Of a stretch of 64,000 bases of DNA, positions 1-64,000 are shown in pieces. The notes under the pieces were generated by a model. It saw nothing but the letters and a program-made list of their open reading frames with translations. It was not told the origin of the DNA and searched no databases. Origin of the DNA: Jiella sonneratiae (lineage in GTDB: Bacteria; Pseudomonadota; Alphaproteobacteria; Rhizobiales; Rhizobiaceae); NCBI RefSeq assembly GCF_017353515.1, contig NZ_JAFMPY010000008.1, positions 124,001 through 188,000 of the forward strand. The letters are read 5' to 3'. Each line of letters opens with the position of its first letter. Within the stretch, counting starts at the first letter, position 1. Made by a program: the position numbers and the translations under genes.

Positions 1-282
1 TGGTGCGCCTTGTCCGGCGCCGCGCATGCGACCACTTGATTCAAGGTCGCCGGGATGAAACTGTTTTGCAGTGCAGTATGGCAGGCGCGGCGCGGCGGAT
101 CGGATTTTCCAGCGCGCGCATAGTTCCCCAGAAGAGCCGCGAACGCAAGGGGCAAAGCCGGGATTTTTGGAAATTTAATGATTGTTTTCAACGGTTTGAC
201 ATGTAGCATGGTGAGTGGACGGGACTGATCGGCGCGCCTTCGCGCAAGGCTCGAAGCGTGCCATGGCGAATGGAGGTGGGTG
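1..282. other. Upstream region of the prkA operon
   Basis: No convincing gene is seen. A short open frame near the left edge has no family resemblance. A TTGACA box lies at about 196-201, but I see no good -10 element at the right spacing, so a promoter is only suggested. A GGAGG Shine-Dalgarno at 272-276 serves prkA. Confidence 0.5.
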
Positions 283-2220
283 ATGAGCACATTGTTCGAC
301 CAGTACGCCAGGACCTACGAGCAGCGGCGCGAAACGCTGATGTCGCTCTCGCAGTTTCTCGAGAAGTGCCGTGAGGATCCGATCCTCTATGCCGGGCCGC
401 ACGAGCGGCTTCTCGCCGCCATCGGCGAGCCGGAGATGGTGGACACCTCGCAGGAATCGCGCCTCGGCCGCATCTTCCAGAACCGCACCATCCGGACCTA
501 CCGGGCCTTCACCGACTTCTACGGCATGGAGGAAACGGTCGAGCGGATCGTCGCCTTCCTGAAGCAGGCGGCCCAGGGGCTCGAGGAGCGCAAGCAGATC
601 CTCTACCTGCTTGGCCCTGTCGGCGGCGGCAAATCGTCGCTCGCCGAGCGCATCAAGTCGCTGATCGAGGATCAGCCGATCTACGTGCTGAAGGCCGGCG
701 AGGAGCTGAGCCCGGTGTTCGAGAGCCCGCTCGTGCTCTTCGATCCCGAGACGATGGGCGAGACGATCGAGGCCGAATACGGCATTCCCCGCCGCCGCCT
801 CAGCGGGCTGATGAGCCCCTGGTGCGTCAAGCGGCTCGACGAGTTCGGCGGCGACATCTCGAAGTTCAAGGTCGCCAAGCTGATGCCCTCGCGGCTGAAG
901 CAGATCGCCGTTGCCAAGACCGAGCCGGGCGACGAGAACAACCAGGACATCTCCTCGCTGGTCGGCAAGGTCGACATCCGCCGGCTGGAGACCTTCGCCC
1001 AGAACGATCCCGACGCCTATTCCTATTCCGGCGGCCTCAACCGCGCCAACCAGGGCGTCCTCGAATTCGTCGAGATGTTCAAGGCGCCGATCAAGATGCT
1101 GCATCCGCTGCTGACCGCGACTCAGGAAGGCTCCTATGTCGGCTCGGAGAACATCGGCGCGATCCCCTTCACCGGCATGATCATGGCCCACTCCAACGAA
1201 TCGGAGTGGAAGAGCTTCAAGAACAACAAGAACAACGAGGCCTTCATCGACCGGATCTACGTGATCAAGGTGCCCTACTGCCTCAGGGTCGACGAGGAGA
1301 CCCGGATCTACGACAAGCTGGTCACCGGCTCGGAACTCGCAGAGGCGCCCTGCGCGCCGGACACGCTGGCGATGCTGGCGCGCTTCGCGGTCCTCTCCCG
1401 GCTAAAGCCGCACGAGAACTCCTCGCTCTACGCCAAGATGCGCGTCTACAACGGCGAGAGCCTGCGCGAGGTCGATCCCAAGGCCCGCACGCTGCAGGAA
1501 TATCGCGATGCCGCAGGCGTCGACGAGGGCATGAACGGCATCTCGACGCGCTTCGCCTTCAAGGCGCTTTCGGCGACCTTCAACCACGACACCGAGGAAG
1601 TCGCCGCCGATCCCGTCCACCTGATGTACGTCCTCGAACAGGCGGTGCGCCGCGAACAGTTTCCCGAGGACGTCGAGAGCGACTATCTGGAGTTCATCAA
1701 GGCCGAGCTCGCGCCGCGCTATGCGGAGTTCATCGGCAACGAGATCCAGAAGGCCTATCTCGAGAGCTACCACGACTACGGCCAGAACCTCTTCGACCGC
1801 TACGTCTCCTATGCCGACGCCTGGATCGAGGATCAGGACTACAAGGATCCCGACACCGGGCAGCTGCTCGACCGCGACCTGCTGAACCAGGAGCTCTCGA
1901 AGATCGAGAAGCCGGCCGGCATCGCCAATCCCAAGGACTTCCGCAACGAGGTGGTCAAGTTCTCGCTGCGCTCACGGGCGGCGAACCGCGGCCAGAACCC
2001 CTCCTGGACCAGCTACGAGAAGATCCGCGACGTCGTCGAGAAGCGGATGTTCAGCCAGGTGGAAGACCTGCTGCCGGTGATCTCCTTCGGCTCGAAGAAG
2101 GATTCCGAGACCGAGAAGAAGCACAACGAGTTCGTCGACCGCATGGTCGAGCGCGGCTTTACGCCAAGGCAGGTGCGGCGACTCGTCGAATGGTATATGC
2201 GTGTCAGGCAGGCAAGCTGA
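283..2220 (+). CDS. prkA: PrkA/YeaG-family serine protein kinase
   Basis: A cytoplasmic AAA+-type serine kinase of 645 residues, the usual PrkA/YeaG length. The Walker A loop is GPVGGGKS at about residues 111-118, followed by the conserved PrkA core and C-terminal kinase-like domain. The family autophosphorylates and acts in sporulation (Bacillus) or in stress and nitrogen-starvation survival (Enterobacteria). The ATG at 283 is preferred to the GTG at 280 because GGAGG at 272-276 is spaced six bases from it. It is the first gene of prkA-yeaH-spoVR, a widely conserved trio. The next gene begins 28 bases after the stop. Confidence 0.95.
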   Translation: MSTLFDQYARTYEQRRETLMSLSQFLEKCREDPILYAGPHERLLAAIGEPEMVDTSQESRLGRIFQNRTIRTYRAFTDFYGMEETVERIVAFLKQAAQGLEERKQILYLLGPVGGGKSSLAERIKSLIEDQPIYVLKAGEELSPVFESPLVLFDPETMGETIEAEYGIPRRRLSGLMSPWCVKRLDEFGGDISKFKVAKLMPSRLKQIAVAKTEPGDENNQDISSLVGKVDIRRLETFAQNDPDAYSYSGGLNRANQGVLEFVEMFKAPIKMLHPLLTATQEGSYVGSENIGAIPFTGMIMAHSNESEWKSFKNNKNNEAFIDRIYVIKVPYCLRVDEETRIYDKLVTGSELAEAPCAPDTLAMLARFAVLSRLKPHENSSLYAKMRVYNGESLREVDPKARTLQEYRDAAGVDEGMNGISTRFAFKALSATFNHDTEEVAADPVHLMYVLEQAVRREQFPEDVESDYLEFIKAELAPRYAEFIGNEIQKAYLESYHDYGQNLFDRYVSYADAWIEDQDYKDPDTGQLLDRDLLNQELSKIEKPAGIANPKDFRNEVVKFSLRSRAANRGQNPSWTSYEKIRDVVEKRMFSQVEDLLPVISFGSKKDSETEKKHNEFVDRMVERGFTPRQVRRLVEWYMRVRQAS

Positions 2221-2248
2221 GCGCACTCGGACTTCCACTGGATCGGCC

Positions 2249-3553
2249 ATGCATATCATCGACCGTCGTCGTGATCCGGGGGGCAAGAGCCTCGCCAACC
2301 GCCAGCGCTTCATGCGGCGTGCCCGCGCGCTGGTGAAGCAGGCGGTGCGCGAGGCCTCCGGCGCACGCAAGATCCGCGAGATCGACGGCGGCGGCGCCGT
2401 CACCATCCCGGCGGACGACGTCCACGAGCCGAGCTTCCATGCCGGCCGGGACGGCGGGATGCGCGACTACGTGTTGCCCGGCAACAAGAAGTTCGTGGCC
2501 GGCGACCGCATCCAGCGGCCGAAGCAGGGCCAGGGCTCGGGCTCCGAAGGCAGCCCCGACGGCGAGGGCGAGGACGGCTTCCGCTTCGTGCTGTCGCGGG
2601 ACGAGTTCCTCGACCTGTTCCTCGAAGATCTCGAACTGCCGAATCTTGCCAAGCGCCAGGTGCTCGGCGACGCCGTCGAAAAACGCCATCCCGCGGGGTT
2701 CCGCACCTCCGGATCGCCGGCCTCGCTGTCGGTCGGGCGCACCATGCGGCGCAGCCTGTCGCGCCGCATCGCGCTGAAGCGGCCCAACCCGGCCGAGCTC
2801 GACAAGATGCGCCGCGAGCTCGGCGACCTCGAACGCGACGGCGACACCTCCGGCCGCATCGCCGTCCTCAAGGCCGAGATCGAACGCCAGGAGCGGCGCG
2901 CCAGGGTGATCCCCTTCATCGACCCGGTCGACCTTCGCTACCGGCGCATCGAGGTGACGCCGGAGCCCATCGCCCGGGCGGCGATGTTCTGCCTGATGGA
3001 CGTGTCGGCCTCGATGGACGAGCACATGAAGGACCTCGCCAAGCGGTTCTTCTCGCTGCTCTACCTGTTCCTCACCCGGCGCTACCGGCAGGTCGAGATC
3101 GTCTTCATCCGCCACACCCACGAGGCCAAGGAGGTCGATGAGGAGACCTTCTTCCATTCGCGCGAATCCGGCGGCACGGTGATTTCCTCGGCGCTGATCG
3201 AGATGGCCAAGATCGTCAAGCAGCGCTTCCCCGCCGACCAGTGGAACATCTACGCCGCCCAGGCCTCAGACGGCGACAATCTCTCCTCCGACAACGCCCG
3301 CTCGGTGGCGCTGTTGCGCGAGACGATCCTGCCGATGTCGCAATACTACGCCTATCTGCAGGTGGGGCGCGGCGACTTCGACCGCGAGGACGGCGTCTTC
3401 GCCCGCCAGGAGACCACCCTCTGGCGCGCCTATCAGGAACTGGTGCGGCCGAACCTGCCGATGGCGATGCGCAAGGTGAACGACCGGCGCGACATCTATC
3501 CGGTGTTCCGCGAACTCTTCGAGCGCCGCGACGAACCGGCGGAGGCACGCTGA
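2249..3553 (+). CDS. yeaH: YeaH/YhbH family protein (DUF444)
   Basis: A 434-residue DUF444 protein that accompanies PrkA in most genomes. It begins with the typical MHIIDRRRDP-like segment, which fixes the start at 2249. A Gly/Ser/Asp-rich low-complexity stretch follows. The C-terminal half looks like a von Willebrand A domain with a MIDAS-type DVSASMD motif near residue 251. Its biochemical role is unknown; a function together with the PrkA kinase in stress response is inferred from the conserved operon. Its stop overlaps the spoVR start (TGATG). Confidence 0.93.
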   Translation: MHIIDRRRDPGGKSLANRQRFMRRARALVKQAVREASGARKIREIDGGGAVTIPADDVHEPSFHAGRDGGMRDYVLPGNKKFVAGDRIQRPKQGQGSGSEGSPDGEGEDGFRFVLSRDEFLDLFLEDLELPNLAKRQVLGDAVEKRHPAGFRTSGSPASLSVGRTMRRSLSRRIALKRPNPAELDKMRRELGDLERDGDTSGRIAVLKAEIERQERRARVIPFIDPVDLRYRRIEVTPEPIARAAMFCLMDVSASMDEHMKDLAKRFFSLLYLFLTRRYRQVEIVFIRHTHEAKEVDEETFFHSRESGGTVISSALIEMAKIVKQRFPADQWNIYAAQASDGDNLSSDNARSVALLRETILPMSQYYAYLQVGRGDFDREDGVFARQETTLWRAYQELVRPNLPMAMRKVNDRRDIYPVFRELFERRDEPAEAR

Positions 3554-5124
3554 TGGCGAGGGCCAGGAAGACCACCAGCGCCGCGCCCCCGGCCGCGATG
3601 CCGCGCGAGCCGCTCTTCACCGGCCGGGACTGGGACTTCGACCTGCTCGACCGCGTCTACGGCGCGATCGGCGCGATCGCCGACAGCGAGCTGAAGCTCG
3701 ACATCTATCCCAACCAGATCGAGGTGATCACCTCCGAGCAGATGCTCGACGCCTACGCCTCGACGGGCATGCCGCTGTTCTACAAGCACTGGTCCTTCGG
3801 CAAGCACTTCGTCAGGAACGAGACGCTCTACCGCAAGGGCTGGCAGGGCCTCGCCTACGAGATCGTCATCAACTCCAGCCCCTGCATCGTCTACATCATG
3901 GAGGAGAACTCCGCGACGATGCAGACGCTGGTGCTGGCGCACGCCGCCTTCGGCCACAACCACTTCTTCAAGAACAACTACTGCTTCAAGCAGTGGACCG
4001 ACGCCACCAGCATCCTCGACTACCTCGCCTTCGCCAAGAACTACGTCGCGGCCTGCGAGGACCGCTACGGCCAGGAGAACGTCGAGCAGATCCTCGACGC
4101 CGCCCACGCGCTGATGAGCCACGGCGTCCACCGCTATCCCGGCAAGCACGCCCTCGACCTGAAGTCCGAGCAGCGGCGGCTCGAGGAGCGCCAGGCCTTC
4201 GCCGAACAGCACTTCTCCGATCTCTGGCGCACGCTGCCGAAGACCGCCAGCCGCAGGAAGCGCGACGGCGAGGACGAGCGGCGCCGCCAGATGCTCGGCC
4301 TGCCGGAGGAGAACATCCTCTATTTCCTCGAGAAGAACGCCCCGCGCCTCGCCCCCTGGCAGCGCGAGCTGATCCGCATCGTCCGCCAGATCGCCCAGTA
4401 CTTCTATCCCCAGCGCCAGACCAAGGTGATGAACGAGGGCTGCGCGACCTTCACCCACTACCGGCTGATGACAAGGCTGCACGAGGCCGGGCAGATCACC
4501 GACGGCGCCTATCTGGAATTCCTGCACTCCCACACCAGCGTCGTCTTCCAGCCGGAATACGACGACCCGCGCTATTCCGGGATCAACCCCTATGCGCTCG
4601 GCTTCGCCATGATGGAGGACATCGAGCGCATCGCTCTCGCTCCGACGCCGGAGGACCGCGCCTTCTTCCCGGATTTCGCCGGCTGCGGCGACGCCTATGG
4701 CGTGCTGCGCGACGCCTGGGCGAACTATCGCGACGAGAGCTTCCTCCTGCAGTTCCTCAGCCCCGCCGTGATCCGCAAGCAGAAGCTCTTCCGGCTCATC
4801 GACGATGCCGAGGACGAGGAGATCGTCGTCGCCTCGATCCACGACGAGCGCGGCTACAAGGCGGTGCGCCGGTCGCTGTCGCGGCAGTTCGACGTCGGGC
4901 GGCAGGACCCGGACATTCAGGTGGCGGACGTCGATCTCGCCGGCGACCGCAAGCTGATCCTGCACCACAACGTCGTCGACGGCGTCACCCTCGACGGCAA
5001 GGACGCCGCCAAGGTGCTGCACCACCTCGCGAATCTCTGGGGCTACGACGTCAAGCTCCTGGAGATCGAGGACGGCGCGACCATCGCCGCCCATGACGGC
5101 TCGCCGTCGCGGGCGTTCCGGTAG
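3553..5124 (+). CDS. spoVR: SpoVR family protein (YcgB-like)
   Basis: A 523-residue SpoVR/YcgB protein, close to the family's usual 500-510. Hallmarks seen are the early IYPNQIEVITSEQMLDAY segment, the YKHWSFGKHF motif and the central NEGCATFTHY motif. The family is needed for spore cortex formation in Bacillus and has a stress-linked but undefined role in non-sporulating proteobacteria. The start shares one base with the yeaH stop (TGATG), which indicates translational coupling. The N-terminal 15 residues are Ala/Lys/Arg-rich and poorly conserved. It ends 19 bases before the convergent nuclease module. Confidence 0.95.
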   Translation: MARARKTTSAAPPAAMPREPLFTGRDWDFDLLDRVYGAIGAIADSELKLDIYPNQIEVITSEQMLDAYASTGMPLFYKHWSFGKHFVRNETLYRKGWQGLAYEIVINSSPCIVYIMEENSATMQTLVLAHAAFGHNHFFKNNYCFKQWTDATSILDYLAFAKNYVAACEDRYGQENVEQILDAAHALMSHGVHRYPGKHALDLKSEQRRLEERQAFAEQHFSDLWRTLPKTASRRKRDGEDERRRQMLGLPEENILYFLEKNAPRLAPWQRELIRIVRQIAQYFYPQRQTKVMNEGCATFTHYRLMTRLHEAGQITDGAYLEFLHSHTSVVFQPEYDDPRYSGINPYALGFAMMEDIERIALAPTPEDRAFFPDFAGCGDAYGVLRDAWANYRDESFLLQFLSPAVIRKQKLFRLIDDAEDEEIVVASIHDERGYKAVRRSLSRQFDVGRQDPDIQVADVDLAGDRKLILHHNVVDGVTLDGKDAAKVLHHLANLWGYDVKLLEIEDGATIAAHDGSPSRAFR

Positions 5125-5143
5125 GGGCGCCTCGGCCGCTGAG

Positions 5144-5770
5144 CTAAGGCTGCGGATCTTTGGCAAGGATACGATCGGCGAGGTCGACGATCACCGCCAC
5201 GTCCTCGCCGAGGATCGGCATGTCGAGCTGGCCATGCGCCAGCGCATTCCGCTTGCGGGAGAGCCCCAGCAGCAGCTGGTGTTCGTCCTGATCGATATCC
5301 CCGCCGTCGAGAAGAGCCAGCAGCGGCGCGGAGATCGGGCCCTTCGCCTCGATCGGAAATCTGCGTGTCAGGGCTGCCTGGAGCGCTGCCCATGCGAGAA
5401 GAAAGGCAGCTTGCGGATTATGCGGCGAGAGCTGGGTCGCAGAGACGAGAGTGCTGCCGATCCACTCGGTCGCGACCGGTTCGACAAGAGGCGCCTCGGA
5501 GGCGGCATAGAGAATTTCCAGACGCCAGTCGTTGCGGCCCTTGAGGAGTTCCTGGAGCTTGGCAAGCTTGTAGTCGCCTATCTCGCCGCCCGGGCGCTTG
5601 ACTTCGATCAGAAGCGAAGGCGCGCGTCCCACCGCGATCGCGTCGGGGCGAAATCCGCCGAAGAAATTCGGCACCTCCGCTTCGGTCGGCTCACGGATCA
5701 AGGTGTATCCCCGCGCCTTCCATCTTGGTTCCATTGCGTCGAGTACGAGCCGTTCGGTCAAAGCCAGCAT
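5144..5770 (-). CDS. PD-(D/E)XK-like nuclease with HEPN-like C-terminus
   Basis: I do not recognise a named family with certainty. The 208-residue protein has a restriction-endonuclease-like signature: Pro-Asp at 42-43 and IEVK with Glu56 and Lys58, i.e. a PD-(D/E)XK core, as in REase_AHJR-like domains. The C-terminal helical region carries SRKRNALAHG, an Rx4H motif (Arg174, His179) like that of HEPN ribonucleases. The ATG at 5770 overlaps the stop of the RusA-like gene by one base (TGATG), so the two are co-translated. Codon usage seems less GC-skewed than in the neighbours, which hints at transfer. A defence or DNA-processing role is inference only. Confidence 0.75.
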   Translation of the reverse strand: MLALTERLVLDAMEPRWKARGYTLIREPTEAEVPNFFGGFRPDAIAVGRAPSLLIEVKRPGGEIGDYKLAKLQELLKGRNDWRLEILYAASEAPLVEPVATEWIGSTLVSATQLSPHNPQAAFLLAWAALQAALTRRFPIEAKGPISAPLLALLDGGDIDQDEHQLLLGLSRKRNALAHGQLDMPILGEDVAVIVDLADRILAKDPQP

Positions 5771-6186
5771 CACCGCAGTTCCTCATGAAGATCGTCGGTA
5801 ATTCTCACGTAGACGACGGGATCTGTCGACATCAATGCCTCGGCCAGGCACTGGCTCGCATTCGCAAACTGAAAGATGGCATCGGGCTCGAATTTCTGAA
5901 CGACGATCCGATGGATCTGCGCGTCCTCCAGGTAAACGACCCGCGTCATCGCATCGAGTATGTGCTTCACGCGGTTGTCGATGTCGCCGGCAAGCGGGGC
6001 TGCTGGAAAGATGTATATCGTCGCAGCAAGAGGCTGGCTCAAGAGCCAGCCACCGACCGGGAGCCCTGCAAGCGCGGCCCGCCGGACCCGCCGCTGCCAC
6101 TCATCGCGCGATCGCGCCGACCCCTGCAGGCTCGTCGGCGTCCCGTGAACGATGAACTCCAGCGGGAGCGGAGGTTCGAGAGCCAA
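5770..6186 (-). CDS. RusA-family Holliday junction endonuclease-like protein
   Basis: A 138-residue RusA-like crossover-junction endodeoxyribonuclease. The catalytic pattern GDIDNRVKHILDAM supplies Asp68, Asp70, Lys74 and Asp78, and EDAQI supplies Asp88. The spacing matches that of the E. coli RusA catalytic residues Asp70, Asp72, Lys76 and Asp91. The start is a TTG with a GGGGA Shine-Dalgarno-like stretch; an in-frame stop lies just upstream, so no ATG is available. RusA genes usually sit in prophages, but no other phage gene is nearby. The partner is the nuclease-like gene immediately downstream. Confidence 0.85.
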   Translation of the reverse strand: MALEPPLPLEFIVHGTPTSLQGSARSRDEWQRRVRRAALAGLPVGGWLLSQPLAATIYIFPAAPLAGDIDNRVKHILDAMTRVVYLEDAQIHRIVVQKFEPDAIFQFANASQCLAEALMSTDPVVYVRITDDLHEELR

Positions 6187-6471
6187 CGGATTTCCCCGAC
6201 TGCCGCGGTCGAATGGACATTATCGTTCTGGTTTTATCGACACAATATCTCCCTCCTGAATTGACCCCCCCCATCGGCCGGCGGTCGACCGGCGAATTCC
6301 GCCTTCACCTGAGGGGGTGAACGGGTTATGAGCGCAGGCGAGTGCGCGGGGCGCCGTGCGGGGCACCCTCGCGATGCGTCGGCCGGGCCCAGGATTTTCC
6401 GACGGGTGGCTTCTCGCAGGCCGGGTGCCGCCGGGTCGGGATGCCCCGAAAGGGACGAAGGAGCGGATTGG

Positions 6472-7479
6472 ATGACGATCGGGTTGAAGAAGACGGTTGT
6501 GCTGTTCGGCGGGTCCGGCTTCCTCGGGCGCTACGTCGCGCGGGCGCTGTGCCGCCGCGGCCACCGCGTGCGGGTCGCCTGCCGCCGGCCCGATCTCGCC
6601 TATCACCTGCAGATTGCCGGCAACATGGGGCAGATCCTGCCGATCCAGGCCAATCTGCGCCATCGCTGGTCGGTCGACCGGGCGGTCGAGAATGCCGACC
6701 ACGTCGTCAATCTCGTCGGCATCCTCGCCGAGAGCGGCCGCCAGAGCTTCGACGCCGTCCAGAACTTCGGCGCCCGTGCGGTCGCCGAGGCGGCGCGCGG
6801 GGTCGGCGCCGGCATGACCCAGATCTCGGCGATCGGCGCCGACGCCCATTCCGATTCCGCCTATGCCCGCTCGAAGGCCGCCGGCGAGGCGGCCGTCTTC
6901 GAGACGATCCCGGAGGCCACCATCGTCCGGCCCTCGATCGTCTTCGGCGCCGAGGACCAGTTCTTCAACCGCTTCGCGGACATGTCGCGCTTTGCGCCGG
7001 TGCTGCCGCTGATCGGCGGCGGCAAGACGCGCTATCAGCCGGTCTTCGTCGGCGACGTCGCCGAGGCGATCGCCGAGACCGTCGAAGGCAAGGTGCCGGG
7101 CGGGCGGATCTACGAACTGGGCGGGCCGGAGGTCCTCACCTTCCGCCAGATGATGGAGGAGATGCTGCGCGTCGTCGATCGCAAGCGCGGCTTCGTGACC
7201 ATCCCCTTCGGCGCCGCCTCGACCATGGCGCGGCTGATGCGCTTTCTGCCCGGCGCACCGCTCACCGAGGACCAGGTGAAGCTGCTCAAGCACGACAACG
7301 TCGTCTCGGAAGCCGCCAAGGCCGAGGGCCGCACGCTCGATGCCTTCGAGCGCATGCCCCGCACCCTCGACGCGATCCTGCCGACCTATCTCGTGCGCTT
7401 CCGCCCGCAGGGCCAGTTCACCAAGCCGCAGCCGCAGGCAGGCGGCCTCGACGCCGAGAACCAGGACGGCCTCGCCTGA
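6472..7479 (+). CDS. Complex I NDUFA9-subunit family / NAD(P)-binding SDR-type protein
   Basis: A 335-residue extended short-chain dehydrogenase/NmrA-like protein. The N-terminal Rossmann motif is GGSGFLG at residues 13-19, and the family segments QISAIGAD and IVRPSIVFGAEDQFFNRF are present. The bacterial NDUFA9-like family resembles the 39 kDa accessory subunit of mitochondrial complex I. It may be a stand-alone NAD(P)H-dependent reductase or epimerase; the substrate is unknown. The start at 6472 was chosen because the Rossmann motif follows at the expected distance. It converges with uppP. Confidence 0.85.
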   Translation: MTIGLKKTVVLFGGSGFLGRYVARALCRRGHRVRVACRRPDLAYHLQIAGNMGQILPIQANLRHRWSVDRAVENADHVVNLVGILAESGRQSFDAVQNFGARAVAEAARGVGAGMTQISAIGADAHSDSAYARSKAAGEAAVFETIPEATIVRPSIVFGAEDQFFNRFADMSRFAPVLPLIGGGKTRYQPVFVGDVAEAIAETVEGKVPGGRIYELGGPEVLTFRQMMEEMLRVVDRKRGFVTIPFGAASTMARLMRFLPGAPLTEDQVKLLKHDNVVSEAAKAEGRTLDAFERMPRTLDAILPTYLVRFRPQGQFTKPQPQAGGLDAENQDGLA

Positions 7480-7493
7480 AAGAGTCGCTCCCG

Positions 7494-7530
7494 GGCCGGG
7501 GCCGAGCGATCGCCTCGGCCGATCCCGGCC
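7494..7530. terminator. GC-rich hairpin between convergent genes
   Basis: GGCCGGG followed by GCCGAG is mirrored by CTCGGCC and CCCGGCC across a short loop just after the NDUFA9-like stop. It could form a bidirectional terminator stem towards uppP, but no T-tract follows, so the call is weak. Confidence 0.3.
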
Positions 7531-7655
7531 GCCGACCCTCTGCCGGCCCCGCGCGTAAAGAGCGGCTCGGCAAAGCCGCCTTCACCGCTTGATCCGGCGC
7601 ATCCTGCCTTCCGGACGGCGATTTCGATTTTCGCGCCAAGGCCCGAGCGGCGGCC

Positions 7656-8606
7656 TCACTGCTGGCCGGTGACGCGTTCGCCCTTGCCCTCGGCGGCGTG
7701 GTCGAGCGCGGCTTTCGGCCGCTCGCCGTCGATGATGTCCTCGACGCTGAGGGCGCCCTCGGTCGGTGCCGCGGCCGGCGCGACGACCGGGGTCTTCGCC
7801 GGAAAGACGGTCAAGAGCAGCACCATCCCCACCAGGCCGACGACGATCCGCCACCAGGCGAAGGGCGCAAAGCCGTGGCGCGAGACGAAGTCGAGCAGCG
7901 TTCGCACCACGAACAGCGCCGAGACGAAGGCGAGGAGGAAGCCGATCGCGATCAGGCCGAGATCGTCCGCCGACAGCTCGTTGCGGCTCTTGTAGAGGTC
8001 GTAGGCGAAGGCGCCGACCATGGTCGGCATCGCCAGGAAGAAGGAGAATTCGGCGGCCGAGCGCTTGTCCGTGCCCATCAGCAGGGCGCCGGCGATGGTG
8101 GCGCCGGAGCGCGACGTGCCGGGGATCATCGCCAGGCACTGGAAGACGCCGATCGCGAGGCACATCCACAGCGGATAGTCCGTCACCTCGTCGTAGCGCA
8201 CGCGGCGCGGCACCTTGTCGATGACGAGGAGCAGGATGCCGCCGACGACGAGGGCGATGCAGATCACCATCGGCGTTTCGAACAGGTAGTTCTTGATGAA
8301 GTCGTGGGCGATGACCCCGACGACCGCCGCCGGCAGGAAGGCGATCAGGATGCCGAGCACGAAATGCCGGCTGCGCCCGCTCGTCGGCAGCGTGATGAAA
8401 AGCTGCCACAGCCGCGAGAAATAGACGAGGAGGATCGCCAGGATCGCGCCGAGCTGGATCACCACCTCGAAGGTGTGGGCCGTCGAATGGAAGCCGAGAA
8501 AGTGGCCGAGCAGGAGAATGTGCCCGGTCGAGGAGACCGGGATGAATTCGGTCAGTCCCTCGACGATACCGAGGACCGCCGCGTCGACATAGGCTCCAAG
8601 ATCCAA
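7656..8606 (-). CDS. uppP: Undecaprenyl-diphosphatase UppP (BacA)
   Basis: An integral membrane enzyme that dephosphorylates undecaprenyl pyrophosphate to recycle the lipid carrier for peptidoglycan synthesis. The signature [14 protein letters not shown] is at residues 16-29 and the second motif [10 protein letters not shown] is present. Several hydrophobic helices are evident. The start is a TTG at 8606 with a GAGGAG Shine-Dalgarno eight bases upstream; the family motif then begins at the usual distance. At 316 residues it is about 45 longer than typical because of a hydrophilic, Ala/Glu-rich C-terminal tail. It confers bacitracin tolerance when overproduced in other bacteria. Confidence 0.93.
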
Positions 8607-9009
8607 CTGCGATTCTCCTCGGCCGTCCGCCGGCCCGGATGGGGGTCCGGCCGCCTCCTGAACGACGCCCTTCGGCCCGACGTCTCCAGCCAAATTGCGG
8701 CAAGCGGCGGAAACCGCGCTCCATGGCACCCGGGGCTGTTTCGCGCCGGACGCTGGCCCGGACCTGACCTGCTCCGCGGGGGCGAGGGGAACCGGAACTT
8801 TCCTTCCCGCATTCGTGATCCAGGTGTCCCCGCGACCCGATGCCACGCAACTGCCTTCGAAATGTCCGCTTTTCCAATCTGTTGACGAATTTGTGTGAAG
8901 ATTGCGGAAATGCCCGTCCTGCGGCCCGATCCGGCCTCGGCGCGGGTATTGCCGGCGGTCGGGCCGAAACGCCCGGAATGCCGACGCACAGAACCCGACC
9001 CCAGGCGCA

Positions 9010-9702
9010 ATGTTGAAACTCCATCACCATCCGATGTCCGCTGCCTCCCGCTTCGTCCGGCTGGTCCTGGCCGAATACGGCGAGCGCTGCGAACTGGTGG
9101 AGGAGCGGCCGTGGGAACGGCGGCGCGAATTCCTGGTGCTCAATCCGGCAGCGACGCTGCCGGTGCTGATCGAGGACAACGGCCCGCCGATCGTCGGCGG
9201 GATCGTCGCCGGCGAATATCTCGACGAGACCCGCGGCGCCTTCCAGCGCGACAAGCGCCTGATGTCGGAAAAGCCGCTGGAACGGGCCGAGGCGCGCCGG
9301 CTGACCGAATGGTTCCTGAAGAAGATGGAAAGCGAGGTCACCCGCTATCTGATCCGCGAGCGGGTGTTCAAGCTGGAGATGCGGGCCGAGGACGGGGGCG
9401 GCGCGCCCGACGCCTCGGCGATCCGCGCGGCGCGTGCCAACCTCAAGCATCATCTGCGCTATCTCGGCTGGCTGGTCGAGGAGCGCGACTGGCTCGCCGG
9501 CCCGAAGCTGACCTATGCCGACATCGCCGCCGCCGCGTCGCTTTCGACCCTCGACTATATCGGCGAGGTGCCCTGGGACAGCGAACCGCATGCCAAGGAC
9601 TGGTACGTGCGGGTGAAGTCGCGACCGTCCTTCCGCATGCTGCTTTCCGAGCGGGTGCGCGGCCTGCCGCCGTCCCTGAACTACGGCGAGCTCGACTTCT
9701 GA
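9010..9702 (+). CDS. Glutathione S-transferase family protein
   Basis: A 230-residue GST with a thioredoxin-like N-terminal domain ([21 protein letters not shown], and a [10 protein letters not shown] cis-proline segment) and an all-helical C-terminal domain ([16 protein letters not shown]). The usual glutathione-binding Glu-Ser pair appears to be replaced, so this may be one of the many bacterial GSTs with no assigned substrate. Start 9010 aligns the first beta strand with the family start. It stands alone between uppP (divergent) and an aldo-keto reductase. Confidence 0.88.
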
Positions 9703-10030
9703 GCGGCCGCCGGTCGCGGGAGAGCGCGGCGACGATGGCGCAGGCAGCGCCCGCCGGTCCGCTCTCCGGACGTCTGCCCGTCGCATGACGGGCCCTCCCC
9801 GATCGCCGGCGGCGCCGCCGTGCCCCGCGGCAGATGCCCGCGGAGAATGGCCGTTCTTGCCGCCTGACCTCGATCTTCGCTCCGCGCAGCCAGGCCGAAG
9901 GCGCTCGTGTCGGCATTGTTTCCGCGGCTCTGCCGCCTGGCGGCGCGTCCGCATGGCACTCCGCCCCGGGAGGACTGGCCGAAGCGCCGGGCTGACGCAT
10001 TTCCCGCGATGAAATGGCAGGAGAAACGAC
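9703..10030. other. Intergenic region without a recognised gene
   Basis: This 328-base gap is GC-rich and shows no coherent coding frame with family resemblance. An AGGAGA Shine-Dalgarno at about 10020-10025 serves the following aldo-keto reductase. No repeat, terminator or promoter could be supported. Confidence 0.4.
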
Positions 10031-11017
<987 letters not shown>

Positions 11018-11109
11018 GCTGCGCCCGAGGCCGCATCGCCGGCGATGGAACCAGCAAGGGCAGGCAGGGCGGGATGCAGCCGCCTCCCGCCGGAAAGGAG
11101 AGCACCCGC

Positions 11110-11574
11110 ATGGCGCATGACTGGAACCTGCCGCGGAGCGGCAGTTGCCGCTGCGGCGCGCTGACCTTCGAGGTCAGGGCGGCACCCGCGATCACCGCCG
11201 CCTGCCACTGCCGCGGCTGCCAGAAGATGACGGCCGGCCCGTACTCCCTGACCTGGATGCTGCCGGAAGACGGCTTCGCCGTTACCGCCGGCGAGCCTGT
11301 GCTCGGCGGGCTGAAGGGCCCGCAGACCGAGCACTATTTCTGCCCATCCTGCCTGACCTGGGTGTTTTCGAAGCCGAAGCGCATCGCCGGCTTCGTCAAT
11401 CTGCGCTCGCCGATGCTCGACGACACGTCCGACGTCGCGCCCTTCATCGAGGCCTGGGTCAGCGAGAAGCTCGCCTTCGCCGAGACCGGCGCTGCCCACA
11501 GCTTCCCGCAGTTTCCGCCGCCGGAAGCCTTCGGCCCGCTGCTGCGGGCGTTTGCCGACCGGCGGGACGGGTGA
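11110..11574 (+). CDS. GFA family protein (glutathione-dependent formaldehyde-activating-like)
   Basis: A 154-residue zinc protein of the Gfa/CENP-V fold. All seven cysteines expected to bind two zinc ions are present: Cys13 and Cys15 (GSCRCGAL), Cys32, Cys34 and Cys37 (CHCRGCQ), and Cys78 and Cys81 (FCPSCLT). The family includes the S-hydroxymethylglutathione synthase Gfa, but most members have no proven activity. The start ATG at 11110 follows a GGAAAGGAG-type ribosome site. It is followed 40 bases later by queG. Confidence 0.85.
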   Translation: MAHDWNLPRSGSCRCGALTFEVRAAPAITAACHCRGCQKMTAGPYSLTWMLPEDGFAVTAGEPVLGGLKGPQTEHYFCPSCLTWVFSKPKRIAGFVNLRSPMLDDTSDVAPFIEAWVSEKLAFAETGAAHSFPQFPPPEAFGPLLRAFADRRDG

Positions 11575-11614
11575 GCGCTGCGGCCGCCGATCGCAGCGCG
11601 CGCAGACCCACGGC

Positions 11615-12772
11615 ATGACGTCGACGGCCCTTGCCCGGATGAAGAGCTTCGTGGCGGCCGATGCGCGCCGGCTCGGCTTTTGCGCGACCGGCATCGCCGA
11701 TGCGGCCGGCAGCCCTCTCGCCGGCGAGCGCCTTGCCGAATTCGTCGCGAACGGCCGGCACGGGACCATGGGCTGGATGCCTGAGACGCTGGATCGCCGA
11801 AGGTCGCCGCGCGATCTCTGGCCGAATGTGCGGTCGATCGTCGTTCTCGCGATGAATTACGGGCCGGACGAAGACCCGCTCGCCATTCTCGACCGGCCCG
11901 ACCGCGGCGCGATCTCGGTCTATGCCCGGCACCGCGACTATCACGACGTGATCAAGGGCCGGCTGAAGGAACTTGCCGGCCGCCTGGTCGCCCGGGCCCG
12001 CGAGGCCGGGTTCGGCGACCACGATGCCAAGGTCTTCGTCGACACGGCACCGGTGATGGAAAAGCCGCTCGGCGAACGGGCCGGGCTCGGCTGGCAGGGC
12101 AAGCACACCAATCTTCTGTCGCGCGACTTCGGCTCCTGGCTGTTCCTCGGCTCGATCTTCACGACGCTCGAGCTCGAGCCGGACGAGGCGGGGCGCGACC
12201 GCTGCGGCTCCTGCCGGGCCTGCCTCGATGCCTGCCCGACGAACGCCTTCCCCGCGCCCTATCAGCTCGATGCGCGGCGCTGCATCTCCTACCTCACCAT
12301 CGAGACGAAGGCGGCGATCCCGCGAAAATTCCGGGCCGCGATGGGCAACCGCATCTATGGCTGCGACGACTGCCTCGCCGTCTGCCCGTGGAACAAGTTC
12401 GCCGAACGGGCGCGCGAGGCGAAGCTCGTCGCCCGCGACGATCTCAAAGCGCCGCGGCTCGACGCGCTTCTCGGTCTCGACGACGCAGATTTCCGGGCGC
12501 TGTTTTCCGGTTCGCCGATCAAGCGGATCGGCCGCGACAAGTTCGTCTCCAACTGCCTGATCGCCGCCGGCAATTCCGGTGAACCGGCGCTGCTTCCCCA
12601 GGTCGAGGGGCTGCTCGCCGACGCGGCGGCACCGGTGCGGGCGATGGCCGTCTGGGCGCTGGGACGCCTCGACCACGGCCGGGCCTTGCGGCTTCGCCCG
12701 CCTGCGCTTGATATCGAGAGAGACGAGACGGTGCGGAGCGAGTGGCATGTCCTGGAAGAGAGCGAAGTCTGA
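11615..12772 (+). CDS. queG: Epoxyqueuosine reductase QueG
   Basis: A 385-residue cytoplasmic enzyme that reduces epoxyqueuosine to queuosine in tRNA, the last step of queuosine synthesis, using cobalamin and two 4Fe-4S clusters. Both clusters are visible: CGSCRACLDACPT, and the distal CDDCLAVCPWNKF preceded by CISYLTIE. A HEAT-like C-terminal region (EPALLPQVEGLLAD, APVRAMAVWALGRL) matches the family. ATG 11615 gives the standard length. Its last 26 bases overlap the start of the repeat protein gene downstream. Confidence 0.95.
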   Translation: MTSTALARMKSFVAADARRLGFCATGIADAAGSPLAGERLAEFVANGRHGTMGWMPETLDRRRSPRDLWPNVRSIVVLAMNYGPDEDPLAILDRPDRGAISVYARHRDYHDVIKGRLKELAGRLVARAREAGFGDHDAKVFVDTAPVMEKPLGERAGLGWQGKHTNLLSRDFGSWLFLGSIFTTLELEPDEAGRDRCGSCRACLDACPTNAFPAPYQLDARRCISYLTIETKAAIPRKFRAAMGNRIYGCDDCLAVCPWNKFAERAREAKLVARDDLKAPRLDALLGLDDADFRALFSGSPIKRIGRDKFVSNCLIAAGNSGEPALLPQVEGLLADAAAPVRAMAVWALGRLDHGRALRLRPPALDIERDETVRSEWHVLEESEV

Positions 12773-13142
12773 GCCGCCGCAGCGGGCCGGGGCGACGAGC
12801 GAGCCGGGCACCGGCATCGCGCCCGCCGGCGACCGGCCGGAGGCCAAGGTCCGCCGCGCGCTGCTGCAGCTGCGGGAAGGAGCCTTCCTGCCGCAGCCGG
12901 ACCATTCCGCCGGCTCGGCCGCCCTCGGCGCAGGGGCCCTCGGGGCCGGTGCCCTCGGCGCCGGCGCGCTCGGCTCGCTGGCGATCGGCGCCTGTGCGCT
13001 CGGTGCCGTCGCAGTCGGCGCCTTCGCCATCGGCCGGCTCTCCGTCGGCAGGGCACGGATCGGCGAGGCCGAGATCGGCCGCCTGAGGATCGGCCGGCTG
13101 GAGGTCGACGCCTTCGTCCCCGCCGGCCGCCGGATGCGCTGA
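12747..13142 (+). CDS. Pentapeptide-type repeat protein of unknown function
   Basis: A 131-residue protein I cannot assign. Residues from about 54 to 116 form some 12-13 tandem five-residue repeats: first (x-A-L/I/V-G-A), as in GALGAGALGA, then changing to (A/L-R/E-I-G-R/E), as in ARIGEAEIGR. A hydrophobic residue at every fifth position is what a right-handed quadrilateral beta-helix (pentapeptide repeat fold) would need. The first half is apolar and could touch membrane; the second is charged. The N-terminus is basic and disordered. Start 12747 overlaps queG by 26 bases; the next gene starts 3 bases after its stop, so it is probably in an operon. Confidence 0.7.
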   Translation: MSWKRAKSEPPQRAGATSEPGTGIAPAGDRPEAKVRRALLQLREGAFLPQPDHSAGSAALGAGALGAGALGAGALGSLAIGACALGAVAVGAFAIGRLSVGRARIGEAEIGRLRIGRLEVDAFVPAGRRMR

Positions 13143-13145
13143 GCC

Positions 13146-14060
13146 ATGCGTCTTTTCGTCTTCGGCTACGGCTATTCCGCCGCCCGTTTCGTCGACGGGC
13201 TCGACAGGAAGAAGGTGACGGTCGAGGCCGTCACGGTGAGGTCGCGCGACAAGGCCGCCTCCGTCGCGGCCCACGGGCTGAAGCCGCTGGTCTTCGACGG
13301 GGAGCACCCGGCCGACGGGGTGGCCGGCGCGCTCTACCGCGCGACGCATCTCCTCGTCTCGGCGCCGCCCGGCCACCCGGCGCCGAAGGGCGCGCATGCC
13401 GGCGGCGCGAACGCCCGGGCGGGCGACCCGGTGCTGCGCTGGTATTACGACGAACTCGCCCATGGCAGCCCCAACCTCGAATGGATCGGCTATCTCTCGA
13501 CGGTCGGCGTCTATGGCGACCACGACGGCGGCTGGGTCGACGAGGAAAGCGAGTTGAGGCCGCGCTCGGAGCGGTCGACCGCACGGGTCGAGGCCGAGAA
13601 GGCCTGGCTCGCCCTCGGCGAGACGCGCCGCGTGCCCGTCGCCATCGTCCGGCTGTCGGGAATCTACGGGCCGGGCCGCAACGCCTTCGTCAATCTGACG
13701 AACGGCACGGCCAAGCGGCTCGTCAAGCCCGGCCAGGTTTTCAACCGCATCCATGTCGACGACATCGCCGGCGCCACCCGGCTGCTCGCCGAAAGACGGC
13801 TCGGCGGCATCTTCAACGTCACCGACGACGAGCCGGCCCCGCCCCAGGACGTGGTGCTCCACGCCGCCGAGATGGTCGGCGCGACGCCGCCGGAGGAGAC
13901 CGACTTTGCCGCCGCAGACCTCTCGGAGATGGCGAGAAGCTTCTACGGCGAGAACAAGCGGGTCTCGAACAAGAAGATCAAGGACGCCGGATACCGTTTT
14001 CGCCATCCGACCTATCGCGAGGGGCTGGAAGGCCTGAAGGGCGACTACGGCAAGGGATGA
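13146..14060 (+). CDS. SDR family NAD(P)-dependent oxidoreductase/epimerase-like
   Basis: A 304-residue extended SDR related to YeeZ-type NAD-dependent epimerases. The N-terminal strand MRLFVFGYGYSAARF carries a GxGxxxxxF nucleotide-binding turn. The region YLSTVGVYGDHDGGWVDE and the segment IVRLSGIYGPGRNAF are typical. Substrate unknown. It starts 3 bases after the repeat-protein stop and ends 14 bases from the convergent antitoxin-like gene. Confidence 0.85.
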   Translation: MRLFVFGYGYSAARFVDGLDRKKVTVEAVTVRSRDKAASVAAHGLKPLVFDGEHPADGVAGALYRATHLLVSAPPGHPAPKGAHAGGANARAGDPVLRWYYDELAHGSPNLEWIGYLSTVGVYGDHDGGWVDEESELRPRSERSTARVEAEKAWLALGETRRVPVAIVRLSGIYGPGRNAFVNLTNGTAKRLVKPGQVFNRIHVDDIAGATRLLAERRLGGIFNVTDDEPAPPQDVVLHAAEMVGATPPEETDFAAADLSEMARSFYGENKRVSNKKIKDAGYRFRHPTYREGLEGLKGDYGKG

Positions 14061-14074
14061 AAGGGGCGGAGCAG

Positions 14075-14332
14075 CTACCTGCCTGACACCTGGTCATCGG
14101 CCGCCGGCGGCACGTCGGGCGCCGCGTCGAGACGTCTCGTCAGTTCGCGCTTGGAAACGAAAACTTCGACCCGCTGGTCCAGCGACTCCCGCAATACGCT
14201 TCGCGCTGCCGTCTGAAAGGCGAGCCGATCCTCATTCGGGTCTCCGACCGCTTCCCATGTGGCGTGCTCACTCAGATCGTAATCTTCCTGCTCGTCTTCG
14301 GTCAGGATCGGTTCTGGTTCACGGCCAGTCAT
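14075..14332 (-). CDS. BrnA-like antitoxin candidate
   Basis: An 85-residue protein with an acidic N-terminus (ILTEDEQEDYDLSEHATWE) and a basic segment SKRELTRRLDAAPD. Position and size fit the antitoxin of a type II pair: it follows the toxin-like gene with an ATGA overlap, toxin first, as in BrnT-BrnA. The DNA-binding part is not obvious, so the assignment rests mainly on context. In known pairs the antitoxin represses the operon as a complex with toxin. Confidence 0.6.
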   Translation of the reverse strand: MTGREPEPILTEDEQEDYDLSEHATWEAVGDPNEDRLAFQTAARSVLRESLDQRVEVFVSKRELTRRLDAAPDVPPAADDQVSGR

Positions 14333-14604
14333 TTGCCGCCTCCGAGAAAGTCGCGCGTCGCGCGCCGGCTGGGAAACATCGTCTTCATGAAGATCCCCGT
14401 CTCCAATTCCACATAAGGAACCACCCCGGCGTACTCATCGATCTCGACGACGAGCTGCTTCTGATGCGGATAACGTTGCACGTTGGGATGTCGGCGCCGC
14501 TCCAGAAGCCGCCCCTCGTCCAGCGCCTTCAAGACCTTTTCGAAGCCGAAGCCGTATCGAGCCTTCAGCGTCTCGTTCTTTTCGAGGCTCCACGAAAGTC
14601 GCAT
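14329..14604 (-). CDS. BrnT-like toxin candidate (type II toxin-antitoxin)
   Basis: A 91-residue RelE-superfamily-like protein. It has the BrnT-type opening (LSWSLEKNETLKARYGFGFE: Trp, Lys-Asn, then a helix) and a C-terminal strand-helix with MKTMFPSRRATRDFLG. The middle HPNVQRYPHQKQLVVEID resembles the substrate face of the family. BrnT toxins are ribonucleases that stop translation. ATG 14604 is preferred to an upstream TTG at 14610. The stop overlaps the antitoxin start (ATGA). Small size, location between two unrelated operons and opposite orientation suit a mobile module. Confidence 0.65.
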   Translation of the reverse strand: MRLSWSLEKNETLKARYGFGFEKVLKALDEGRLLERRRHPNVQRYPHQKQLVVEIDEYAGVVPYVELETGIFMKTMFPSRRATRDFLGGGK

Positions 14605-14650
14605 TGGCAAATCGAGGCCGCTCAGCGGTGGCGCTCAAGAGCCCATCGCC

Positions 14651-15133
14651 TCACCGGCCGCCGAGCGCGCGGGCGTCCTCAAAGGCGTATTGCCGGGTCG
14701 ACTCGCCGTCGAAATAGACGAAGACGAGGTGGTCGCGCTTCGACACCATCTGCGCCGGCAGCGGATCGTAGCGGAACGTCCGTCCGCCGAGATGCGGGGT
14801 GAGCGAGCCCATGTCGACCCGCCGCTCCTGCGAGACGCGAAGCAGCCTCAGCTCCGTCCCGTCGGAAAGCCTCGCCTCGAAGGGGATGCCGGCGAGCCGC
14901 AGGAAGCTGGTCGGATCGGGGGCCGACTGGAAGCCCTCGACGAAGGCCTTCTCGACAAGGTCGAGATCGGCCTCGTGATGATGGTGGTCGTCGTCTTCGG
15001 GCTCATGATCGCCTTTGTGCGGCACCTGCCACTGGGCGGTGCCGCGATGGTTGTGACCGTGGGCGCCGTGAGAGTGGCCGCCGCCGTGAGAGACGTCGTA
15101 GGGGTGGAAGTGATCGCCGTCGCCGCGATGCAT
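14651..15133 (-). CDS. Histidine-rich protein, possible metal chaperone of the guanidine locus
   Basis: A 160-residue protein of no family I can name. The first 53 residues hold 15 histidines, in HSHGAHGHNH and DDDHHHH clusters, a pattern seen in nickel or zinc storage and delivery proteins (HypB, UreE tails). The C-terminal ~100 residues are a compact domain without His clusters. There is no signal peptide, so it is cytoplasmic. ATG 15133 follows a GAGGAG ribosome site. It lies 263 bases downstream of the guanidine hydrolase-like gene on the same strand. That hydrolase family needs nickel, so a chaperone role is a reasonable inference but unproven. Confidence 0.7.
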   Translation of the reverse strand: MHRGDGDHFHPYDVSHGGGHSHGAHGHNHRGTAQWQVPHKGDHEPEDDDHHHHEADLDLVEKAFVEGFQSAPDPTSFLRLAGIPFEARLSDGTELRLLRVSQERRVDMGSLTPHLGGRTFRYDPLPAQMVSKRDHLVFVYFDGESTRQYAFEDARALGGR

Positions 15134-15396
15134 GGGGGCGTCTCCTCTTGCCTTCTGTTCAATGCTGCATCGTGCCGCGCTGCCGGAAAGTTTGGGAAGT
15201 CGCGCCGAGGCGCCCCCCCCCCGCCGCCCCGCCCGCCCGGGGGGGCCGCGCCCCCACGGGCGGGATTTTGGGGCCGGGCGCGGGGCGCCCCCCCCCGGGG
15301 CCGGGCGGGCCGGGGGGGCGCGCCTCGGCACAGAGGGAAGATCGGCGATCTCCCTCCCGGCATCTTCGCCCACTTCACCCAAGGCAACGCGGCTCG
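15134..15396 (-). other. Gap with extreme G/C low-complexity inverted repeat
   Basis: Between the His-rich gene and the hydrolase gene, about 15205-15330 consists almost wholly of C-runs then G-runs (up to 10 identical bases). GCCGAGGCG at the left mirrors CGCGCCTCGGC at the right, so a very stable hairpin could form. No reading frame here looks coding. It may be a real transcription-stopping hairpin or a consensus error. Confidence 0.5.
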
Positions 15397-16617
15397 TCAG
15401 AACGCCACCGGCTTGTCGATGATCGCCTTGTGCTTGCCGATGGTCCCGTGGGCGCACATCGAGCCGAGCGCCTCGACACAGACCCTGACGCCCATCAGCG
15501 CGGTGATGTCGGAGGTGTCGTAGGGCGGCGAGACTTCGACGACTTCGAGACCGCAGATTCCCGGCGCGCAGACGAGGCCGAGGATCTTCAGCGCCTCGCG
15601 CGGCAGGAAGCCGCCCGGCTCCGGCCAGCCGGTCCCCGGCACGAAGCCGCAGTCGAGCGAGTCGACGTCGAAGGAGATGTAGACCGCGTCGGCGTCCTTC
15701 CAGGCGAGTTCCAGCGCGATCTCGGCGGTCTTTTCGAGGCCGTACTGCTCGATGTCCTCGATGGTGAGGACGTTGGTTTGGCGGCGGAAGGCCTCCTTGG
15801 CGCCGGGGCGCGGCACCTGCCAGCCGCCGATGCCGAGCTGCACGAGGTTCACCGCCGGGACGTTCGGAAGGTTCGTCGCCCAGTACCAGGGCGTCGTGTG
15901 CATCCGCTCGTCGAGATCCTTTTCCTGGATGTCGATGTGCCGGTCGAAATGGATGATGCCGATGCGCTTCGAGGTGCATTCGGCGATGCCGCGCACACAA
16001 GGGAAGCCGATCGAATGGTCGCCGCCGAGCATCACCGGCAGGGCGCCGGAGGAGAAGACGTGGCTGACGCCGCGCGAGATCTGGTCGAAGCTCTTTTCCA
16101 GATTGCCGGGAATGGTGAAGACGTCGCCGGCGTCGCACAGCGTCATCTGTTCCCTGAGATCGACGCCGAGTTCGTAGTTGTAGGTGGTGTAGAGCGCCGA
16201 GATGCGGCGGATGCCCTGCGGGCCGAAACGGGTGCCGGGCCGGTAGGTCGTGCCCGAATCGAAGGGAATGCCGAGGACGGCGGCGTCGTACTTGCCGACG
16301 TCGCGGACGTTCTCGACATAGGGCGCCTTGAGGAAGGTGTTGATGCCGGCGAAATGCGGAAGCTCACCGCGCGCAAATGTCGGGATCGATTTGTCGGTGA
16401 TCGAGTCGGCACCGGGCAGGCCCATGTCGAGCGCCCATTTGACCTCGCGCTTCCAGCCTTCGCCGGAGAGCTTGTCCTCGGCCTCCAGCGCCTTCCAGCC
16501 GCGCGTCTCCTTGGCGTCGAAATTCGGGTGGTGGCGGTGGGCGCGCTCCGGCCCGATGCGGGCGCCGGCCCTGCGGCCGCGGCGCGACGGGGCGTCGAAA
16601 CGGATGTCTTCATGCAT
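15397..16617 (-). CDS. gdmH: Ureohydrolase, probable guanidine hydrolase (GdmH/Sll1077-like)
   Basis: A 406-residue arginase/agmatinase-superfamily enzyme expected to split guanidine into ammonia and urea. All six metal ligands are present: His201 (GGDHS), Asp225, His227 and Asp229 (HFDRHID), Asp317 and Asp319 (SFDVDS). Classical agmatinases have about 310 residues and DAHxD; this one has an N-terminal extension of ~90 residues, FDRHIDIQEKDLDERMHTTP and VPGTGWPEPGGF, which I recall as features of the Ni-dependent cyanobacterial guanidine hydrolase Sll1077. The operon behind a guanidine-I riboswitch supports guanidine over agmatine. Start: ATG 16617 has AGGAG nine bases upstream; ATG 16647, overlapping the previous stop (ATGA), is the alternative. 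Confidence 0.85.
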   Translation of the reverse strand: MHEDIRFDAPSRRGRRAGARIGPERAHRHHPNFDAKETRGWKALEAEDKLSGEGWKREVKWALDMGLPGADSITDKSIPTFARGELPHFAGINTFLKAPYVENVRDVGKYDAAVLGIPFDSGTTYRPGTRFGPQGIRRISALYTTYNYELGVDLREQMTLCDAGDVFTIPGNLEKSFDQISRGVSHVFSSGALPVMLGGDHSIGFPCVRGIAECTSKRIGIIHFDRHIDIQEKDLDERMHTTPWYWATNLPNVPAVNLVQLGIGGWQVPRPGAKEAFRRQTNVLTIEDIEQYGLEKTAEIALELAWKDADAVYISFDVDSLDCGFVPGTGWPEPGGFLPREALKILGLVCAPGICGLEVVEVSPPYDTSDITALMGVRVCVEALGSMCAHGTIGKHKAIIDKPVAF

Positions 16618-16643
16618 GAAAGGCTTCTCCTCGCTGATGGCCG

Positions 16644-17486
16644 TCATTGCCCGATGGCCGGGGCGGCGCGCTCGCGGCGCGGGCTCGCCGGCATGGAAAG
16701 TGTCGCTTCGAGATCGGCGGTCTCGTGCGGGGATGGCCCGGTCCCCTCGCCGGCCGCATTCGCGGCCTTGCGGTGGAGCGGCAGATCGTAGGTCACGGTC
16801 GCCCCGTAGGCCGCGGGAAACTGCGGATCGTGGCGGATCTTGTCGAAGACCAGAAGCCGCGTGCCCAGCTTGAAGGCCTCCTTTATGTCGTGGGTGACCA
16901 TGAAGATGGTCATCGCGGTCTCGCGCCAGATGTCCTCGATGAGGACGTGCATGTCCTGGCGCGTGCCGGGATCGAGGGCGCCGAAGGGCTCGTCGAGAAG
17001 AAGGATCCGGGGCTTCCTCAAAAGCGCCTGGGCGATCGCGAGGCGCTGCTGCATGCCGCCGGAAAGCTGGGCGGGGTAGCGGCGCGCCGCATGGGAAAGG
17101 CCGATCTTCTCCATCAGCGCCTCGGCTTCCTCGCGCGCCTTGCGCCGCCGGCCGCCGAACAGCCGGCCGAAGAACGGCGATGCCTCGATCTCCGCCGGCA
17201 GGACGAGATTGTCGATGACCGTCAGATGCGGAAACACCGAATATTTCTGGAAGACCACCCCGCGGTCCGGTCCCGGCTCGGGAGCGATCGGCGCTCCCTC
17301 GATCGCGATCGTGCCGCGATCTGCCCGCTCCTGCCCGAGCAGCAGCCTGAGGAAGGTCGACTTGCCGCAGCCCGACGCCCCGACGATGGTGACGAACTCG
17401 CCCTTTTCGACGTCGAGGGACAGGCGCTCGAGAATCGGCGCGTCGCCGTAGCGCTTGGCGATGTTTGAGACCGCAACGAAGCTCAA
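16644..17486 (-). CDS. ABC transporter ATP-binding protein (nitrate/taurine type, guanidine locus)
   Basis: A 280-residue ATPase of the SsuB/NrtD/TauB group. Walker A is GASGCGKST, the signature LSGGMQQR, Walker B ILLLDEP and the switch His in VTHDIKEAF. A hydrophilic C-terminal tail of about 45 residues is extra. The start is a TTG at 17486 overlapping the permease stop (TTGA); the protein then opens with the standard FVAVSNIAKRYGD. It energises import with the permease and binding protein of this locus; the predicted cargo is guanidine, judged from the riboswitch. Confidence 0.88.
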   Translation of the reverse strand: MSFVAVSNIAKRYGDAPILERLSLDVEKGEFVTIVGASGCGKSTFLRLLLGQERADRGTIAIEGAPIAPEPGPDRGVVFQKYSVFPHLTVIDNLVLPAEIEASPFFGRLFGGRRRKAREEAEALMEKIGLSHAARRYPAQLSGGMQQRLAIAQALLRKPRILLLDEPFGALDPGTRQDMHVLIEDIWRETAMTIFMVTHDIKEAFKLGTRLLVFDKIRHDPQFPAAYGATVTYDLPLHRKAANAAGEGTGPSPHETADLEATLSMPASPRRERAAPAIGQ

Positions 17487-18304
17487 AGGCTCGCCCCCTT
17501 GAGATGGGCCCAGGGAAACAGCCGCCGCGAGGCGAAGGACAGGCACCGGTCCGTCACATAGGCGAGCAGCGTGATCCAGGCGACGTAGGGCAGGATGACG
17601 TCCATCGCGAGATAGCGGCGCACCAGAAAGATCCGGTAGCCGAGCCCCTCCGTCGCGGCGATCGCCTCGGCCGAGATCAGGAAGATCCAGGCCGGGATGA
17701 GGCCGATCCGCAATGCCGCGATCAGCACCGGCCAGACCTGCGGCAGGAAGATGCGGGCGATGATCTGCCAGCTCGAGGCGCCGAGCGTCTGCGCCTTGAC
17801 GATCTCCTCCTCGGGGATCGCGAGCACCGCCTGGGCGAGCGTGCGGATCATCGCCGGGGTGGTGCCGATGACGATCAGCCCGATCTTCGCCGCCTCGCCG
17901 AGGCCGAGGGTGATGAAGAGGATCGGCAGGATGGTGATCGGCGGAATCAGCGAGAAGGCGGCGACGAAGGGGGCGAAGAGCGCCCGCGCATAGGGAAAGA
18001 AGCCGGCGAGGCAGCCGACGACGAGCGCGATGGCGGCGGAAATGCCGAGGCCGGCGAAAAGGCGCTCCAGGCTCGCCAGGGTGTCGGCGAAGAACAGGAG
18101 ATCGCCGGAGCGGCGATCCGGCGTGAAGGCGAGATCCCACATCGACTGGCCCATCGTCGCCAGCGACGGCAGCAGCTTGTCGGAGGGGTTCTCGGCGAGC
18201 CGGATCTGGCTGGCGATCACATAGGCGGCGACCAGGGCGGCGAAGGGAAGCACCGCCAGCCAGACCGCCCCGGCGCGGGTCGGGCGCAGATTGATCAGCC
18301 GCAT
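17483..18304 (-). CDS. ABC transporter permease (nitrate/taurine type, guanidine locus)
   Basis: A 273-residue BPD_transp_1 inner-membrane permease with about six helices. The EAA-loop region that contacts the ATPase is in EEEIVKAQTLGASSWQIIARIFLPQVWP. Relatives carry nitrate, sulfonates or, in ykkC-controlled operons, guanidine or urea-like solutes. ATG 18304 overlaps the upstream gene by 10 bases and its stop overlaps the ATPase start, so translation is likely coupled along the operon. Confidence 0.9.
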   Translation of the reverse strand: MRLINLRPTRAGAVWLAVLPFAALVAAYVIASQIRLAENPSDKLLPSLATMGQSMWDLAFTPDRRSGDLLFFADTLASLERLFAGLGISAAIALVVGCLAGFFPYARALFAPFVAAFSLIPPITILPILFITLGLGEAAKIGLIVIGTTPAMIRTLAQAVLAIPEEEIVKAQTLGASSWQIIARIFLPQVWPVLIAALRIGLIPAWIFLISAEAIAATEGLGYRIFLVRRYLAMDVILPYVAWITLLAYVTDRCLSFASRRLFPWAHLKGASL

Positions 18305-18996
18305 GGCAGCGCCTCCTCCTCCGGGACGATCCGGCCTTCCAGCCAGGGATGGGTCGAGAGGCGGACCTGCCAGCCCGCGGCGCTCTTCTCTTCGAGGGAC
18401 GCGACCATCGAGCTCCGCCACAAGAGGGCGGCGCGGTCGAGGGCGGCGACCGGCGCAAAGGGATCGATGCCGGGCGGCGCGGCGGGCCGCGGCTCGATCC
18501 GCATGCGGAACCTTCCTGCCGTGAGGAGGATCTCCGCCGGCGGCCCGGACGCCCGGCCCCGCGCCGCCACCTCGAACCCGTCGCGCGAACCGGCGACGAG
18601 CGTCCATTCCTCGCGGTAGGCCTCGGTGACGCCGTGCTCGACGAGACGCTCCTCGAACACCTCCATCCGGCCGATGTCGGGCGCCGCAACGGGCCGCAGG
18701 TCGAACAGCCTCAGCCAGCTGCAGTATGGCCCCTCCACCCGGGTCAGGCCGCAGAAGGCGTCCTGGCCGGCAAGCAAGGCGAGGTCGGCATCGCCGAGCC
18801 CCGCCAGCCCGGCGGAGCCGTCGATCGGCGGCCGGTCGAGCGGAACGCGGAGATCCGCATGCCAGCGTTCGGTCTGCAGCCAGAACACCCGCGCCGGCCG
18901 GTCGTCGGTCAGAAGGCCGGGGCCGGACCGCTGCAGCGCGGTGCGCTCCCACAGGCCGCGATAGGCGGAGGGAACGGGGGGCAGCGCCTCAAGCAT
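18295..18996 (-). CDS. Conserved-looking protein of unknown function in guanidine operon
   Basis: A 233-residue protein without signal peptide or membrane segment. The start YRGLWERTALQRSG, a DDRPARVFWLQTERWHADLRVP segment and a repeated pattern in the second half suggest a beta-rich fold, weakly reminiscent of Hri1-like proteins; that likeness is from memory and low confidence. No catalytic motif is evident. It overlaps the oxygenase gene upstream by 8 bases and the permease gene downstream by 10, so it is firmly part of the operon. A role in sensing or processing the guanidino substrate is possible but not shown. Confidence 0.7.
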   Translation of the reverse strand: MLEALPPVPSAYRGLWERTALQRSGPGLLTDDRPARVFWLQTERWHADLRVPLDRPPIDGSAGLAGLGDADLALLAGQDAFCGLTRVEGPYCSWLRLFDLRPVAAPDIGRMEVFEERLVEHGVTEAYREEWTLVAGSRDGFEVAARGRASGPPAEILLTAGRFRMRIEPRPAAPPGIDPFAPVAALDRAALLWRSSMVASLEEKSAAGWQVRLSTHPWLEGRIVPEEEALPCG

Positions 18997-20038
18997 TCGC
19001 GGCGGGCTTTCGGCGCGCCGACTGGCCGAAGGAGGAGAGCGCCTTCGAGCCTTCCGGCAGGACCAGTTCGCCCCGCTCCAGCCGCTGGCGCAGATAGGTG
19101 AAGCTCTGGATGGTCTGGGCGTAGAGATGATCGCCGGCCCGGATCGGGGTGTAGCGCGGCGACGGCGCGGGACCTGCGACCTCGGGCAGCGGCGCCACTT
19201 CCGTGTGGTAGTCGCAGGCGAAGAACAGCGGGAAGGAATAACGCTCCTCCTTCACCTTGCGCACGCGGTGCGAGGTCGCCACGAAGCGGCCGCCGGTCCA
19301 GACCTCCATCATGTCGCCGATGTTGACGACGAAGGCGTCGTCGAGCAGCGGCACGTCGATCCACTCGCCGTCGCCGTTCATCACCTCGAGGCCCGGCGCC
19401 GTCGGCAAGAGGAGGGTGAAGCATTCGTAGTCGGTGTGCGCGCCGATCCCCTGCACGTCCTCGGCGCTCGGATCGAACGGGTAGTGGATCAGCCGCAGCT
19501 GGCTCGGCGGGTTGGTGACGAAGCCGTCGAAGAAGGTCTCTTCCACCCCGAGCGCCAGGGCAAAGCCTTTGAGGAGGTGCCGGCCGAGATCGAACACGTC
19601 GTCGTAATAGCCCTCCACCGCCTCGCGGAAGCCGGGAAGCTCCGGCCACTGGTTCGGGCCGATCATCGGCGTACCCGCGACGACATCCGGATGGTCGGGG
19701 GCGACCTCGCGGCCGAGGTCGAGCGCTTCCTTGCGGTCGCGCTTGCCGCCGACCATCACCTCCTCGCCCTCCGGCACGTAGCCGCGGTGGTTGCCGGAGC
19801 GTCCGATATGGATCGCCATCTTCGCTTCCTCGGGCAGCGCGAAGAAGCTGCGCGTCGCGGAAAGCAGCGCCTCGCGCCGCCGGCGATCGACGGGATGGCC
19901 GGTGACGTAGAAGAAGCCGACCTCGCCGGCCGCCCGGCCGAGCTTTTCGGCGACCTTTTCGCGGTTGGCGGGATCGGACGAATAGAGGCCGGAAACGTCG
20001 ACGACCGGCAGTTCGGTGAAAGCGGCCTGCTGTGCCAT
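18989..20038 (-). CDS. Fe(II)/2-oxoglutarate-dependent oxygenase, isopenicillin-N-synthase family
   Basis: A 349-residue cytoplasmic non-haem iron oxygenase. The N-terminal DIOX_N region (FTELPVVDVSGLYS, GFFYVTGHPV) is followed by the jelly-roll core with the iron triad His201, Asp203 (GAHTDYECFTLL) and His257 (TSHRV), and Arg267-x-Ser269 (RYSFPLFF) for the cosubstrate carboxylate. Relatives hydroxylate amino acids and small metabolites; plant members hydroxylate homoarginine and so release guanidine. Its place between the binding protein and permease genes of a guanidine-riboswitch operon suggests it acts on a guanidino compound. That is inference; substrate unknown. Confidence 0.85.
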   Translation of the reverse strand: MAQQAAFTELPVVDVSGLYSSDPANREKVAEKLGRAAGEVGFFYVTGHPVDRRRREALLSATRSFFALPEEAKMAIHIGRSGNHRGYVPEGEEVMVGGKRDRKEALDLGREVAPDHPDVVAGTPMIGPNQWPELPGFREAVEGYYDDVFDLGRHLLKGFALALGVEETFFDGFVTNPPSQLRLIHYPFDPSAEDVQGIGAHTDYECFTLLLPTAPGLEVMNGDGEWIDVPLLDDAFVVNIGDMMEVWTGGRFVATSHRVRKVKEERYSFPLFFACDYHTEVAPLPEVAGPAPSPRYTPIRAGDHLYAQTIQSFTYLRQRLERGELVLPEGSKALSSFGQSARRKPAANA

Positions 20039-20131
20039 CCGCGTGGCTCCGTCATGGGGGGTCGAAAGAAGGGGCGGGCCGCCGCCGGGGCATGCCGCGG
20101 CGGCGGGTCGGGCGGCCGGATCCGAGCCGGA

Positions 20132-21205
20132 TCAGAGGCCGCCGGTTTCGGCCATTTTGACGAAGCTGTCGTCGAACCGCAGCTTGATGTTGTTGGTGTC
20201 GCCGTAGGTCGAGCCGTCGGGGAAGGTCACGCCGACGAATTCCGGGCTCGGCGCGCCCTGGCCGAGGATGCCGTGATCGTAGAGGAACTCGGCGACGAAC
20301 TTCGTGGTCTTCGGCAGCTGGCCGCCGCTGGTGAAGGCGAGGAGATCCTTCGGCGTGTAGAACAGCGCGGTCGCGGCGAGCTGGCTCTTGTAGCCTTCAA
20401 GGTCAGTGCCGGACGCCGCCGCCATCGCCTCCAGCGCCTTCTTGCCTTCCGGCGTATCCGACTTCATCAGGTCGAGCACCTCGAACCAGGCGCCGACGAG
20501 TGCCTTGCCGAAGTTAGGATTGTCCTTCAGCGTCTCAGTGTTGACCGCCATCATGTCGATGATCTCGCCGGGAATCTTGGAGGAATCGAAGACGAGATGG
20601 CCGCCCTGGTCGTCGACGATTTGCGACAGCATCGGATTCCACGTCGCCACCGCCGTGACCTCCGGCGTCCCGTAGACGGAGACCATGTCCGCGTCGGAGG
20701 TGTTCACCGTGGTGATGTCCCGCTCGGTCATGCCGACGCTTTCCAGGGCGCGGACGAGGAAATAGTGGGAGACCGAGAACTCGACGAGATTGACCCGCTG
20801 GCCCTTGACCGCCGCGAGATCGGTCTCGTTCTTCAGGACGAGGCCGTCATTGCCGTTGGAATAGTCGCCGGCGATGAGGGCGGTGGTGTCGACGCCGCCG
20901 GCGGCGGGGATCGACAGGGCGTCCATGTTGGTCATGGCGCAGCCGTCGTACTGGCCGGCGGTGTACTGGTTGATCGACTCGACGTAGTCGTTGATCTGCA
21001 CGGCCTTGATGGCGATGCCGTATTTGTCGGCCCACTTCTTCAGGATGCCGGAATCCTGCATGTAGCCCCAGGGCATCCAGCCGGCATAGATCGACCAGCA
21101 GACGGAAAAGTCCTTCTTCTCCGCGGCCGCGGCTGTCCCCGTGCCGATGGCTGGAAGGCTGAGGAGCGAGACGGCGAGCGCCAGGGCGGAGGCGAGATTT
21201 CGCAT
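20132..21205 (-). CDS. ABC transporter substrate-binding protein (guanidine locus)
   Basis: A 357-residue periplasmic binding protein of the NMT1/SsuA/TauA type. A Sec signal peptide ends near AAAAEKKD at about residue 30. The CWSIYAGWMPWGYM opening resembles proteins annotated as putative urea-type binding proteins in ykkC-controlled operons. ATG 21205 has an AAGGAAG ribosome site. It is the first gene after the guanidine-I riboswitch, about 108 bases downstream of it, with a 93-base gap before the oxygenase gene. The ligand is inferred to be guanidine or a guanidino compound. Confidence 0.88.
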   Translation of the reverse strand: MRNLASALALAVSLLSLPAIGTGTAAAAEKKDFSVCWSIYAGWMPWGYMQDSGILKKWADKYGIAIKAVQINDYVESINQYTAGQYDGCAMTNMDALSIPAAGGVDTTALIAGDYSNGNDGLVLKNETDLAAVKGQRVNLVEFSVSHYFLVRALESVGMTERDITTVNTSDADMVSVYGTPEVTAVATWNPMLSQIVDDQGGHLVFDSSKIPGEIIDMMAVNTETLKDNPNFGKALVGAWFEVLDLMKSDTPEGKKALEAMAAASGTDLEGYKSQLAATALFYTPKDLLAFTSGGQLPKTTKFVAEFLYDHGILGQGAPSPEFVGVTFPDGSTYGDTNNIKLRFDDSFVKMAETGGL

Positions 21206-21276
21206 GCGGCTTCTTCCTTCTTCGTCGCGTCGGCCGGAGCGGCCGGTTCGTGAAGGACGTCGCGCACTGAAGAGGA

Positions 21277-21323
21277 CCGGGAGACGGCCCGCTTCCACGC
21301 GGGTCCGTGCGGCGTTCTCCCGG
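21277..21323 (-). promoter_or_regulatory. Putative expression platform of the guanidine riboswitch
   Basis: The 3' CCGGGAGA of the aptamer (21316-21323) has an exact 8-base complement TCTCCCGG downstream (21277-21284 on the minus strand). Between them a CCCGC/GCGGG hairpin lies at 21288-21303. The long stem could act as terminator or anti-anti-structure when ligand is absent. There is only a weak U-tract, so the mechanism (intrinsic, Rho or translational) is open. Confidence 0.55.
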
Positions 21324-21411
21324 GATTTTGGCCCGCCGTGTCTCCCCGCAGCCCGCGGGGAGTGCGTCTCTCGGACCAGCATGCCCTCGAAAGGCACCGG
21401 AACCCTAGACG
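21314..21411 (-). promoter_or_regulatory. Guanidine-I (ykkC) riboswitch
   Basis: On the minus strand the conserved blocks of the ykkC class I aptamer appear in order and spacing: CTAGGGTTCCGG (about 21408-21397), CTGGTCCGAGAGA, a variable GC hairpin (CCCCGCGGGCTGCGGGG), then ACACGGCGGG, a CAAAAT linker and CCCGGGAGA (ending about 21316). This RNA binds free guanidinium and turns on export or degradation genes. It precedes the binding-protein gene, tying the whole operon to guanidine. Confidence 0.95.
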
Positions 21412-21431
21412 CACCGCACGAGAAGAGACCA

Positions 21432-21447
21432 TCCAAGATGCGTGCCA
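21432..21447 (-). promoter_or_regulatory. Sigma-54-like -24/-12 promoter element
   Basis: The minus strand reads TGGCACG-CATC-TTGGA against the consensus TGGCACG-N4-TTGC(A/T). Spacing is exact and the only mismatch is the C of the -12 GC. The predicted transcript start near 21420 falls just before the riboswitch. A dyad TGCGCA-N5-TGCGCA at 21534-21550 may be a degenerate NtrC site. The -12 mismatch makes function uncertain. Confidence 0.55.
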
Positions 21448-21745
21448 GCCATGGCAGGCCGGCCGCGCCGGCACGATTCGGCCTCACGCTAAGCCGCCCT
21501 CCCCGGCGCGCACGGGCCGCACGCGCTGCAGCTTGCGCAAGGCTTGCGCAGCGGCGGGCGAAAATTGTGCAGACCGGGCCGTCGCATCGGAGACGGTCGT
21601 GCCGCGAAACGCTTGGCACGCCGGGGCCGCGCCGGGCGGCTTGGCGCCGCCGGGCTGCGGCAGGGCGGCAACACTCGCCCCGCCGGATTCGCTTTGTGAC
21701 GAAATGTGTCGACTTCCTGCCCCAATCTGCGATCACGGGTTTGTC

Positions 21746-22696
21746 ATGAGCACGACACACGCCGTTATCGCCATCCGCCGCGCCCTCCTCTGCGCCCTCG
21801 CCCTGCCGCTTGCCGGCTGCGTCGGGGCGCCCGGCGCCGACGAGGCCCTCGACGCCATCGCGACGCGGGATTTCGGCCCCGCCCAGGAATGCCTCGCTCG
21901 GGCGATGTATTTCGAATCCAACCGCTCCAGCGAGGACGGCATGCTCGCGGTCGGCACGGTGGTGATGAACCGGGTCGAGTCGCCGGACTATCCGAACGAC
22001 GTCTGCGAGGTGGTCGGACAGCCCGGCCAGTTCGCCGCGGGCGTGATGACGCGGGACATGAACGCCGGCAAGGATCTGGCGATGAAGGTCGCCTCCCGCG
22101 TGCTTTCCGGCGCGCGGCACCGGGGCGTCGACAAGGCGAAATACTTCCACACCGCCGGCATGCATTTCGGCTACCGCAACATGAACTACACCGCGATCGC
22201 CGGGGGCAACGCATTCTACGAGCGGGTCTCGCGGCGGCTGAACCCCGGCTTCAGGATGACGTCCCAGGCGGAAGTGCGCGAGGCCCAGAACGCGACCGGC
22301 GCGATCGACACCCTGCGCACCGCCTCGACGGCGCGGGACAAGGCGACGGGCAGCACGACGGCGATCGGCTATGCCGAGCCGAAGATGCGCGAAGCGGCGA
22401 TGGCGCCGGTTCCGGGCGAACGGCCGGCCGAAGCCGCGACTGCGACGCCCGAGCCGAAGAGCCCCTTCCTCGGCATGTTCCGCAGCCGCAAGCAGGCTGG
22501 ACCCAATGCCGGCGAGGGGAACGACGGCCGCAGCGCGCGCCTCGCCGATGCGGCGCCGGACGAACGGCCGGCGGCCGACGGAGCTTCGGCGGAGAACCTG
22601 CCGGGCGTCGGGACGGGGATGGGCTTTTCCGAGAGCGGCGGCGGCAAGGGCGACGGCCCGAAGGACGGCGCCGACGCCTGGCTGCGGCGCTGGTAG
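21746..22696 (+). CDS. SleB/CwlJ-type cell wall hydrolase, predicted lipoprotein
   Basis: A 316-residue envelope protein. The signal peptide ends in the lipobox LAGC with Cys25, so it should be lipid-anchored. The Hydrolase_2 domain spans about residues 45-165 (ECLARAMYFESNRSSEDGML with the catalytic-type Glu, VVMNRV, and AKYFHTAGMHF). Such enzymes cut peptidoglycan in spore cortex or, in proteobacteria, in wall remodelling. The C-terminal half is low-complexity, Pro/Ala/Gly-rich and probably disordered. ATG 21746 places the signal peptide correctly. It is divergent from the guanidine operon. Confidence 0.88.
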   Translation: MSTTHAVIAIRRALLCALALPLAGCVGAPGADEALDAIATRDFGPAQECLARAMYFESNRSSEDGMLAVGTVVMNRVESPDYPNDVCEVVGQPGQFAAGVMTRDMNAGKDLAMKVASRVLSGARHRGVDKAKYFHTAGMHFGYRNMNYTAIAGGNAFYERVSRRLNPGFRMTSQAEVREAQNATGAIDTLRTASTARDKATGSTTAIGYAEPKMREAAMAPVPGERPAEAATATPEPKSPFLGMFRSRKQAGPNAGEGNDGRSARLADAAPDERPAADGASAENLPGVGTGMGFSESGGGKGDGPKDGADAWLRRW

Positions 22697-22824
22697 AACG
22701 CCGGCGCGATGTCGCGCTGCAACCTTCGACGCTGGCAAGCACCGCCTCGCCCCTATATGCGGCGGCAGTGGCGCAACCGCCGCAAGGCGGTGAGACGCAG
22801 GCTGGCGTAACGAAGAGCTGACCG

Positions 22825-24303
22825 ATGGCAGGCAGGGATGGGCAGGCGCTCCCGGCGCGGACCGGCACGAGCAGAGTGCCCGACAGGGTCGGCCCGGTGC
22901 TCTTTTCGCGGGGCGGCGACGGCAGGGCCGATGCTCTGCGGGCGCTGGTCGTGCGGCCGACGGGCGAAGCTCCGCCGACGCTCGTGACCGAGGCGGGGAC
23001 CGTGTCGCCCGAAATCGTCACCGACGCGTTCGGACGCACCGTCCATGCCTACGACTTTTCCCTGAACAGCGGCGTAACCGGCACCTACGAGTGCGACGGT
23101 GTCGGCCGCAGCGTGCGATCGCCGGCCATCGCCGACATCCGCATCGCCTATGTTTCCTGCAACGGCCAGGAGGAAGGCGACCTCGACCGCGGTCTCGACG
23201 AACGCGACGCGATCTGGCAACGGCTCGCCGACGAAAACGCCGCCGCGCCCTTCGCCCTGCTCCTCCAGGGCGGCGACCAGCTCTATGCCGACGACGTTCT
23301 CCACTGCCATCCCACCGTGGAACGCTGGGCGGCCATGCCGAAGACCGAGCGGGGCGCCGTCGAACTCACGCCGGAGGTCGCCGAGGCGCTGCGCCGCTTC
23401 TATTTCGAGCGCTACCTCGTCACGTATTCGCGCCCGGCCTTCGCCAGCCTCGCGGCGAGCGTTCCCTCGATCATGATGTGGGACGACCACGACATCGTCG
23501 ACGGCTGGGGCAGCCATCCGCCGGAGATGCTCGACAGCCCGGTGGGGCGGGCGATGTTCGCCGCGGCGCGCGAGATGTTCCTGGTCTTCCAGATGGCGGT
23601 CTCGCCCGGCGAGACCTCGCCGAACGGCTTCGACGCCACCGGCGCCAATCTCGGCACGGCGGTGCGCTATCCCGGCCTCTCGGTGATCTCGCCGGACCTT
23701 CGCAGCGAGCGGCGGCTCGAACGCGTGATGGGCGAGAGCGGCTGGCGGGTTCTCGAAACGGCCTTCGCGACGACCCCGCCGCAGGACCGCATCCTGATGA
23801 TGTCGAGCGTCCCGGCGCTCGGCCCGCGGCTTTCCTGGGCGGAGTTCGTCGCCGACGTGCTGCCGGGTTCCAGCGAATACGAGGACGACCTGCGCGACCA
23901 GTGGCAGAGCCGGACCCACCGGGCGGAATGGCGACGCTTCCTGTCGCTGCTCGCCGGCTGGCAGGAGAGCGGCAAGGGAGCGCTCACCGTGCTCTCCGGC
24001 GAGATCCATCTCGCGACGCGCGGCGAGATGACGCTGAAGGGCGGCGGCACGATGCATCAGCTCGTTGCCTCGGGAATCGCCCATCCGGCGCCGCATCCCG
24101 GCTATCCGAAAGTGCTCGGACTGCTCGCCCGCTTCGGGGAGAGCCCGCTGAAGGGACGCAGCATCCGCATCCGCCCGGTCCCCGGCTACGCCACCACCTA
24201 TGCCGCCGAGCGCAACTATCTCGTCCTCGAACGCCGCGACGGACGCTGGTCCGCCGCATGGGAGCTCGAACGGTTCGGCCGGACCCGGTCCCTCGCCATC
24301 TGA
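22825..24303 (+). CDS. PhoD-like alkaline phosphatase family protein
   Basis: A 492-residue metallophosphatase of the PhoD superfamily. Motifs seen are YVSCNG, LLQGGDQLYAD and MMWDDHDIVDGWGSH, which carry the metal-binding Asp and His residues, and VLSGEIHLATRG near the C-terminus. No twin-arginine or Sec signal is visible, unlike secreted PhoD, so this is more like the cytoplasmic PhoD-like phosphodiesterases. Substrate unknown. ATG 22825 follows a GAAGAG-type ribosome site. A small hairpin ACCGCC-gcaa-GGCGGT lies at 22776-22791 upstream. Confidence 0.87.
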   Translation: MAGRDGQALPARTGTSRVPDRVGPVLFSRGGDGRADALRALVVRPTGEAPPTLVTEAGTVSPEIVTDAFGRTVHAYDFSLNSGVTGTYECDGVGRSVRSPAIADIRIAYVSCNGQEEGDLDRGLDERDAIWQRLADENAAAPFALLLQGGDQLYADDVLHCHPTVERWAAMPKTERGAVELTPEVAEALRRFYFERYLVTYSRPAFASLAASVPSIMMWDDHDIVDGWGSHPPEMLDSPVGRAMFAAAREMFLVFQMAVSPGETSPNGFDATGANLGTAVRYPGLSVISPDLRSERRLERVMGESGWRVLETAFATTPPQDRILMMSSVPALGPRLSWAEFVADVLPGSSEYEDDLRDQWQSRTHRAEWRRFLSLLAGWQESGKGALTVLSGEIHLATRGEMTLKGGGTMHQLVASGIAHPAPHPGYPKVLGLLARFGESPLKGRSIRIRPVPGYATTYAAERNYLVLERRDGRWSAAWELERFGRTRSLAI

Positions 24304-24547
24304 GGGCAGCGAGCGCGACGGGCATGGATGCCGTGCGGCCAGCACTCGCCGCGGAAGAATCACGACAAGTTCGACGCAAGGTTAGGTTGCGATTATCCAG
24401 TCTGATGCTCGGCGAATAGTGTCGTTTCGTCATCAATCTGCTGAAATTTTTCGCAATATAGTGAACGGATTTATATTGACCACGCTGCAGAAACGAATGC
24501 AGGATCGCCCGATCTCCCTCAGCGTAAGAAAAGTCGACGGTTGGTCC

Positions 24548-24856
24548 ATGGCCCGAGATACAGCAACCTGCGAAGTCGACCTGCCAAGTGTGCCGGCCGA
24601 GGCGACAGCCCGGGAGGACGGCGCCGCGCTGCGCGAGAGCCCTTCGGCGGGCGAGGCGACGCTCCGCGGCTTGCGGCGAATGGCGCGCAGCGTCCCGCCG
24701 TCTTTCGCGCGGGGAGAGCCGGCGCTCCCATCGCCACGCCAGGACGGCGGCACCGGTCGGATCGAGCTGGACGTCTCGCGGCTCTTCGGCATCGCGGCGA
24801 TCAGGCCCCTGCCCGGCGGCTATCGGCCCGTCTTCGTCAGGCGGCGGACGGACTGA
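24548..24856 (+). CDS. Small hypothetical protein (uncertain)
   Basis: A possible gene of 102 residues with no family resemblance. Third codon positions are strongly G/C, as in real genes here, and the C-terminal segment (RIELDVSRLFGIAAIRPLPGGYRPVFVRR) looks folded; the rest is Ala/Glu/Arg-rich. A longer GTG start at 24419 would add residues encoded by AT-richer DNA and is less likely. The AT-rich stretch 24395-24500 could hold its promoter. Confidence 0.4.
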   Translation: MARDTATCEVDLPSVPAEATAREDGAALRESPSAGEATLRGLRRMARSVPPSFARGEPALPSPRQDGGTGRIELDVSRLFGIAAIRPLPGGYRPVFVRRRTD

Positions 24857-24947
24857 TCCGACGGCCCCAGGGTCTTGCGCGGAATTCCACTCCCAGCACC
24901 GATGCTGTAATGCTGCGCGTCTTCCTCCGGCTGCGGATCGAGGCGCC

Positions 24948-25580
24948 ATGACCACAAGGCTCACCCGAGAAGATTTCGTCGCCCGCCTCCGCGGCCTTGC
25001 GCCTTCCCGGCGGCGGATCGTCGCCGTCGCCGGCTCGCCGGGAGCAGGCAAGAGCACGCTGGCCGACTGGCTCGCCGAGGAACTCGGCCGCGGGGCCCCG
25101 GGCACGGCGGCGGTGCTGCCGATGGACGGCTTCCATTTCGACGACATGCTGCTCGACGCGCGGGGGCACAGGCCGCGCAAGGGCGCCCCTCACACCTTCG
25201 ACACCGGCGGTTTCGCCACGACGCTGAAGCGGCTGCGGGAGAGCCCGGACGAGGAGATCGCCGTGCCGGTCTTCGACCGGGCGATCGAGATCGCCCGCGC
25301 CGGCGCGCGGATCATCGGGCCGGACGTTAGCACCGTCGTCGTCGAAGGAAACTATCTTCTCCTCGACGACCCGGCCTGGGCGCCGATGCGCCGCTTCTTC
25401 GACGTCACCGCAATGATCGAGGTTCCCGAAGCGACGCTGCGCCAGCGCCTCACCGCCCGCTGGGTCGGCTACGGCCTTGCCGGCGACGCGCTCGAGGCAA
25501 AGCTCGAAGGCAACGACCTTCCCAATATGCGCACCGTGCTCGGGCGCAGCGTCGCTGCCGACTACACGATCGTCGCATAG
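24948..25580 (+). CDS. P-loop nucleoside/sugar kinase family protein
   Basis: A 210-residue kinase of the PRK/uridine kinase-like P-loop group (annotated as nucleoside or nucleotide kinase, FrcK-like, in rhizobia). Walker A is GSPGAGKST at about residues 29-37, the substrate segment LPMDGFHFDD follows, and VVVEGNYLLLDDPAW is typical. The region RQRLTARWVGYGL supplies lid arginines. The phosphate acceptor is unknown; fructose or pantothenate-like substrates are known in relatives. It ends just before the two palindromic repeats. Confidence 0.85.
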   Translation: MTTRLTREDFVARLRGLAPSRRRIVAVAGSPGAGKSTLADWLAEELGRGAPGTAAVLPMDGFHFDDMLLDARGHRPRKGAPHTFDTGGFATTLKRLRESPDEEIAVPVFDRAIEIARAGARIIGPDVSTVVVEGNYLLLDDPAWAPMRRFFDVTAMIEVPEATLRQRLTARWVGYGLAGDALEAKLEGNDLPNMRTVLGRSVAADYTIVA

Positions 25581-25606
25581 GATGTGAAAGGCCGGCCCGC
25601 GCTGCG

Positions 25607-25684
25607 CTAGTGGATTGAATTTGACGTTTGAGTCCCGATCGGGTGAGGCGTCGTATCAAACGTCAAATTCGAAAAGTCCACTAG
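25607..25684. repeat. 78-bp imperfect palindrome, copy 1
   Basis: The left arm CTAGTGG...GAATTTGACGTTTGA (25607-25631) is mirrored by TCAAACGTCAAATTC...TCCACTAG (25656-25684). It lies between convergent genes. The arms share a design with the next element (CnAGTGG, short gap, GAWTYYGACRTTTG), so both seem to belong to one family of structured repeats. It may double as a bidirectional terminator. Confidence 0.75.
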
Positions 25685-25698
25685 GATCATAATCTTGG

Positions 25699-25774
25699 CG
25701 AGTGGTCTTTCGATTCCGACATTTGCTGTGCGGTCTCCACAAGACGGTACCAAATGTCGGAATCGGACCACTCG
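25699..25774. repeat. 76-bp imperfect palindrome, copy 2
   Basis: The left arm CGAGTGGTC...GATTCCGACATTTG (25699-25725) is mirrored by CAAATGTCGGAATC and GACCACTCG (25751-25774). It starts 14 bases after copy 1 and has nearly the same length and layout but diverged arms. The arms have compensating changes, so base pairing is kept while sequence differs. Confidence 0.75.
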
Positions 25775-25791
25775 GCGAAAGGCGTGCGGCG

Positions 25792-26634
25792 TCACTCCGG
25801 CGGACAGCCACGCGCCTCGGCCAGCCGGCCGATGGCGATCAGCTCGGGCCGGTATTCGAAATGCATGGTGTCGTAGTGATACCACTTGCCGCCCCAGACG
25901 AAGCCGTGGCGCTCGAAGGCCGTCACGATCGCCTTCGGAAACTTGTTCGAGTAATGCGGGACGTTGCCGGGCTTTCCGCCGCTCCACAGCCAGTAGTCGG
26001 CGAATTTTGTGTTGAGGTCGATCGCCGCCCCGAAGCTGTGGGCCGAGAGCCGGCTGGTGCCGGCGACCACCCGCCAGTTGAAGGTGCCGGCCGAGGGCAC
26101 GAGATATTTCTTCAGCGCCGCATCGGCGGAAAGCTCCTTCTCCACGGCGCGTAAAGCCTCGTCGGCCCCGCCGACCCGGCTGAAGGGGAGCTTCGCGCCG
26201 AACCAGTCGACCGTGACGAGGCGACTCGCGGCCGCCGGCTTCGCGGCCCCGTAGAGGGCGCGGAAGAAGGCGTCGTCGCGGATGCGCCCCGGATCGAAAT
26301 TGCGCGGCGGCGGCCGGCCGGTGTCGCAGGCGCCGATCGGATAGATCTGCGACAGCATGTCCTCGAGGTCGGCGTCGGCGAGCTTCGCCTCGTGGTCCTT
26401 CGCCCTGCCGTCGTCGATGGCGATGCGGCTGCCGCCCGCCATCACGACGGCGTCCGGCTCGATCGAAGCGACGGCGCCGGGATAGGCGGCGCTCAGCGCC
26501 TCCAGCCGGTCGAAGAGCGGCACGGAGGACGCGGCAAACGCGCCCGAAGCGGTGCCGGCGGCGACGACCGGCAGGAGAAAGGCGGAGACCGCTGCGGCCT
26601 GCCACAGGGCGTGGAGGCTAGTTCGAACAGCCAT
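25792..26634 (-). CDS. M15-family metallopeptidase (D-Ala-D-Ala carboxypeptidase-like)
   Basis: A 280-residue exported peptidoglycan peptidase. A signal peptide ends near GAFAASS (about residue 36). The zinc ligands are His199 and Asp206 (SRLSAHSFGAAIDLN) and His258 (YDTMHFEYRP), as in M15/VanY-like L-alanyl-D-glutamate or D-Ala-D-Ala carboxypeptidases. ATG 26634 overlaps the end of the upstream YARHG-protein gene by 17 bases, so the two form an envelope operon. Confidence 0.88.
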   Translation of the reverse strand: MAVRTSLHALWQAAAVSAFLLPVVAAGTASGAFAASSVPLFDRLEALSAAYPGAVASIEPDAVVMAGGSRIAIDDGRAKDHEAKLADADLEDMLSQIYPIGACDTGRPPPRNFDPGRIRDDAFFRALYGAAKPAAASRLVTVDWFGAKLPFSRVGGADEALRAVEKELSADAALKKYLVPSAGTFNWRVVAGTSRLSAHSFGAAIDLNTKFADYWLWSGGKPGNVPHYSNKFPKAIVTAFERHGFVWGGKWYHYDTMHFEYRPELIAIGRLAEARGCPPE

Positions 26635-28081
26635 TCTGCCGCTCCTCCGCCTGGATGCGGCTGACCTCGCTCGCGTCCGAGCCGCGCGGCGTCCCGCCGC
26701 TGCAGCCGGCATTGGAAAAGTAGCGCTGCGCCTTCGACGTCTTGAAGCAGTAGCCGGCGAGATCGAAGAGCAGGTTGCGCATGTACCAGAGCCGGCCGCA
26801 GGTGCTGCCCGCGAGGTCGGAGGGAATCGGATAGCCGCGATAGCTGGCATAGGCCGGCCGGCTGCTGGAGGGCGGCGGCTCGTAGCTCGGCGGCGGATTG
26901 TAGACGGGGGGATTGTAGACGGGCGGCTGGGAATAGCCGGGCTGGCCGCCATAGTTCGACTGCGACCGGTCGGTCGGAAGCCCCGCCTGCTGCTGCGAGG
27001 TCTGTGACGTGCTCTGCTGCGCCTGGCCCTTCGCCGCGTTCGCCTTGGCCTCTTCCAGCGCCTTGGCGCGATCGGCCTCGGCCTGTTTCGCCCGCTCCTC
27101 GTCCTGCCGCTTCATCGTCAGGAAGGCCGAGGCGGTGTCGGCCTGCGGGCAGGCCCGGTTGTCGGTGAGGAAGGCTTCGTAGGCCCCTGCCGTGTCGAGC
27201 CGCCGGGCGTCGCGATAGGCGGTCTCGCAGGCGGCGCCCTTGGCCGCCTGGTCGCGCAGCGCCATCACGACGTCGCGCCCCGGACAGTCGATGTTCTCGT
27301 CGAGATAGGCCGAATAGGCCGCCACCGAGCCGTCCGCCCGGGCCCTGGCGAAGTTGCGCTCGCATCGTTCCCGCTCGGCCTTCTGGGCCTGGCTCGCCTT
27401 CAGCTCGGTGACCAGCCGGTCGGCCTCGGCCGTCTGCGAGCATTGCGGAAAGAAGTCGCGAAACGCTTCGAGCCTTGCCGGGTCGTTGTCCTGCCGGGCC
27501 TTGGCGAAGGCGCTGGCGCAGGCCGGATCCTCCTCCTTGGTGGGAATCTCGACGGAAAAGGACTGGACGCAGTTGAGCCCCGGCGCAGCGCCGCCGGCGC
27601 CCCGCGCCCACAGGCGGATCTCGGCGTCGACGCTGGCGCCGCGGTCGCGGTAGGGCCGCACCAGCACCGTGATGTCGGCGCTGGAGGCCCGCTCGATCAG
27701 CTGGTCGAGCTCGCGGGAATTGGCTTCCGAAAAGCCGCTGTAGCTCGAGGCGATCGACTGGAAATTGTCGGCCTTGGTGGTCCGGGCATTGGTCCGCGTC
27801 GAGATCAGCTCCGACAGGTCGGAGAGGACCGAGGTCTTTTCCTCCGGCGACAGCAGCGTGTCGTCGCTCGAAACGCCGAGGATCTGGATCTGCTGCTGGC
27901 CGCCGTTCGGCACGCACTGGCGGTCCGACTGGAGGCTCTGCAGGTTGATCAGGACCTCGAGCTCCCACCGCTCGTAGCGCGGGGCGGCCGAGGCGGCGGA
28001 GGGAAATAGCAGAAGCGCGAGGAGGAAAAGGCAGGCGAAACCGAAGCCTGAGCGGTTCGGGCGAAAGACCTTGAACGTCAT
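26618..28081 (-). CDS. Secreted YARHG-domain protein
   Basis: A 487-residue exported protein. A signal peptide (LFLLALLLFPSAASAAP) ends near residue 33. The middle contains repeated Cys-containing helical units (ACASAFAKARQDNDP, RCERNFARARADGS, ACETAYRDARRLDT), then a charged coiled-coil-like segment (EERAKQAEADRAKALEEAKA), a Gln/Pro/Tyr-rich linker and a C-terminal YARHG-like domain (GRLWYMRNLLFDLAGYCFKT). YARHG domains are extracellular and probably bind wall components. It is co-transcribed with the M15 peptidase, so a role in wall remodelling is inferred. Confidence 0.78.
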   Translation of the reverse strand: MTFKVFRPNRSGFGFACLFLLALLLFPSAASAAPRYERWELEVLINLQSLQSDRQCVPNGGQQQIQILGVSSDDTLLSPEEKTSVLSDLSELISTRTNARTTKADNFQSIASSYSGFSEANSRELDQLIERASSADITVLVRPYRDRGASVDAEIRLWARGAGGAAPGLNCVQSFSVEIPTKEEDPACASAFAKARQDNDPARLEAFRDFFPQCSQTAEADRLVTELKASQAQKAERERCERNFARARADGSVAAYSAYLDENIDCPGRDVVMALRDQAAKGAACETAYRDARRLDTAGAYEAFLTDNRACPQADTASAFLTMKRQDEERAKQAEADRAKALEEAKANAAKGQAQQSTSQTSQQQAGLPTDRSQSNYGGQPGYSQPPVYNPPVYNPPPSYEPPPSSSRPAYASYRGYPIPSDLAGSTCGRLWYMRNLLFDLAGYCFKTSKAQRYFSNAGCSGGTPRGSDASEVSRIQAEERQNGCSN

Positions 28082-28275
28082 GACATCACCGGGCATCGAA
28101 GAGCACCGTCGCGAGGGCGGCCGGATGGAGCGTCGCCCGGCAGGTTTAAGCATGAACGCCAGCGGCCTGTCGATCGAATTGACGTTACGTCGCATGGCGG
28201 CCTCACCCTGCGCCAGCTGCGGGCGGTGCCGCCGGGGGCTTGCGGCGCGCCCCGCCGGGTGCTTCTTGTGCTGCA

Positions 28276-29910
28276 ATGCAAAACCATGAAACGCTTCGGG
28301 CGGCCTTCGCCTGGAATCTTCCGGCCCGCTACAACATCGCGGCCGCCTGCGCCGACGCCCATGCGCGCCGCGAGCCCGACCGCATCTGCCTGATCGAGGA
28401 CCGCGGCGAGGCGCCGGCGCGCAGCATGAGCTACGGGGAACTCGCGCGGCTGTCGGTTCGCCTCGCCGCGGCGTTGGCGGCGCGCGGCGTCGGGCGCGGC
28501 GACCGCGTGGCGATCGTGCTGCCCCAGAGCTTCGAGACGGTGATCGCGCATCTCGCCGTCTACCGGCTGGGGGCGATCGCCGTTCCGCTCGCCTTGCGGT
28601 TCGGGCCGGAGGCGCTCGGCTACCGGCTGAAGGCCTGCGGCGCAAAGCTCGCCATCGTCCACCGCGAGGGGCTCGAAACCTTCGCGGCGGTCGAAGGCGA
28701 CCTGCCGGCGCTCGAGCACCTGGTCTCGGTCGGCGGCAAGCCCCGCGCCGGCCCGACGGATTTCGAGACGCTGCTTCAGGAGACGGCCGAGGCGCCCGGC
28801 GAGCCGGCGACCGGCCCCGACGACCCGGCGCTGATCATCTTCACCTCGGGCACGACCGGGCCGCCGAAGGGGGCGCTGCACGGCCACCGCGTGGTGCTCG
28901 GCCACCTGCCCGGCATCCGCTTCCATCACGAAGACTATCCGCAGGCCGGAGACCGGATCTGGACGCCGTCGGACTGGGCCTGGGCCGGCGGCCTCCTCAA
29001 CGTGCTGCTGCCGTCGCTGCAGCTCGGCGTGCCGGTGGTGTTCACCGCCGGGCGCTTCGATCCGCAGGAGGCCTTCCGGTTGATGGCCCGGCAGGCGGTC
29101 CGCAACGCCTTCCTGCCGGCGACGGCGCTGCGGATGCTCGCCGCCGCGACCGACGCGGCAGCCCTGCGCGACCTCACCCTCCGGACCATCGCCTCGGCGG
29201 GCGAGAGCCTGCCGGCGGCGACCTTCGAATGGGCACGCGAGACGCTCGGCCTGACGGTCAACGAGTTCTACGGCCAGACCGAATGCAACATGGTGCTCGG
29301 CTCCTCCGCCGCCTGCGGCGTCTCGCGGGCCGGGGCGATCGGCAAGGCGGTGCCGGGGCACGAGGTCGCCCTCCTCGATGCCGACGGACGGAAGGTGGCG
29401 CCCGGCGAGGCCGGCACCATCGCCGTGCGGGCTCCCGATCCGGTGATGTTCCTGAACTACTGGCAGGATCCTGCGGCAACCGCGGCGAAGTTTTTAGGCG
29501 ACTGGCTGCTCACCGGCGACCAGGCGGTGATGGATGACGACGGCTACGTCTCCTTCCTCGGCCGCGACGACGACATCATCACCTCGGCGGGCTACCGGAT
29601 CGGCCCCGGCGAGGTCGAGAACTGCCTCCTCGCGCATCCGGCGGTGACGCTCGCCGCCGTCGTCGGCAAGCCCGATCCGCTGCGCACCGAGATCGTCAAG
29701 GCCTATGTCGTCGTCAAGGACGGGATCGAGGCGTCGCCGGAACTCGCCGCCGAGCTGAAGGGCTTCGTCCGCACGCGCCTCTCCGCCCACGAATATCCGC
29801 GCGAGATCGGCTTCGTCGCCGAGATGCCGCTGACGACGAGCGGCAAGATCGTCCGCCGCGTCTTCCGCGAGACGGCCGCTGCCGAGGCGGCCGAACAGGC
29901 GGAGAGGTGA
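28276..29910 (+). CDS. AMP-binding acyl-CoA synthetase
   Basis: A 544-residue ANL-superfamily enzyme that activates a carboxylic acid as acyl-AMP and then acyl-CoA. Core motifs are FTSGTTGPPKGALHGH (P-loop), NEFYGQTECN, LTGDQAVMDDDGY and the hinge GRDDDIITSAGYRIGPGEVE, with the C-terminal catalytic Lys in TSGKIVRR. The length and ARYNIAAACADAHA opening fit acetyl-/medium-chain acyl-CoA synthetases. Start 28276 was chosen from family alignment. It is divergent from the YARHG gene. Confidence 0.9.
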   Translation: MQNHETLRAAFAWNLPARYNIAAACADAHARREPDRICLIEDRGEAPARSMSYGELARLSVRLAAALAARGVGRGDRVAIVLPQSFETVIAHLAVYRLGAIAVPLALRFGPEALGYRLKACGAKLAIVHREGLETFAAVEGDLPALEHLVSVGGKPRAGPTDFETLLQETAEAPGEPATGPDDPALIIFTSGTTGPPKGALHGHRVVLGHLPGIRFHHEDYPQAGDRIWTPSDWAWAGGLLNVLLPSLQLGVPVVFTAGRFDPQEAFRLMARQAVRNAFLPATALRMLAAATDAAALRDLTLRTIASAGESLPAATFEWARETLGLTVNEFYGQTECNMVLGSSAACGVSRAGAIGKAVPGHEVALLDADGRKVAPGEAGTIAVRAPDPVMFLNYWQDPAATAAKFLGDWLLTGDQAVMDDDGYVSFLGRDDDIITSAGYRIGPGEVENCLLAHPAVTLAAVVGKPDPLRTEIVKAYVVVKDGIEASPELAAELKGFVRTRLSAHEYPREIGFVAEMPLTTSGKIVRRVFRETAAAEAAEQAER

Positions 29911-29945
29911 GGCCCGCGCTTCTCCCGCATGGTTAAGAAACACGG

Positions 29946-29961
29946 TTAAGCGAGCGTTAAC
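29946..29961 (+). promoter_or_regulatory. CtrA-type binding box upstream of the outer-membrane protein gene
   Basis: TTAA-N7-TTAAC matches the full consensus of the alphaproteobacterial cell-cycle regulator CtrA. A further TTAA lies at 29933-29936. It is 84 bases before the start codon of the beta-barrel gene, where regulation is plausible. Confidence 0.55.
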
Positions 29962-30044
29962 CGATCGGTGCGACAGTCCCGCTCAAGGCGAGGCCGGCAA
30001 TCTTTTCCGGACCACCGCCAAATCGGGTAAGGGACGAGAAGTCG

Positions 30045-30839
30045 ATGAAAGTGGCAGTTTGGATCGGCGCCCTCGCGGCAAGCGCCGTCGTCGCGGCAGG
30101 CGGGACGAGCTTCGCCGCCGATCTCGATCCGATCTACGCGCCGATCTACCAGGACGTGCCCGAGGTGCAGCCGGTGGAGATCGGTACCGGCTGGTATCTG
30201 CGCGGCGACGTCGGCTACCAGTTCAAGAGCGACATCGACACGAGCTACAGCGCGACGACGCCGGCCGGCTCGGTCAGCGGCGACTATGACGGCCTGTCGC
30301 TGCCGGCGAGCGCGGAGTTCAGCGGCGGCATCGGCTACAAGTTCAACGAATTCCTGCGCACCGACGCCACCGTCGGCTACTGGAAGTCGCATGTCGACAA
30401 CGTGTCCTTCGGCGCGGCCGACGCGTCCCTCGACAGCAAGGCCGAGGCTTACGAGCTGATGGCCAACGCCTATGTCGACCTCGGCACCTATGCGGGCTTC
30501 ACCCCCTATCTCGGCGCCGGCGCCGGCGCGGTCCACGTCTCCTACGAGACCGGCTGCCGCTACCTCTCGACCTCCTGCGACGCGAATTTCGACGAGCTGA
30601 AGACCGACGAGGGCTCCGACTGGCGCTTCGCCTATTCGCTGATGGCGGGCGTTTCCTACGACGTCTCCAAGAACCTCAAGCTCGACGTCGGCTACCGCTT
30701 CATGGATGTCGACGGCGGCGGCGTGACCGAGGTCATCGGCCAAAACACCACCACCGGCGACACGATGGCGATCAGCGGCAGCGACGACGGCTTCAAGCGC
30801 CACACCATCCAGGCGGGCATCCGCTACTCGATCTGGTGA
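30045..30839 (+). CDS. Outer membrane beta-barrel protein (Omp25/RopB-like)
   Basis: A 264-residue outer-membrane protein. A Sec signal peptide ends at SFAAD (about residue 25). The mature part has alternating beta strands (GTGWYLRGDVGYQF, AEFSGGIGYKF, LKLDVGYRFMDV) and ends in YSIW with the terminal aromatic residue needed for barrel assembly. The family includes rhizobial RopB and Brucella Omp25, which stabilise the envelope. A CtrA box lies upstream and a small hairpin downstream. Confidence 0.9.
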   Translation: MKVAVWIGALAASAVVAAGGTSFAADLDPIYAPIYQDVPEVQPVEIGTGWYLRGDVGYQFKSDIDTSYSATTPAGSVSGDYDGLSLPASAEFSGGIGYKFNEFLRTDATVGYWKSHVDNVSFGAADASLDSKAEAYELMANAYVDLGTYAGFTPYLGAGAGAVHVSYETGCRYLSTSCDANFDELKTDEGSDWRFAYSLMAGVSYDVSKNLKLDVGYRFMDVDGGGVTEVIGQNTTTGDTMAISGSDDGFKRHTIQAGIRYSIW

Positions 30840-30840
30840 G

Positions 30841-30858
30841 TCGCCGCTCCGGCGGCGA
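30841..30858 (+). terminator. Hairpin after the outer-membrane protein gene
   Basis: TCGCCGC and GCGGCGA arms flank a 4-base loop directly after the stop codon. The following bases are AT-rich but lack a proper T-run, so this is a weak terminator candidate. Confidence 0.35.
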
Positions 30859-31054
30859 TACGCTCGATATTAACCCTCCGCCACGGTATTTCCTAAGCCC
30901 TTGCGGGCGCAGATCTGCCCGTGCTACGGAGGATTGCTTAGCAGGCGACATAACTTGGCCGTGAAACCTCGGTTTTGCGGCCAATTTGATGCATACCGGC
31001 AAGCTTTAATTATATCTCTGCGCACAAGATCTGCTGCAAAGGATCACAAATCCC

Positions 31055-32317
31055 ATGCAGCTCGCCCAGATCGACCAGCTGATATCCGACCGCGGATACC
31101 GGTTCTCCTTCCCGCAGGACATCGAGGCGGCCTACAGGGCGTATCGCTCGAACTACCGGCAGCGGCTGTCGCAGGCCCTGCTCGCTCCGACGCTGCTCTG
31201 CTACAACGTCTTCCTGATCGTCGACTACATCCTCTTGCCGCAGACCTTCTGGCTGAGCGCGGCCCTGCACTTTTTCGTCGTCTCGCCGATCATCGTCCTG
31301 TCGACCATCGGCCAGCGGATGCGGCGCAAGACATGGCTTGCCAAGGGTTCCGCGGCGCTCGGCCCGCTGGCGATGATCGTCCAGGTGATGGCGATCTACA
31401 CCGTCAATGCCAACGAACTCGCACAGCACTACCAGTATCTGGCGATCCTGGTGCTGATCTTCATGAACCTCCTGTTTCGCCTGGAGTTCGCCGACGCCGT
31501 GATTGCCAGCATGTTCGGCGTGACGGTCTATATCGGGGCGCTGTTCGTCAGCCATGCCCCCCTGCCGGTGCTGGTGATCGGCATCATGGCGGCCGGCGCC
31601 GCCAGCTATCTCTCCCTGTCGGGCAACCGGCAGATGCAGCGCGACGCGCGCCACAGCTTCCTCAGGCGCCTGCAGGACCGGCTGCGGATCGAGCAGGCGA
31701 AGACCGAGGCCGAGCGGGACGCCCTCACCGGGCTCTACAACCGCCGCCGCCTCGACGCGCTGTTCCAGGAACTCGCCGAGAAATCGCCGGAACTGCCTCT
31801 TGCCGTGCTGATGATCGACGTCGACCACTTCAAGCGCTTCAACGACGAGAACGGCCATCTGGCGGGCGACATGTGCCTGCAGCAGGTCGCCGACCTGCTG
31901 GTCCGGCTCGTGCGCAGGGATTGCGACCTCGTGGTGCGCTTCGGCGGCGAGGAGTTCCTCGTCCTCCTGACCGCGGCGCTCCCCGACGACGCGCTGCGCA
32001 TCGCCGAACGCATCCGCGGCGAGATCGAGGCCCTCGGCATCCTCCACGCCGACGGCGTGACGCCGGTCACCGCCAGCATCGGCGCGATGGCCGACACGCT
32101 TCTCTCCTCGGCGCCGGAAGACCTGCTCGCCGGAGCCGACGCGGCCCTCTACGTCGCCAAGACCGCCGGCCGCAACCGGGTGTGGCCGCCGGACACGCCC
32201 CTCGACGAGCCTGCCTCAGCCGAAGGCCTTGAAGGCGACAAGCGTAAAGGTGTCCGCCACGCCGTCGAGAACCTGCAGGCGTTCGGTGACGAAATGCCCG
32301 ATGTCGCTGTCGTCTGA
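31055..32317 (+). CDS. Diguanylate cyclase (GGDEF) with N-terminal membrane domain
   Basis: A 420-residue inner-membrane enzyme that makes cyclic di-GMP. About six hydrophobic helices occupy residues 40-200 (LLAPTLLCYNVFLIVDYIL, LAMIVQVMAIYTV and others), a helical linker follows (RRLQDRLRIEQAKTEAERDALTG), then the GGDEF domain with active-site RFGGEEF. No RxxD inhibitory site is obvious upstream of GGEEF. The tail after residue ~385 is encoded on DNA antisense to the convergent RAM-domain gene, overlapping it by 102 bases. Confidence 0.9.
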   Translation: MQLAQIDQLISDRGYRFSFPQDIEAAYRAYRSNYRQRLSQALLAPTLLCYNVFLIVDYILLPQTFWLSAALHFFVVSPIIVLSTIGQRMRRKTWLAKGSAALGPLAMIVQVMAIYTVNANELAQHYQYLAILVLIFMNLLFRLEFADAVIASMFGVTVYIGALFVSHAPLPVLVIGIMAAGAASYLSLSGNRQMQRDARHSFLRRLQDRLRIEQAKTEAERDALTGLYNRRRLDALFQELAEKSPELPLAVLMIDVDHFKRFNDENGHLAGDMCLQQVADLLVRLVRRDCDLVVRFGGEEFLVLLTAALPDDALRIAERIRGEIEALGILHADGVTPVTASIGAMADTLLSSAPEDLLAGADAALYVAKTAGRNRVWPPDTPLDEPASAEGLEGDKRKGVRHAVENLQAFGDEMPDVAVV

Positions 32318-32458
32318 GAGATAGAACTTGGCGATGAGGTCGTAATGGCCGGAGGTGGAGAACACCTCCGAAATCTCCTCGACCTCGAGGACGAGCGCGT
32401 CCGCGACCTTGTAGGCCATGCCGGGCCGGCACTTGAACTGTACGAAGATGGTCTGCAT
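32216..32458 (-). CDS. Stand-alone Lrp/AsnC ligand-binding (RAM) domain protein
   Basis: An 80-residue protein consisting only of the alpha/beta RAM domain of Lrp/AsnC regulators (TIFVQFKCRPGMAYKVADAL, STSGHYDLIAKFYLSDD). It lacks the helix-turn-helix, so it cannot bind DNA by itself; such proteins bind amino acids or modulate full-length Lrp proteins. Length and start are standard. Its 3' end overlaps the convergent diguanylate cyclase gene. Confidence 0.88.
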   Translation of the reverse strand: MQTIFVQFKCRPGMAYKVADALVLEVEEISEVFSTSGHYDLIAKFYLSDDSDIGHFVTERLQVLDGVADTFTLVAFKAFG

Positions 32459-32536
32459 CGGTCTGGCTCCTGCCGTCGGCGGCCCGCAGTCTCGCCGCGG
32501 CGTTTCGGTGCATGGTCGGGACTTGCCGGCCGCCCG

Positions 32537-33238
32537 TCAAGGCTCGCCGTCGCCTCCGCTTGTCGGCTCCTCCCGCGGCACGTCCCCGATCAGCGCCGCG
32601 ACGAGGCGCCTCAGCTCCGGCAGCAGCTCCCGTTCGAAGAACGGGTTGCGCTTCAGCCAGGCATTGTTGCGCCAGGAGGGGTGCGGCAGCGGCAGGACGG
32701 GCGCGAATCGCCCGCCGCCCGCGAGGACGGAACGCCAGGCGGAAACCGTCTCCGTCAGCGAGCGGCCGCCCCCGCCTTCGACGTGGAAACGCTGAGCGTA
32801 GAGGCCGACCGCCAGCACCAGCTCGACCTGCGGCATCGAGGCCATCACCCTCGCATGCCACGTCGCGCGGCATTCCCGCCGCGGCGGCAGGTCGCCGCCC
32901 TTCGCGTCGTAGCCGGGAAAGCAGAAGCCCATCGGGACGATGGCGACCCGCGACGGATCGTAGAACACCTCCGGGCCGATCCCCATCCAGTCCCGCAGCC
33001 GCACGCCGGAGGGGTCGTTGAAGGGCTTGGTGGTCTTGTCGGCGAGATTGCCCGGCGCCTGCCCCGCAACGACGATGCGCGCGGTGGAGGAGAGGACGAG
33101 GATCGGATTGGGCTCGATCGGAAGCGGCCGGCCGACCGGCTCGTCGCGGCAGATCCGGCAGGCGCGGATGGTGCGGTAGAGCGTCTGCGGCGCGCTTACG
33201 CCGGCGGCCTTCTGCGGTCGGGTCGAAATGGCGGTCAG
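32537..33238 (-). CDS. Uracil-DNA glycosylase family protein
   Basis: A protein of about 233 residues of the UDG superfamily (family 4/5-like) that would excise uracil or related bases. Motifs are IVVAGQAPGNLADKTTKPF (motif 1), VAIVPMGFCFPG and LPLPHPSWRN (motif 3). The opening RACRICRDEP is the usual family N-terminus. No ATG, GTG or TTG lies in frame between that and the previous gene; a CTG at 33238 forms a CTGA overlap with the GST stop, and an ATT at 33229 is the other option. The start is therefore uncertain. Confidence 0.8.
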   Translation of the reverse strand: MTAISTRPQKAAGVSAPQTLYRTIRACRICRDEPVGRPLPIEPNPILVLSSTARIVVAGQAPGNLADKTTKPFNDPSGVRLRDWMGIGPEVFYDPSRVAIVPMGFCFPGYDAKGGDLPPRRECRATWHARVMASMPQVELVLAVGLYAQRFHVEGGGGRSLTETVSAWRSVLAGGGRFAPVLPLPHPSWRNNAWLKRNPFFERELLPELRRLVAALIGDVPREEPTSGGDGEP

Positions 33239-33846
33239 GCCTTTGCGCTCGGCCGCGTGGACACCGCCTCGTACCAGCGGGCGACGTTCGTCAGTTCCGC
33301 CGGCATCGCGATCTTCGCCGGCCGCATGAAGTCGACGGCGACGAGGCCGGTGATGTCGGCGACGGAAAACCCTTCGCCGGCGGCGTATCGGCTTTCGGCG
33401 AGATGGGCGTCGAAGACTTTCAGGAACTCCACCGCCTTGTCGCGGTTGGCTTCGGCCCAGGCCGGGATCTGCGGCACCTCCCACTCGGCCATCGCCGGAT
33501 GGCTGTGACGGAAGGCCGCGGCGACGCTCGCATAGAGACCGAGTTCCAGGCGCCGGTTCCACATCTCGATGGTGGCGATCTCCAGCGGCGTCGTGCCGAA
33601 CAGCGCCGGCTCTGGATGCAGCGCCTCGACGTAGCGGCAGATGGCGATCGATTCGGTGACGATCGTGCCGTCGTCCAGTTCGAGCACCGGCAGCCGCTTC
33701 AGCGGATTGCGGCTGGCGATCGCCTCGGACCGGTGCTCGAGCTTCGCCATGTCGACGGGCACGAGTTCGAGGTCGACGCCCTTCTCGGCGAGGAAGATCC
33801 GGGTGCGCCGCGGATTGGGCGCGCGGCCGCCGTCGAAGAGTCGCAT
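33235..33846 (-). CDS. Glutathione S-transferase family protein
   Basis: A 203-residue GST. The thioredoxin-like domain has MRLFDGGRAPNPRRTRIFLAEKG, the cis-proline segment RLPVLELDDG and the glutathione-binding TESIAI (Glu-Ser). The helical domain has GEGFSVADITGLVAVDF with the N-capping Asp. All key features of a beta/theta-like bacterial GST are present. Substrate unknown. It overlaps the UDG gene that follows. Confidence 0.9.
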   Translation of the reverse strand: MRLFDGGRAPNPRRTRIFLAEKGVDLELVPVDMAKLEHRSEAIASRNPLKRLPVLELDDGTIVTESIAICRYVEALHPEPALFGTTPLEIATIEMWNRRLELGLYASVAAAFRHSHPAMAEWEVPQIPAWAEANRDKAVEFLKVFDAHLAESRYAAGEGFSVADITGLVAVDFMRPAKIAMPAELTNVARWYEAVSTRPSAKA

Positions 33847-34026
33847 GGGCTGCTCCTTGTCCGTCGCCCGTGGCCGGGCGGTGCCTCTCGCCCGTCAGAC
33901 GGCAGTGCCTGTCGCCTGCGAACCGGCGGTCTGCGGGCGTCGGCGGCGTCCGGCGGCCGCGGCATTTCGGCGGTTCGGCCGAATTTCCGCTTCCTTAAGG
34001 CATTTTTTTAAGGTTGGGGAAACAGA

Positions 34027-35586
<1,560 letters not shown>

Positions 35587-35686
35587 GCCTTCCGGCATGC
35601 CGATCCGCCCCCATGTGCTTGTTATGGTGATCGAAGGCGGCCATATCCTCCGGGACAGACAAAAGACGCACGACACCGAAGCCCCG

Positions 35687-35935
35687 ATGGCGATCGAAAC
35701 CCCCTGCACGAAGATCTGCACCGTCGACCCGGCGACCGGCCTCTGCCTCGGCTGCGCCCGCACGATCGCGGAGATCGCCGGATGGGCGGGCTTCGAGGCG
35801 TCGGAGCGCCGCCGGATCATGGCAGGTCTCGCGGCCCGAAGGGTCCGGAGCCGGCTTCCCGCGGCCGCGGCCGCATCGCACGGCGACGACGCGAAGGAGC
35901 CGGCGGACGGCGCCGGCGGCCGCGATGCGCCGTGA
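35687..35935 (+). CDS. DUF1289 domain protein
   Basis: An 82-residue protein with the DUF1289 Cys motif: METPCTKIC-like start, [20 protein letters not shown], four cysteines likely to bind a metal. The tail is basic then acidic and disordered. Function unknown; the family is found throughout proteobacteria. ATG 35687 puts the Cys motif at the N-terminus as usual. Its last 11 bases overlap the aspartic protease gene. Confidence 0.85.
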
Positions 35936-36635
35936 CGCCATCCTGTACTTCGTGCTCGGCGGCGTCGCCGTGGCGCTGTTCGTGCTCTTCACCCGGCACG
36001 GCCAGACCATCGCCGGTCTCGACGACGAGACCTTCGGCCGGCTCGCCTATGACTCGATCCTGCTCGTCGGCCTCGGCGCGCTGGTTTTCCTGGCAAGCCG
36101 CCTCCACCTCGGCCAGGTGCTCAGAAGCGCGGTCATCTGGACGGCGGTCTTCGCCCTGCTCATCGGCCTCTACGCCTTCCGGCCGGAATTCGACGCCCTG
36201 AAGAACCGCGTCTTCGCCGTCCTGATGCCGGGCAGCGTCGTGCCGATCGGCGCGGACGACGGCCATCCGCGGTTCATGGCGACCCGCTCGGCCGACGGGC
36301 ATTTCTATCTCGACGGCGCGATCGACGGCGCGCCGACCAGCTTCATCGTCGACACCGGCGCCTCGGTCGTCGCGATGGACAGCCGCACCGCCGAAGCGCT
36401 CGGCATCGACATGTCGAGCCTGCATTTCACCAACGCGGTGATGACGGCGAACGGCATCGCCAAGGCCGCCCCGATCCGCCTCGCCAGCGTCACCATCGGC
36501 GGGATCAGCCGCAGGGACGTTCAGGCCGCCGTGACCGAGGGCGAGGGTCTCGACACCGTGCTCCTCGGCATGAGCTTCCTCGAAACGCTCACTTCCTACG
36601 ACTTCCGCGGCGACCGGCTGGTGCTGACCGACTGA
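35925..36635 (+). CDS. TIGR02281-family clan AA aspartic protease, membrane-anchored
   Basis: A 236-residue protein with three hydrophobic segments in the first ~80 residues and a C-terminal retropepsin-like domain outside the membrane. The active-site motif is [13 protein letters not shown] and the second conserved loop is [12 protein letters not shown]. Bacterial members (for example SpaR/PerP-type proteins) are single-domain proteases that work as dimers; CcPerP degrades PodJ in Caulobacter. Target here unknown. It overlaps the DUF1289 gene by 11 bases. Confidence 0.87.
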
Positions 36636-36662
36636 CCGACTGACCGGGACAGGCCCGGCCGA

Positions 36663-37487
36663 TCAGACGAGGCTCCAGGCGAAGCGCAGGGCGACGATCA
36701 GAAGGAAGCTGCCGAAGCCGAGCTCGAGCTGGCGGCGCGACAGCCGATGGGCGAGCGACGCGCCGAGCGGCACGGCGAGGATCGAGGCCGGCGCCACCAC
36801 GGCGACGGCAAACGCGTTGACGTAGCCGAAGCTCAGGGCCGGCAGCGCCGGCTCGCCCCAGCCGCCGACGACGTAGGTGACGAGGCCGGGAACCGCGATC
36901 AGCGCGCCGACACCGGCGCTGGTCGCCACGGCCTGGTGGATCGGCCGGCCGTAGAGGGTCATGAAGGTGTTGTTGAGGACGCCGCCGCCGATCCCCATCA
37001 GCGACGACAGGAGCCCGATGACGACGCCCGCGACGGAGCGCCCGACCGGCCCCGGCAGGTCGTCGCCGAGTTGCATCGTCAGGCGGCCTATCAGCATCTT
37101 CAGCCCGAGGACGAAGGCGAGCACGGCGAAGATGCCCCGCAGCTCGGCGGAACTTGCGACCGAGGCGAGCAGCGCCCCGGCCACCGCCCCGAGCGGGATC
37201 GGGACCAGCCAGCGCTTCAAAAGCGCCGTGTCGACGGCGCCGCGCTTCAGATGCGAGGCGAGCGAGCGGAGCGAGGTCGGCACGATGATGGCGATCGAGG
37301 AACCGACCGCGAGATGCATCGAGACCAGATGGCTGACCCCGAGCGCCTCGAAGGTCTGGTAGAGCACCGGAACGAAGATCGCCCCGCCGCCGATGCCGAA
37401 GAGGCCCGCGAGGAAGCCGGCCGCCGCAGCGGCCAGGAGAAGCGTCAGGACGAGGGGAACGAGGCTCGCGCCGTCGAGGAGGGTCAT
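36663..37487 (-). CDS. TauE/SafE family membrane transporter
   Basis: A 274-residue inner-membrane protein with about eight hydrophobic helices. The paired motifs FLAGLFGIGGGAIFVPVLYQ and LLSSLMGIGGGVLNNTFMT are the repeat hallmarks of TauE/SafE (sulfite/organosulfonate exporters). Substrate not determinable. Ends close to the convergent protease gene; ATG 37487 has a GAGGAGGG ribosome site. Confidence 0.9.
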   Translation of the reverse strand: MTLLDGASLVPLVLTLLLAAAAAGFLAGLFGIGGGAIFVPVLYQTFEALGVSHLVSMHLAVGSSIAIIVPTSLRSLASHLKRGAVDTALLKRWLVPIPLGAVAGALLASVASSAELRGIFAVLAFVLGLKMLIGRLTMQLGDDLPGPVGRSVAGVVIGLLSSLMGIGGGVLNNTFMTLYGRPIHQAVATSAGVGALIAVPGLVTYVVGGWGEPALPALSFGYVNAFAVAVVAPASILAVPLGASLAHRLSRRQLELGFGSFLLIVALRFAWSLV

Positions 37488-37546
37488 CAGCGGCGTCTAG
37501 CGAATGGGCGGGGCGGTTGCACGCGAAATCGTGCGGGCCCCAGGAT

Positions 37547-39184
37547 TCAGGCGCGCGCCGCCTCGGCCTCGCGCCGCGCGGTCTTCGGCGGCAGCAGGAT
37601 CTCGAAACGCGTGCCCGGCTCGTCGCGCTCCGACAGCCGGATCTCGCCGCCATGGGCCTCGACGATCTCGGCCGCGATCGGCAGGCCGAGGCCGGTGCCG
37701 CCCGAGCGGGCCGATCCGCGAAACGCCTTGAAGAGGTTTTCCCGCGCCACCTCGGGCAGGCCCGGCCCGGTGTCCTCGACGAAGAGCAGGAGGCCGCCCC
37801 AGCCGCCCGGCCCCGGCTGCAGCAGCTCGGCCCCGACGCGGATCTTGCGCACCACCACCGAGGGATCCTCGGCAAGCCCCGCCAGCGCCTCGGCGGCATT
37901 GCGGCAGAGGTTGAGGATGACCCGGTGGAACTGATCCGGATCGACGATGGCGAGGAGGTCGTCCGGGACGGCGTTGATCAGCCCGATCTCCGATTTCGGA
38001 TCGACGGTGAGGCTGCCGAGGACGTCGTCGACGAGATGCTTCAGCCGCACCTCCCGGCGCACCGGCGCGGTTTCCACCGCCCGCCCGTAGGCCAGCACCG
38101 ACTGGGTGTAGTGCAGCGCCCGGTCGAGGCTGCGCAGAAGCAGCGGCGCGAAGCGCTGCACCGTCGGGTCCTCGATCGTCGCCAGCCGGTCGGAGATCAT
38201 CTGGCTGGAGGCGAGGATGTTGCGCAGGTCGTGGTTGATCTTGGAGACGGCAAGGCCAAGGTCCGCGAGGTGGCGCTGCTCGCGCAGCGTCTCGTTGAGC
38301 CGCCGCTGCATAGCCGCGAGTTCCATCTCCGCGACGCCGATCTCGTCGCCGCGCTCGTCCGGGCGGATGATGCGCTCGGAATCCGTCGGGTTGCCGCCGA
38401 AGCTTACCATCGAGCGGGTCATCCGCATGATCGGCCGCACCAGATAGCGGCTGATCGCCGAATAGACGAGGACGGCGGCGAACAGCGCGATCGACAGCGA
38501 CAGGAAGAAGACGTTGCGCGAATAGACCAGCATCGCCATGCGCAGCGGCTTTTCCGACATCACCACCTCGGCGACGAGCGACCCGTCGCCGACCGCGCCC
38601 TGGACGCGCATCGTGCGGTCTCCGCCGAAGAGCAGCGTGTCGAAGGCGCCGAGGATCGTCGCCACCATCGACTGCTCCGTCAGGTCGACCTGGATGTCGG
38701 GAATGGGCACCATCTCGGCGCGGGCGAGCAGGCGCGAGGCGTCCTTGTCGTTGATCGCCAGAAGCTGGGCGTCCAGCGCCTTCAGGAGCGCCGACTCCTG
38801 GTTGGGGCCGAGCACCGAGCCGGCGCCGGCGTCGACCTCCTCCGAAGCGAGCCCGGCGACCGCCACGGCCTCGATCTTGGTGGTCAGCCAGTCGTTGCGG
38901 AACTTCGAGACGGAGGGCACGAAGATCAGGACTTCGGCGAGCATGACGGCGAGCGCGGTGATGGCGAGGATGCGCGTCGACAGCCGCCACCGCACTTTCG
39001 GCACCGGCTCGTCGCCGGATGCCCCAGCCTCCGACCTCGCAGGATCGTCCAAAGAGTGTCCCCGCTCTCGTCCCGCCGCCCTCCCGCGGCGCTCGAACTC
39101 AAATCCGGGCGAACAGCCCGTCCGGTGCTGCGCGTCGGGCCCCGGCTCCCCAGCCGGAATCCTGCGCACAATGCCGGTACTCAT
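37547..39184 (-). CDS. HAMP-domain sensor histidine kinase
   Basis: A 545-residue kinase. A basic, disordered N-terminal segment of ~65 residues precedes the first membrane helix (ILAITALAVMLAEVLIFVP); a periplasmic domain of ~150 residues, a second helix (VFFLSLSIALFAAVLVYSAI) and a HAMP domain (RYLVRPIMRMTRSM) follow. The H-box is divergent (SKINHDLRNILASSQM), as in the HPK4-like group; the ATPase has NLCRNAAEAL, EDTGPGLPE and GTGLGLPIA. No response regulator is adjacent. The start may be further downstream given the odd N-terminus. Confidence 0.88.
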   Translation of the reverse strand: MSTGIVRRIPAGEPGPDAQHRTGCSPGFEFERRGRAAGRERGHSLDDPARSEAGASGDEPVPKVRWRLSTRILAITALAVMLAEVLIFVPSVSKFRNDWLTTKIEAVAVAGLASEEVDAGAGSVLGPNQESALLKALDAQLLAINDKDASRLLARAEMVPIPDIQVDLTEQSMVATILGAFDTLLFGGDRTMRVQGAVGDGSLVAEVVMSEKPLRMAMLVYSRNVFFLSLSIALFAAVLVYSAISRYLVRPIMRMTRSMVSFGGNPTDSERIIRPDERGDEIGVAEMELAAMQRRLNETLREQRHLADLGLAVSKINHDLRNILASSQMISDRLATIEDPTVQRFAPLLLRSLDRALHYTQSVLAYGRAVETAPVRREVRLKHLVDDVLGSLTVDPKSEIGLINAVPDDLLAIVDPDQFHRVILNLCRNAAEALAGLAEDPSVVVRKIRVGAELLQPGPGGWGGLLLFVEDTGPGLPEVARENLFKAFRGSARSGGTGLGLPIAAEIVEAHGGEIRLSERDEPGTRFEILLPPKTARREAEAARA

Positions 39185-39291
39185 ACGGTTTCCGGCAGAT
39201 CACTTCGTGATGCCGGAAACGAAGACGCTCATTCGCCGCGCGGGCTTGATTCGAGCCCCGCTCCGATCGAACGGATCTCGTATCAGGCCCC

Positions 39292-40716
39292 TCAGCCGAA
39301 CCGGGCGAGCATGCCGACCAGTCGCCGCACCGAGGGCTTCTCCGTATAGGGGCGATAGTAGACCGTTGCAGCGCGTTTTCCAATTTCCGCGAGAGTCGGA
39401 TAGGGCGAAACCAGATCGCGCAGATCCGCGACGCCCATCTTCTTGCCGACGGCGAGAGAGAGCATGTTGGTGATCTCGCCCGCCGCCATGCCGGCAACGC
39501 CGCCGCCGAGAATGCGGCCGCCCTCGCCGAGGACCAGCTTGACGAGGCCTCCGGTGCGGCGTTCCGCCTGGGCGCGGTCGTTCTCGCGATAGGGCCAGCG
39601 GACGACGTCCCTGAGGCTGCCGGCGGCTTTCGCCTCCCGCTCGGTCGGGCCGACCTGGCCGAGTTCGGGATCGGTGAAGGTGACATGCGGCAAATGGTCG
39701 CGACGCTCGCGGACCGGCAGGCGGAAGAGGATCGGCCGCAGCACGAGGCCGGCCTGATAGTTGGCGACATGGGTGAATTGCGGCCCGCCGGCGATGTCGC
39801 CGACGGCATAGACGCGGCGGTTGCTGGTGCGCAGGTCCCGCCCGACCTTGATGCCTCGCGCGTCGTAGTCGATGCCCGCCGCCTCGAGGCCGAGGCCGGC
39901 GACGTTCGGCGCCCGCCCCACCGCGACGAGGAGATGGCTCGCCTCGATGGTCTCCCGGCCCTCGTCGGTCTCGATGGTGACGGACGGCCCCCGGTCGCCG
40001 CCCCGGACGGCGACGACCTTGGCCCGCTCGCGCAACGCGACGCCTTCCCCGCGCAGCGTCTCGACGACGACGGCGGCGAGTTCCGGATCGTCGCGGCCGA
40101 GCAGCGCGCCGGCTTCGAGCACCGTCACCCGCGATCCGAGCCGGCGGTGCGCCTGCGCCATTTCCATGCCGATCGGCCCGCCGCCGATGATGACGAGATG
40201 CTCGGGCCGCTGCCTCAGGTCGAAGATCGTCTCGTTGGTGAAATGCGTCGTCTCCCGCAGCCCCGGAATATCGGGGACGAGCGGCGAGGAGCCGGCCGCC
40301 ACGACGAAGCGCCGTGCCTCGACGATCTGGCCGGAGGCGGAGATGGTGCTTTCGCCGACGAACACCGCGTCCGCCTTCAACACGGTGACGCCGAGGCCCT
40401 CGAAGCGCTCGACCGAATCGTTCGGCGCGATCGCCGCGATCACGCCGCGCACGTGGTCCTTCACCGCGGCGAAGTCGATCTCAGGCTCGCCGGCCGAGAT
40501 CCCGAAGCGCTTCGCCTCGCGGATCGCCGCGACGTGCTTGGCGGCGGCGATCAGCGCCTTCGACGGCACGCAGCCGTAGTTCAGGCAGTCGCCGCCCATG
40601 GCGCCGCGCTCGACGAGGACGACCTTCACGCCGAAAGCCGCCGCGGCGGCAGCGGTCGTCAGTCCGCCGGAGCCGCCGCCGATGACGCAGAGATCCGGCT
40701 TCAAGATGGGCGCCAT
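39292..40716 (-). CDS. Pyridine nucleotide-disulfide oxidoreductase (mercuric-reductase-like)
   Basis: A 474-residue FAD enzyme. The N-terminal FAD fold (DLCVIGGGSGGLT), the redox-active disulfide Cys44-Cys49 (GGDCLNYGCVPSK), the NAD(P) fold (IIGGGPIGMEMAQ) and the dimerisation domain are all present. The C-terminal catalytic HPT of lipoamide dehydrogenase and glutathione reductase is YPTLAE here, so the base His is replaced by Tyr; lipoamide dehydrogenase activity is unlikely. Genes of this type are often paired or fused with TVP38 proteins, as here, and are called mercuric-reductase-like. Confidence 0.88.
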   Translation of the reverse strand: MAPILKPDLCVIGGGSGGLTTAAAAAAFGVKVVLVERGAMGGDCLNYGCVPSKALIAAAKHVAAIREAKRFGISAGEPEIDFAAVKDHVRGVIAAIAPNDSVERFEGLGVTVLKADAVFVGESTISASGQIVEARRFVVAAGSSPLVPDIPGLRETTHFTNETIFDLRQRPEHLVIIGGGPIGMEMAQAHRRLGSRVTVLEAGALLGRDDPELAAVVVETLRGEGVALRERAKVVAVRGGDRGPSVTIETDEGRETIEASHLLVAVGRAPNVAGLGLEAAGIDYDARGIKVGRDLRTSNRRVYAVGDIAGGPQFTHVANYQAGLVLRPILFRLPVRERRDHLPHVTFTDPELGQVGPTEREAKAAGSLRDVVRWPYRENDRAQAERRTGGLVKLVLGEGGRILGGGVAGMAAGEITNMLSLAVGKKMGVADLRDLVSPYPTLAEIGKRAATVYYRPYTEKPSVRRLVGMLARFG

Positions 40717-40800
40717 GCCCGTTCCTCCATGGTGATTGCGGACGCGGCAGGCGCCCGGCAGCAGTCCCGGGATCGTCGGCCCGACCGGGTGCGCGACGCG

Positions 40801-41619
40801 TCAGGCCCGGCGCCGGCGCAACACGGTCTTCTTCAGGATGACGCCGAGAATGGCGAGGCCGGCAAGGCCGACGAGGGCGATGGTCATTTCCGGCGTCACC
40901 AGATCCTTGATCGAGACGTGCTGTCCGCCGGCATTGACCAGCGCCTGATCGAGGCCGGAGCCGAGGAACGCATAGACCATCGATCCGGGGATGATGCCGA
41001 GGAAGGTGGTGACGACGTAGGTCGTCAACGAGACGTCGAAGAAGGCGGGCGCGACGTTGACCACGAAGAACGGCAGGACCGGCGTCAGCCGCAGGAGCAG
41101 GAGATAGGCGAAGGCGTCGTCGCGAAAGCCTTCGGCAAAGCGCGCGATCGCCCCGCCGGACTTTCGCCGCAGCACGTCGCCGAAGGCGGTGCGGGCGGCG
41201 ACGAAGAGGATGGTCGCGCCGAGCGTCGCGCCGATCACCGTCAGGGTCCCCCCTAGGAGCCAGCCGAACAGGAAGCCCGACGCGACGGTGACGAGCGAGG
41301 CGGCCGGAAAGGAGACGGCGACGAGGCCGGCATAGACGAGGACGAAGCCGATGCCGGCAAGGAGGAGATGCGCCTCGACATAGTCCTGCAGCGCCTCGCG
41401 GCTTTCGAGAAAGGCGTCGAGAGACAGATAGCGGTGGAGGCCGAGGGCATAGGCGAGAGCCAGCGCCGCGACGAGGACGGCGATCGGAAGATAGCGCGTG
41501 TGTCGCTGCGCCGAACCGCCCGCCCCGCCCCCTTCCCGGCCCGCGTCCTCTCTGACGTCGTCGCTCGGAGCGGCGGTCCCGCCTCCGAAATCCCCGGGCC
41601 TGCGCCTTGCAATCGGCAT
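40801..41619 (-). CDS. TVP38/TMEM64 (DedA-like, VTT domain) membrane protein
   Basis: A 272-residue inner-membrane protein with a hydrophilic N-terminus of ~45 residues and a VTT/SNARE-associated domain. The segments FPAASLVTVASGFLFGWLLGG, GATLGATILFVAART and LRLTPVLPFFVVNVAPAF are typical. Eukaryotic relatives are lipid scramblases. It lies 84 bases upstream of the flavin oxidoreductase and probably forms an operon with it. ATG 41619 was chosen as the nearest start with a GGAGA site. Confidence 0.87.
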   Translation of the reverse strand: MPIARRRPGDFGGGTAAPSDDVREDAGREGGGAGGSAQRHTRYLPIAVLVAALALAYALGLHRYLSLDAFLESREALQDYVEAHLLLAGIGFVLVYAGLVAVSFPAASLVTVASGFLFGWLLGGTLTVIGATLGATILFVAARTAFGDVLRRKSGGAIARFAEGFRDDAFAYLLLLRLTPVLPFFVVNVAPAFFDVSLTTYVVTTFLGIIPGSMVYAFLGSGLDQALVNAGGQHVSIKDLVTPEMTIALVGLAGLAILGVILKKTVLRRRRA

Positions 41620-41858
41620 GAGCGGTGGTGTCTCCGGCGTGCGGCCGCCCGGCGGGCGGCCCGAAGCTGTATCGGCGCTTCCCGTGTCATGGCGACAACC
41701 GGTAAGCGCGGTCGGCAGCGAGCATAGCGACTTCGCTTCTCCGCGCCGCGAGGTTACCGCCTTGGCGCCGTCAAATTTCGAACACGCTTGCGTCAATTGC
41801 GCCGCCCCGGGGTGCAAACGCGGTCGTTTGAAGCCCAAGGGCCGCCGGCGACGCTTCG

Positions 41859-42002
41859 ATCTCTCCGCCCTTGCAGGGGAGATGGGTGACGACCCAGAGG
41901 GGGCGCCTCGGCGCGAATCTCCGACGGGTCTGTGCCCGGCATGCCCCCCTCTGCCTCCTGAGCCGGTCGAAGGGCGGCATCTCCCCCGCACGGGGGGAGA
42001 TC
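41859..42002. repeat. Dispersed intergenic repeat, copy A
   Basis: A ~144-bp element whose ends (ATCTCTCCGCCCTTGCAGGG and CCGCACGGGGGGAGAT) are imperfect inverted repeats. It shares ATCTCC...GGAGATGGG...CCCAGAGGGGG and the terminal GGCATCTCCCCCGCA blocks with the element at 52217. This kind of repeat is common between genes in rhizobial genomes. The whole 41620-42100 gap holds nothing else I can support beyond the TVP38 promoter region. Confidence 0.7.
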
Positions 42003-42100
42003 AGGCCAATCGCCCTCGGCGGCCCCGGCTTTCGGCGCGTGTCCTCACCGACGACCCGGGCCCCGAAGGCCTCCGCGCCGTGCCGTCACGGCGCCAAACC

Positions 42101-43210
<1,110 letters not shown>

Positions 43211-43214
43211 CCGA

Positions 43215-44930
43215 TCATCCTCCCGATGTTTTCGTGCCGCGGGGACCGACCGCCGCGATGAAACCGTCATGCGCGCCGAGCGCGATCAAATCGCCCTCGA
43301 TTCTTCCCGAAAACAGGCCCTCGCCGAGCGGCCGTGCCGTCATATCCTCCGGCAGGGGGAAGGTCGCCGGATGCTCGCCGAGGTTGAAGACGCAAAGGAC
43401 GGCCTCCGACCCCTCTTCGCGCAGCATCGCCAGGATGCCGGGCGCGGCCTCCAGAAAGCGCAGCGAGCCCTTGGTCAGGGCCGGCGTGCGTTTCCTCAGG
43501 GCGATCAGCCGCCGATAGAAATTCATCAGCGACGCCGGGTCGTCCTCGAGCTCGGCGACGGCCCGCGGCAGATGCTCGGCCGGGACGGGAAGCCAGGCCT
43601 CGCCGTCGGAGAAGCCGCCATTACGGTTGTCCTTCGTCCAGACCATCGGCGTGCGGCAGCCGTCGCGGGTCCGAACGTCCGGCCACAGCGCGATGCCGGA
43701 GGGATCGACCATCTTCTCGCGCGGAATGTCGGTTTCGGTGAGGCCGAGTTCCTCCCCCTGATAGAGGCAGACCGAGCCGCGCAGCGTCATCAGGATACCG
43801 GCCGCGAGCCTCAAAACGTCATCCGGCCGGCCGGGGCCTTCCGTCCAGCGCGTTCCGTGTCGGACGACGTCGTGATTGGAGAAGGCCCAGCAGGCCCAGC
43901 CGTCGGGACCGGCGGCATCGAAGCGCTCGATGACGCGGCGGATGGTTTCCGGCTCGGGGATCGCCCCGGAGAGGAACTCGAAGGCGTAGCACATGTGCAG
44001 CTTGTCGCCGCCGGAGCTGTATTCGCCCATCAGTTCGATGCCGGTCGTCCGTTCGCCGATCTCGCCGACGGCGACCGCGCCGAATTCGTCGAGCAGCGCG
44101 CGCATCTGCCTGAGGAATTGCAGATTGTCGGGCCGGTTGCGATCGAAGACGTGGTGCTGGAAGTTGTAGGCGTCGGCGCGCGAGGTATAGATCTCCGATC
44201 GCATCGCCTCGGGCAGGGGCGGATTGTCGCGCAGTTCGGCGTCGTGGAAGTAGAAGTTCGCCGTGTCGAGCCGGAAACCGTCGACGCCGCGCTGCAGCCA
44301 GAAGCGCATCTCGCCGAGAAGCGCTTCCCGGACATCGGGATTGTGGAAGTTCAGGTCCGGCTGTTCAATCAGGAAGTTGTGGAAGTAGTATTGGCGGCGG
44401 CGCGAACTCCAGCGCCATGCCGGGCCGGAAAACACCGACAGCCAGTTGTTCGGCGGCGTACCGTCCTCCTTCGGGTCGGCCCAGACGTACCAGTCGGCCC
44501 TCGGGTTGTCGCGGCTCTGCCGGCTTTCCTCGAACCAGGGATGCTTGTCGGAGGTGTGCGACAGCACCTGATCGATGATCACCTTCAGCCCCAGCCGGTG
44601 CGCCTCGGCGACGAGGGCGTCGAAATCGGCGAGCGTGCCGAAGATCGTGTCGACGTCGCGGTAGTTCGAGATGTCGTAGCCGAAGTCCTTCATCGGCGAG
44701 GGCATGAAGGGCGAGATCCAGATCGCGTCGACGCCGAGCGAGGCGACGTGGGACAGCCGCCGCGTGATGCCCGGCAGGTCGCCGATCCCGTCGCCGTTCG
44801 AATCCTGGAAGGAGCGCGGATAGATCTGGTAGAGGACGCAGCCGCGCCACCAGTCGGCCTCGCGCTGAAGGTCGGCGGCATTCGAAGCGGTGGCGAAGTC
44901 GGTGGTCCCGTCGTCCAAGTCGCGCTCCAT
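43215..44930 (-). CDS. aglA: Alpha-glucosidase (GH13)
   Basis: A 571-residue cytoplasmic glycoside hydrolase family 13 enzyme that splits imported alpha-glucosides (sucrose, trehalose, maltose or palatinose-type). Conserved regions: [15 protein letters not shown], nucleophile Asp in GFRLDTANF, acid/base Glu in AVGEIGE, and FSNHDVVRH. Length is typical of oligo-1,6-/alpha-glucosidases. Its ATG shares one base with the GNAT stop (TGATG). Confidence 0.92.
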
Positions 44931-45447
44931 CAGGCGGCGACCTCGAAAGCCGCATGGTAGGTAATCTCGCCGCGTGGCGCCGGCGGGATGAAGACGAGGC
45001 GCTGCACATACTCGCTCGGCAGACCGCGATAGGTGAGCGCCGGGTCGCTCTCAAAGCCGAAGCGCGAGTAGAAAGCCGGGTCGCCGAGAAGAACGCAGCC
45101 CTTCGCTCCTCTCTCCTTCAGCCTGCGCAGACCATCGCTCACCAGCGCCGTGCCGATCCCCCGGCGCTGGAGCTGCGGCCAGACGGCAACCGGGCCGAGG
45201 CCGTACCAGCCGTTCTCGCCGCTCCCGACCGAAACGGCCGAGAAGGCGATATGGCCGAGAAGGCCGCCATCCTCGTCGACGGCGACGAGGGAGAGCGCCA
45301 AGGCTCCGGCGGCGCGCAGACCATCGACGATCGCGCCTTCCGTTCCGCCGCCATGCGGGGCTTGCGCGAAGGCCGCCGCGACCAGGGCGCGAATGCCGTC
45401 TTCGTCCTCCCGTGCTTCCGGCCGCAGGCGAAACGGGAGAGCCATCG

Positions 45448-45451
<4 letters not shown>
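44930..45451 (-). CDS. GNAT-family N-acetyltransferase inside the agl operon
   Basis: A 173-residue GNAT protein of the YhbS type. The acetyl-CoA loop is QLQRRGIGTALV and the C-terminal strand GCVLLGDPAFYSRFGF is characteristic. It probably acetylates a small amine or protein N-terminus; substrate unknown. It begins with an ATGA overlap with aglG and ends with a TGATG overlap with aglA, so it is truly embedded in the alpha-glucoside operon, which is not so in the known agl loci I recall. Confidence 0.88.
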
Positions 45452-46275
<824 letters not shown>

Positions 46276-46276
46276 C

Positions 46277-47278
46277 TCACCGCCCCCGGCCGCCGAGGTC
46301 GAGCCGGGCGACCTTGATGTAGAACAGGGTGATCAGCGCGATCACCAGGAAGAGCAGGGTCGAGGCGGCCGAGCCGTAGGCGAACTTGTCGAACTGGAAG
46401 AGGTTTTCCTGAGCGAAGACCGACATCGACTTCGTCTGGGTGTTGTTCGGCGTCAAGACGTAGATGAGGTCGAACACCCTGAGCGCATCGAGCGCCCGGA
46501 AAATCACCGCGACGAGGATCGCCGGGCGGATCAGCGGCAGCGTCACCTTCCAGAACACCTTGACCGGATGGATGCCGTCGATCTTCGCCGCCTCGTAGAC
46601 GTCACCGGGCACCATCTGCAGGCCGGCGAGGATCAGCAGCGCCATGAAGGGCGTCGTCTTCCAGACGTCGACGATGATCACCGCCCACATCGCCGTGTCG
46701 GGATCGGCGGTCCAGGCGACCGGCGACGAGATCACCCCGATCGCCATCAGCATGTCGTTGAGGATGCCGAACCGGTCGTTCATCATCCAGGCCCACATCT
46801 TGGCCGAGACGATGGTCGGGATCGCCCAGGGAATCAGCACCGCGGCGCGCACGAAGGCCCGGCCCTTGAATTCGGCGTTGAGGACGAGGGCGAAGACCAG
46901 CCCGAGCGCGGTTTCGATCGTGACCGAGATCACCGAATAATAGACGGTGTTCCAGACCGCGTTCCACCACTGCGGATCGAACAGCAGACCGAAATACTCG
47001 CCCTCCCCGTCGCCGTAGTCGACATATTCCCAGTAGTTGCGCAATCCGACGAACTTCGCGGCTTCGATATCCGACAGGCTGGCGTCGGTGAGCGAGAACC
47101 AGATCGTCTTGACGAGCGGCCAGCCGGCGACGAGGGCGAGGACGAGGATCATCGGCGCCAGGAACATCCAGGCCGAGCGCAGCCGCTGGCGCGACAGGTC
47201 GGAGCGCGGCCGCGCCCCCTCCCGCTCCGTCTGGAGCGCCTTTTCGGTGGGCGGAACACCCGCCTGAACGTTGGCCAT
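46277..47278 (-). CDS. aglF: Alpha-glucoside ABC transporter permease
   Basis: A 333-residue MalF-type permease. A hydrophilic N-terminus (~35 residues) precedes helix 1 (WMFLAPMILVLALVAGWPLV); the EAA loop is YEAAKIDGIHPVKVFWKVTLPL. ATG 47278 has a GGAAG site. It lies 171 bases downstream of the binding-protein gene, which leaves room for a processing or attenuation hairpin between the highly expressed binding protein and the membrane parts. Confidence 0.92.
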   Translation of the reverse strand: MANVQAGVPPTEKALQTEREGARPRSDLSRQRLRSAWMFLAPMILVLALVAGWPLVKTIWFSLTDASLSDIEAAKFVGLRNYWEYVDYGDGEGEYFGLLFDPQWWNAVWNTVYYSVISVTIETALGLVFALVLNAEFKGRAFVRAAVLIPWAIPTIVSAKMWAWMMNDRFGILNDMLMAIGVISSPVAWTADPDTAMWAVIIVDVWKTTPFMALLILAGLQMVPGDVYEAAKIDGIHPVKVFWKVTLPLIRPAILVAVIFRALDALRVFDLIYVLTPNNTQTKSMSVFAQENLFQFDKFAYGSAASTLLFLVIALITLFYIKVARLDLGGRGR

Positions 47279-47449
47279 CGCTTCCTCCCGTCGGATGCCA
47301 TGACACCGAGCGGCTCGCCGGTTCGCCGGTCTCTCGCCTGTCGGCCTTCGTCGTCTCCCGTGCCGCGGGCCCGCCGCGATCGGCCTGCCCCGGACCTCTC
47401 CCACCGGCTGCCGTCCGGCGGGGCCGCTCCGCCATATCCTAAAGGCGGC

Positions 47450-48715
47450 TCACTCCCATCCGCCGCGCTTCAGGCGGCGCAGCCGCTTCTCGAGCTTGTC
47501 GAGATTGTCCGCGGCGGTGCCGCGGCCCGCCAGCGTCTCGTTGACGGCGGTCCAGAACTCCTTGGACACCTCGTTGTACTGCTTCTTGGTGGGCGCCGAG
47601 GGCCTCGGCACGGCGTTGTCGACCACTTTGCCCCAGGAAGCGACGATCGGTTGGGCCTTGGCGATGTCCGGGTCGTCGTAGAGTTCCGGAATGGTCGGCA
47701 GCCGCGACTGGTTGACCGCGCGCTCCTTCTGCGCCCGCTCCGATCCGAGGAACTTCACGAGATCGATCGCCGCGTCCTTGTGCTTGGAGTATTTCGACAC
47801 GGCGAGATTCCAGCCGCCGAGGCAGGCGGCGGAGTTCCCGCCCTCGCCGGCCGGCAGCGGCACCACGTCGAACTTGCCCTTCACGGCCGAGTCGGCGCCG
47901 TTCGACAGCGCGAAGGCATAGGGCCAGTTGCGCATGAAGACGGCATTGCCCGTCTGCCAGACGCCGCGCGACTCCTCTTCCTTGTAGGAGAGCACGCCTT
48001 CCGGCGCGATGGTGCCGATCCAGCCCTTGGCCATGTCGAGGGCGGCCGCCGCCTTGTCGTTGTTGATGGTGATGTCGCCCTCCGGCGAGACGATGCGCCC
48101 GCCGCCGCTCGAAGCGACCCATTCCAGCCCGTCGCAGGTCAGCCCCTCATAGGGAGCGCCCTGGAAGACGAAGCCGGTGAGCTGGGTGTTGCCGGCCTCG
48201 TGCTCCTTCTTGACGATCTCTTCGGCGGTCTTCGTCAGGTCCGACCAGGTCTTCGGCGGCTCCTTGCCGTATTTTTCCAGAAGATCCTTGCGGTAGTAGA
48301 GCGCCGGCGCGTCGGTAAACATCGGGAAGGCGACGAGCTTGCCGTCGACGGTCTGGGATTCGATGATCGAGGGAATGTGCTTGGGGATCTCGTCCTTCAT
48401 CGCGTCCTTCAGGTCGACGAAGCTCGCGGCGAGCTGTGGCGCCCAGATCACGTCGGTGCGATAGACGTCGACATCCTCATTGCCGGCGGAGAGCCACAGG
48501 CGGTACTGGCCGAACTGGTCGGTCGTCGAGGCGGGCATCTCGACGATCTTCACCGTGTTGCCGGACTGCTTCTCGTATTCGTCGAGCTGCATGCGCAGTT
48601 CGGAAATGTCCTTGCCGACCGCGCCGGAGACCAGCGCGAGTTCTTCTGCGCTGGCCGCGCCGCCCGAAAGCATGACGCCCGCCGCCAGGGTGGCGGCCAC
48701 GTTGCGGAAACCCAT
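47450..48715 (-). CDS. aglE: Alpha-glucoside ABC transporter substrate-binding protein
   Basis: A 421-residue periplasmic MalE-type binding protein. A Sec signal peptide ends at GGAASAEEL (about residue 23), without lipobox. Sugar-binding features include FPMFTDAPALYYRKDLLEKYG and the Trp-rich RNWPYAFAL segment. ATG 48715 has an AGGAAG site. As first gene of the operon it fixes the uptake specificity; maltose/sucrose/trehalose-type alpha-glucosides are inferred from the operon. Confidence 0.9.
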   Translation of the reverse strand: MGFRNVAATLAAGVMLSGGAASAEELALVSGAVGKDISELRMQLDEYEKQSGNTVKIVEMPASTTDQFGQYRLWLSAGNEDVDVYRTDVIWAPQLAASFVDLKDAMKDEIPKHIPSIIESQTVDGKLVAFPMFTDAPALYYRKDLLEKYGKEPPKTWSDLTKTAEEIVKKEHEAGNTQLTGFVFQGAPYEGLTCDGLEWVASSGGGRIVSPEGDITINNDKAAAALDMAKGWIGTIAPEGVLSYKEEESRGVWQTGNAVFMRNWPYAFALSNGADSAVKGKFDVVPLPAGEGGNSAACLGGWNLAVSKYSKHKDAAIDLVKFLGSERAQKERAVNQSRLPTIPELYDDPDIAKAQPIVASWGKVVDNAVPRPSAPTKKQYNEVSKEFWTAVNETLAGRGTAADNLDKLEKRLRRLKRGGWE

Positions 48716-49040
48716 CCGACTTCCTCCCATCCCATCCATTGCCGCCGTCGCGGCGGATCCGGGCGCGTCTTTGCGACGTCTGGTGATCGGAGGCTTGCGG
48801 CGATCTTCATGCCGCCGTCGCCGGCGTGCCGGCCCGTTCCTCCCATCCTGCCCTGAAAGAACAGCTAGCCACAGGAATTCGAAAGGCAAGTTCCCGCCGC
48901 GCACGCATTCTGAAATTCCGAAACCCTCGGCAGCAGCGCTCTGCCGTTGCGGAACATCGCCGACGTCGCACGCGTCACCGCGGCAGCCGGCGCCCTCGCA
49001 AAGGGCCCCGGCGCTTCTGCGTTCGGGGATGCTCCCCGCG
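48716..49040. other. Intergenic region between urt and agl operons
   Basis: This 325-base gap should contain the agl promoter (read leftward from about 48750-48900). I see no clear -35/-10, operator palindrome or gene. No agl repressor gene is next to the operon in this window. Confidence 0.4.
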
Positions 49041-49736
49041 TCAGACGGTCAGGTGCTTGCGGACCGCCGGATCGTCGAGGCCCTCGGCCGGGCCTTCGAA
49101 GACGATCTCGCCGCGGTCCATGACATAGACCTTGTCGGCGAGTTCGCGGCAGAAATCGAGATACTGTTCGACGAGCAGGATGGCGATGCCGGCCTCGGCT
49201 TTGAGGAAGCGGATCGCCCGGCCGATGTCCTTGATGATCGAGGGCTGGATGCCCTCGGTCGGCTCGTCGAGGACGAGGAGCCGCGGGCGGGTGACCAGCG
49301 CCCGGCCGATGGCGAGTTGCTGCTGCTGGCCGCCGGAAAGGTCGCCGCCGCGCCGCGAAAGCATGTCGTTCAGCACCGGGAACAGCTCGAAGACGTGATC
49401 GGGGATCGAGCGGTCCGATGCCTTGAGCGGCGCAAAGCCGGTCTGGAGGTTTTCCTTCACCGTCAGGAGCGGAAAGATCTCGCGCCCCTGCGGCACGAAG
49501 CCGATGCCCCGCCGGGCCCGCGCATAGGGCGCCTCGCGGCCCATCACCTCGCCGTCGAGGGCGATCTCGCCGCGCCGGACCGGCTGCTGGCCGACCACGG
49601 CCCTGAGCAGCGAGGTCTTGCCGACGCCGTTGCGGCCGAGGACGCAGGTGATCTCGCCCTTTCTTGCCGCCACCGAGACGTTCCGGAGCGCCTGGGCGGC
49701 ACCGTAATAGAGATCGACGTTCGAGACGGTCAGCAT
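49041..49736 (-). CDS. urtE: Urea ABC transporter ATP-binding subunit UrtE
   Basis: A 231-residue LivF-like ATPase. Walker A GRNGVGKTS, signature LSGGQQQQLAIG, Walker B LLVLDEPTEGIQP and the closing VEQYLDF are characteristic of UrtE. It is the last gene of urtABCDE, separated from urtD by a 223-base gap that carries a dispersed palindrome. Confidence 0.95.
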   Translation of the reverse strand: MLTVSNVDLYYGAAQALRNVSVAARKGEITCVLGRNGVGKTSLLRAVVGQQPVRRGEIALDGEVMGREAPYARARRGIGFVPQGREIFPLLTVKENLQTGFAPLKASDRSIPDHVFELFPVLNDMLSRRGGDLSGGQQQQLAIGRALVTRPRLLVLDEPTEGIQPSIIKDIGRAIRFLKAEAGIAILLVEQYLDFCRELADKVYVMDRGEIVFEGPAEGLDDPAVRKHLTV

Positions 49737-49796
49737 GGACGGAATTCCTCCGTGGCGCCGTCGGCTCTCTCGGTCGCGAGGCGTAAAGCCTTGACG

Positions 49797-49914
49797 GTCG
49801 TCATCCCGGCCTTGACCCGGGATCCATTCAAAGTCATCGCCACCGCCTGTTCGGAACCGAATTGGATGCGTGCTCGGCAGAGGCATGGATCCCGGGTCAA
49901 GCCCGGGATGACGA
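49797..49914. repeat. Alphaproteobacterial GTCATCCCGGG-type inverted repeat
   Basis: The left arm GTCATCCCGGCCTTGACCCG... (49797-49826) is mirrored by ...CGGGTCAAGCCCGGGATGAC (49884-49914). This is a very widespread intergenic repeat in alphaproteobacteria. Here it sits inside the urt operon between urtD and urtE and could form a long hairpin in the transcript. Confidence 0.8.
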
Positions 49915-49959
49915 AGCCGCGAAGGGTCCGGCTATCCGGCAACATGGCAAAAGCAACAG

Positions 49960-50997
49960 TCATCGTCCCAGATACACCTCGATCACCTTCGGGTCGGCCG
50001 ACACCTTGTCGAGCGTTCCCTCCGACAGCACCGAGCCCTCGTGCAGGCAGGTGACCTTGACGCCGAGTTCGCGCACGAAATGCATGTCGTGCTCGACGAC
50101 GACCACCGACCTGGTGCGGGCGATGTCGCGCAAGAGCCGGGCCGTCTCCTCGGTCTCGGCGTCGGTCATGCCGGCGACCGGCTCGTCGACGAGCAGCAGC
50201 TCCGGGTCCTGGGCGAGCAGCATGCCGATCTCCAGCCACTGCTTCTGGCCGTGCGAGAGGTTGGCGGCGAAGGTCTTGCGCTTGTCCTTCAGGCGGATGG
50301 TCTCGAGGATCGCCTCGATGCGCTGGCGCTCGGCCTCGTCCTTGCGGTGCACCAGGGCGTCGAGCACCGAGCGCGAGCCCGAGAGCGACAGGCGGATGTT
50401 GTCCTCGACCGTGTGGCTCTCGAAGACGGTCGGCTTCTGGAACTTGCGGCCGATGCCCATCGAGGCGATGGCGGCCTCGTCGTGATGGGTGAGGTCGACG
50501 TCTCCGGCGAAGTAGACCTCGCCCCTGTCGGGCCGGGTCTTGCCGGTGATGATGTCCATCATCGTCGTCTTGCCGGCGCCGTTCGGGCCGATGATCGCCC
50601 GCATCTCGCCCTTCTGGATGACGAGGGAGAGATTGTTGATCGCCTTGAAGCCGTCGAAGCTCTTGGTGACGCCGTTCAGATAGAGCAGCGTGTCGCGCCG
50701 TGCCCGGCCGTTCGCCTCGGCGGCGAGCCGGCGCTCGCGCATCTCCGTCGCGAAGGGATGCGGCGAGACGAAGGGCTCGTCGCGCACCGCCACAGGCTCC
50801 GCCGTTTGCGCCGGCTCCGCCGGCATCGCGTCTGCCGCGGGTCGAACGGCGGCGCCTGCGGCCGGGGCCGGCGGATGGGTCGTGGAGGGCCCTGCGGCTT
50901 CGGCGTAGCCGCCTCCGTCGCCGACGCCGCCCTGCGGCCGGGCGAGAGCCCGGACGTCCTCGGCCACCTTGTCGACCACCTTCGTCGTCGTCGCCAT
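49960..50997 (-). CDS. urtD: Urea ABC transporter ATP-binding subunit UrtD with N-terminal extension
   Basis: A 345-residue LivG-like ATPase. The core starts at about residue 104 (LLYLNGVTKSFDGFKAINNL); Walker A is GPNGAGKTT (137-145), signature LSHGQKQWLEIG and Walker B LLLVDEP. UrtD is usually ~250 residues. The first ~85 residues here are Ala/Pro/Gly-rich and look disordered; the EMRERRLAAE segment just before the core is usual in rhizobial UrtD. An internal ATG at that point lacks a spaced ribosome site. Confidence 0.92.
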   Translation of the reverse strand: MATTTKVVDKVAEDVRALARPQGGVGDGGGYAEAAGPSTTHPPAPAAGAAVRPAADAMPAEPAQTAEPVAVRDEPFVSPHPFATEMRERRLAAEANGRARRDTLLYLNGVTKSFDGFKAINNLSLVIQKGEMRAIIGPNGAGKTTMMDIITGKTRPDRGEVYFAGDVDLTHHDEAAIASMGIGRKFQKPTVFESHTVEDNIRLSLSGSRSVLDALVHRKDEAERQRIEAILETIRLKDKRKTFAANLSHGQKQWLEIGMLLAQDPELLLVDEPVAGMTDAETEETARLLRDIARTRSVVVVEHDMHFVRELGVKVTCLHEGSVLSEGTLDKVSADPKVIEVYLGR

Positions 50998-51003
50998 CCT
51001 CGC

Positions 51004-52161
51004 CTACTCCGCCGGATTGGGGACGGCGTCCTGGCCGCCGGCCTCGCCTTTTTCGGCCGCGCGCGCCCGGCGCGTCGCCCGGAAGGCGTCAAAGCCGTGA
51101 TCGATGGTGCCGACGATGCCGCGCGGCAGGACGAGGGTCACGAAGACGAACAGACCGCCGAGCATGAACAGCCAGAACTCCGGCAGCACCGCGGTGAAGA
51201 CGGTCTTGCCGTAATTGACGAGAAGCGCGCCGAGGACCGGGCCGATCAGCGTGCCGCGGCCGCCGACGGCGGCCCAGACCACCACCTCGATGGAATTGAC
51301 CGGCGCGAACTCGCCGGGATTGATGATCCCCACCTGCGGCACGTAAAGGGCGCCGGCGATGCCGGCCATCACCGCCGAGACCGTGAAGGCGAAGAGCTTC
51401 ACATATTCGGGCCGCCAGCCGATGAAGCGCGTCCGGCTCTCCGCGTCGCGCACGGCGATCATCAGCTTGCCAAGCTTCGAGCGGGTGATCCAGCCGACGA
51501 AAAGGACGGCGATCGCCAGCGCGACGCAGCTGGCGGCGAAGAGCCCGGCGCGGGTCGAGCCCGCCTGGATCGGAAAGCCGAGGATGTCCTTGAAGTCGGT
51601 GAGGCCGTTGTTGCCGCCGAAGCCCATGTCGTTCCTGAAGAAGGCGAGGAGCAGCGCATAGGTCATCGCCTGGGTGATGATCGACAGATAGACGCCGGTG
51701 ACGCGCGACCGGAAGGCGAAGAAGCCGAAGACGAAGGCGAGCAGCCCCGGCACCAGCACCACCATCAGGCAGGCGAACCAGAACTGGTCGAAGCCGGTCC
51801 AGTACCAGGGCAGTTCCTTCCAGTTGAGGAACACCATGAAGTCCGGAAGGATCGGATTGCCGTAGACCCCGCGCGGGCCGATCTGGCGCATCAGATACAT
51901 GCCCATGGCGTAGCCGCCGAGGGCGAAGAAGGCGCCGTGGCCGAGCGACAGGATGCCGACATAGCCCCAGACGAGGTCGAGCGCCAAGGCGAGCAGGGCG
52001 TAGCAGACATATTTTCCGAACAGCGGCACCAGATAGGACGGCACGTGCAGCGGATGGCTTGCCGGCAGGAGCAGGTTGGAAGCCGGAACGAGGATCGCGG
52101 CCGCCAGAACGATGGCGACGAGAATGAAGACCCGCGGGCCGAGGAAGCGGGCAAGGATCAT
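51004..52161 (-). CDS. urtC: Urea ABC transporter permease UrtC
   Basis: A 385-residue LivM-like permease with about ten helices. Typical segments are LDLVWGYVGILSLGHGAFFALGGY and NNGLTDFKDILGF. The C-terminal tail is charged. ATG 52161 starts directly with a hydrophobic helix. It ends 6 bases before urtD. The 292-base gap upstream, towards urtB, holds a dispersed repeat. Confidence 0.95.
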   Translation of the reverse strand: MILARFLGPRVFILVAIVLAAAILVPASNLLLPASHPLHVPSYLVPLFGKYVCYALLALALDLVWGYVGILSLGHGAFFALGGYAMGMYLMRQIGPRGVYGNPILPDFMVFLNWKELPWYWTGFDQFWFACLMVVLVPGLLAFVFGFFAFRSRVTGVYLSIITQAMTYALLLAFFRNDMGFGGNNGLTDFKDILGFPIQAGSTRAGLFAASCVALAIAVLFVGWITRSKLGKLMIAVRDAESRTRFIGWRPEYVKLFAFTVSAVMAGIAGALYVPQVGIINPGEFAPVNSIEVVVWAAVGGRGTLIGPVLGALLVNYGKTVFTAVLPEFWLFMLGGLFVFVTLVLPRGIVGTIDHGFDAFRATRRARAAEKGEAGGQDAVPNPAE

Positions 52162-52216
52162 CGGCCGGCCTCCGGCCGGGCGTCGGCGGTGTCCCACCGG
52201 CGATCGCGGTCGGCCT

Positions 52217-52405
52217 GATCTCCCCCCTTGCGGGGGAGATGGGCGGTAGCCCAGAGGGGGGTCTGCCCGGCGCGGCGATGGCCGAGACCGCCGGAGGCAC
52301 AGCCCCGTGTGATTGCAAGGCCCCGCGAGGCGCCCCCCTCTGCCCTGCCGGGCATCTCCCCCGCAAGGGGGGAGATCCGCCAACCCGCAAGGGGGGAGAT
52401 CCGCT
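52217..52405. repeat. Dispersed intergenic repeat, copy B, with 24-bp tandem duplication
   Basis: Ends GATCTCCCCCCTTGCGGGGG and CCCGCAAGGGGGGAGATC are inverted repeats bounding ~160 bp. The body shares GGAGATGGG...CCCAGAGGGGG and GGCATCTCCCCCGCA with the element at 41859. The right end is duplicated once with a 24-base period (CCGCAAGGGGGGAGATCCGC at 52361 and 52385). It lies inside the urt operon between urtB and urtC. Confidence 0.75.
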
Positions 52406-52453
52406 TATCGCCCACGCCAACGTCGGCAGTCGTCGTTGTCGATCCGATCCCAC

Positions 52454-54085
52454 TCATGCGTCGACGAACCTTCCCTTCTGGGCGAAGAGGCCGCGGGGGC
52501 GCTTCTGGATGAACAGGATGATCAGGACGAGCACGACGATCTTGCCGAGCACCGCGCCGGCAAAGGGTTCGAGGAACTTGTTGACGATGCCGAGGGTCAT
52601 CGCCCCGACCAGCGTGCCCCAGAGATTGCCGACGCCGCCGAACACCACCACCATGAAGCTGTCGATGATGTAGCCCTGGCCGAGATTGGGCGAGACGTTG
52701 TCGATCTGGCTGAGCGCGACGCCGGCGATCCCGGCGATGCCGGAGCCGAGCGCGAAGGTCAGCGCGTCGACCCAGGGGGTGCGGATGCCCATCGCGGCGG
52801 CCATGCGGCGGTTCTGGGTGACGGCGCGCATCTGCAGGCCGAGCGGCGTCCGGTTGAGGACGAGGAGCAGCGCGGCGAATACGACGAGGGCGAAGACGAT
52901 GATCCACAGCCGGTTCCAGGTCACCGACATCAGCCCGACGTCGAAGGCGCCGGACATGAAGTCCGGATTGCCGACCTGGCGGTTGGACGGCCCGAAGATC
53001 GTGCGCACCGCCTGCTGCAGGATCAGCGACACGCCGAAGGTGGCGAGCAGCGTCTCCAGCGGCCGGCCGTAGAGGAAGCGGATCAGGAAGCGCTCCATCA
53101 CCAGGCCGACGGCGCCGGAGACGAGGAAGGCGAGCGGCAGAGCGATGGCGAGCGAGAACTCGAACAGGCCCGGCGCGTTGGCGCGGATCACCTCCTGCAC
53201 GACGAAGGTCGTGTAGGCGCCGAGCATCACCATCTCGCCATGCGCCATGTTGATGACGCCCATGACGCCGAAGGTGATGGCGAGGCCGATCGCCGCGAGC
53301 AGCAGCACCGAGCCGAGCGAGAGGCCGTACCAGACATTCTGCGCCTGGTTCCAGAAGGCGATGTTGCTCTCGATGGCGGCGATCGCGCTCTCGGCGGCCT
53401 TCTTCGCCGCCGCGTCGCCGGTGGCCGCGGCGAAGGCCGTCAGCTTGTTGAGGGATTCGCGGTCGCCGCGGGCGGCGAGCACCTTGGCGGCTGCGGCCTT
53501 TTCCTCGGCCGGCCGGTCGGAGACGAGGACGGCGCTCGCCCGCGCCTCCTGCATGCGCGTCTTCACCGCCGGGTCCGTCTCGGCGGCGATCGCCGCGTCG
53601 AGCGGCGCGACCATCTCCGGATCGCCCTCGGAGAACAGCGTGTCGGCGGCGCGCATGCGCTGGGCGGGATTGTCGGCCCTCAGCGTCAGCGTGCCGAGCG
53701 CGCCGGTCACGGCGTTGCGGATCGAGTTCTTGACGCGGACCTTCTCGAGGTCGCCCTTGGCGACGGTGCCGGCGCTGTCGCCCGACAGGGGGTCGAAGAT
53801 CTCGTAGTCGTCGCCCTTGCGCGTCGCGACGAACACCTTCTCGTCGCTCTTGCGCCAGTAGAGGTCGCCGTCGCGGAGCGCCCGCAGGGCACGGGCCACC
53901 CGCTCGTCGCCGGTCGCGGCGAGTTCGGAGACAACCGCCTCGGTCGCATCGAAGCTCTGCTTGCCGCCGAATTTCTGGACGATGGCGGCGGGGTCGGCTT
54001 CGGGCGTCTGGCCGAAAGCCGCGCCGGGCGCCGCCGAAAGCAGCGCGCCGAGGCACAGGAGCAGCCAGGGAATCAGTCGGTTCAT
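52454..54085 (-). CDS. urtB: Urea ABC transporter permease UrtB
   Basis: A 543-residue LivH-like permease. It has a signal peptide (LLLCLGALLSAAPGAAFG), an extra-membrane domain of ~200 residues with helical repeats, then about eight membrane helices (ITFGVMGVINMAHGEMVMLGAY is the family hallmark). The N-terminal domain is usual for proteobacterial UrtB. ATG 54085 gives the signal peptide at the N-terminus. Confidence 0.95.
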   Translation of the reverse strand: MNRLIPWLLLCLGALLSAAPGAAFGQTPEADPAAIVQKFGGKQSFDATEAVVSELAATGDERVARALRALRDGDLYWRKSDEKVFVATRKGDDYEIFDPLSGDSAGTVAKGDLEKVRVKNSIRNAVTGALGTLTLRADNPAQRMRAADTLFSEGDPEMVAPLDAAIAAETDPAVKTRMQEARASAVLVSDRPAEEKAAAAKVLAARGDRESLNKLTAFAAATGDAAAKKAAESAIAAIESNIAFWNQAQNVWYGLSLGSVLLLAAIGLAITFGVMGVINMAHGEMVMLGAYTTFVVQEVIRANAPGLFEFSLAIALPLAFLVSGAVGLVMERFLIRFLYGRPLETLLATFGVSLILQQAVRTIFGPSNRQVGNPDFMSGAFDVGLMSVTWNRLWIIVFALVVFAALLLVLNRTPLGLQMRAVTQNRRMAAAMGIRTPWVDALTFALGSGIAGIAGVALSQIDNVSPNLGQGYIIDSFMVVVFGGVGNLWGTLVGAMTLGIVNKFLEPFAGAVLGKIVVLVLIILFIQKRPRGLFAQKGRFVDA

Positions 54086-54360
54086 TGGCGGTCTCAAGAG
54101 GGGTCCTTCGCAGATCGGACGACCGGCCCGATCGAAGAGGAAGCGGATACGGAGCGGCCTTGCGGCCGCTCCGCCCTGCGCTGCTTGGGAGGCTTCTGCG
54201 CGTCGAAGTTCGTGGTTGCCGGCGGGACCGCGCCGGCCGGCGGGATCGCGGCGGACCACGGAGGGAGATGACCGCGGTCCGCCGCCTTTCGTGCCGGAGC
54301 GTGATTTCTCCCGAGCGGGCCGGTGCCCTGGCCCGCCGGGTCACGCTTGCGGCGCGCTCG

Positions 54361-55674
54361 TCAGTTGGACTTCATCGTGTCGCCGAGGCACTTCTTCGCC
54401 TCGGTGTCGTAGTTGCCGCATTTCAGGTCGACCCAGTCGGCCTCGAGCTTCTTCGATTCCGGCAGGAAGTCGGACCAGGCGTCGCCCGGCACGAGGTCGT
54501 CGGTCTCGGAGACGACGTCGAACTGGCCGTCCTCGTTGATCTCGCCGATCAGCACCGGCTTGGTGATGTGGTGGTTCGGCAGCATCTTCGAGGTGCCACC
54601 GGTGAGATTCGCCTGCTCGGTGCCGGGCAGCGCGGCGATCACCGCGTCCGGATCGGTCGTACCGGCCTTCTCCACCGCCTTCACCCACATGTTGAAGCCG
54701 ATGTAATGGGCCTCCATCGGGTCGTTGGTGACGCGCTTGTCGTTGCCGATGAAGGCGTGCCACTTCTTGATGAAGTCCTGGTTCTCCGGCGTGTCGACGG
54801 ATTCGAAGTAGTTCCAGGCGGCGAGATGGCCGACCAGCGGGCCGGTGTCGATGCCGGCGAGTTCCTCCTCGCCGACCGAGAAGGCGACGACCGGGATGTC
54901 GGTCGCCTTGATGCCCTGGTTGGCGAGTTCCTTGTAGAACGGCACGTTGGCGTCGCCGTTGATCGTCGAGACCACCGCCGTCTTCTTGCCGGTCGAGCCG
55001 AACTCCTTGATCTTCGAGACTTCGGTCTGCCAGTCGGAGAAGCCGAACGGCGTGTAGTTGACGATGATGTCCTCGGCGGGAACGCCCTTGTCCTTGAGAT
55101 ACTGCTCGAGGATCTTGTTGGTGGTGCGCGGATAGACGTAGTCGGTGCCTTCCAGCACCCAGCGCTTGACGCCCTCGCCCATCAGATAGTCGACCGCCGG
55201 GATCGCCTGCTGGTTCGGCGCGGCACCGGTGTAGAAGACGTTGCGCTCGGATTCCTCGCCCTCGTACTGGACCGGGTAGAACAGGATCGAGTCGAGCTCC
55301 TTGAACACCGGCAGCACCGACTTGCGCGACACCGAGGTCCAGCAGCCGAAGACCACGGCCACCTTGTCCTGGCTGATCAGCTCGCGGGCCTTCTCGGCAA
55401 ACAGCGGCCAGTCGGACGCCGGATCGACGACGACGGGCTCGAGCGGCCGGCCGAGCAGGCCGCCCTTCTTGTTCTGCTCGTCGATGAGCATCAGCATGGC
55501 GTCCTTGAGCGTCGTCTCGGAGATCGCCATGGTGCCGGACAGCGAGTGAAGGATGCCGACCTTGATCGGCTCGCCGCTCGGCTTGGCGTCGGCGGCGAGG
55601 GCCCCGCTCACGCCGAACGCGGCGATCGTCGCGGCCGCCGCCGTCTTCTGCATCCATCTGATGGCTGAATTCAT
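54361..55674 (-). CDS. urtA: Urea ABC transporter substrate-binding protein UrtA
   Basis: A 437-residue periplasmic binding protein. A Sec signal ends at SGALAADAK (about residue 28). Typical UrtA motifs are VGILHSLSGTMAISE, VFGCWTSVSRKSVLPVFKE and EGTDYVYPRTTNKI. The gene opens the urt operon, 275 bases before urtB, and is preceded by a sigma-54 promoter, so expression is expected under nitrogen limitation. Urea produced from guanidine by the GdmH-like enzyme of this window would enter the same metabolism. Confidence 0.96.
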   Translation of the reverse strand: MNSAIRWMQKTAAAATIAAFGVSGALAADAKPSGEPIKVGILHSLSGTMAISETTLKDAMLMLIDEQNKKGGLLGRPLEPVVVDPASDWPLFAEKARELISQDKVAVVFGCWTSVSRKSVLPVFKELDSILFYPVQYEGEESERNVFYTGAAPNQQAIPAVDYLMGEGVKRWVLEGTDYVYPRTTNKILEQYLKDKGVPAEDIIVNYTPFGFSDWQTEVSKIKEFGSTGKKTAVVSTINGDANVPFYKELANQGIKATDIPVVAFSVGEEELAGIDTGPLVGHLAAWNYFESVDTPENQDFIKKWHAFIGNDKRVTNDPMEAHYIGFNMWVKAVEKAGTTDPDAVIAALPGTEQANLTGGTSKMLPNHHITKPVLIGEINEDGQFDVVSETDDLVPGDAWSDFLPESKKLEADWVDLKCGNYDTEAKKCLGDTMKSN

Positions 55675-55725
55675 CTTTGACCTCCAGTCGATCCGGGCCC
55701 GTTTGCCGGCCTCGATCGACGATGG

Positions 55726-55741
55726 AGCAAAGCCCGTGCCA
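55726..55741 (-). promoter_or_regulatory. Sigma-54 promoter of the urt operon
   Basis: The minus strand reads TGGCACG-GGCT-TTGCT, a perfect match to the -24/-12 consensus TGGCACG-N4-TTGC(A/T). Transcription would start near 55714, about 40 bases before urtA. This points to NtrC-dependent nitrogen control. Confidence 0.88.
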
Positions 55742-55871
55742 GACCTGACCTCCGGGAAGACGCGGGCCGAAGGGGCAGTGCGGGAAAGGCTTTGTGAAGG
55801 CTTGCGGCGAGTCGGCAGGACAGCGACCGAGGATCGCATCCGCCCGACCGATGCCCAATATCGCGCCACGA

Positions 55872-55888
55872 CGCACAGAATGGGTGCA
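55872..55888 (-). promoter_or_regulatory. NtrC-like enhancer site
   Basis: The minus strand reads TGCACC-CATTC-TGTGCG against the NtrC consensus TGCACC-N5-GGTGCA: the left half is perfect and the right half matches 4 of 6. It is about 140 bases upstream of the sigma-54 promoter, a normal enhancer distance. Confidence 0.55.
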
Positions 55889-55984
55889 GAACGAGCATTC
55901 GGGCGGCGGTCCCTGCCCAAGCGCGAGGCGGCGCCTTCTCTCGAAGCGGTCGTCGGGGCTGTCTTCGTGGCGTTCGGCGCGATC

Positions 55985-57025
55985 TCAGCCGCGGTCGATC
56001 GCCTCGAGCGCCAGCCGGGCGAGTTCCGGCACCTTGCGGCCGTAGACCTGGGCCTTTTCCGGGTTCGAGGCATTGCCGTCGGCATAGCGCTTGAACACGC
56101 CCTGCAGGATCGCCGCGAGACGAAAGAACGAGAAGGCGAGGTAGAACCGCCAGTCGTCGACGCCGGACAGCCCACGTCGCTCGCAGTAGCTCGAAACGTA
56201 TTGCGCCTCGGTGGGGATGCCGCGTTCGGCCCGGTCGATGCTGCCCAGCCCCTTGAACGCGCCGAGATTGGGAAGCCGCCACTGCATGCATTGATAGGCG
56301 AGATCGGCGAGCGGATGGCCGAGCGTCGAGAGCTCCCAGTCGAGCACGGCGAGGATCTTCGGTTCGTCGACGGCAAAGATCATGTTGTCGAGCCGGTAGT
56401 CCCCGTGGACGAGCGCCGCCACCCCGTCGTCGGGCGGCAGATGCTCCTCGAGCCAGGCGATGAGGCGTTCCATGTCGGGGATCTCGTCGATCTTCGACTG
56501 CCGCCACTGGTCGGTCCAGCGCGCCAGCTGGCGGGCGAAATAGTTGCCCGGCCTTCCGAAGTCGGCCAGTCCGACGGCTTCGGGATCGACGGAATGGATC
56601 GCGGCGAGGACGCGGTTCATCGCGTCGTAGATCGCGCCGCGGGTCGAAGCGTCCGCGACTTCGGGCAGCGCCGGATCCCAGAAGATCCGCCCGTCGACAT
56701 GCTCCATGACGAAGAAGGCCCGGCCGATCGGCGAGGCGGCCTCGTCGCTGAGATGCAGCATCCCGGCGACCGGCACGTCGGTACCGGCGAGCGCCGCCAT
56801 GACGCGGTATTCGCGCTCGATCTGGTGGGCCGACTTGAGCAGCCTGCCGGGCGGCTTCGCCCGCAGCACGTAGGTGCCGCTCGCCGCATCGAGGCGATAG
56901 GTCGGATTCGACTGGCCGGACTGGAACTTGACGATCCGTTCGAGGCCCTCGAAACCGTCGATCGCCGCTTCGAGATAGGCGCCGAGCGCCTCCTGATCGA
57001 GCGTTTCACCGGAAGCTTCCGCCAT
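55985..57025 (-). CDS. Phosphotransferase family protein (ACAD10/11 kinase-domain-like)
   Basis: A 346-residue aminoglycoside-phosphotransferase-fold protein. Catalytic loop VHGDYRLDNMIF and the metal-binding LDWELSTLGHP are intact. This family is the bacterial form of the kinase domain of human ACAD10/ACAD11, which phosphorylates 4-hydroxyacyl-CoAs before acyl-CoA dehydrogenase acts. The nearby acyl-CoA dehydrogenase, MaoC and SDR genes support such a role. Confidence 0.87.
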   Translation of the reverse strand: MAEASGETLDQEALGAYLEAAIDGFEGLERIVKFQSGQSNPTYRLDAASGTYVLRAKPPGRLLKSAHQIEREYRVMAALAGTDVPVAGMLHLSDEAASPIGRAFFVMEHVDGRIFWDPALPEVADASTRGAIYDAMNRVLAAIHSVDPEAVGLADFGRPGNYFARQLARWTDQWRQSKIDEIPDMERLIAWLEEHLPPDDGVAALVHGDYRLDNMIFAVDEPKILAVLDWELSTLGHPLADLAYQCMQWRLPNLGAFKGLGSIDRAERGIPTEAQYVSSYCERRGLSGVDDWRFYLAFSFFRLAAILQGVFKRYADGNASNPEKAQVYGRKVPELARLALEAIDRG

Positions 57026-57076
57026 GTCGTGTGTTCTCCCGGGCTGATCCTCGTTGCGGCCGTCGGGCGAGGCGCC

Positions 57077-57592
57077 TCACCCCTCCGGCGGCGTCGTCAC
57101 CGTCAGCGTGATCCAGTGGGCCGACAGGGCCGGCTTGAGCGCGCCCTCTATCTCCACCGCGACGTCCCAGGCGGTCTGCAGGCTGACCGCCCGTTCGGTG
57201 AGTCCGATCATCCGGAACCGCCCGCGCACCCGCGCCCCGGCCTTCACCGGGTTCAGGAAGCGCACCTTGTCGAAGCCGTAGTTCATGCCCATGCGGGTGC
57301 CGACGACGCCGGGGATCGCCTCGTAGGCGAGGGTCGACAGCAGCGACAGGGTGAGGAAGCCGTGGGCGATCGTGCCGCCGAAGGGTGTCTCGCTGCGCGC
57401 GCGCTCCGGATCGACATGGATGAACTGATGGTCGTGGGTCGCGACGGCGAAGCGGTCGATCATCGTCTGGTCGACCGTCAGCCAGGGCGAAAACAGCGGC
57501 TCGCCGTCGAGATGGCCGCGATAGTCCTCGATCGGCACCATCCGCCCGGCGAGCAGCGCTTCCGTCTCGGCGACCGAATTCAGCGCCATCAT
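57077..57592 (-). CDS. MaoC family dehydratase (hotdog fold)
   Basis: A 171-residue hotdog protein, R-specific enoyl-CoA hydratase-like. The catalytic Asp and His are in DRFAVATHDHQFIHVDPERA, followed by GGTIAHGFLTLSL. It hydrates enoyl-CoA in beta-oxidation. The ATG pair overlaps the end of the SDR gene (ATGA); the phosphotransferase follows 51 bases later. Confidence 0.9.
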   Translation of the reverse strand: MMALNSVAETEALLAGRMVPIEDYRGHLDGEPLFSPWLTVDQTMIDRFAVATHDHQFIHVDPERARSETPFGGTIAHGFLTLSLLSTLAYEAIPGVVGTRMGMNYGFDKVRFLNPVKAGARVRGRFRMIGLTERAVSLQTAWDVAVEIEGALKPALSAHWITLTVTTPPEG

Positions 57593-58413
57593 GCCTCTCC
57601 GAAGAGTTCCGGCCCGGTCATCACGCCGATGCCGCCGTCGATCGGCAGGATCGCGCCGGTGACATAGGCGCCGCCCCGCCCGCAGAGATAGAGGATCGCC
57701 CCGGCGATGTCGCCCGGCGCGCCGATCCGGCCGAGCGGAACCCCCTTGCCGATCTTCGCCGCCTGCTCCTCGGTGCCGGTCGCGAATGCCGTCATCTTCG
57801 ACTGGAATGGCCCGGGCGCGAAGGCGTTCACCGTGATGCGGCGGGCGGCGAGTTCCTTGGCGAGGGACCGCGTCAGATGGTGCACGGCGGCCTTGGAGGC
57901 GGCGTAGGAATAGACGCTCTCCGCCAGCGGCTGGGCGCCCATCACCGAGCCGAGATTGACGATGCGCGCCGGATCGTCGTCGCTTGCGGCGGCTTCGAGC
58001 TTCGGCAGTAGGGCCTGGGTCAGGGCGAAGAGGCCGGCGACGTTGACCGAGAGCACCCGGTTCCAGGCGTGGTAGGGAAACTCGCCGAGCGGCGCGCCCC
58101 AGGAGACGCCCGCATTGTTGACGAGGATGTCGAGCCTGTCGCAGCGCTCGCCGATCGCGCCGGCGAGCGCCGTCACGCCCGCCTCGTTCGAAACGTCGCC
58201 TTCGAGCGCGAGGACCTCGCCGGCAACGCCCGCCGCGTTGATTTCGGCGGCGGTCGCCTCGCAGGCCTCGCGCTTGCGCGATGCGATGAACACCCGCGCC
58301 CCGGCCGCGGCGAGCGCCGTCGCGATCATCCGGCCGATGCCGGTCGCCCCGCCGGTGACCAGCGCCGTCTTGCCCTCCAACGAGAACAGCTGCCGCAGGA
58401 TGTCTTCGGCCAA
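57589..58413 (-). CDS. SDR family oxidoreductase
   Basis: A 274-residue classical SDR. The cofactor motif is TGGATGIGRMIA, then NNAG (LVNNAGVSW), the catalytic Ser-region and Tyr-x3-Lys (YSYAASKAAV). It resembles rhamnolipid/3-oxoacyl reductases. First gene of the three-gene minus-strand acyl-CoA operon; divergent from the TetR gene, so the 256-base gap 58414-58669 probably holds both promoters. Confidence 0.9.
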   Translation of the reverse strand: MAEDILRQLFSLEGKTALVTGGATGIGRMIATALAAAGARVFIASRKREACEATAAEINAAGVAGEVLALEGDVSNEAGVTALAGAIGERCDRLDILVNNAGVSWGAPLGEFPYHAWNRVLSVNVAGLFALTQALLPKLEAAASDDDPARIVNLGSVMGAQPLAESVYSYAASKAAVHHLTRSLAKELAARRITVNAFAPGPFQSKMTAFATGTEEQAAKIGKGVPLGRIGAPGDIAGAILYLCGRGGAYVTGAILPIDGGIGVMTGPELFGEA

Positions 58414-58669
58414 GGCGCTTTCCCTTCTTCGTCGTCGTCGCCGCTTCGTCGCCGTGGCCGCACCGGTTTCACCGGGCTTGGAGCCACCTCGGGCGATGTA
58501 GGGCCGCAGGGCGCAACGCCCACGCCCGGGCCACCGGCGATGCGTCGATCGCCCCTAGACGCGATTGCCGTGCAACACCGGCAGGAGGATTTGACTTGCC
58601 GGCCGCTTTTCGTGTCCCATCGCCGGCGGATGCCCCGCCGTCGCGGGGCCGACGCCTCGAAGGGGTGCG

Positions 58670-59440
58670 ATGGACGAGCCCGAGCGGGAGAAGGGCGGGA
58701 GCGCCACAAACGCTTCGGACGCGCTCGAAGCGCCGCAGGCCGCGTCGCCGCGCCGCCGGCCGCCGCGGCGCGAACGCGACTTCGCCGCCATCCGCGAGGC
58801 GGAGGACAAGGCCTTCCGGCGCCGCATCCTCGCCGCGGCCGCCGAGATCTTCGCCGAGCGCGGCTTCGCCAGCGCCTCGATCGACGAGGTCGCCCGGCGG
58901 CTTTCGGCCACCAAGGGCCTCGTCTACCACCGCTACCGCTCGAAGGGCGAACTCCTCGCCGATCTCTGCGAGGACGGGCTCGGCGGCCTCGTCGCCCGGG
59001 TCGCCGCGATCGCCGCGCGGCGCGAGCCGGCAATCACCCGCCTCGCCGCCGCCGCGAGCCTACACGCCGGCGACGTCCTCTCCCGCCTCTCCCTGCATCG
59101 CACCCTCGCCTCGGTGACCTCCGGCGTGTCGCTGGCAGGCCTTGCCGGCCGCGAGGCGGATGCGGTCCGCGCCGTCGTGATGCGGCGGCTCGACTACGAC
59201 GCGACCTTCGCCCGGCTGATCGCCGACGCGGCGCGCGAGCGCGACCTTCCGGCCGGGCGCGACGTCGAGATGCTGGCCAGGCTGTTCGTCGCCGCGCTCG
59301 ACGCGCCGCTCGTCTGGCCGGTCGAGGCGGCGCAGGAGGCCGCCACGAAAAGCGCTTTGACCGCCCGGCAACTGGCCTATTTCGCGCTGAGGGGGATCGG
59401 CGCGTCGGACGCGACGCTCAGGGAGGAGTTTTCGCGATGA
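58670..59440 (+). CDS. TetR family transcriptional regulator
   Basis: A 256-residue repressor. After a disordered, charged N-terminus of ~45 residues the helix-turn-helix is ILAAAAEIFAERGF ... IDEVARRLSATKGLVYHRYRSK. The ligand domain is variable. It overlaps the acyl-CoA dehydrogenase gene (ATGA) and faces the SDR operon; it probably represses both in response to an acyl-CoA. Confidence 0.9.
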   Translation: MDEPEREKGGSATNASDALEAPQAASPRRRPPRRERDFAAIREAEDKAFRRRILAAAAEIFAERGFASASIDEVARRLSATKGLVYHRYRSKGELLADLCEDGLGGLVARVAAIAARREPAITRLAAAASLHAGDVLSRLSLHRTLASVTSGVSLAGLAGREADAVRAVVMRRLDYDATFARLIADAARERDLPAGRDVEMLARLFVAALDAPLVWPVEAAQEAATKSALTARQLAYFALRGIGASDATLREEFSR

Positions 59441-60663
59441 CGACGATGGATCTCGGCCTGCCGGAGCGGCTGAAGCCGATCCACGAGGCTGTCCGCAGGA
59501 TGGTCCGCGAGGAGATCGCCCCGGCGAGCGAGGCGTTCCTCGCCGAGGTGCCGAAGGACGGCCGCTTCGTCTATACGGCGCGCCAGCGCGACATCCTCGA
59601 AGGCCTGAAGGAGAAGGCGCGGAGCCGCAATCTCTGGAATTTCTGGCTGACCGGCTCGGAGCGCGGCTACGGCCTCACCACCGTCGAATACGCCTATCTC
59701 GCCGAGGAGATGGGCAAGGCGCATCTCGGCGCCGAGACCTTCAACTGTTCGGCACCCGACACCGGCAACATGGAGGTTCTGGAGCGCTTCTGCACCGACG
59801 CCCAGAAGGCGCCCTGGCTGCCGCGGCTCCTGAACGGCGAGATCCGCTCGGCCTATCTGATGACCGAACCGGACGTCGCCTCCTCGGACGCGACGAACAT
59901 CGCCATGCGCTGCGTCGCCGACGGCGACGACTACGTGCTCGACGGCGAGAAGTGGTGGGCCTCGGGCGCCGGCGATCCGCGCTGCGCCGTCTACATCGTC
60001 ATGGCGCGGACGGGGGGCGAAGAGATTGCCAAGCACCGGCGCCATTCGATGCTGCTGGTGCCGGCGGATACGCCGGGGATCGAGGTGCTCCGGGCGATGC
60101 AGGTCTATGGCGAGGACGACGCCCCGCACGGCCACATGCACATCCGCTTCTCCAACGTCCGGGTGCCGAAATCGGCGATGATCCTCGGGGAAGGCCGGGG
60201 CTTCGAGATCGCCCAGGGGCGGCTCGGGCCGGGCCGCATCCACCACTGCATGCGCGCCATCGGCCAGGCCGAACTCGCACTCGAACTTCTCTGCCGGCGC
60301 GCCCTCGCCCGCGAGGCCTTCGGCAAGCCGCTCGCCGAACTCGGCGAGAACCACGACCTGATCGCCCGGGCGCGGATGGACATCGAGATGGCGCGGCTGC
60401 TGTGCCTGAAGGCCGCCTGGATGATGGACCAGGGCGACGCCAAGGCGGCGGCGCCGTGGATTTCGGCGATCAAGGTGGTGGCGCCGAACGTCGCGCTCGA
60501 CGTCGTCGATCAGGCGGTGCAGATGCATGGCGGACAGGGCATCTCGCAGGATACGCCGCTTGCCCGGATGTGGACGCATCTGCGCACCCTGCGCCTTGCG
60601 GACGGTCCGGACGCCGTGCATCGCCGGCAGGTCGCCCGCTGGGAACTCGCCCGCTATCGCTGA
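59437..60663 (+). CDS. Acyl-CoA dehydrogenase (ACAD11-like)
   Basis: A 408-residue FAD enzyme that oxidises acyl-CoA. Motifs: AYLMTEPDVASSDATNI, DGEKWWASGAGDPRC and QMHGGQGISQDTPLARMWTHLR. The sequence is closest to the dehydrogenase part of ACAD10/11-type proteins, fitting the phosphotransferase gene nearby. Translation is coupled to tetR by an ATGA overlap. Confidence 0.93.
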   Translation: MTTMDLGLPERLKPIHEAVRRMVREEIAPASEAFLAEVPKDGRFVYTARQRDILEGLKEKARSRNLWNFWLTGSERGYGLTTVEYAYLAEEMGKAHLGAETFNCSAPDTGNMEVLERFCTDAQKAPWLPRLLNGEIRSAYLMTEPDVASSDATNIAMRCVADGDDYVLDGEKWWASGAGDPRCAVYIVMARTGGEEIAKHRRHSMLLVPADTPGIEVLRAMQVYGEDDAPHGHMHIRFSNVRVPKSAMILGEGRGFEIAQGRLGPGRIHHCMRAIGQAELALELLCRRALAREAFGKPLAELGENHDLIARARMDIEMARLLCLKAAWMMDQGDAKAAAPWISAIKVVAPNVALDVVDQAVQMHGGQGISQDTPLARMWTHLRTLRLADGPDAVHRRQVARWELARYR

Positions 60664-60731
60664 CGGTCGGGCCGAACCGTCGTTATGCTTCAGGAGTGGG
60701 GAAGGAGGCCGGCCGCCGGACGACGCGCGGC

Positions 60732-61121
60732 CTATCGCGCGTCGTCGCGGAAGAACAGCACCAGCGCGACGGCGACCGACATGCCCATGCCGACGACGGA
60801 GACGAGGAAGAGCACGGGCTCTTCGCCGATCGCCACCCGGCTTCCGCCGTCGCCCTTCAGAAAGGTGTAGACGTTGCCGTGCTGGATCGCGTCGGCGAGA
60901 CCGTAGATGCTGACGAGGCCGAGCGTCGTCGCCGTGACGTTGCAGACCATGTCCCGGACCCCGAGCCCGGCGACATGGACGTCGCCGAGAAAGCCGGGCC
61001 TGGCGAAGCGGAACGGCCAGCGGCGCGTCCGCGGCAAGGCGCGGTCGGGCCGGCCGGAGTTCTGGCTGCCGGTATCGGGCTCGATGGAGAAGGTGACATC
61101 GCTCATCGAATCGTCATCCAT
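60732..61121 (-). CDS. Small membrane protein of unknown function
   Basis: A 129-residue protein with two predicted membrane helices (MVCNVTATTLGLVSIYGLADAI and VLFLVSVVGMGMSVAVALVLFF) and a polar N-terminus. I do not recognise the family. ATG 61121 is supported by an AGGTGG ribosome site nine bases upstream; a downstream ATG at 61106 is the alternative. Divergent from the quinone oxidoreductase gene. Confidence 0.6.
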   Translation of the reverse strand: MDDDSMSDVTFSIEPDTGSQNSGRPDRALPRTRRWPFRFARPGFLGDVHVAGLGVRDMVCNVTATTLGLVSIYGLADAIQHGNVYTFLKGDGGSRVAIGEEPVLFLVSVVGMGMSVAVALVLFFRDDAR

Positions 61122-61184
61122 GTAAACATTCCACCTGCGCCATAACGCCGCACAATAGAAATGGTTCACTGGGCCGACAACAAC

Positions 61185-61213
61185 TTGCCAATTGAAGACA
61201 ATCTTAACTATAA
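61185..61213 (+). promoter_or_regulatory. Housekeeping-type promoter candidate
   Basis: TTGCCA (61185-61190), a 17-base spacer and CTATAA (61208-61213) lie in an unusually AT-rich stretch 13 bases before the start of the quinone oxidoreductase gene. The -35 matches 5 of 6; the -10 is weak. Confidence 0.45.
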
Positions 61214-61225
61214 GTGGGGTTGACC

Positions 61226-62194
61226 ATGAAGGCCATCGTTTGCGAGGCCTACGGACCGATCGACGGTCTCGCCTGCCGGGAGGTTCCCGATCCGGCGCCC
61301 GGCGCCGGAGAGATCGTCGTCGAAGCGGAGGCGATCGGCGTCAACTATCCCGACGGCCTCCTTGTCCAGGGACTCTATCAGGCAAAGCCCGACCTGCCGT
61401 TCACGCCGGGCATGGAGGCGGCCGGCCGCGTCGCGGCGATCGGGGCCGGGGTGACGCGCTTCGCCGCCGGCGACCGGGTCGTCCTGTCGCTGTCCCACGG
61501 CGCCTATGCCGAGAAGGTGGTGGCCGCGCAATCCGCGGCGGTCGCGCTGCCCGACGGCGTTTCGTTCGACACGGCCTGCGCCCTCGTCTGCGCCTACGGC
61601 ACGGCGCATCACGCGCTCAAGCAGCGGGCACGCCTTGCGCCCGGCGAGACGCTGCTCGTCCTCGGCGCGGCTGGCTCGACCGGGATCGCGGCGATCGAGA
61701 TCGGCAAAATCATGGGGGCGCGGGTCGTCGCCGTCGCCTCGAGTAACGAGAAGCGCGCACTTGCCAAAGCGAAGGGCGCCGACGAGGCGATCGGCTACGA
61801 CGACCTGCGCGAGACGATCAACCGGCTGACGGACGACAGGGGCGTCGACGTCGCCTTCGATCCCGTCGGTGGCGACGCCTTCGAGACGGTGGCGCGCGCC
61901 ATGGCATGGAACGGGCGGCTGCTGGTCGTCGGCTTCGCCTCCGGCACGATCCCGAAGCTCGCGGTCAATCTTGCGCTGGTGAAGGGGTTTTCCTGCGTCG
62001 GCGTGTTCTGGGGCGCCTTCACCCGCAGGGAGCCGGAGGCCTTCGCCGCCAACATGGCCGAACTCATGGGCTGGGCCGCGGACGGGCGGGTGGAACCGGA
62101 GATCACCGAGAGGGCGCGGCTCGAGGATGCCGCCGAGGTCCTGAAGCGCATGCATGCGCGAAAGACCCTCGGCAAGATCGTGCTGGTTCCCTGA
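61226..62194 (+). CDS. NADPH:quinone oxidoreductase family protein (zinc-free MDR)
   Basis: A 322-residue medium-chain dehydrogenase/reductase without the zinc-binding cysteines, i.e. quinone-oxidoreductase type. The Rossmann motif is LVLGAAGSTGIAAIEIGK and the substrate part contains GVNYPDGLLVQGLYQ and PGMEAAGRV. It probably reduces quinones or enones with NADPH. ATG 61226 is chosen over an in-frame TTG or GTG a few codons earlier. Confidence 0.9.
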   Translation: MKAIVCEAYGPIDGLACREVPDPAPGAGEIVVEAEAIGVNYPDGLLVQGLYQAKPDLPFTPGMEAAGRVAAIGAGVTRFAAGDRVVLSLSHGAYAEKVVAAQSAAVALPDGVSFDTACALVCAYGTAHHALKQRARLAPGETLLVLGAAGSTGIAAIEIGKIMGARVVAVASSNEKRALAKAKGADEAIGYDDLRETINRLTDDRGVDVAFDPVGGDAFETVARAMAWNGRLLVVGFASGTIPKLAVNLALVKGFSCVGVFWGAFTRREPEAFAANMAELMGWAADGRVEPEITERARLEDAAEVLKRMHARKTLGKIVLVP

Positions 62195-62347
62195 TCCCTT
62201 GGCGCGGCGGCTGCGGCGCCCGATATCGGGGCGAAGCGCGGCCGGCGCCGTGGGCGCCGTGCGCCGCCGACCATCGCAAGTGCCGCCGCCCCACCGACGG
62301 CCGGCCGCCGCCACTGCCGGCAGGCCGCCGCCGCGGCCGGGACTGGA

Positions 62348-62392
62348 GCATGATCCCGAAAAGTGGGAACCGGTTTTCGGAAGAGATCATGC
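62348..62392. repeat. Rhizobial GCATGATC...GATCATGC palindrome
   Basis: A 45-bp dyad: GCATGATCCCGAAAAGTGGG and CCGGTTTTCGGAAGAGATCA plus TGC. The outer GCATGATC/GATCATGC and inner CCGAAAA/TTTTCGG arms pair. This element recurs between genes of many Hyphomicrobiales. Confidence 0.75.
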
Positions 62393-62468
62393 GGAAACAG
62401 GAAGGTGGAGCGGGAGGATGAGCGAAGCTCATTTCATCCCGCCAGAGGCCACGCCAGAGGAGCAAGAC

Positions 62469-63518
62469 ATGCCCGACATTCCCGCGAAGATGCGCGCCCT
62501 CGTCCTCAAGCAGGACGGCTATTCCGGAACCGCCACCGGCCCGTCGATCGAACACCTTTCCGACTGGTGCGCACTCGCCGAGATCCCGGTGCCGCAGCCG
62601 AAGGCAAGCGAGGTCCTGGTCAGGATCGGGCTCGCCAACGTCAACCCGTCGGACCTTCACTACATCAAGGGCGAATACGGCCAGCCGCGCCGCAAGGGCG
62701 TACCAGCCGGCTTCGAGGGCATGGGCGAGGTGGTGGCGGCAGGCGAGGACGAGGCGGCGCAGAAGCTCCTCGGGCAACGCGTCGCCGTCTCCGCGAGCCG
62801 CGGCGGCAGCGGCGTCTGGGCCGAATACGCCCTGACCGATGCGAGGGCGGTGGTGCCGCTCCACCCGAAGCTTTCCGACGCCGACGCCGCCGCCCTCATC
62901 GTCAATCCGATGACCGCCTGGGCGATGCTCGACCTCGTCCGGCAGGCCGGGGCGAAGGGCTTCGTGATGACCGCCGGGGCGAGCCAGCTCGGCAAGCTGA
63001 TGGCGAGGCTCGCCAAGGAGATGGGCCTTGCCTGCGTGGCGACGGTGCGGCGCGAGGAGCATCGCTCGCCGCTGGAAGGGCTCGGCGTCGGCACGGTTCT
63101 CAACACCGAGCGTGACGACTTCGACGAGATGCTGGTCGCGGCGATGCGCCAGGTGCAGCCGACCATCCTGCTCGACGCCGTCGCCGACCGGCACTCGGCG
63201 GAGATCTTCGCGGCGATGCCGGCCGGGGCGCGATGGGTGATCTACGGCAAGCTGTCGCCCGAGGCGCCGGCACTGCCCAATCTCGGCCAGATGGTCTTCA
63301 TGCGCAAGAAGATCGAAGGATTCTGGCTGACCGAATGGATGGCGAGGGCCTCGCCAGAAAGCCGGCGCGCGGCGTTCGAAAAGGTGCAGGAGCGCTTCGT
63401 CTCCGGCGCCTGGAAGACCGACGTCGCGGCGACGCTGTCTTTGGACGAGGCGCTGGACGGCCTCGCCGAGGCGCTGTCCGGCCTCAACCGGGGCAAGGTG
63501 CTGATCAAGCCGTCCTGA
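62469..63518 (+). CDS. Zinc-free MDR / quinone-oxidoreductase-like protein
   Basis: A 349-residue MDR enzyme related to trans-2-enoyl-CoA/quinone reductases. No catalytic zinc ligands are seen. Typical are GLANVNPSDLHYIKGEYG, GFEGMGEVVAAG and the nucleotide-binding VMTAGASQLGKLMARLAKEMG. Start 62469 has GAGGAG six bases upstream; a longer start at 62418 is possible. Substrate unknown. Confidence 0.87.
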   Translation: MPDIPAKMRALVLKQDGYSGTATGPSIEHLSDWCALAEIPVPQPKASEVLVRIGLANVNPSDLHYIKGEYGQPRRKGVPAGFEGMGEVVAAGEDEAAQKLLGQRVAVSASRGGSGVWAEYALTDARAVVPLHPKLSDADAAALIVNPMTAWAMLDLVRQAGAKGFVMTAGASQLGKLMARLAKEMGLACVATVRREEHRSPLEGLGVGTVLNTERDDFDEMLVAAMRQVQPTILLDAVADRHSAEIFAAMPAGARWVIYGKLSPEAPALPNLGQMVFMRKKIEGFWLTEWMARASPESRRAAFEKVQERFVSGAWKTDVAATLSLDEALDGLAEALSGLNRGKVLIKPS

Positions 63519-63560
63519 GGCTTCGCTCCGCATTTTGCCCCGGGGAGGCGAGCCTCCACC

Positions 63561-64000
63561 TCAATGCCGCGAACGGGCCCTGAGGAAGCCGATGACCTCG
63601 TCGCGGATGCGCCCGTCGCCGAGCGGCAGCACCGTCGAGAAGGAGGCGATCGTGCCGATATGGCCGATGCCGGGATAGACGGTGGTGGTGACGGGGACTC
63701 CGGCCGCCCGCAGCTTCGCCCCGAGCGAGGCGGTGTTCTTCGGATCGACGGTGGTGTCGGCGGCGCCGGTTAAGAGCAGCGTCGGCGGCTCGTCGCCCGA
63801 AACGAAGTTCACCGGCTGGCTGGCCTGCCTGAGCGCTGCGGGGAAGATCTTCTTGTAGCGCTCCTCCTTCAGCGGCAGGAAGTCGTAGGGACCGGACAGG
63901 CCGACGAAGCCGGACAGCCGCTGAACCGAGGTGCCCGCGTCGCGCAGGAAGCGACCGTCCGTCGCGAGCAGCGCGGCGATCTCGGCCCCCGCCGAGTGGC
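63561..64000 (-). CDS. Alpha/beta hydrolase (esterase-like), truncated by the window edge
   Basis: The C-terminal ~146 residues of an alpha/beta hydrolase; the N-terminus lies beyond position 64000. The nucleophile elbow GHSAGAEIAALL is right at the edge, followed by GLSGPYDFLPL, then the acid-turn LLLTGAADTTVDPKNT with Asp and the catalytic His in YPGIGHIGTIA. It resembles Aes/BD-FAE-type carboxylesterases. The apparent short gene starting at 63812 is only the tail of this one. Confidence 0.87.
   Translation of the reverse strand, partial: HSAGAEIAALLATDGRFLRDAGTSVQRLSGFVGLSGPYDFLPLKEERYKKIFPAALRQASQPVNFVSGDEPPTLLLTGAADTTVDPKNTASLGAKLRAAGVPVTTTVYPGIGHIGTIASFSTVLPLGDGRIRDEVIGFLRARSRH

Follow-up and report, generated by a model that had tools for sequence, protein, structure and literature searches.

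The locus examined here raises two questions: what the unusual members of a putative guanidine operon do, and how nickel would reach its hydrolase. The accessory proteins of the Synechocystis GdmH operon are reportedly of the HypA/HypB type (Funck, 2022), and the initial annotation had found such chaperones to be absent here. The window (that is, the whole 64-kb stretch of DNA analyzed) comes from a genome of 76 contigs that is 98% complete. Our analysis suggests that the operon is probably a guanidine-switched unit for the assimilation of guanidine and methylguanidine, in which a His-rich protein would serve as nickel loader or store.

Operon layout and the guanidine-I riboswitch

A seven-gene locus with an importer, a ureohydrolase, an oxygenase, a further protein and a His-rich protein had been described previously. 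This composition was confirmed, and nearly all members can now be named. All seven genes are carried by the - strand, from 21205 to 14651. The gene for the substrate-binding protein of an ABC importer (20132..21205; NCBIfam TIGR03427, 532.7 bits with a cut-off of 333.9) comes first, followed after a 93-nt gap without overlap by that for MgdH, a predicted 2OG/Fe(II) methylguanidine hydroxylase (18989..20038). The latter overlaps by 8 nt (18996-18989) with the gene for MgdL, a predicted N-(hydroxymethyl)guanidine lyase (18295..18996), which in turn overlaps by 10 nt (18304-18295) with the importer permease gene (17483..18304; PF00528). The importer ATPase gene (16644..17486; PF00005) shares 4 nt with the permease gene, given an assumed start at TTG 17486, and another 4 nt (16647-16644) with gdmH (15397..16647), which encodes a predicted Ni-type guanidine hydrolase of the ureohydrolase family. 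The last gene (14651..15133), 3' of gdmH with a gap of 263 nt and no overlap, encodes the conserved His-rich partner of GdmH, a candidate nickel-loading factor. The overlaps run from mgdH through gdmH, and both ends of the operon are gapped; given the 263-nt gap, the His-rich gene might be a separate transcript. Scans for sigma-70 promoters and terminators gave counts not above those in shuffled sequence. The synteny survey that had been suggested recovered the same core gene order in the loci of relatives, and the arrangement is therefore not due to chance.

The operon is preceded by a guanidine-I riboswitch aptamer (RF00442; 21315..21419, - strand), the sole copy in the genome, which was absent from the initial annotation. 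The cmscan match covered the full model (1-107) with 90 bits (E 7.2e-15; gathering score 63). Guanidine bound to this aptamer would switch the operon on. No Gd-II riboswitch was detected by a covariance-model scan of the 64-kb window. In Vreelandella boliviensis, the Gd-I riboswitch is unresponsive to methylguanidine, which is sensed by a Gd-II switch (PMC12508155). Thus, methylguanidine may induce the present operon only once it has been converted to guanidine.

Predicted breakdown of guanidine and methylguanidine

The closest PDB relatives of GdmH were two solved guanidine hydrolases, 7esr/7oi1 and 9fek (E-values of 8.6e-159 and 1.3e-158), and the next ureohydrolase followed at 2.8e-47, a difference of about 110 orders of magnitude. 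Ten metal ligands and specificity residues are given for the N. inopinata guanidinase in the available part of PMC11410670 (T105, H182, D207, H209, D211, H222, D299, D301, W313 and E344), and all 10 were identical in the window GdmH in an alignment whose numbering was mapped by hand. Judged by its sequence, the ureohydrolase is of the GdmH type. An agmatinase or guanidino-acid hydrolase was ruled out by these PDB relatives together with the NCBIfam agmatinase models, below whose cut-offs the protein fell. Although plasmid relatives are annotated as 'agmatinase family', it is highly improbable that agmatine or a guanidino acid is its substrate and that the operon is not for guanidine, considering these scores and the guanidine-I riboswitch located before the operon. 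GdmH would hydrolyze guanidine to urea and ammonia, and urease, whose alpha subunit is encoded elsewhere in the genome, would then handle the urea. Uptake and hydrolysis of guanidine, as originally proposed, are thus well supported by the riboswitch, the PDB relatives and the urease. No match to urea/guanidine carboxylase over the cut-off could be identified in the genome, which agrees with the earlier statement that a carboxyguanidine route is missing.

The oxygenase, correctly recognized before as an Fe/2OG-type enzyme, contains PF14226 and PF03171, and H201, D203, H257, R266 and S268, which we take to be the 2OG/Fe(II) ligand motifs HxD...H and RxS, were invariant in five aligned sequences. 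By sequence comparison, this oxygenase and the formerly unassigned protein are homologs of MgdH and MgdL, which were described in V. boliviensis in 2025 as methylguanidine hydroxylase and N-(hydroxymethyl)guanidine lyase, respectively (PMC12508155). As the two 'unusual' enzymes correspond to a methylguanidine demethylation pair, the operon probably reaches beyond guanidine. The window MgdH was 62% identical (432 bits) to the assayed V. boliviensis enzyme, whose locus (L130) contained all four published primers, and was placed in its sister group, with a support of 100/99 for the joint 16-row clade. MgdL showed only 32% identity to its V. boliviensis counterpart; its D48 and R50 align with catalytic D49 and R51 of that protein, which were tested by mutation (PMC12508155), and the catalytic D and R were invariant in 19 aligned sequences. 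The MgdL structure model (pLDDT 91) is mostly beta with 13 strands and weakly resembles lipocalin/FABP barrels (best E 0.01).

In the PDB, the oxygenase was matched best by 9ovh (241 bits), which is annotated as an ethylene/succinate-forming enzyme; the higher score of the assayed MgdH makes an ethylene-forming or arginine-oxidizing 2OG enzyme less likely. A broader possibility is that oxygenase and lyase free guanidine for GdmH from a different guanidino compound, for example an arginine derivative, dimethylguanidine or some other N-alkylguanidine. N,N-dimethylguanidine is also a substrate of V. boliviensis MgdH, and the class of 9ovh releases guanidine from arginine (PMC12508155); moreover, related MgdH-MgdL pairs without GdmH or Gca in the retrieved stretch, for example in mycobacteria, imply that substrates may vary. 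However, the sister-group position, the identity and score of the assayed MgdH, and the MgdL gene adjoining that of the oxygenase argue against it, and we consider it rather improbable. On the methylguanidine reading, the ABC importer would take up both guanidine and methylguanidine, MgdH would hydroxylate the methyl group of the latter with 2-oxoglutarate and O2, and MgdL would cleave the resulting hemiaminal into guanidine and formaldehyde. Neither of the two formaldehyde dehydrogenase models searched in the genome gave a match over its cut-off.

The combination of MgdH/MgdL with GdmH was found in few alphaproteobacterial loci. Trees were built from 80 named MgdH loci minus four with an in-frame stop within the matched stretch (L124, L139, L162 and L166); L050 and L056 were also excluded from the one-clade test. 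A single group of mgdH genes from GdmH operons was not rejected (p-AU 0.297; five rows versus 74), and L046 sits apart on a long branch. We therefore withdrew the proposal of at least two separate entries of mgdH into GdmH operons, and a single origin is possible.

The His-rich protein and nickel supply

The absence of HypA/HypB nickel chaperones extends to the whole genome: HypA had no match, and HypB had a single 76-bit match under the 121-bit cut-off, which is probably UreG. Among 36 genomes with GdmH (35 of them with the His-rich protein), HypA was present in 8 and absent from 28, and HypB over the cut-off was present in 7 and absent from 29.

The His-rich protein, with 17 histidines in 160 residues, is the most novel part of the operon. 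It had no Pfam or NCBIfam match, four of its relatives had no significant Pfam match, and a profile search of the PDB gave nothing significant (best E 0.46). Foldseek likewise found no structural match in the PDB (best E 0.35) for a model that was based on only 4 sequences and had a mean pLDDT of 69, with block values of 76-93 over residues 61-160. No further relatives were found in the viral contigs scanned. The gene was present in 31 of 297 genomes of the host's order, all of them among the 32 that contain GdmH or a near relative, and in all 31 it lies 3' of gdmH on the same strand. In a phylum sample of 398 genomes, GdmH occurred in seven and the His-rich protein in the same seven. It should be noted that one order genome (G140) has a 54% GdmH-like enzyme and no His-rich gene; we take this enzyme to be a different ureohydrolase because it has GTGS instead of the GTGW of GdmH, contains His-rich stretches of its own and adjoins a HupE/UreJ gene. 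The gdmH of genome G229 contains one in-frame stop and is missing from the gap table. The protein does not come from a stray gene: every occurrence in the searched Pseudomonadota genomes was next to GdmH, and this co-occurrence ruled out a chance neighbor. A HupE/UreJ nickel-permease gene lies directly downstream of the His-rich gene in 9 of 39 loci.

Our best inference for the His-rich protein is a factor dedicated to loading nickel into alphaproteobacterial GdmH. Its flexible N-terminal arm would bind nickel and load or store it for GdmH, replacing HypA/HypB-type chaperones. Alternatively, with the same pathway, it could be a store or buffer for nickel, zinc or manganese, or a structural or regulatory GdmH subunit, and urease accessory proteins would load the hydrolase. 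Urease alpha was matched in 35 of the 36 GdmH genomes, with strong matches (E below 1e-45) in 33, and urease nickel helpers could serve GdmH. In addition, across 35 aligned sequences a conserved C-terminal part with few histidines is joined to a variable His arm, which would suit GdmH binding plus storage. On the other hand, H27 and N28 were invariant and H39 was present in 34 of the 35, suggesting a defined site rather than a mere sponge, and one genome (G031) has the His-rich protein and no urease match, though its gdmH appears shortened. We thus regard this alternative as unlikely, if a serious one, and prefer the loading factor. A loader does not seem to be needed universally, since two Rubrobacter plasmids carry gdmH without a Hyp neighbor (in an incomplete gene table) and without a His-rich match, and comammox Nitrospira have no recognized nickel loader in the available part of PMC11410670.

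The nickel supply of guanidine hydrolases without HypA/HypB is an open question in print, and the recombinant comammox guanidinase was speculated to be not fully nickel-loaded (both in the available part of PMC11410670). For Alphaproteobacteria, a small, strictly co-occurring His-rich protein offers an answer that can be tested directly, and it might aid the production of active recombinant enzyme. On balance, we lean towards a new dedicated nickel chaperone family that replaces HypA/HypB, in an operon where methylguanidine is demethylated straight into a nickel hydrolase and not a biotin carboxylase. Such a pairing of MgdH/MgdL was not met in the literature searched. With this operon, the use of methylguanidine, demonstrated in V. 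boliviensis for the carboxylase route, would be extended to the ATP-independent hydrolase.

Comparison with known systems

Like GdmH, the dimethylguanidine and metformin hydrolases DmgH/MefH are nickel ureohydrolases for small guanidines; according to the available part of PMC11399263, they are heteromeric tandem enzymes accompanied by HypA/HypB, and metformin operons have a HupE homolog downstream. Genes resembling these tandem genes in the surveyed genomes were 32-36% identical to GdmH. The comammox Nitrospira guanidinase locus, as far as it is described in the available part of PMC11410670, shares with the window the Gd-I switch, GdmH and the lack of Hyp chaperones, whereas its transporter is an APC permease rather than an ABC importer; no dedicated nickel-loading protein was found in comammox genomes in that text. 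On this account, HypA/HypB is not a defining feature of GdmH.

The Synechocystis operon comprises Gd-I, an importer, GdmH and two nickel-loading accessory proteins (available parts of PMC12186494 and PMC11410670). The Gd-I switch, ABC importer and GdmH are common to both, whereas the window operon and its genome lack HypA/HypB, have the conserved His-rich protein instead, and add MgdH and MgdL. Finally, the V. boliviensis methylguanidine operon consists of Gd-I, an ABC importer, cgdB/A, Gd-II, gca, mgdH, mgdL and atzF (PMC12508155). It has the Gd-I switch, the importer, and MgdH and MgdL homologs in common with the window, where guanidine would be removed by GdmH rather than by guanidine carboxylase, the Gd-II switch is missing and the His-rich gene is additional.

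Organization of the probable guanidine operon

All genes of the operon (14651-21205, minus strand) follow the same direction, with a transcription order of guanidine-I riboswitch, substrate-binding protein, 2OG/Fe(II) oxygenase, an unassigned protein (MgdL homologue), permease, ATPase, ureohydrolase and His-rich protein. The riboswitch (21419-21315, minus strand, 90 bits) lies outside the coordinates originally given to the operon and is the single such switch in the genome. The gene overlaps that had argued for one functional unit were confirmed, with successive overlaps of 4-10 nt from the oxygenase through the ureohydrolase. The core gene set recurs in relatives: besides the window, 28 loci showed the three importer genes (binding protein, permease and ATPase) together with GdmH and the His-rich gene.

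In the PDB, 7esr/7oi1 and 9fek, both guanidine hydrolases, were closest to the ureohydrolase (gdmH, 15397-16647), with E about 1e-158; the next ureohydrolase followed at E 2.8e-47. PMC11410670 identifies 7oi1 as GdmH of Synechocystis and 9fek as the enzyme of N. inopinata; the window enzyme has 10/10 of the metal-ligand or guanidine-important residues named there (alignment mapped by hand). As first noted, a carboxyguanidine route is absent, and no urea/guanidine carboxylase was above cut-off in the genome. Urease alpha is present in the genome and would handle the urea.

gdmH and the His-rich gene are separated by 263 nt, within which lies an imperfect, nearly G/C-only inverted repeat of 56 nt (15204-15329); the spacing in the same-genus genome G649 is also long (341 nt). 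Directly downstream of the His-rich gene are two small overlapping frames (14075-14332 and 14329-14610, minus strand), which had no match in Pfam or NCBIfam and which we take to look like a toxin-antitoxin-type pair.

Probable methylguanidine genes in a GdmH operon

According to PMC12508155, methylguanidine is hydroxylated by MgdH and the product is split by MgdL. The Vreelandella boliviensis LC1 locus (L130), where 4/4 published primers match, encodes an MgdH with 62% identity to the window oxygenase (18989-20038) and an MgdL with 32% identity to the unassigned protein (18295-18996), in which both mutation-tested residues align. The MgdL model is mostly beta, with 13 strands (mean pLDDT 91), which would fit the beta-barrel model reported in PMC12508155. 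A PDB match to an ethylene/succinate-forming enzyme counts against the identification of the oxygenase as MgdH. Together, importer, MgdH, MgdL, GdmH and urease would make up a full pathway that starts from methylguanidine or guanidine and ends in ammonia, formaldehyde being the expected by-product of the methylguanidine branch.

Relatives of MgdH were collected by scanning named genomes with five MgdH-type proteins. Among the best 80 of at least 566 loci, GdmH occurred in 3 (2 with MgdL no more than 2.5 kb from mgdH), Gca (guanidine carboxylase) in 32 (20 with MgdL), and neither was found in the fetched stretch of 45 (28 with MgdL). The MgdH tree had 81 rows after four with stops were removed. 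In it, a GdmH-bearing group (support 99/95) comprised the window, Jiella sp. LLJ827, Roseibium aggregatum and Labrenzia sp. OB1, and to this group 12 carboxylase-linked rows, including V. boliviensis, were sister (joint clade 100/99). A fifth GdmH-linked MgdH (G155, L046) had a long branch and was placed elsewhere in this tree. One common group was nevertheless not rejected (p-AU 0.297), and mgdH may have joined GdmH operons once or more than once. Neither this result nor the ethylene/succinate-forming match bears strongly on the main reading.

The mgdH-mgdL pair was present in 3 of the 29 loci having importer, GdmH and His-rich gene (the window, L045 and L046), and the same-genus relative (G649, L065) is without it; L045 and L114 apparently represent one organism. 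No description of a GdmH-linked MgdH was found in the available text of the open-licence papers searched. No mgdL was detected in a Roseibium guanidine operon with mgdH and GdmH (L107), or in 12 Paraburkholderia-/Trinickia-type loci with mgdH and Gca (L108-L113, L115-L119, L134); another lyase, or none, may serve these operons. Mycobacterial MgdL-MgdH neighbours formed a separate clade, and the stretches fetched for them held neither GdmH nor Gca (L146, L158, L163, L165, L167, L169, L171, L173, L174, L178, L180, L181, L184, L185).

In V. boliviensis, guanidine but not methylguanidine is bound by the guanidine-I riboswitch, and guanidine-II binds both (PMC12508155). Guanidine-I, the only guanidine switch type in the window, was found in 7 of 8 related loci searched, the eighth (L052) being a different cluster type; guanidine-II was confined to the two carboxylase-type loci among these eight (L055 and L056). 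Methylguanidine is predicted to induce the operon only once part of it has been converted to guanidine.

The His-rich protein and its possible role in nickel supply

The His-rich protein (14651-15133) has 160 residues and 17 histidines, 15 of them within the first 62. Across 35 aligned copies, H27 and N28 were invariant and H39 was conserved in 34. Neither Pfam nor NCBIfam gave a match for the window protein, four relatives had no significant Pfam match, and no description of the family was found in the literature searched (available text of open-licence papers).

Co-occurrence with GdmH was examined in 297 genomes of the order (E up to 1e-100 for GdmH and 1e-3 for the His-rich protein): GdmH was present in 32 and the His-rich protein in 31, all within the GdmH set. 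In 398 genomes of the phylum, the His-rich protein occurred in exactly the 7 with GdmH. In all 33 loci with both frames traced (29 of the order and 4 of the wider phylum sample), gdmH was followed by the His-rich gene on the same strand. The spacing ranged from small overlaps up to 477 nt; one value of -101 nt rests on an uncertain start. L069 (G229), whose gdmH contains a stop, was excluded from the distances and had identical gene order. On plasmids, the two genes adjoined in 7 of 11 GdmH records, all 7 from Alphaproteobacteria; the other 4, all Actinomycetota, had no match to the His-rich protein (H15, H16 and H17 were inspected, H16 being without a gene table).

A HupE/UreJ gene (PF04955), whose family is a nickel uptake transporter according to PMC11399263, follows the His-rich gene on the same strand in at least 9 of 39 loci (some loci end early), with 2-169 nt separating the aligned stretches. 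The reported lack of HypA/HypB extended to the whole genome of the window. Among 36 GdmH genomes, 35 carry the His-rich protein, HypA was found in 8 and HypB above cut-off in 7, all among those 8; by coordinates, HypA was near gdmH in none of the 8. The likeliest role inferred for the His-rich protein is that of a GdmH partner which loads or holds nickel, judging from its co-occurrence with GdmH, its composition, the nickel permease genes nearby and the lack of Hyp proteins. Alternatively, it may serve in storage, or urease helpers may load GdmH.

Other ureohydrolases at compared loci

A Rubrobacter indicoceani plasmid (L186) combines a GdmH-like gene (64%) with symporter, formamidase and urease genes, another assembly of guanidine use. 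Locus L093 (G140, 8587-10508) encodes a GdmH-like ureohydrolase with GTGS replacing GTGW and internal His-rich stretches, adjacent to a HupE/UreJ gene. Additional ureohydrolase genes (32-36% to GdmH) occur at L052, L077 and L107, and at L052 an MgdL homologue adjoins tandem ureohydrolase genes. The tandem genes of L052 and L077 look similar to DmgH/MefH.
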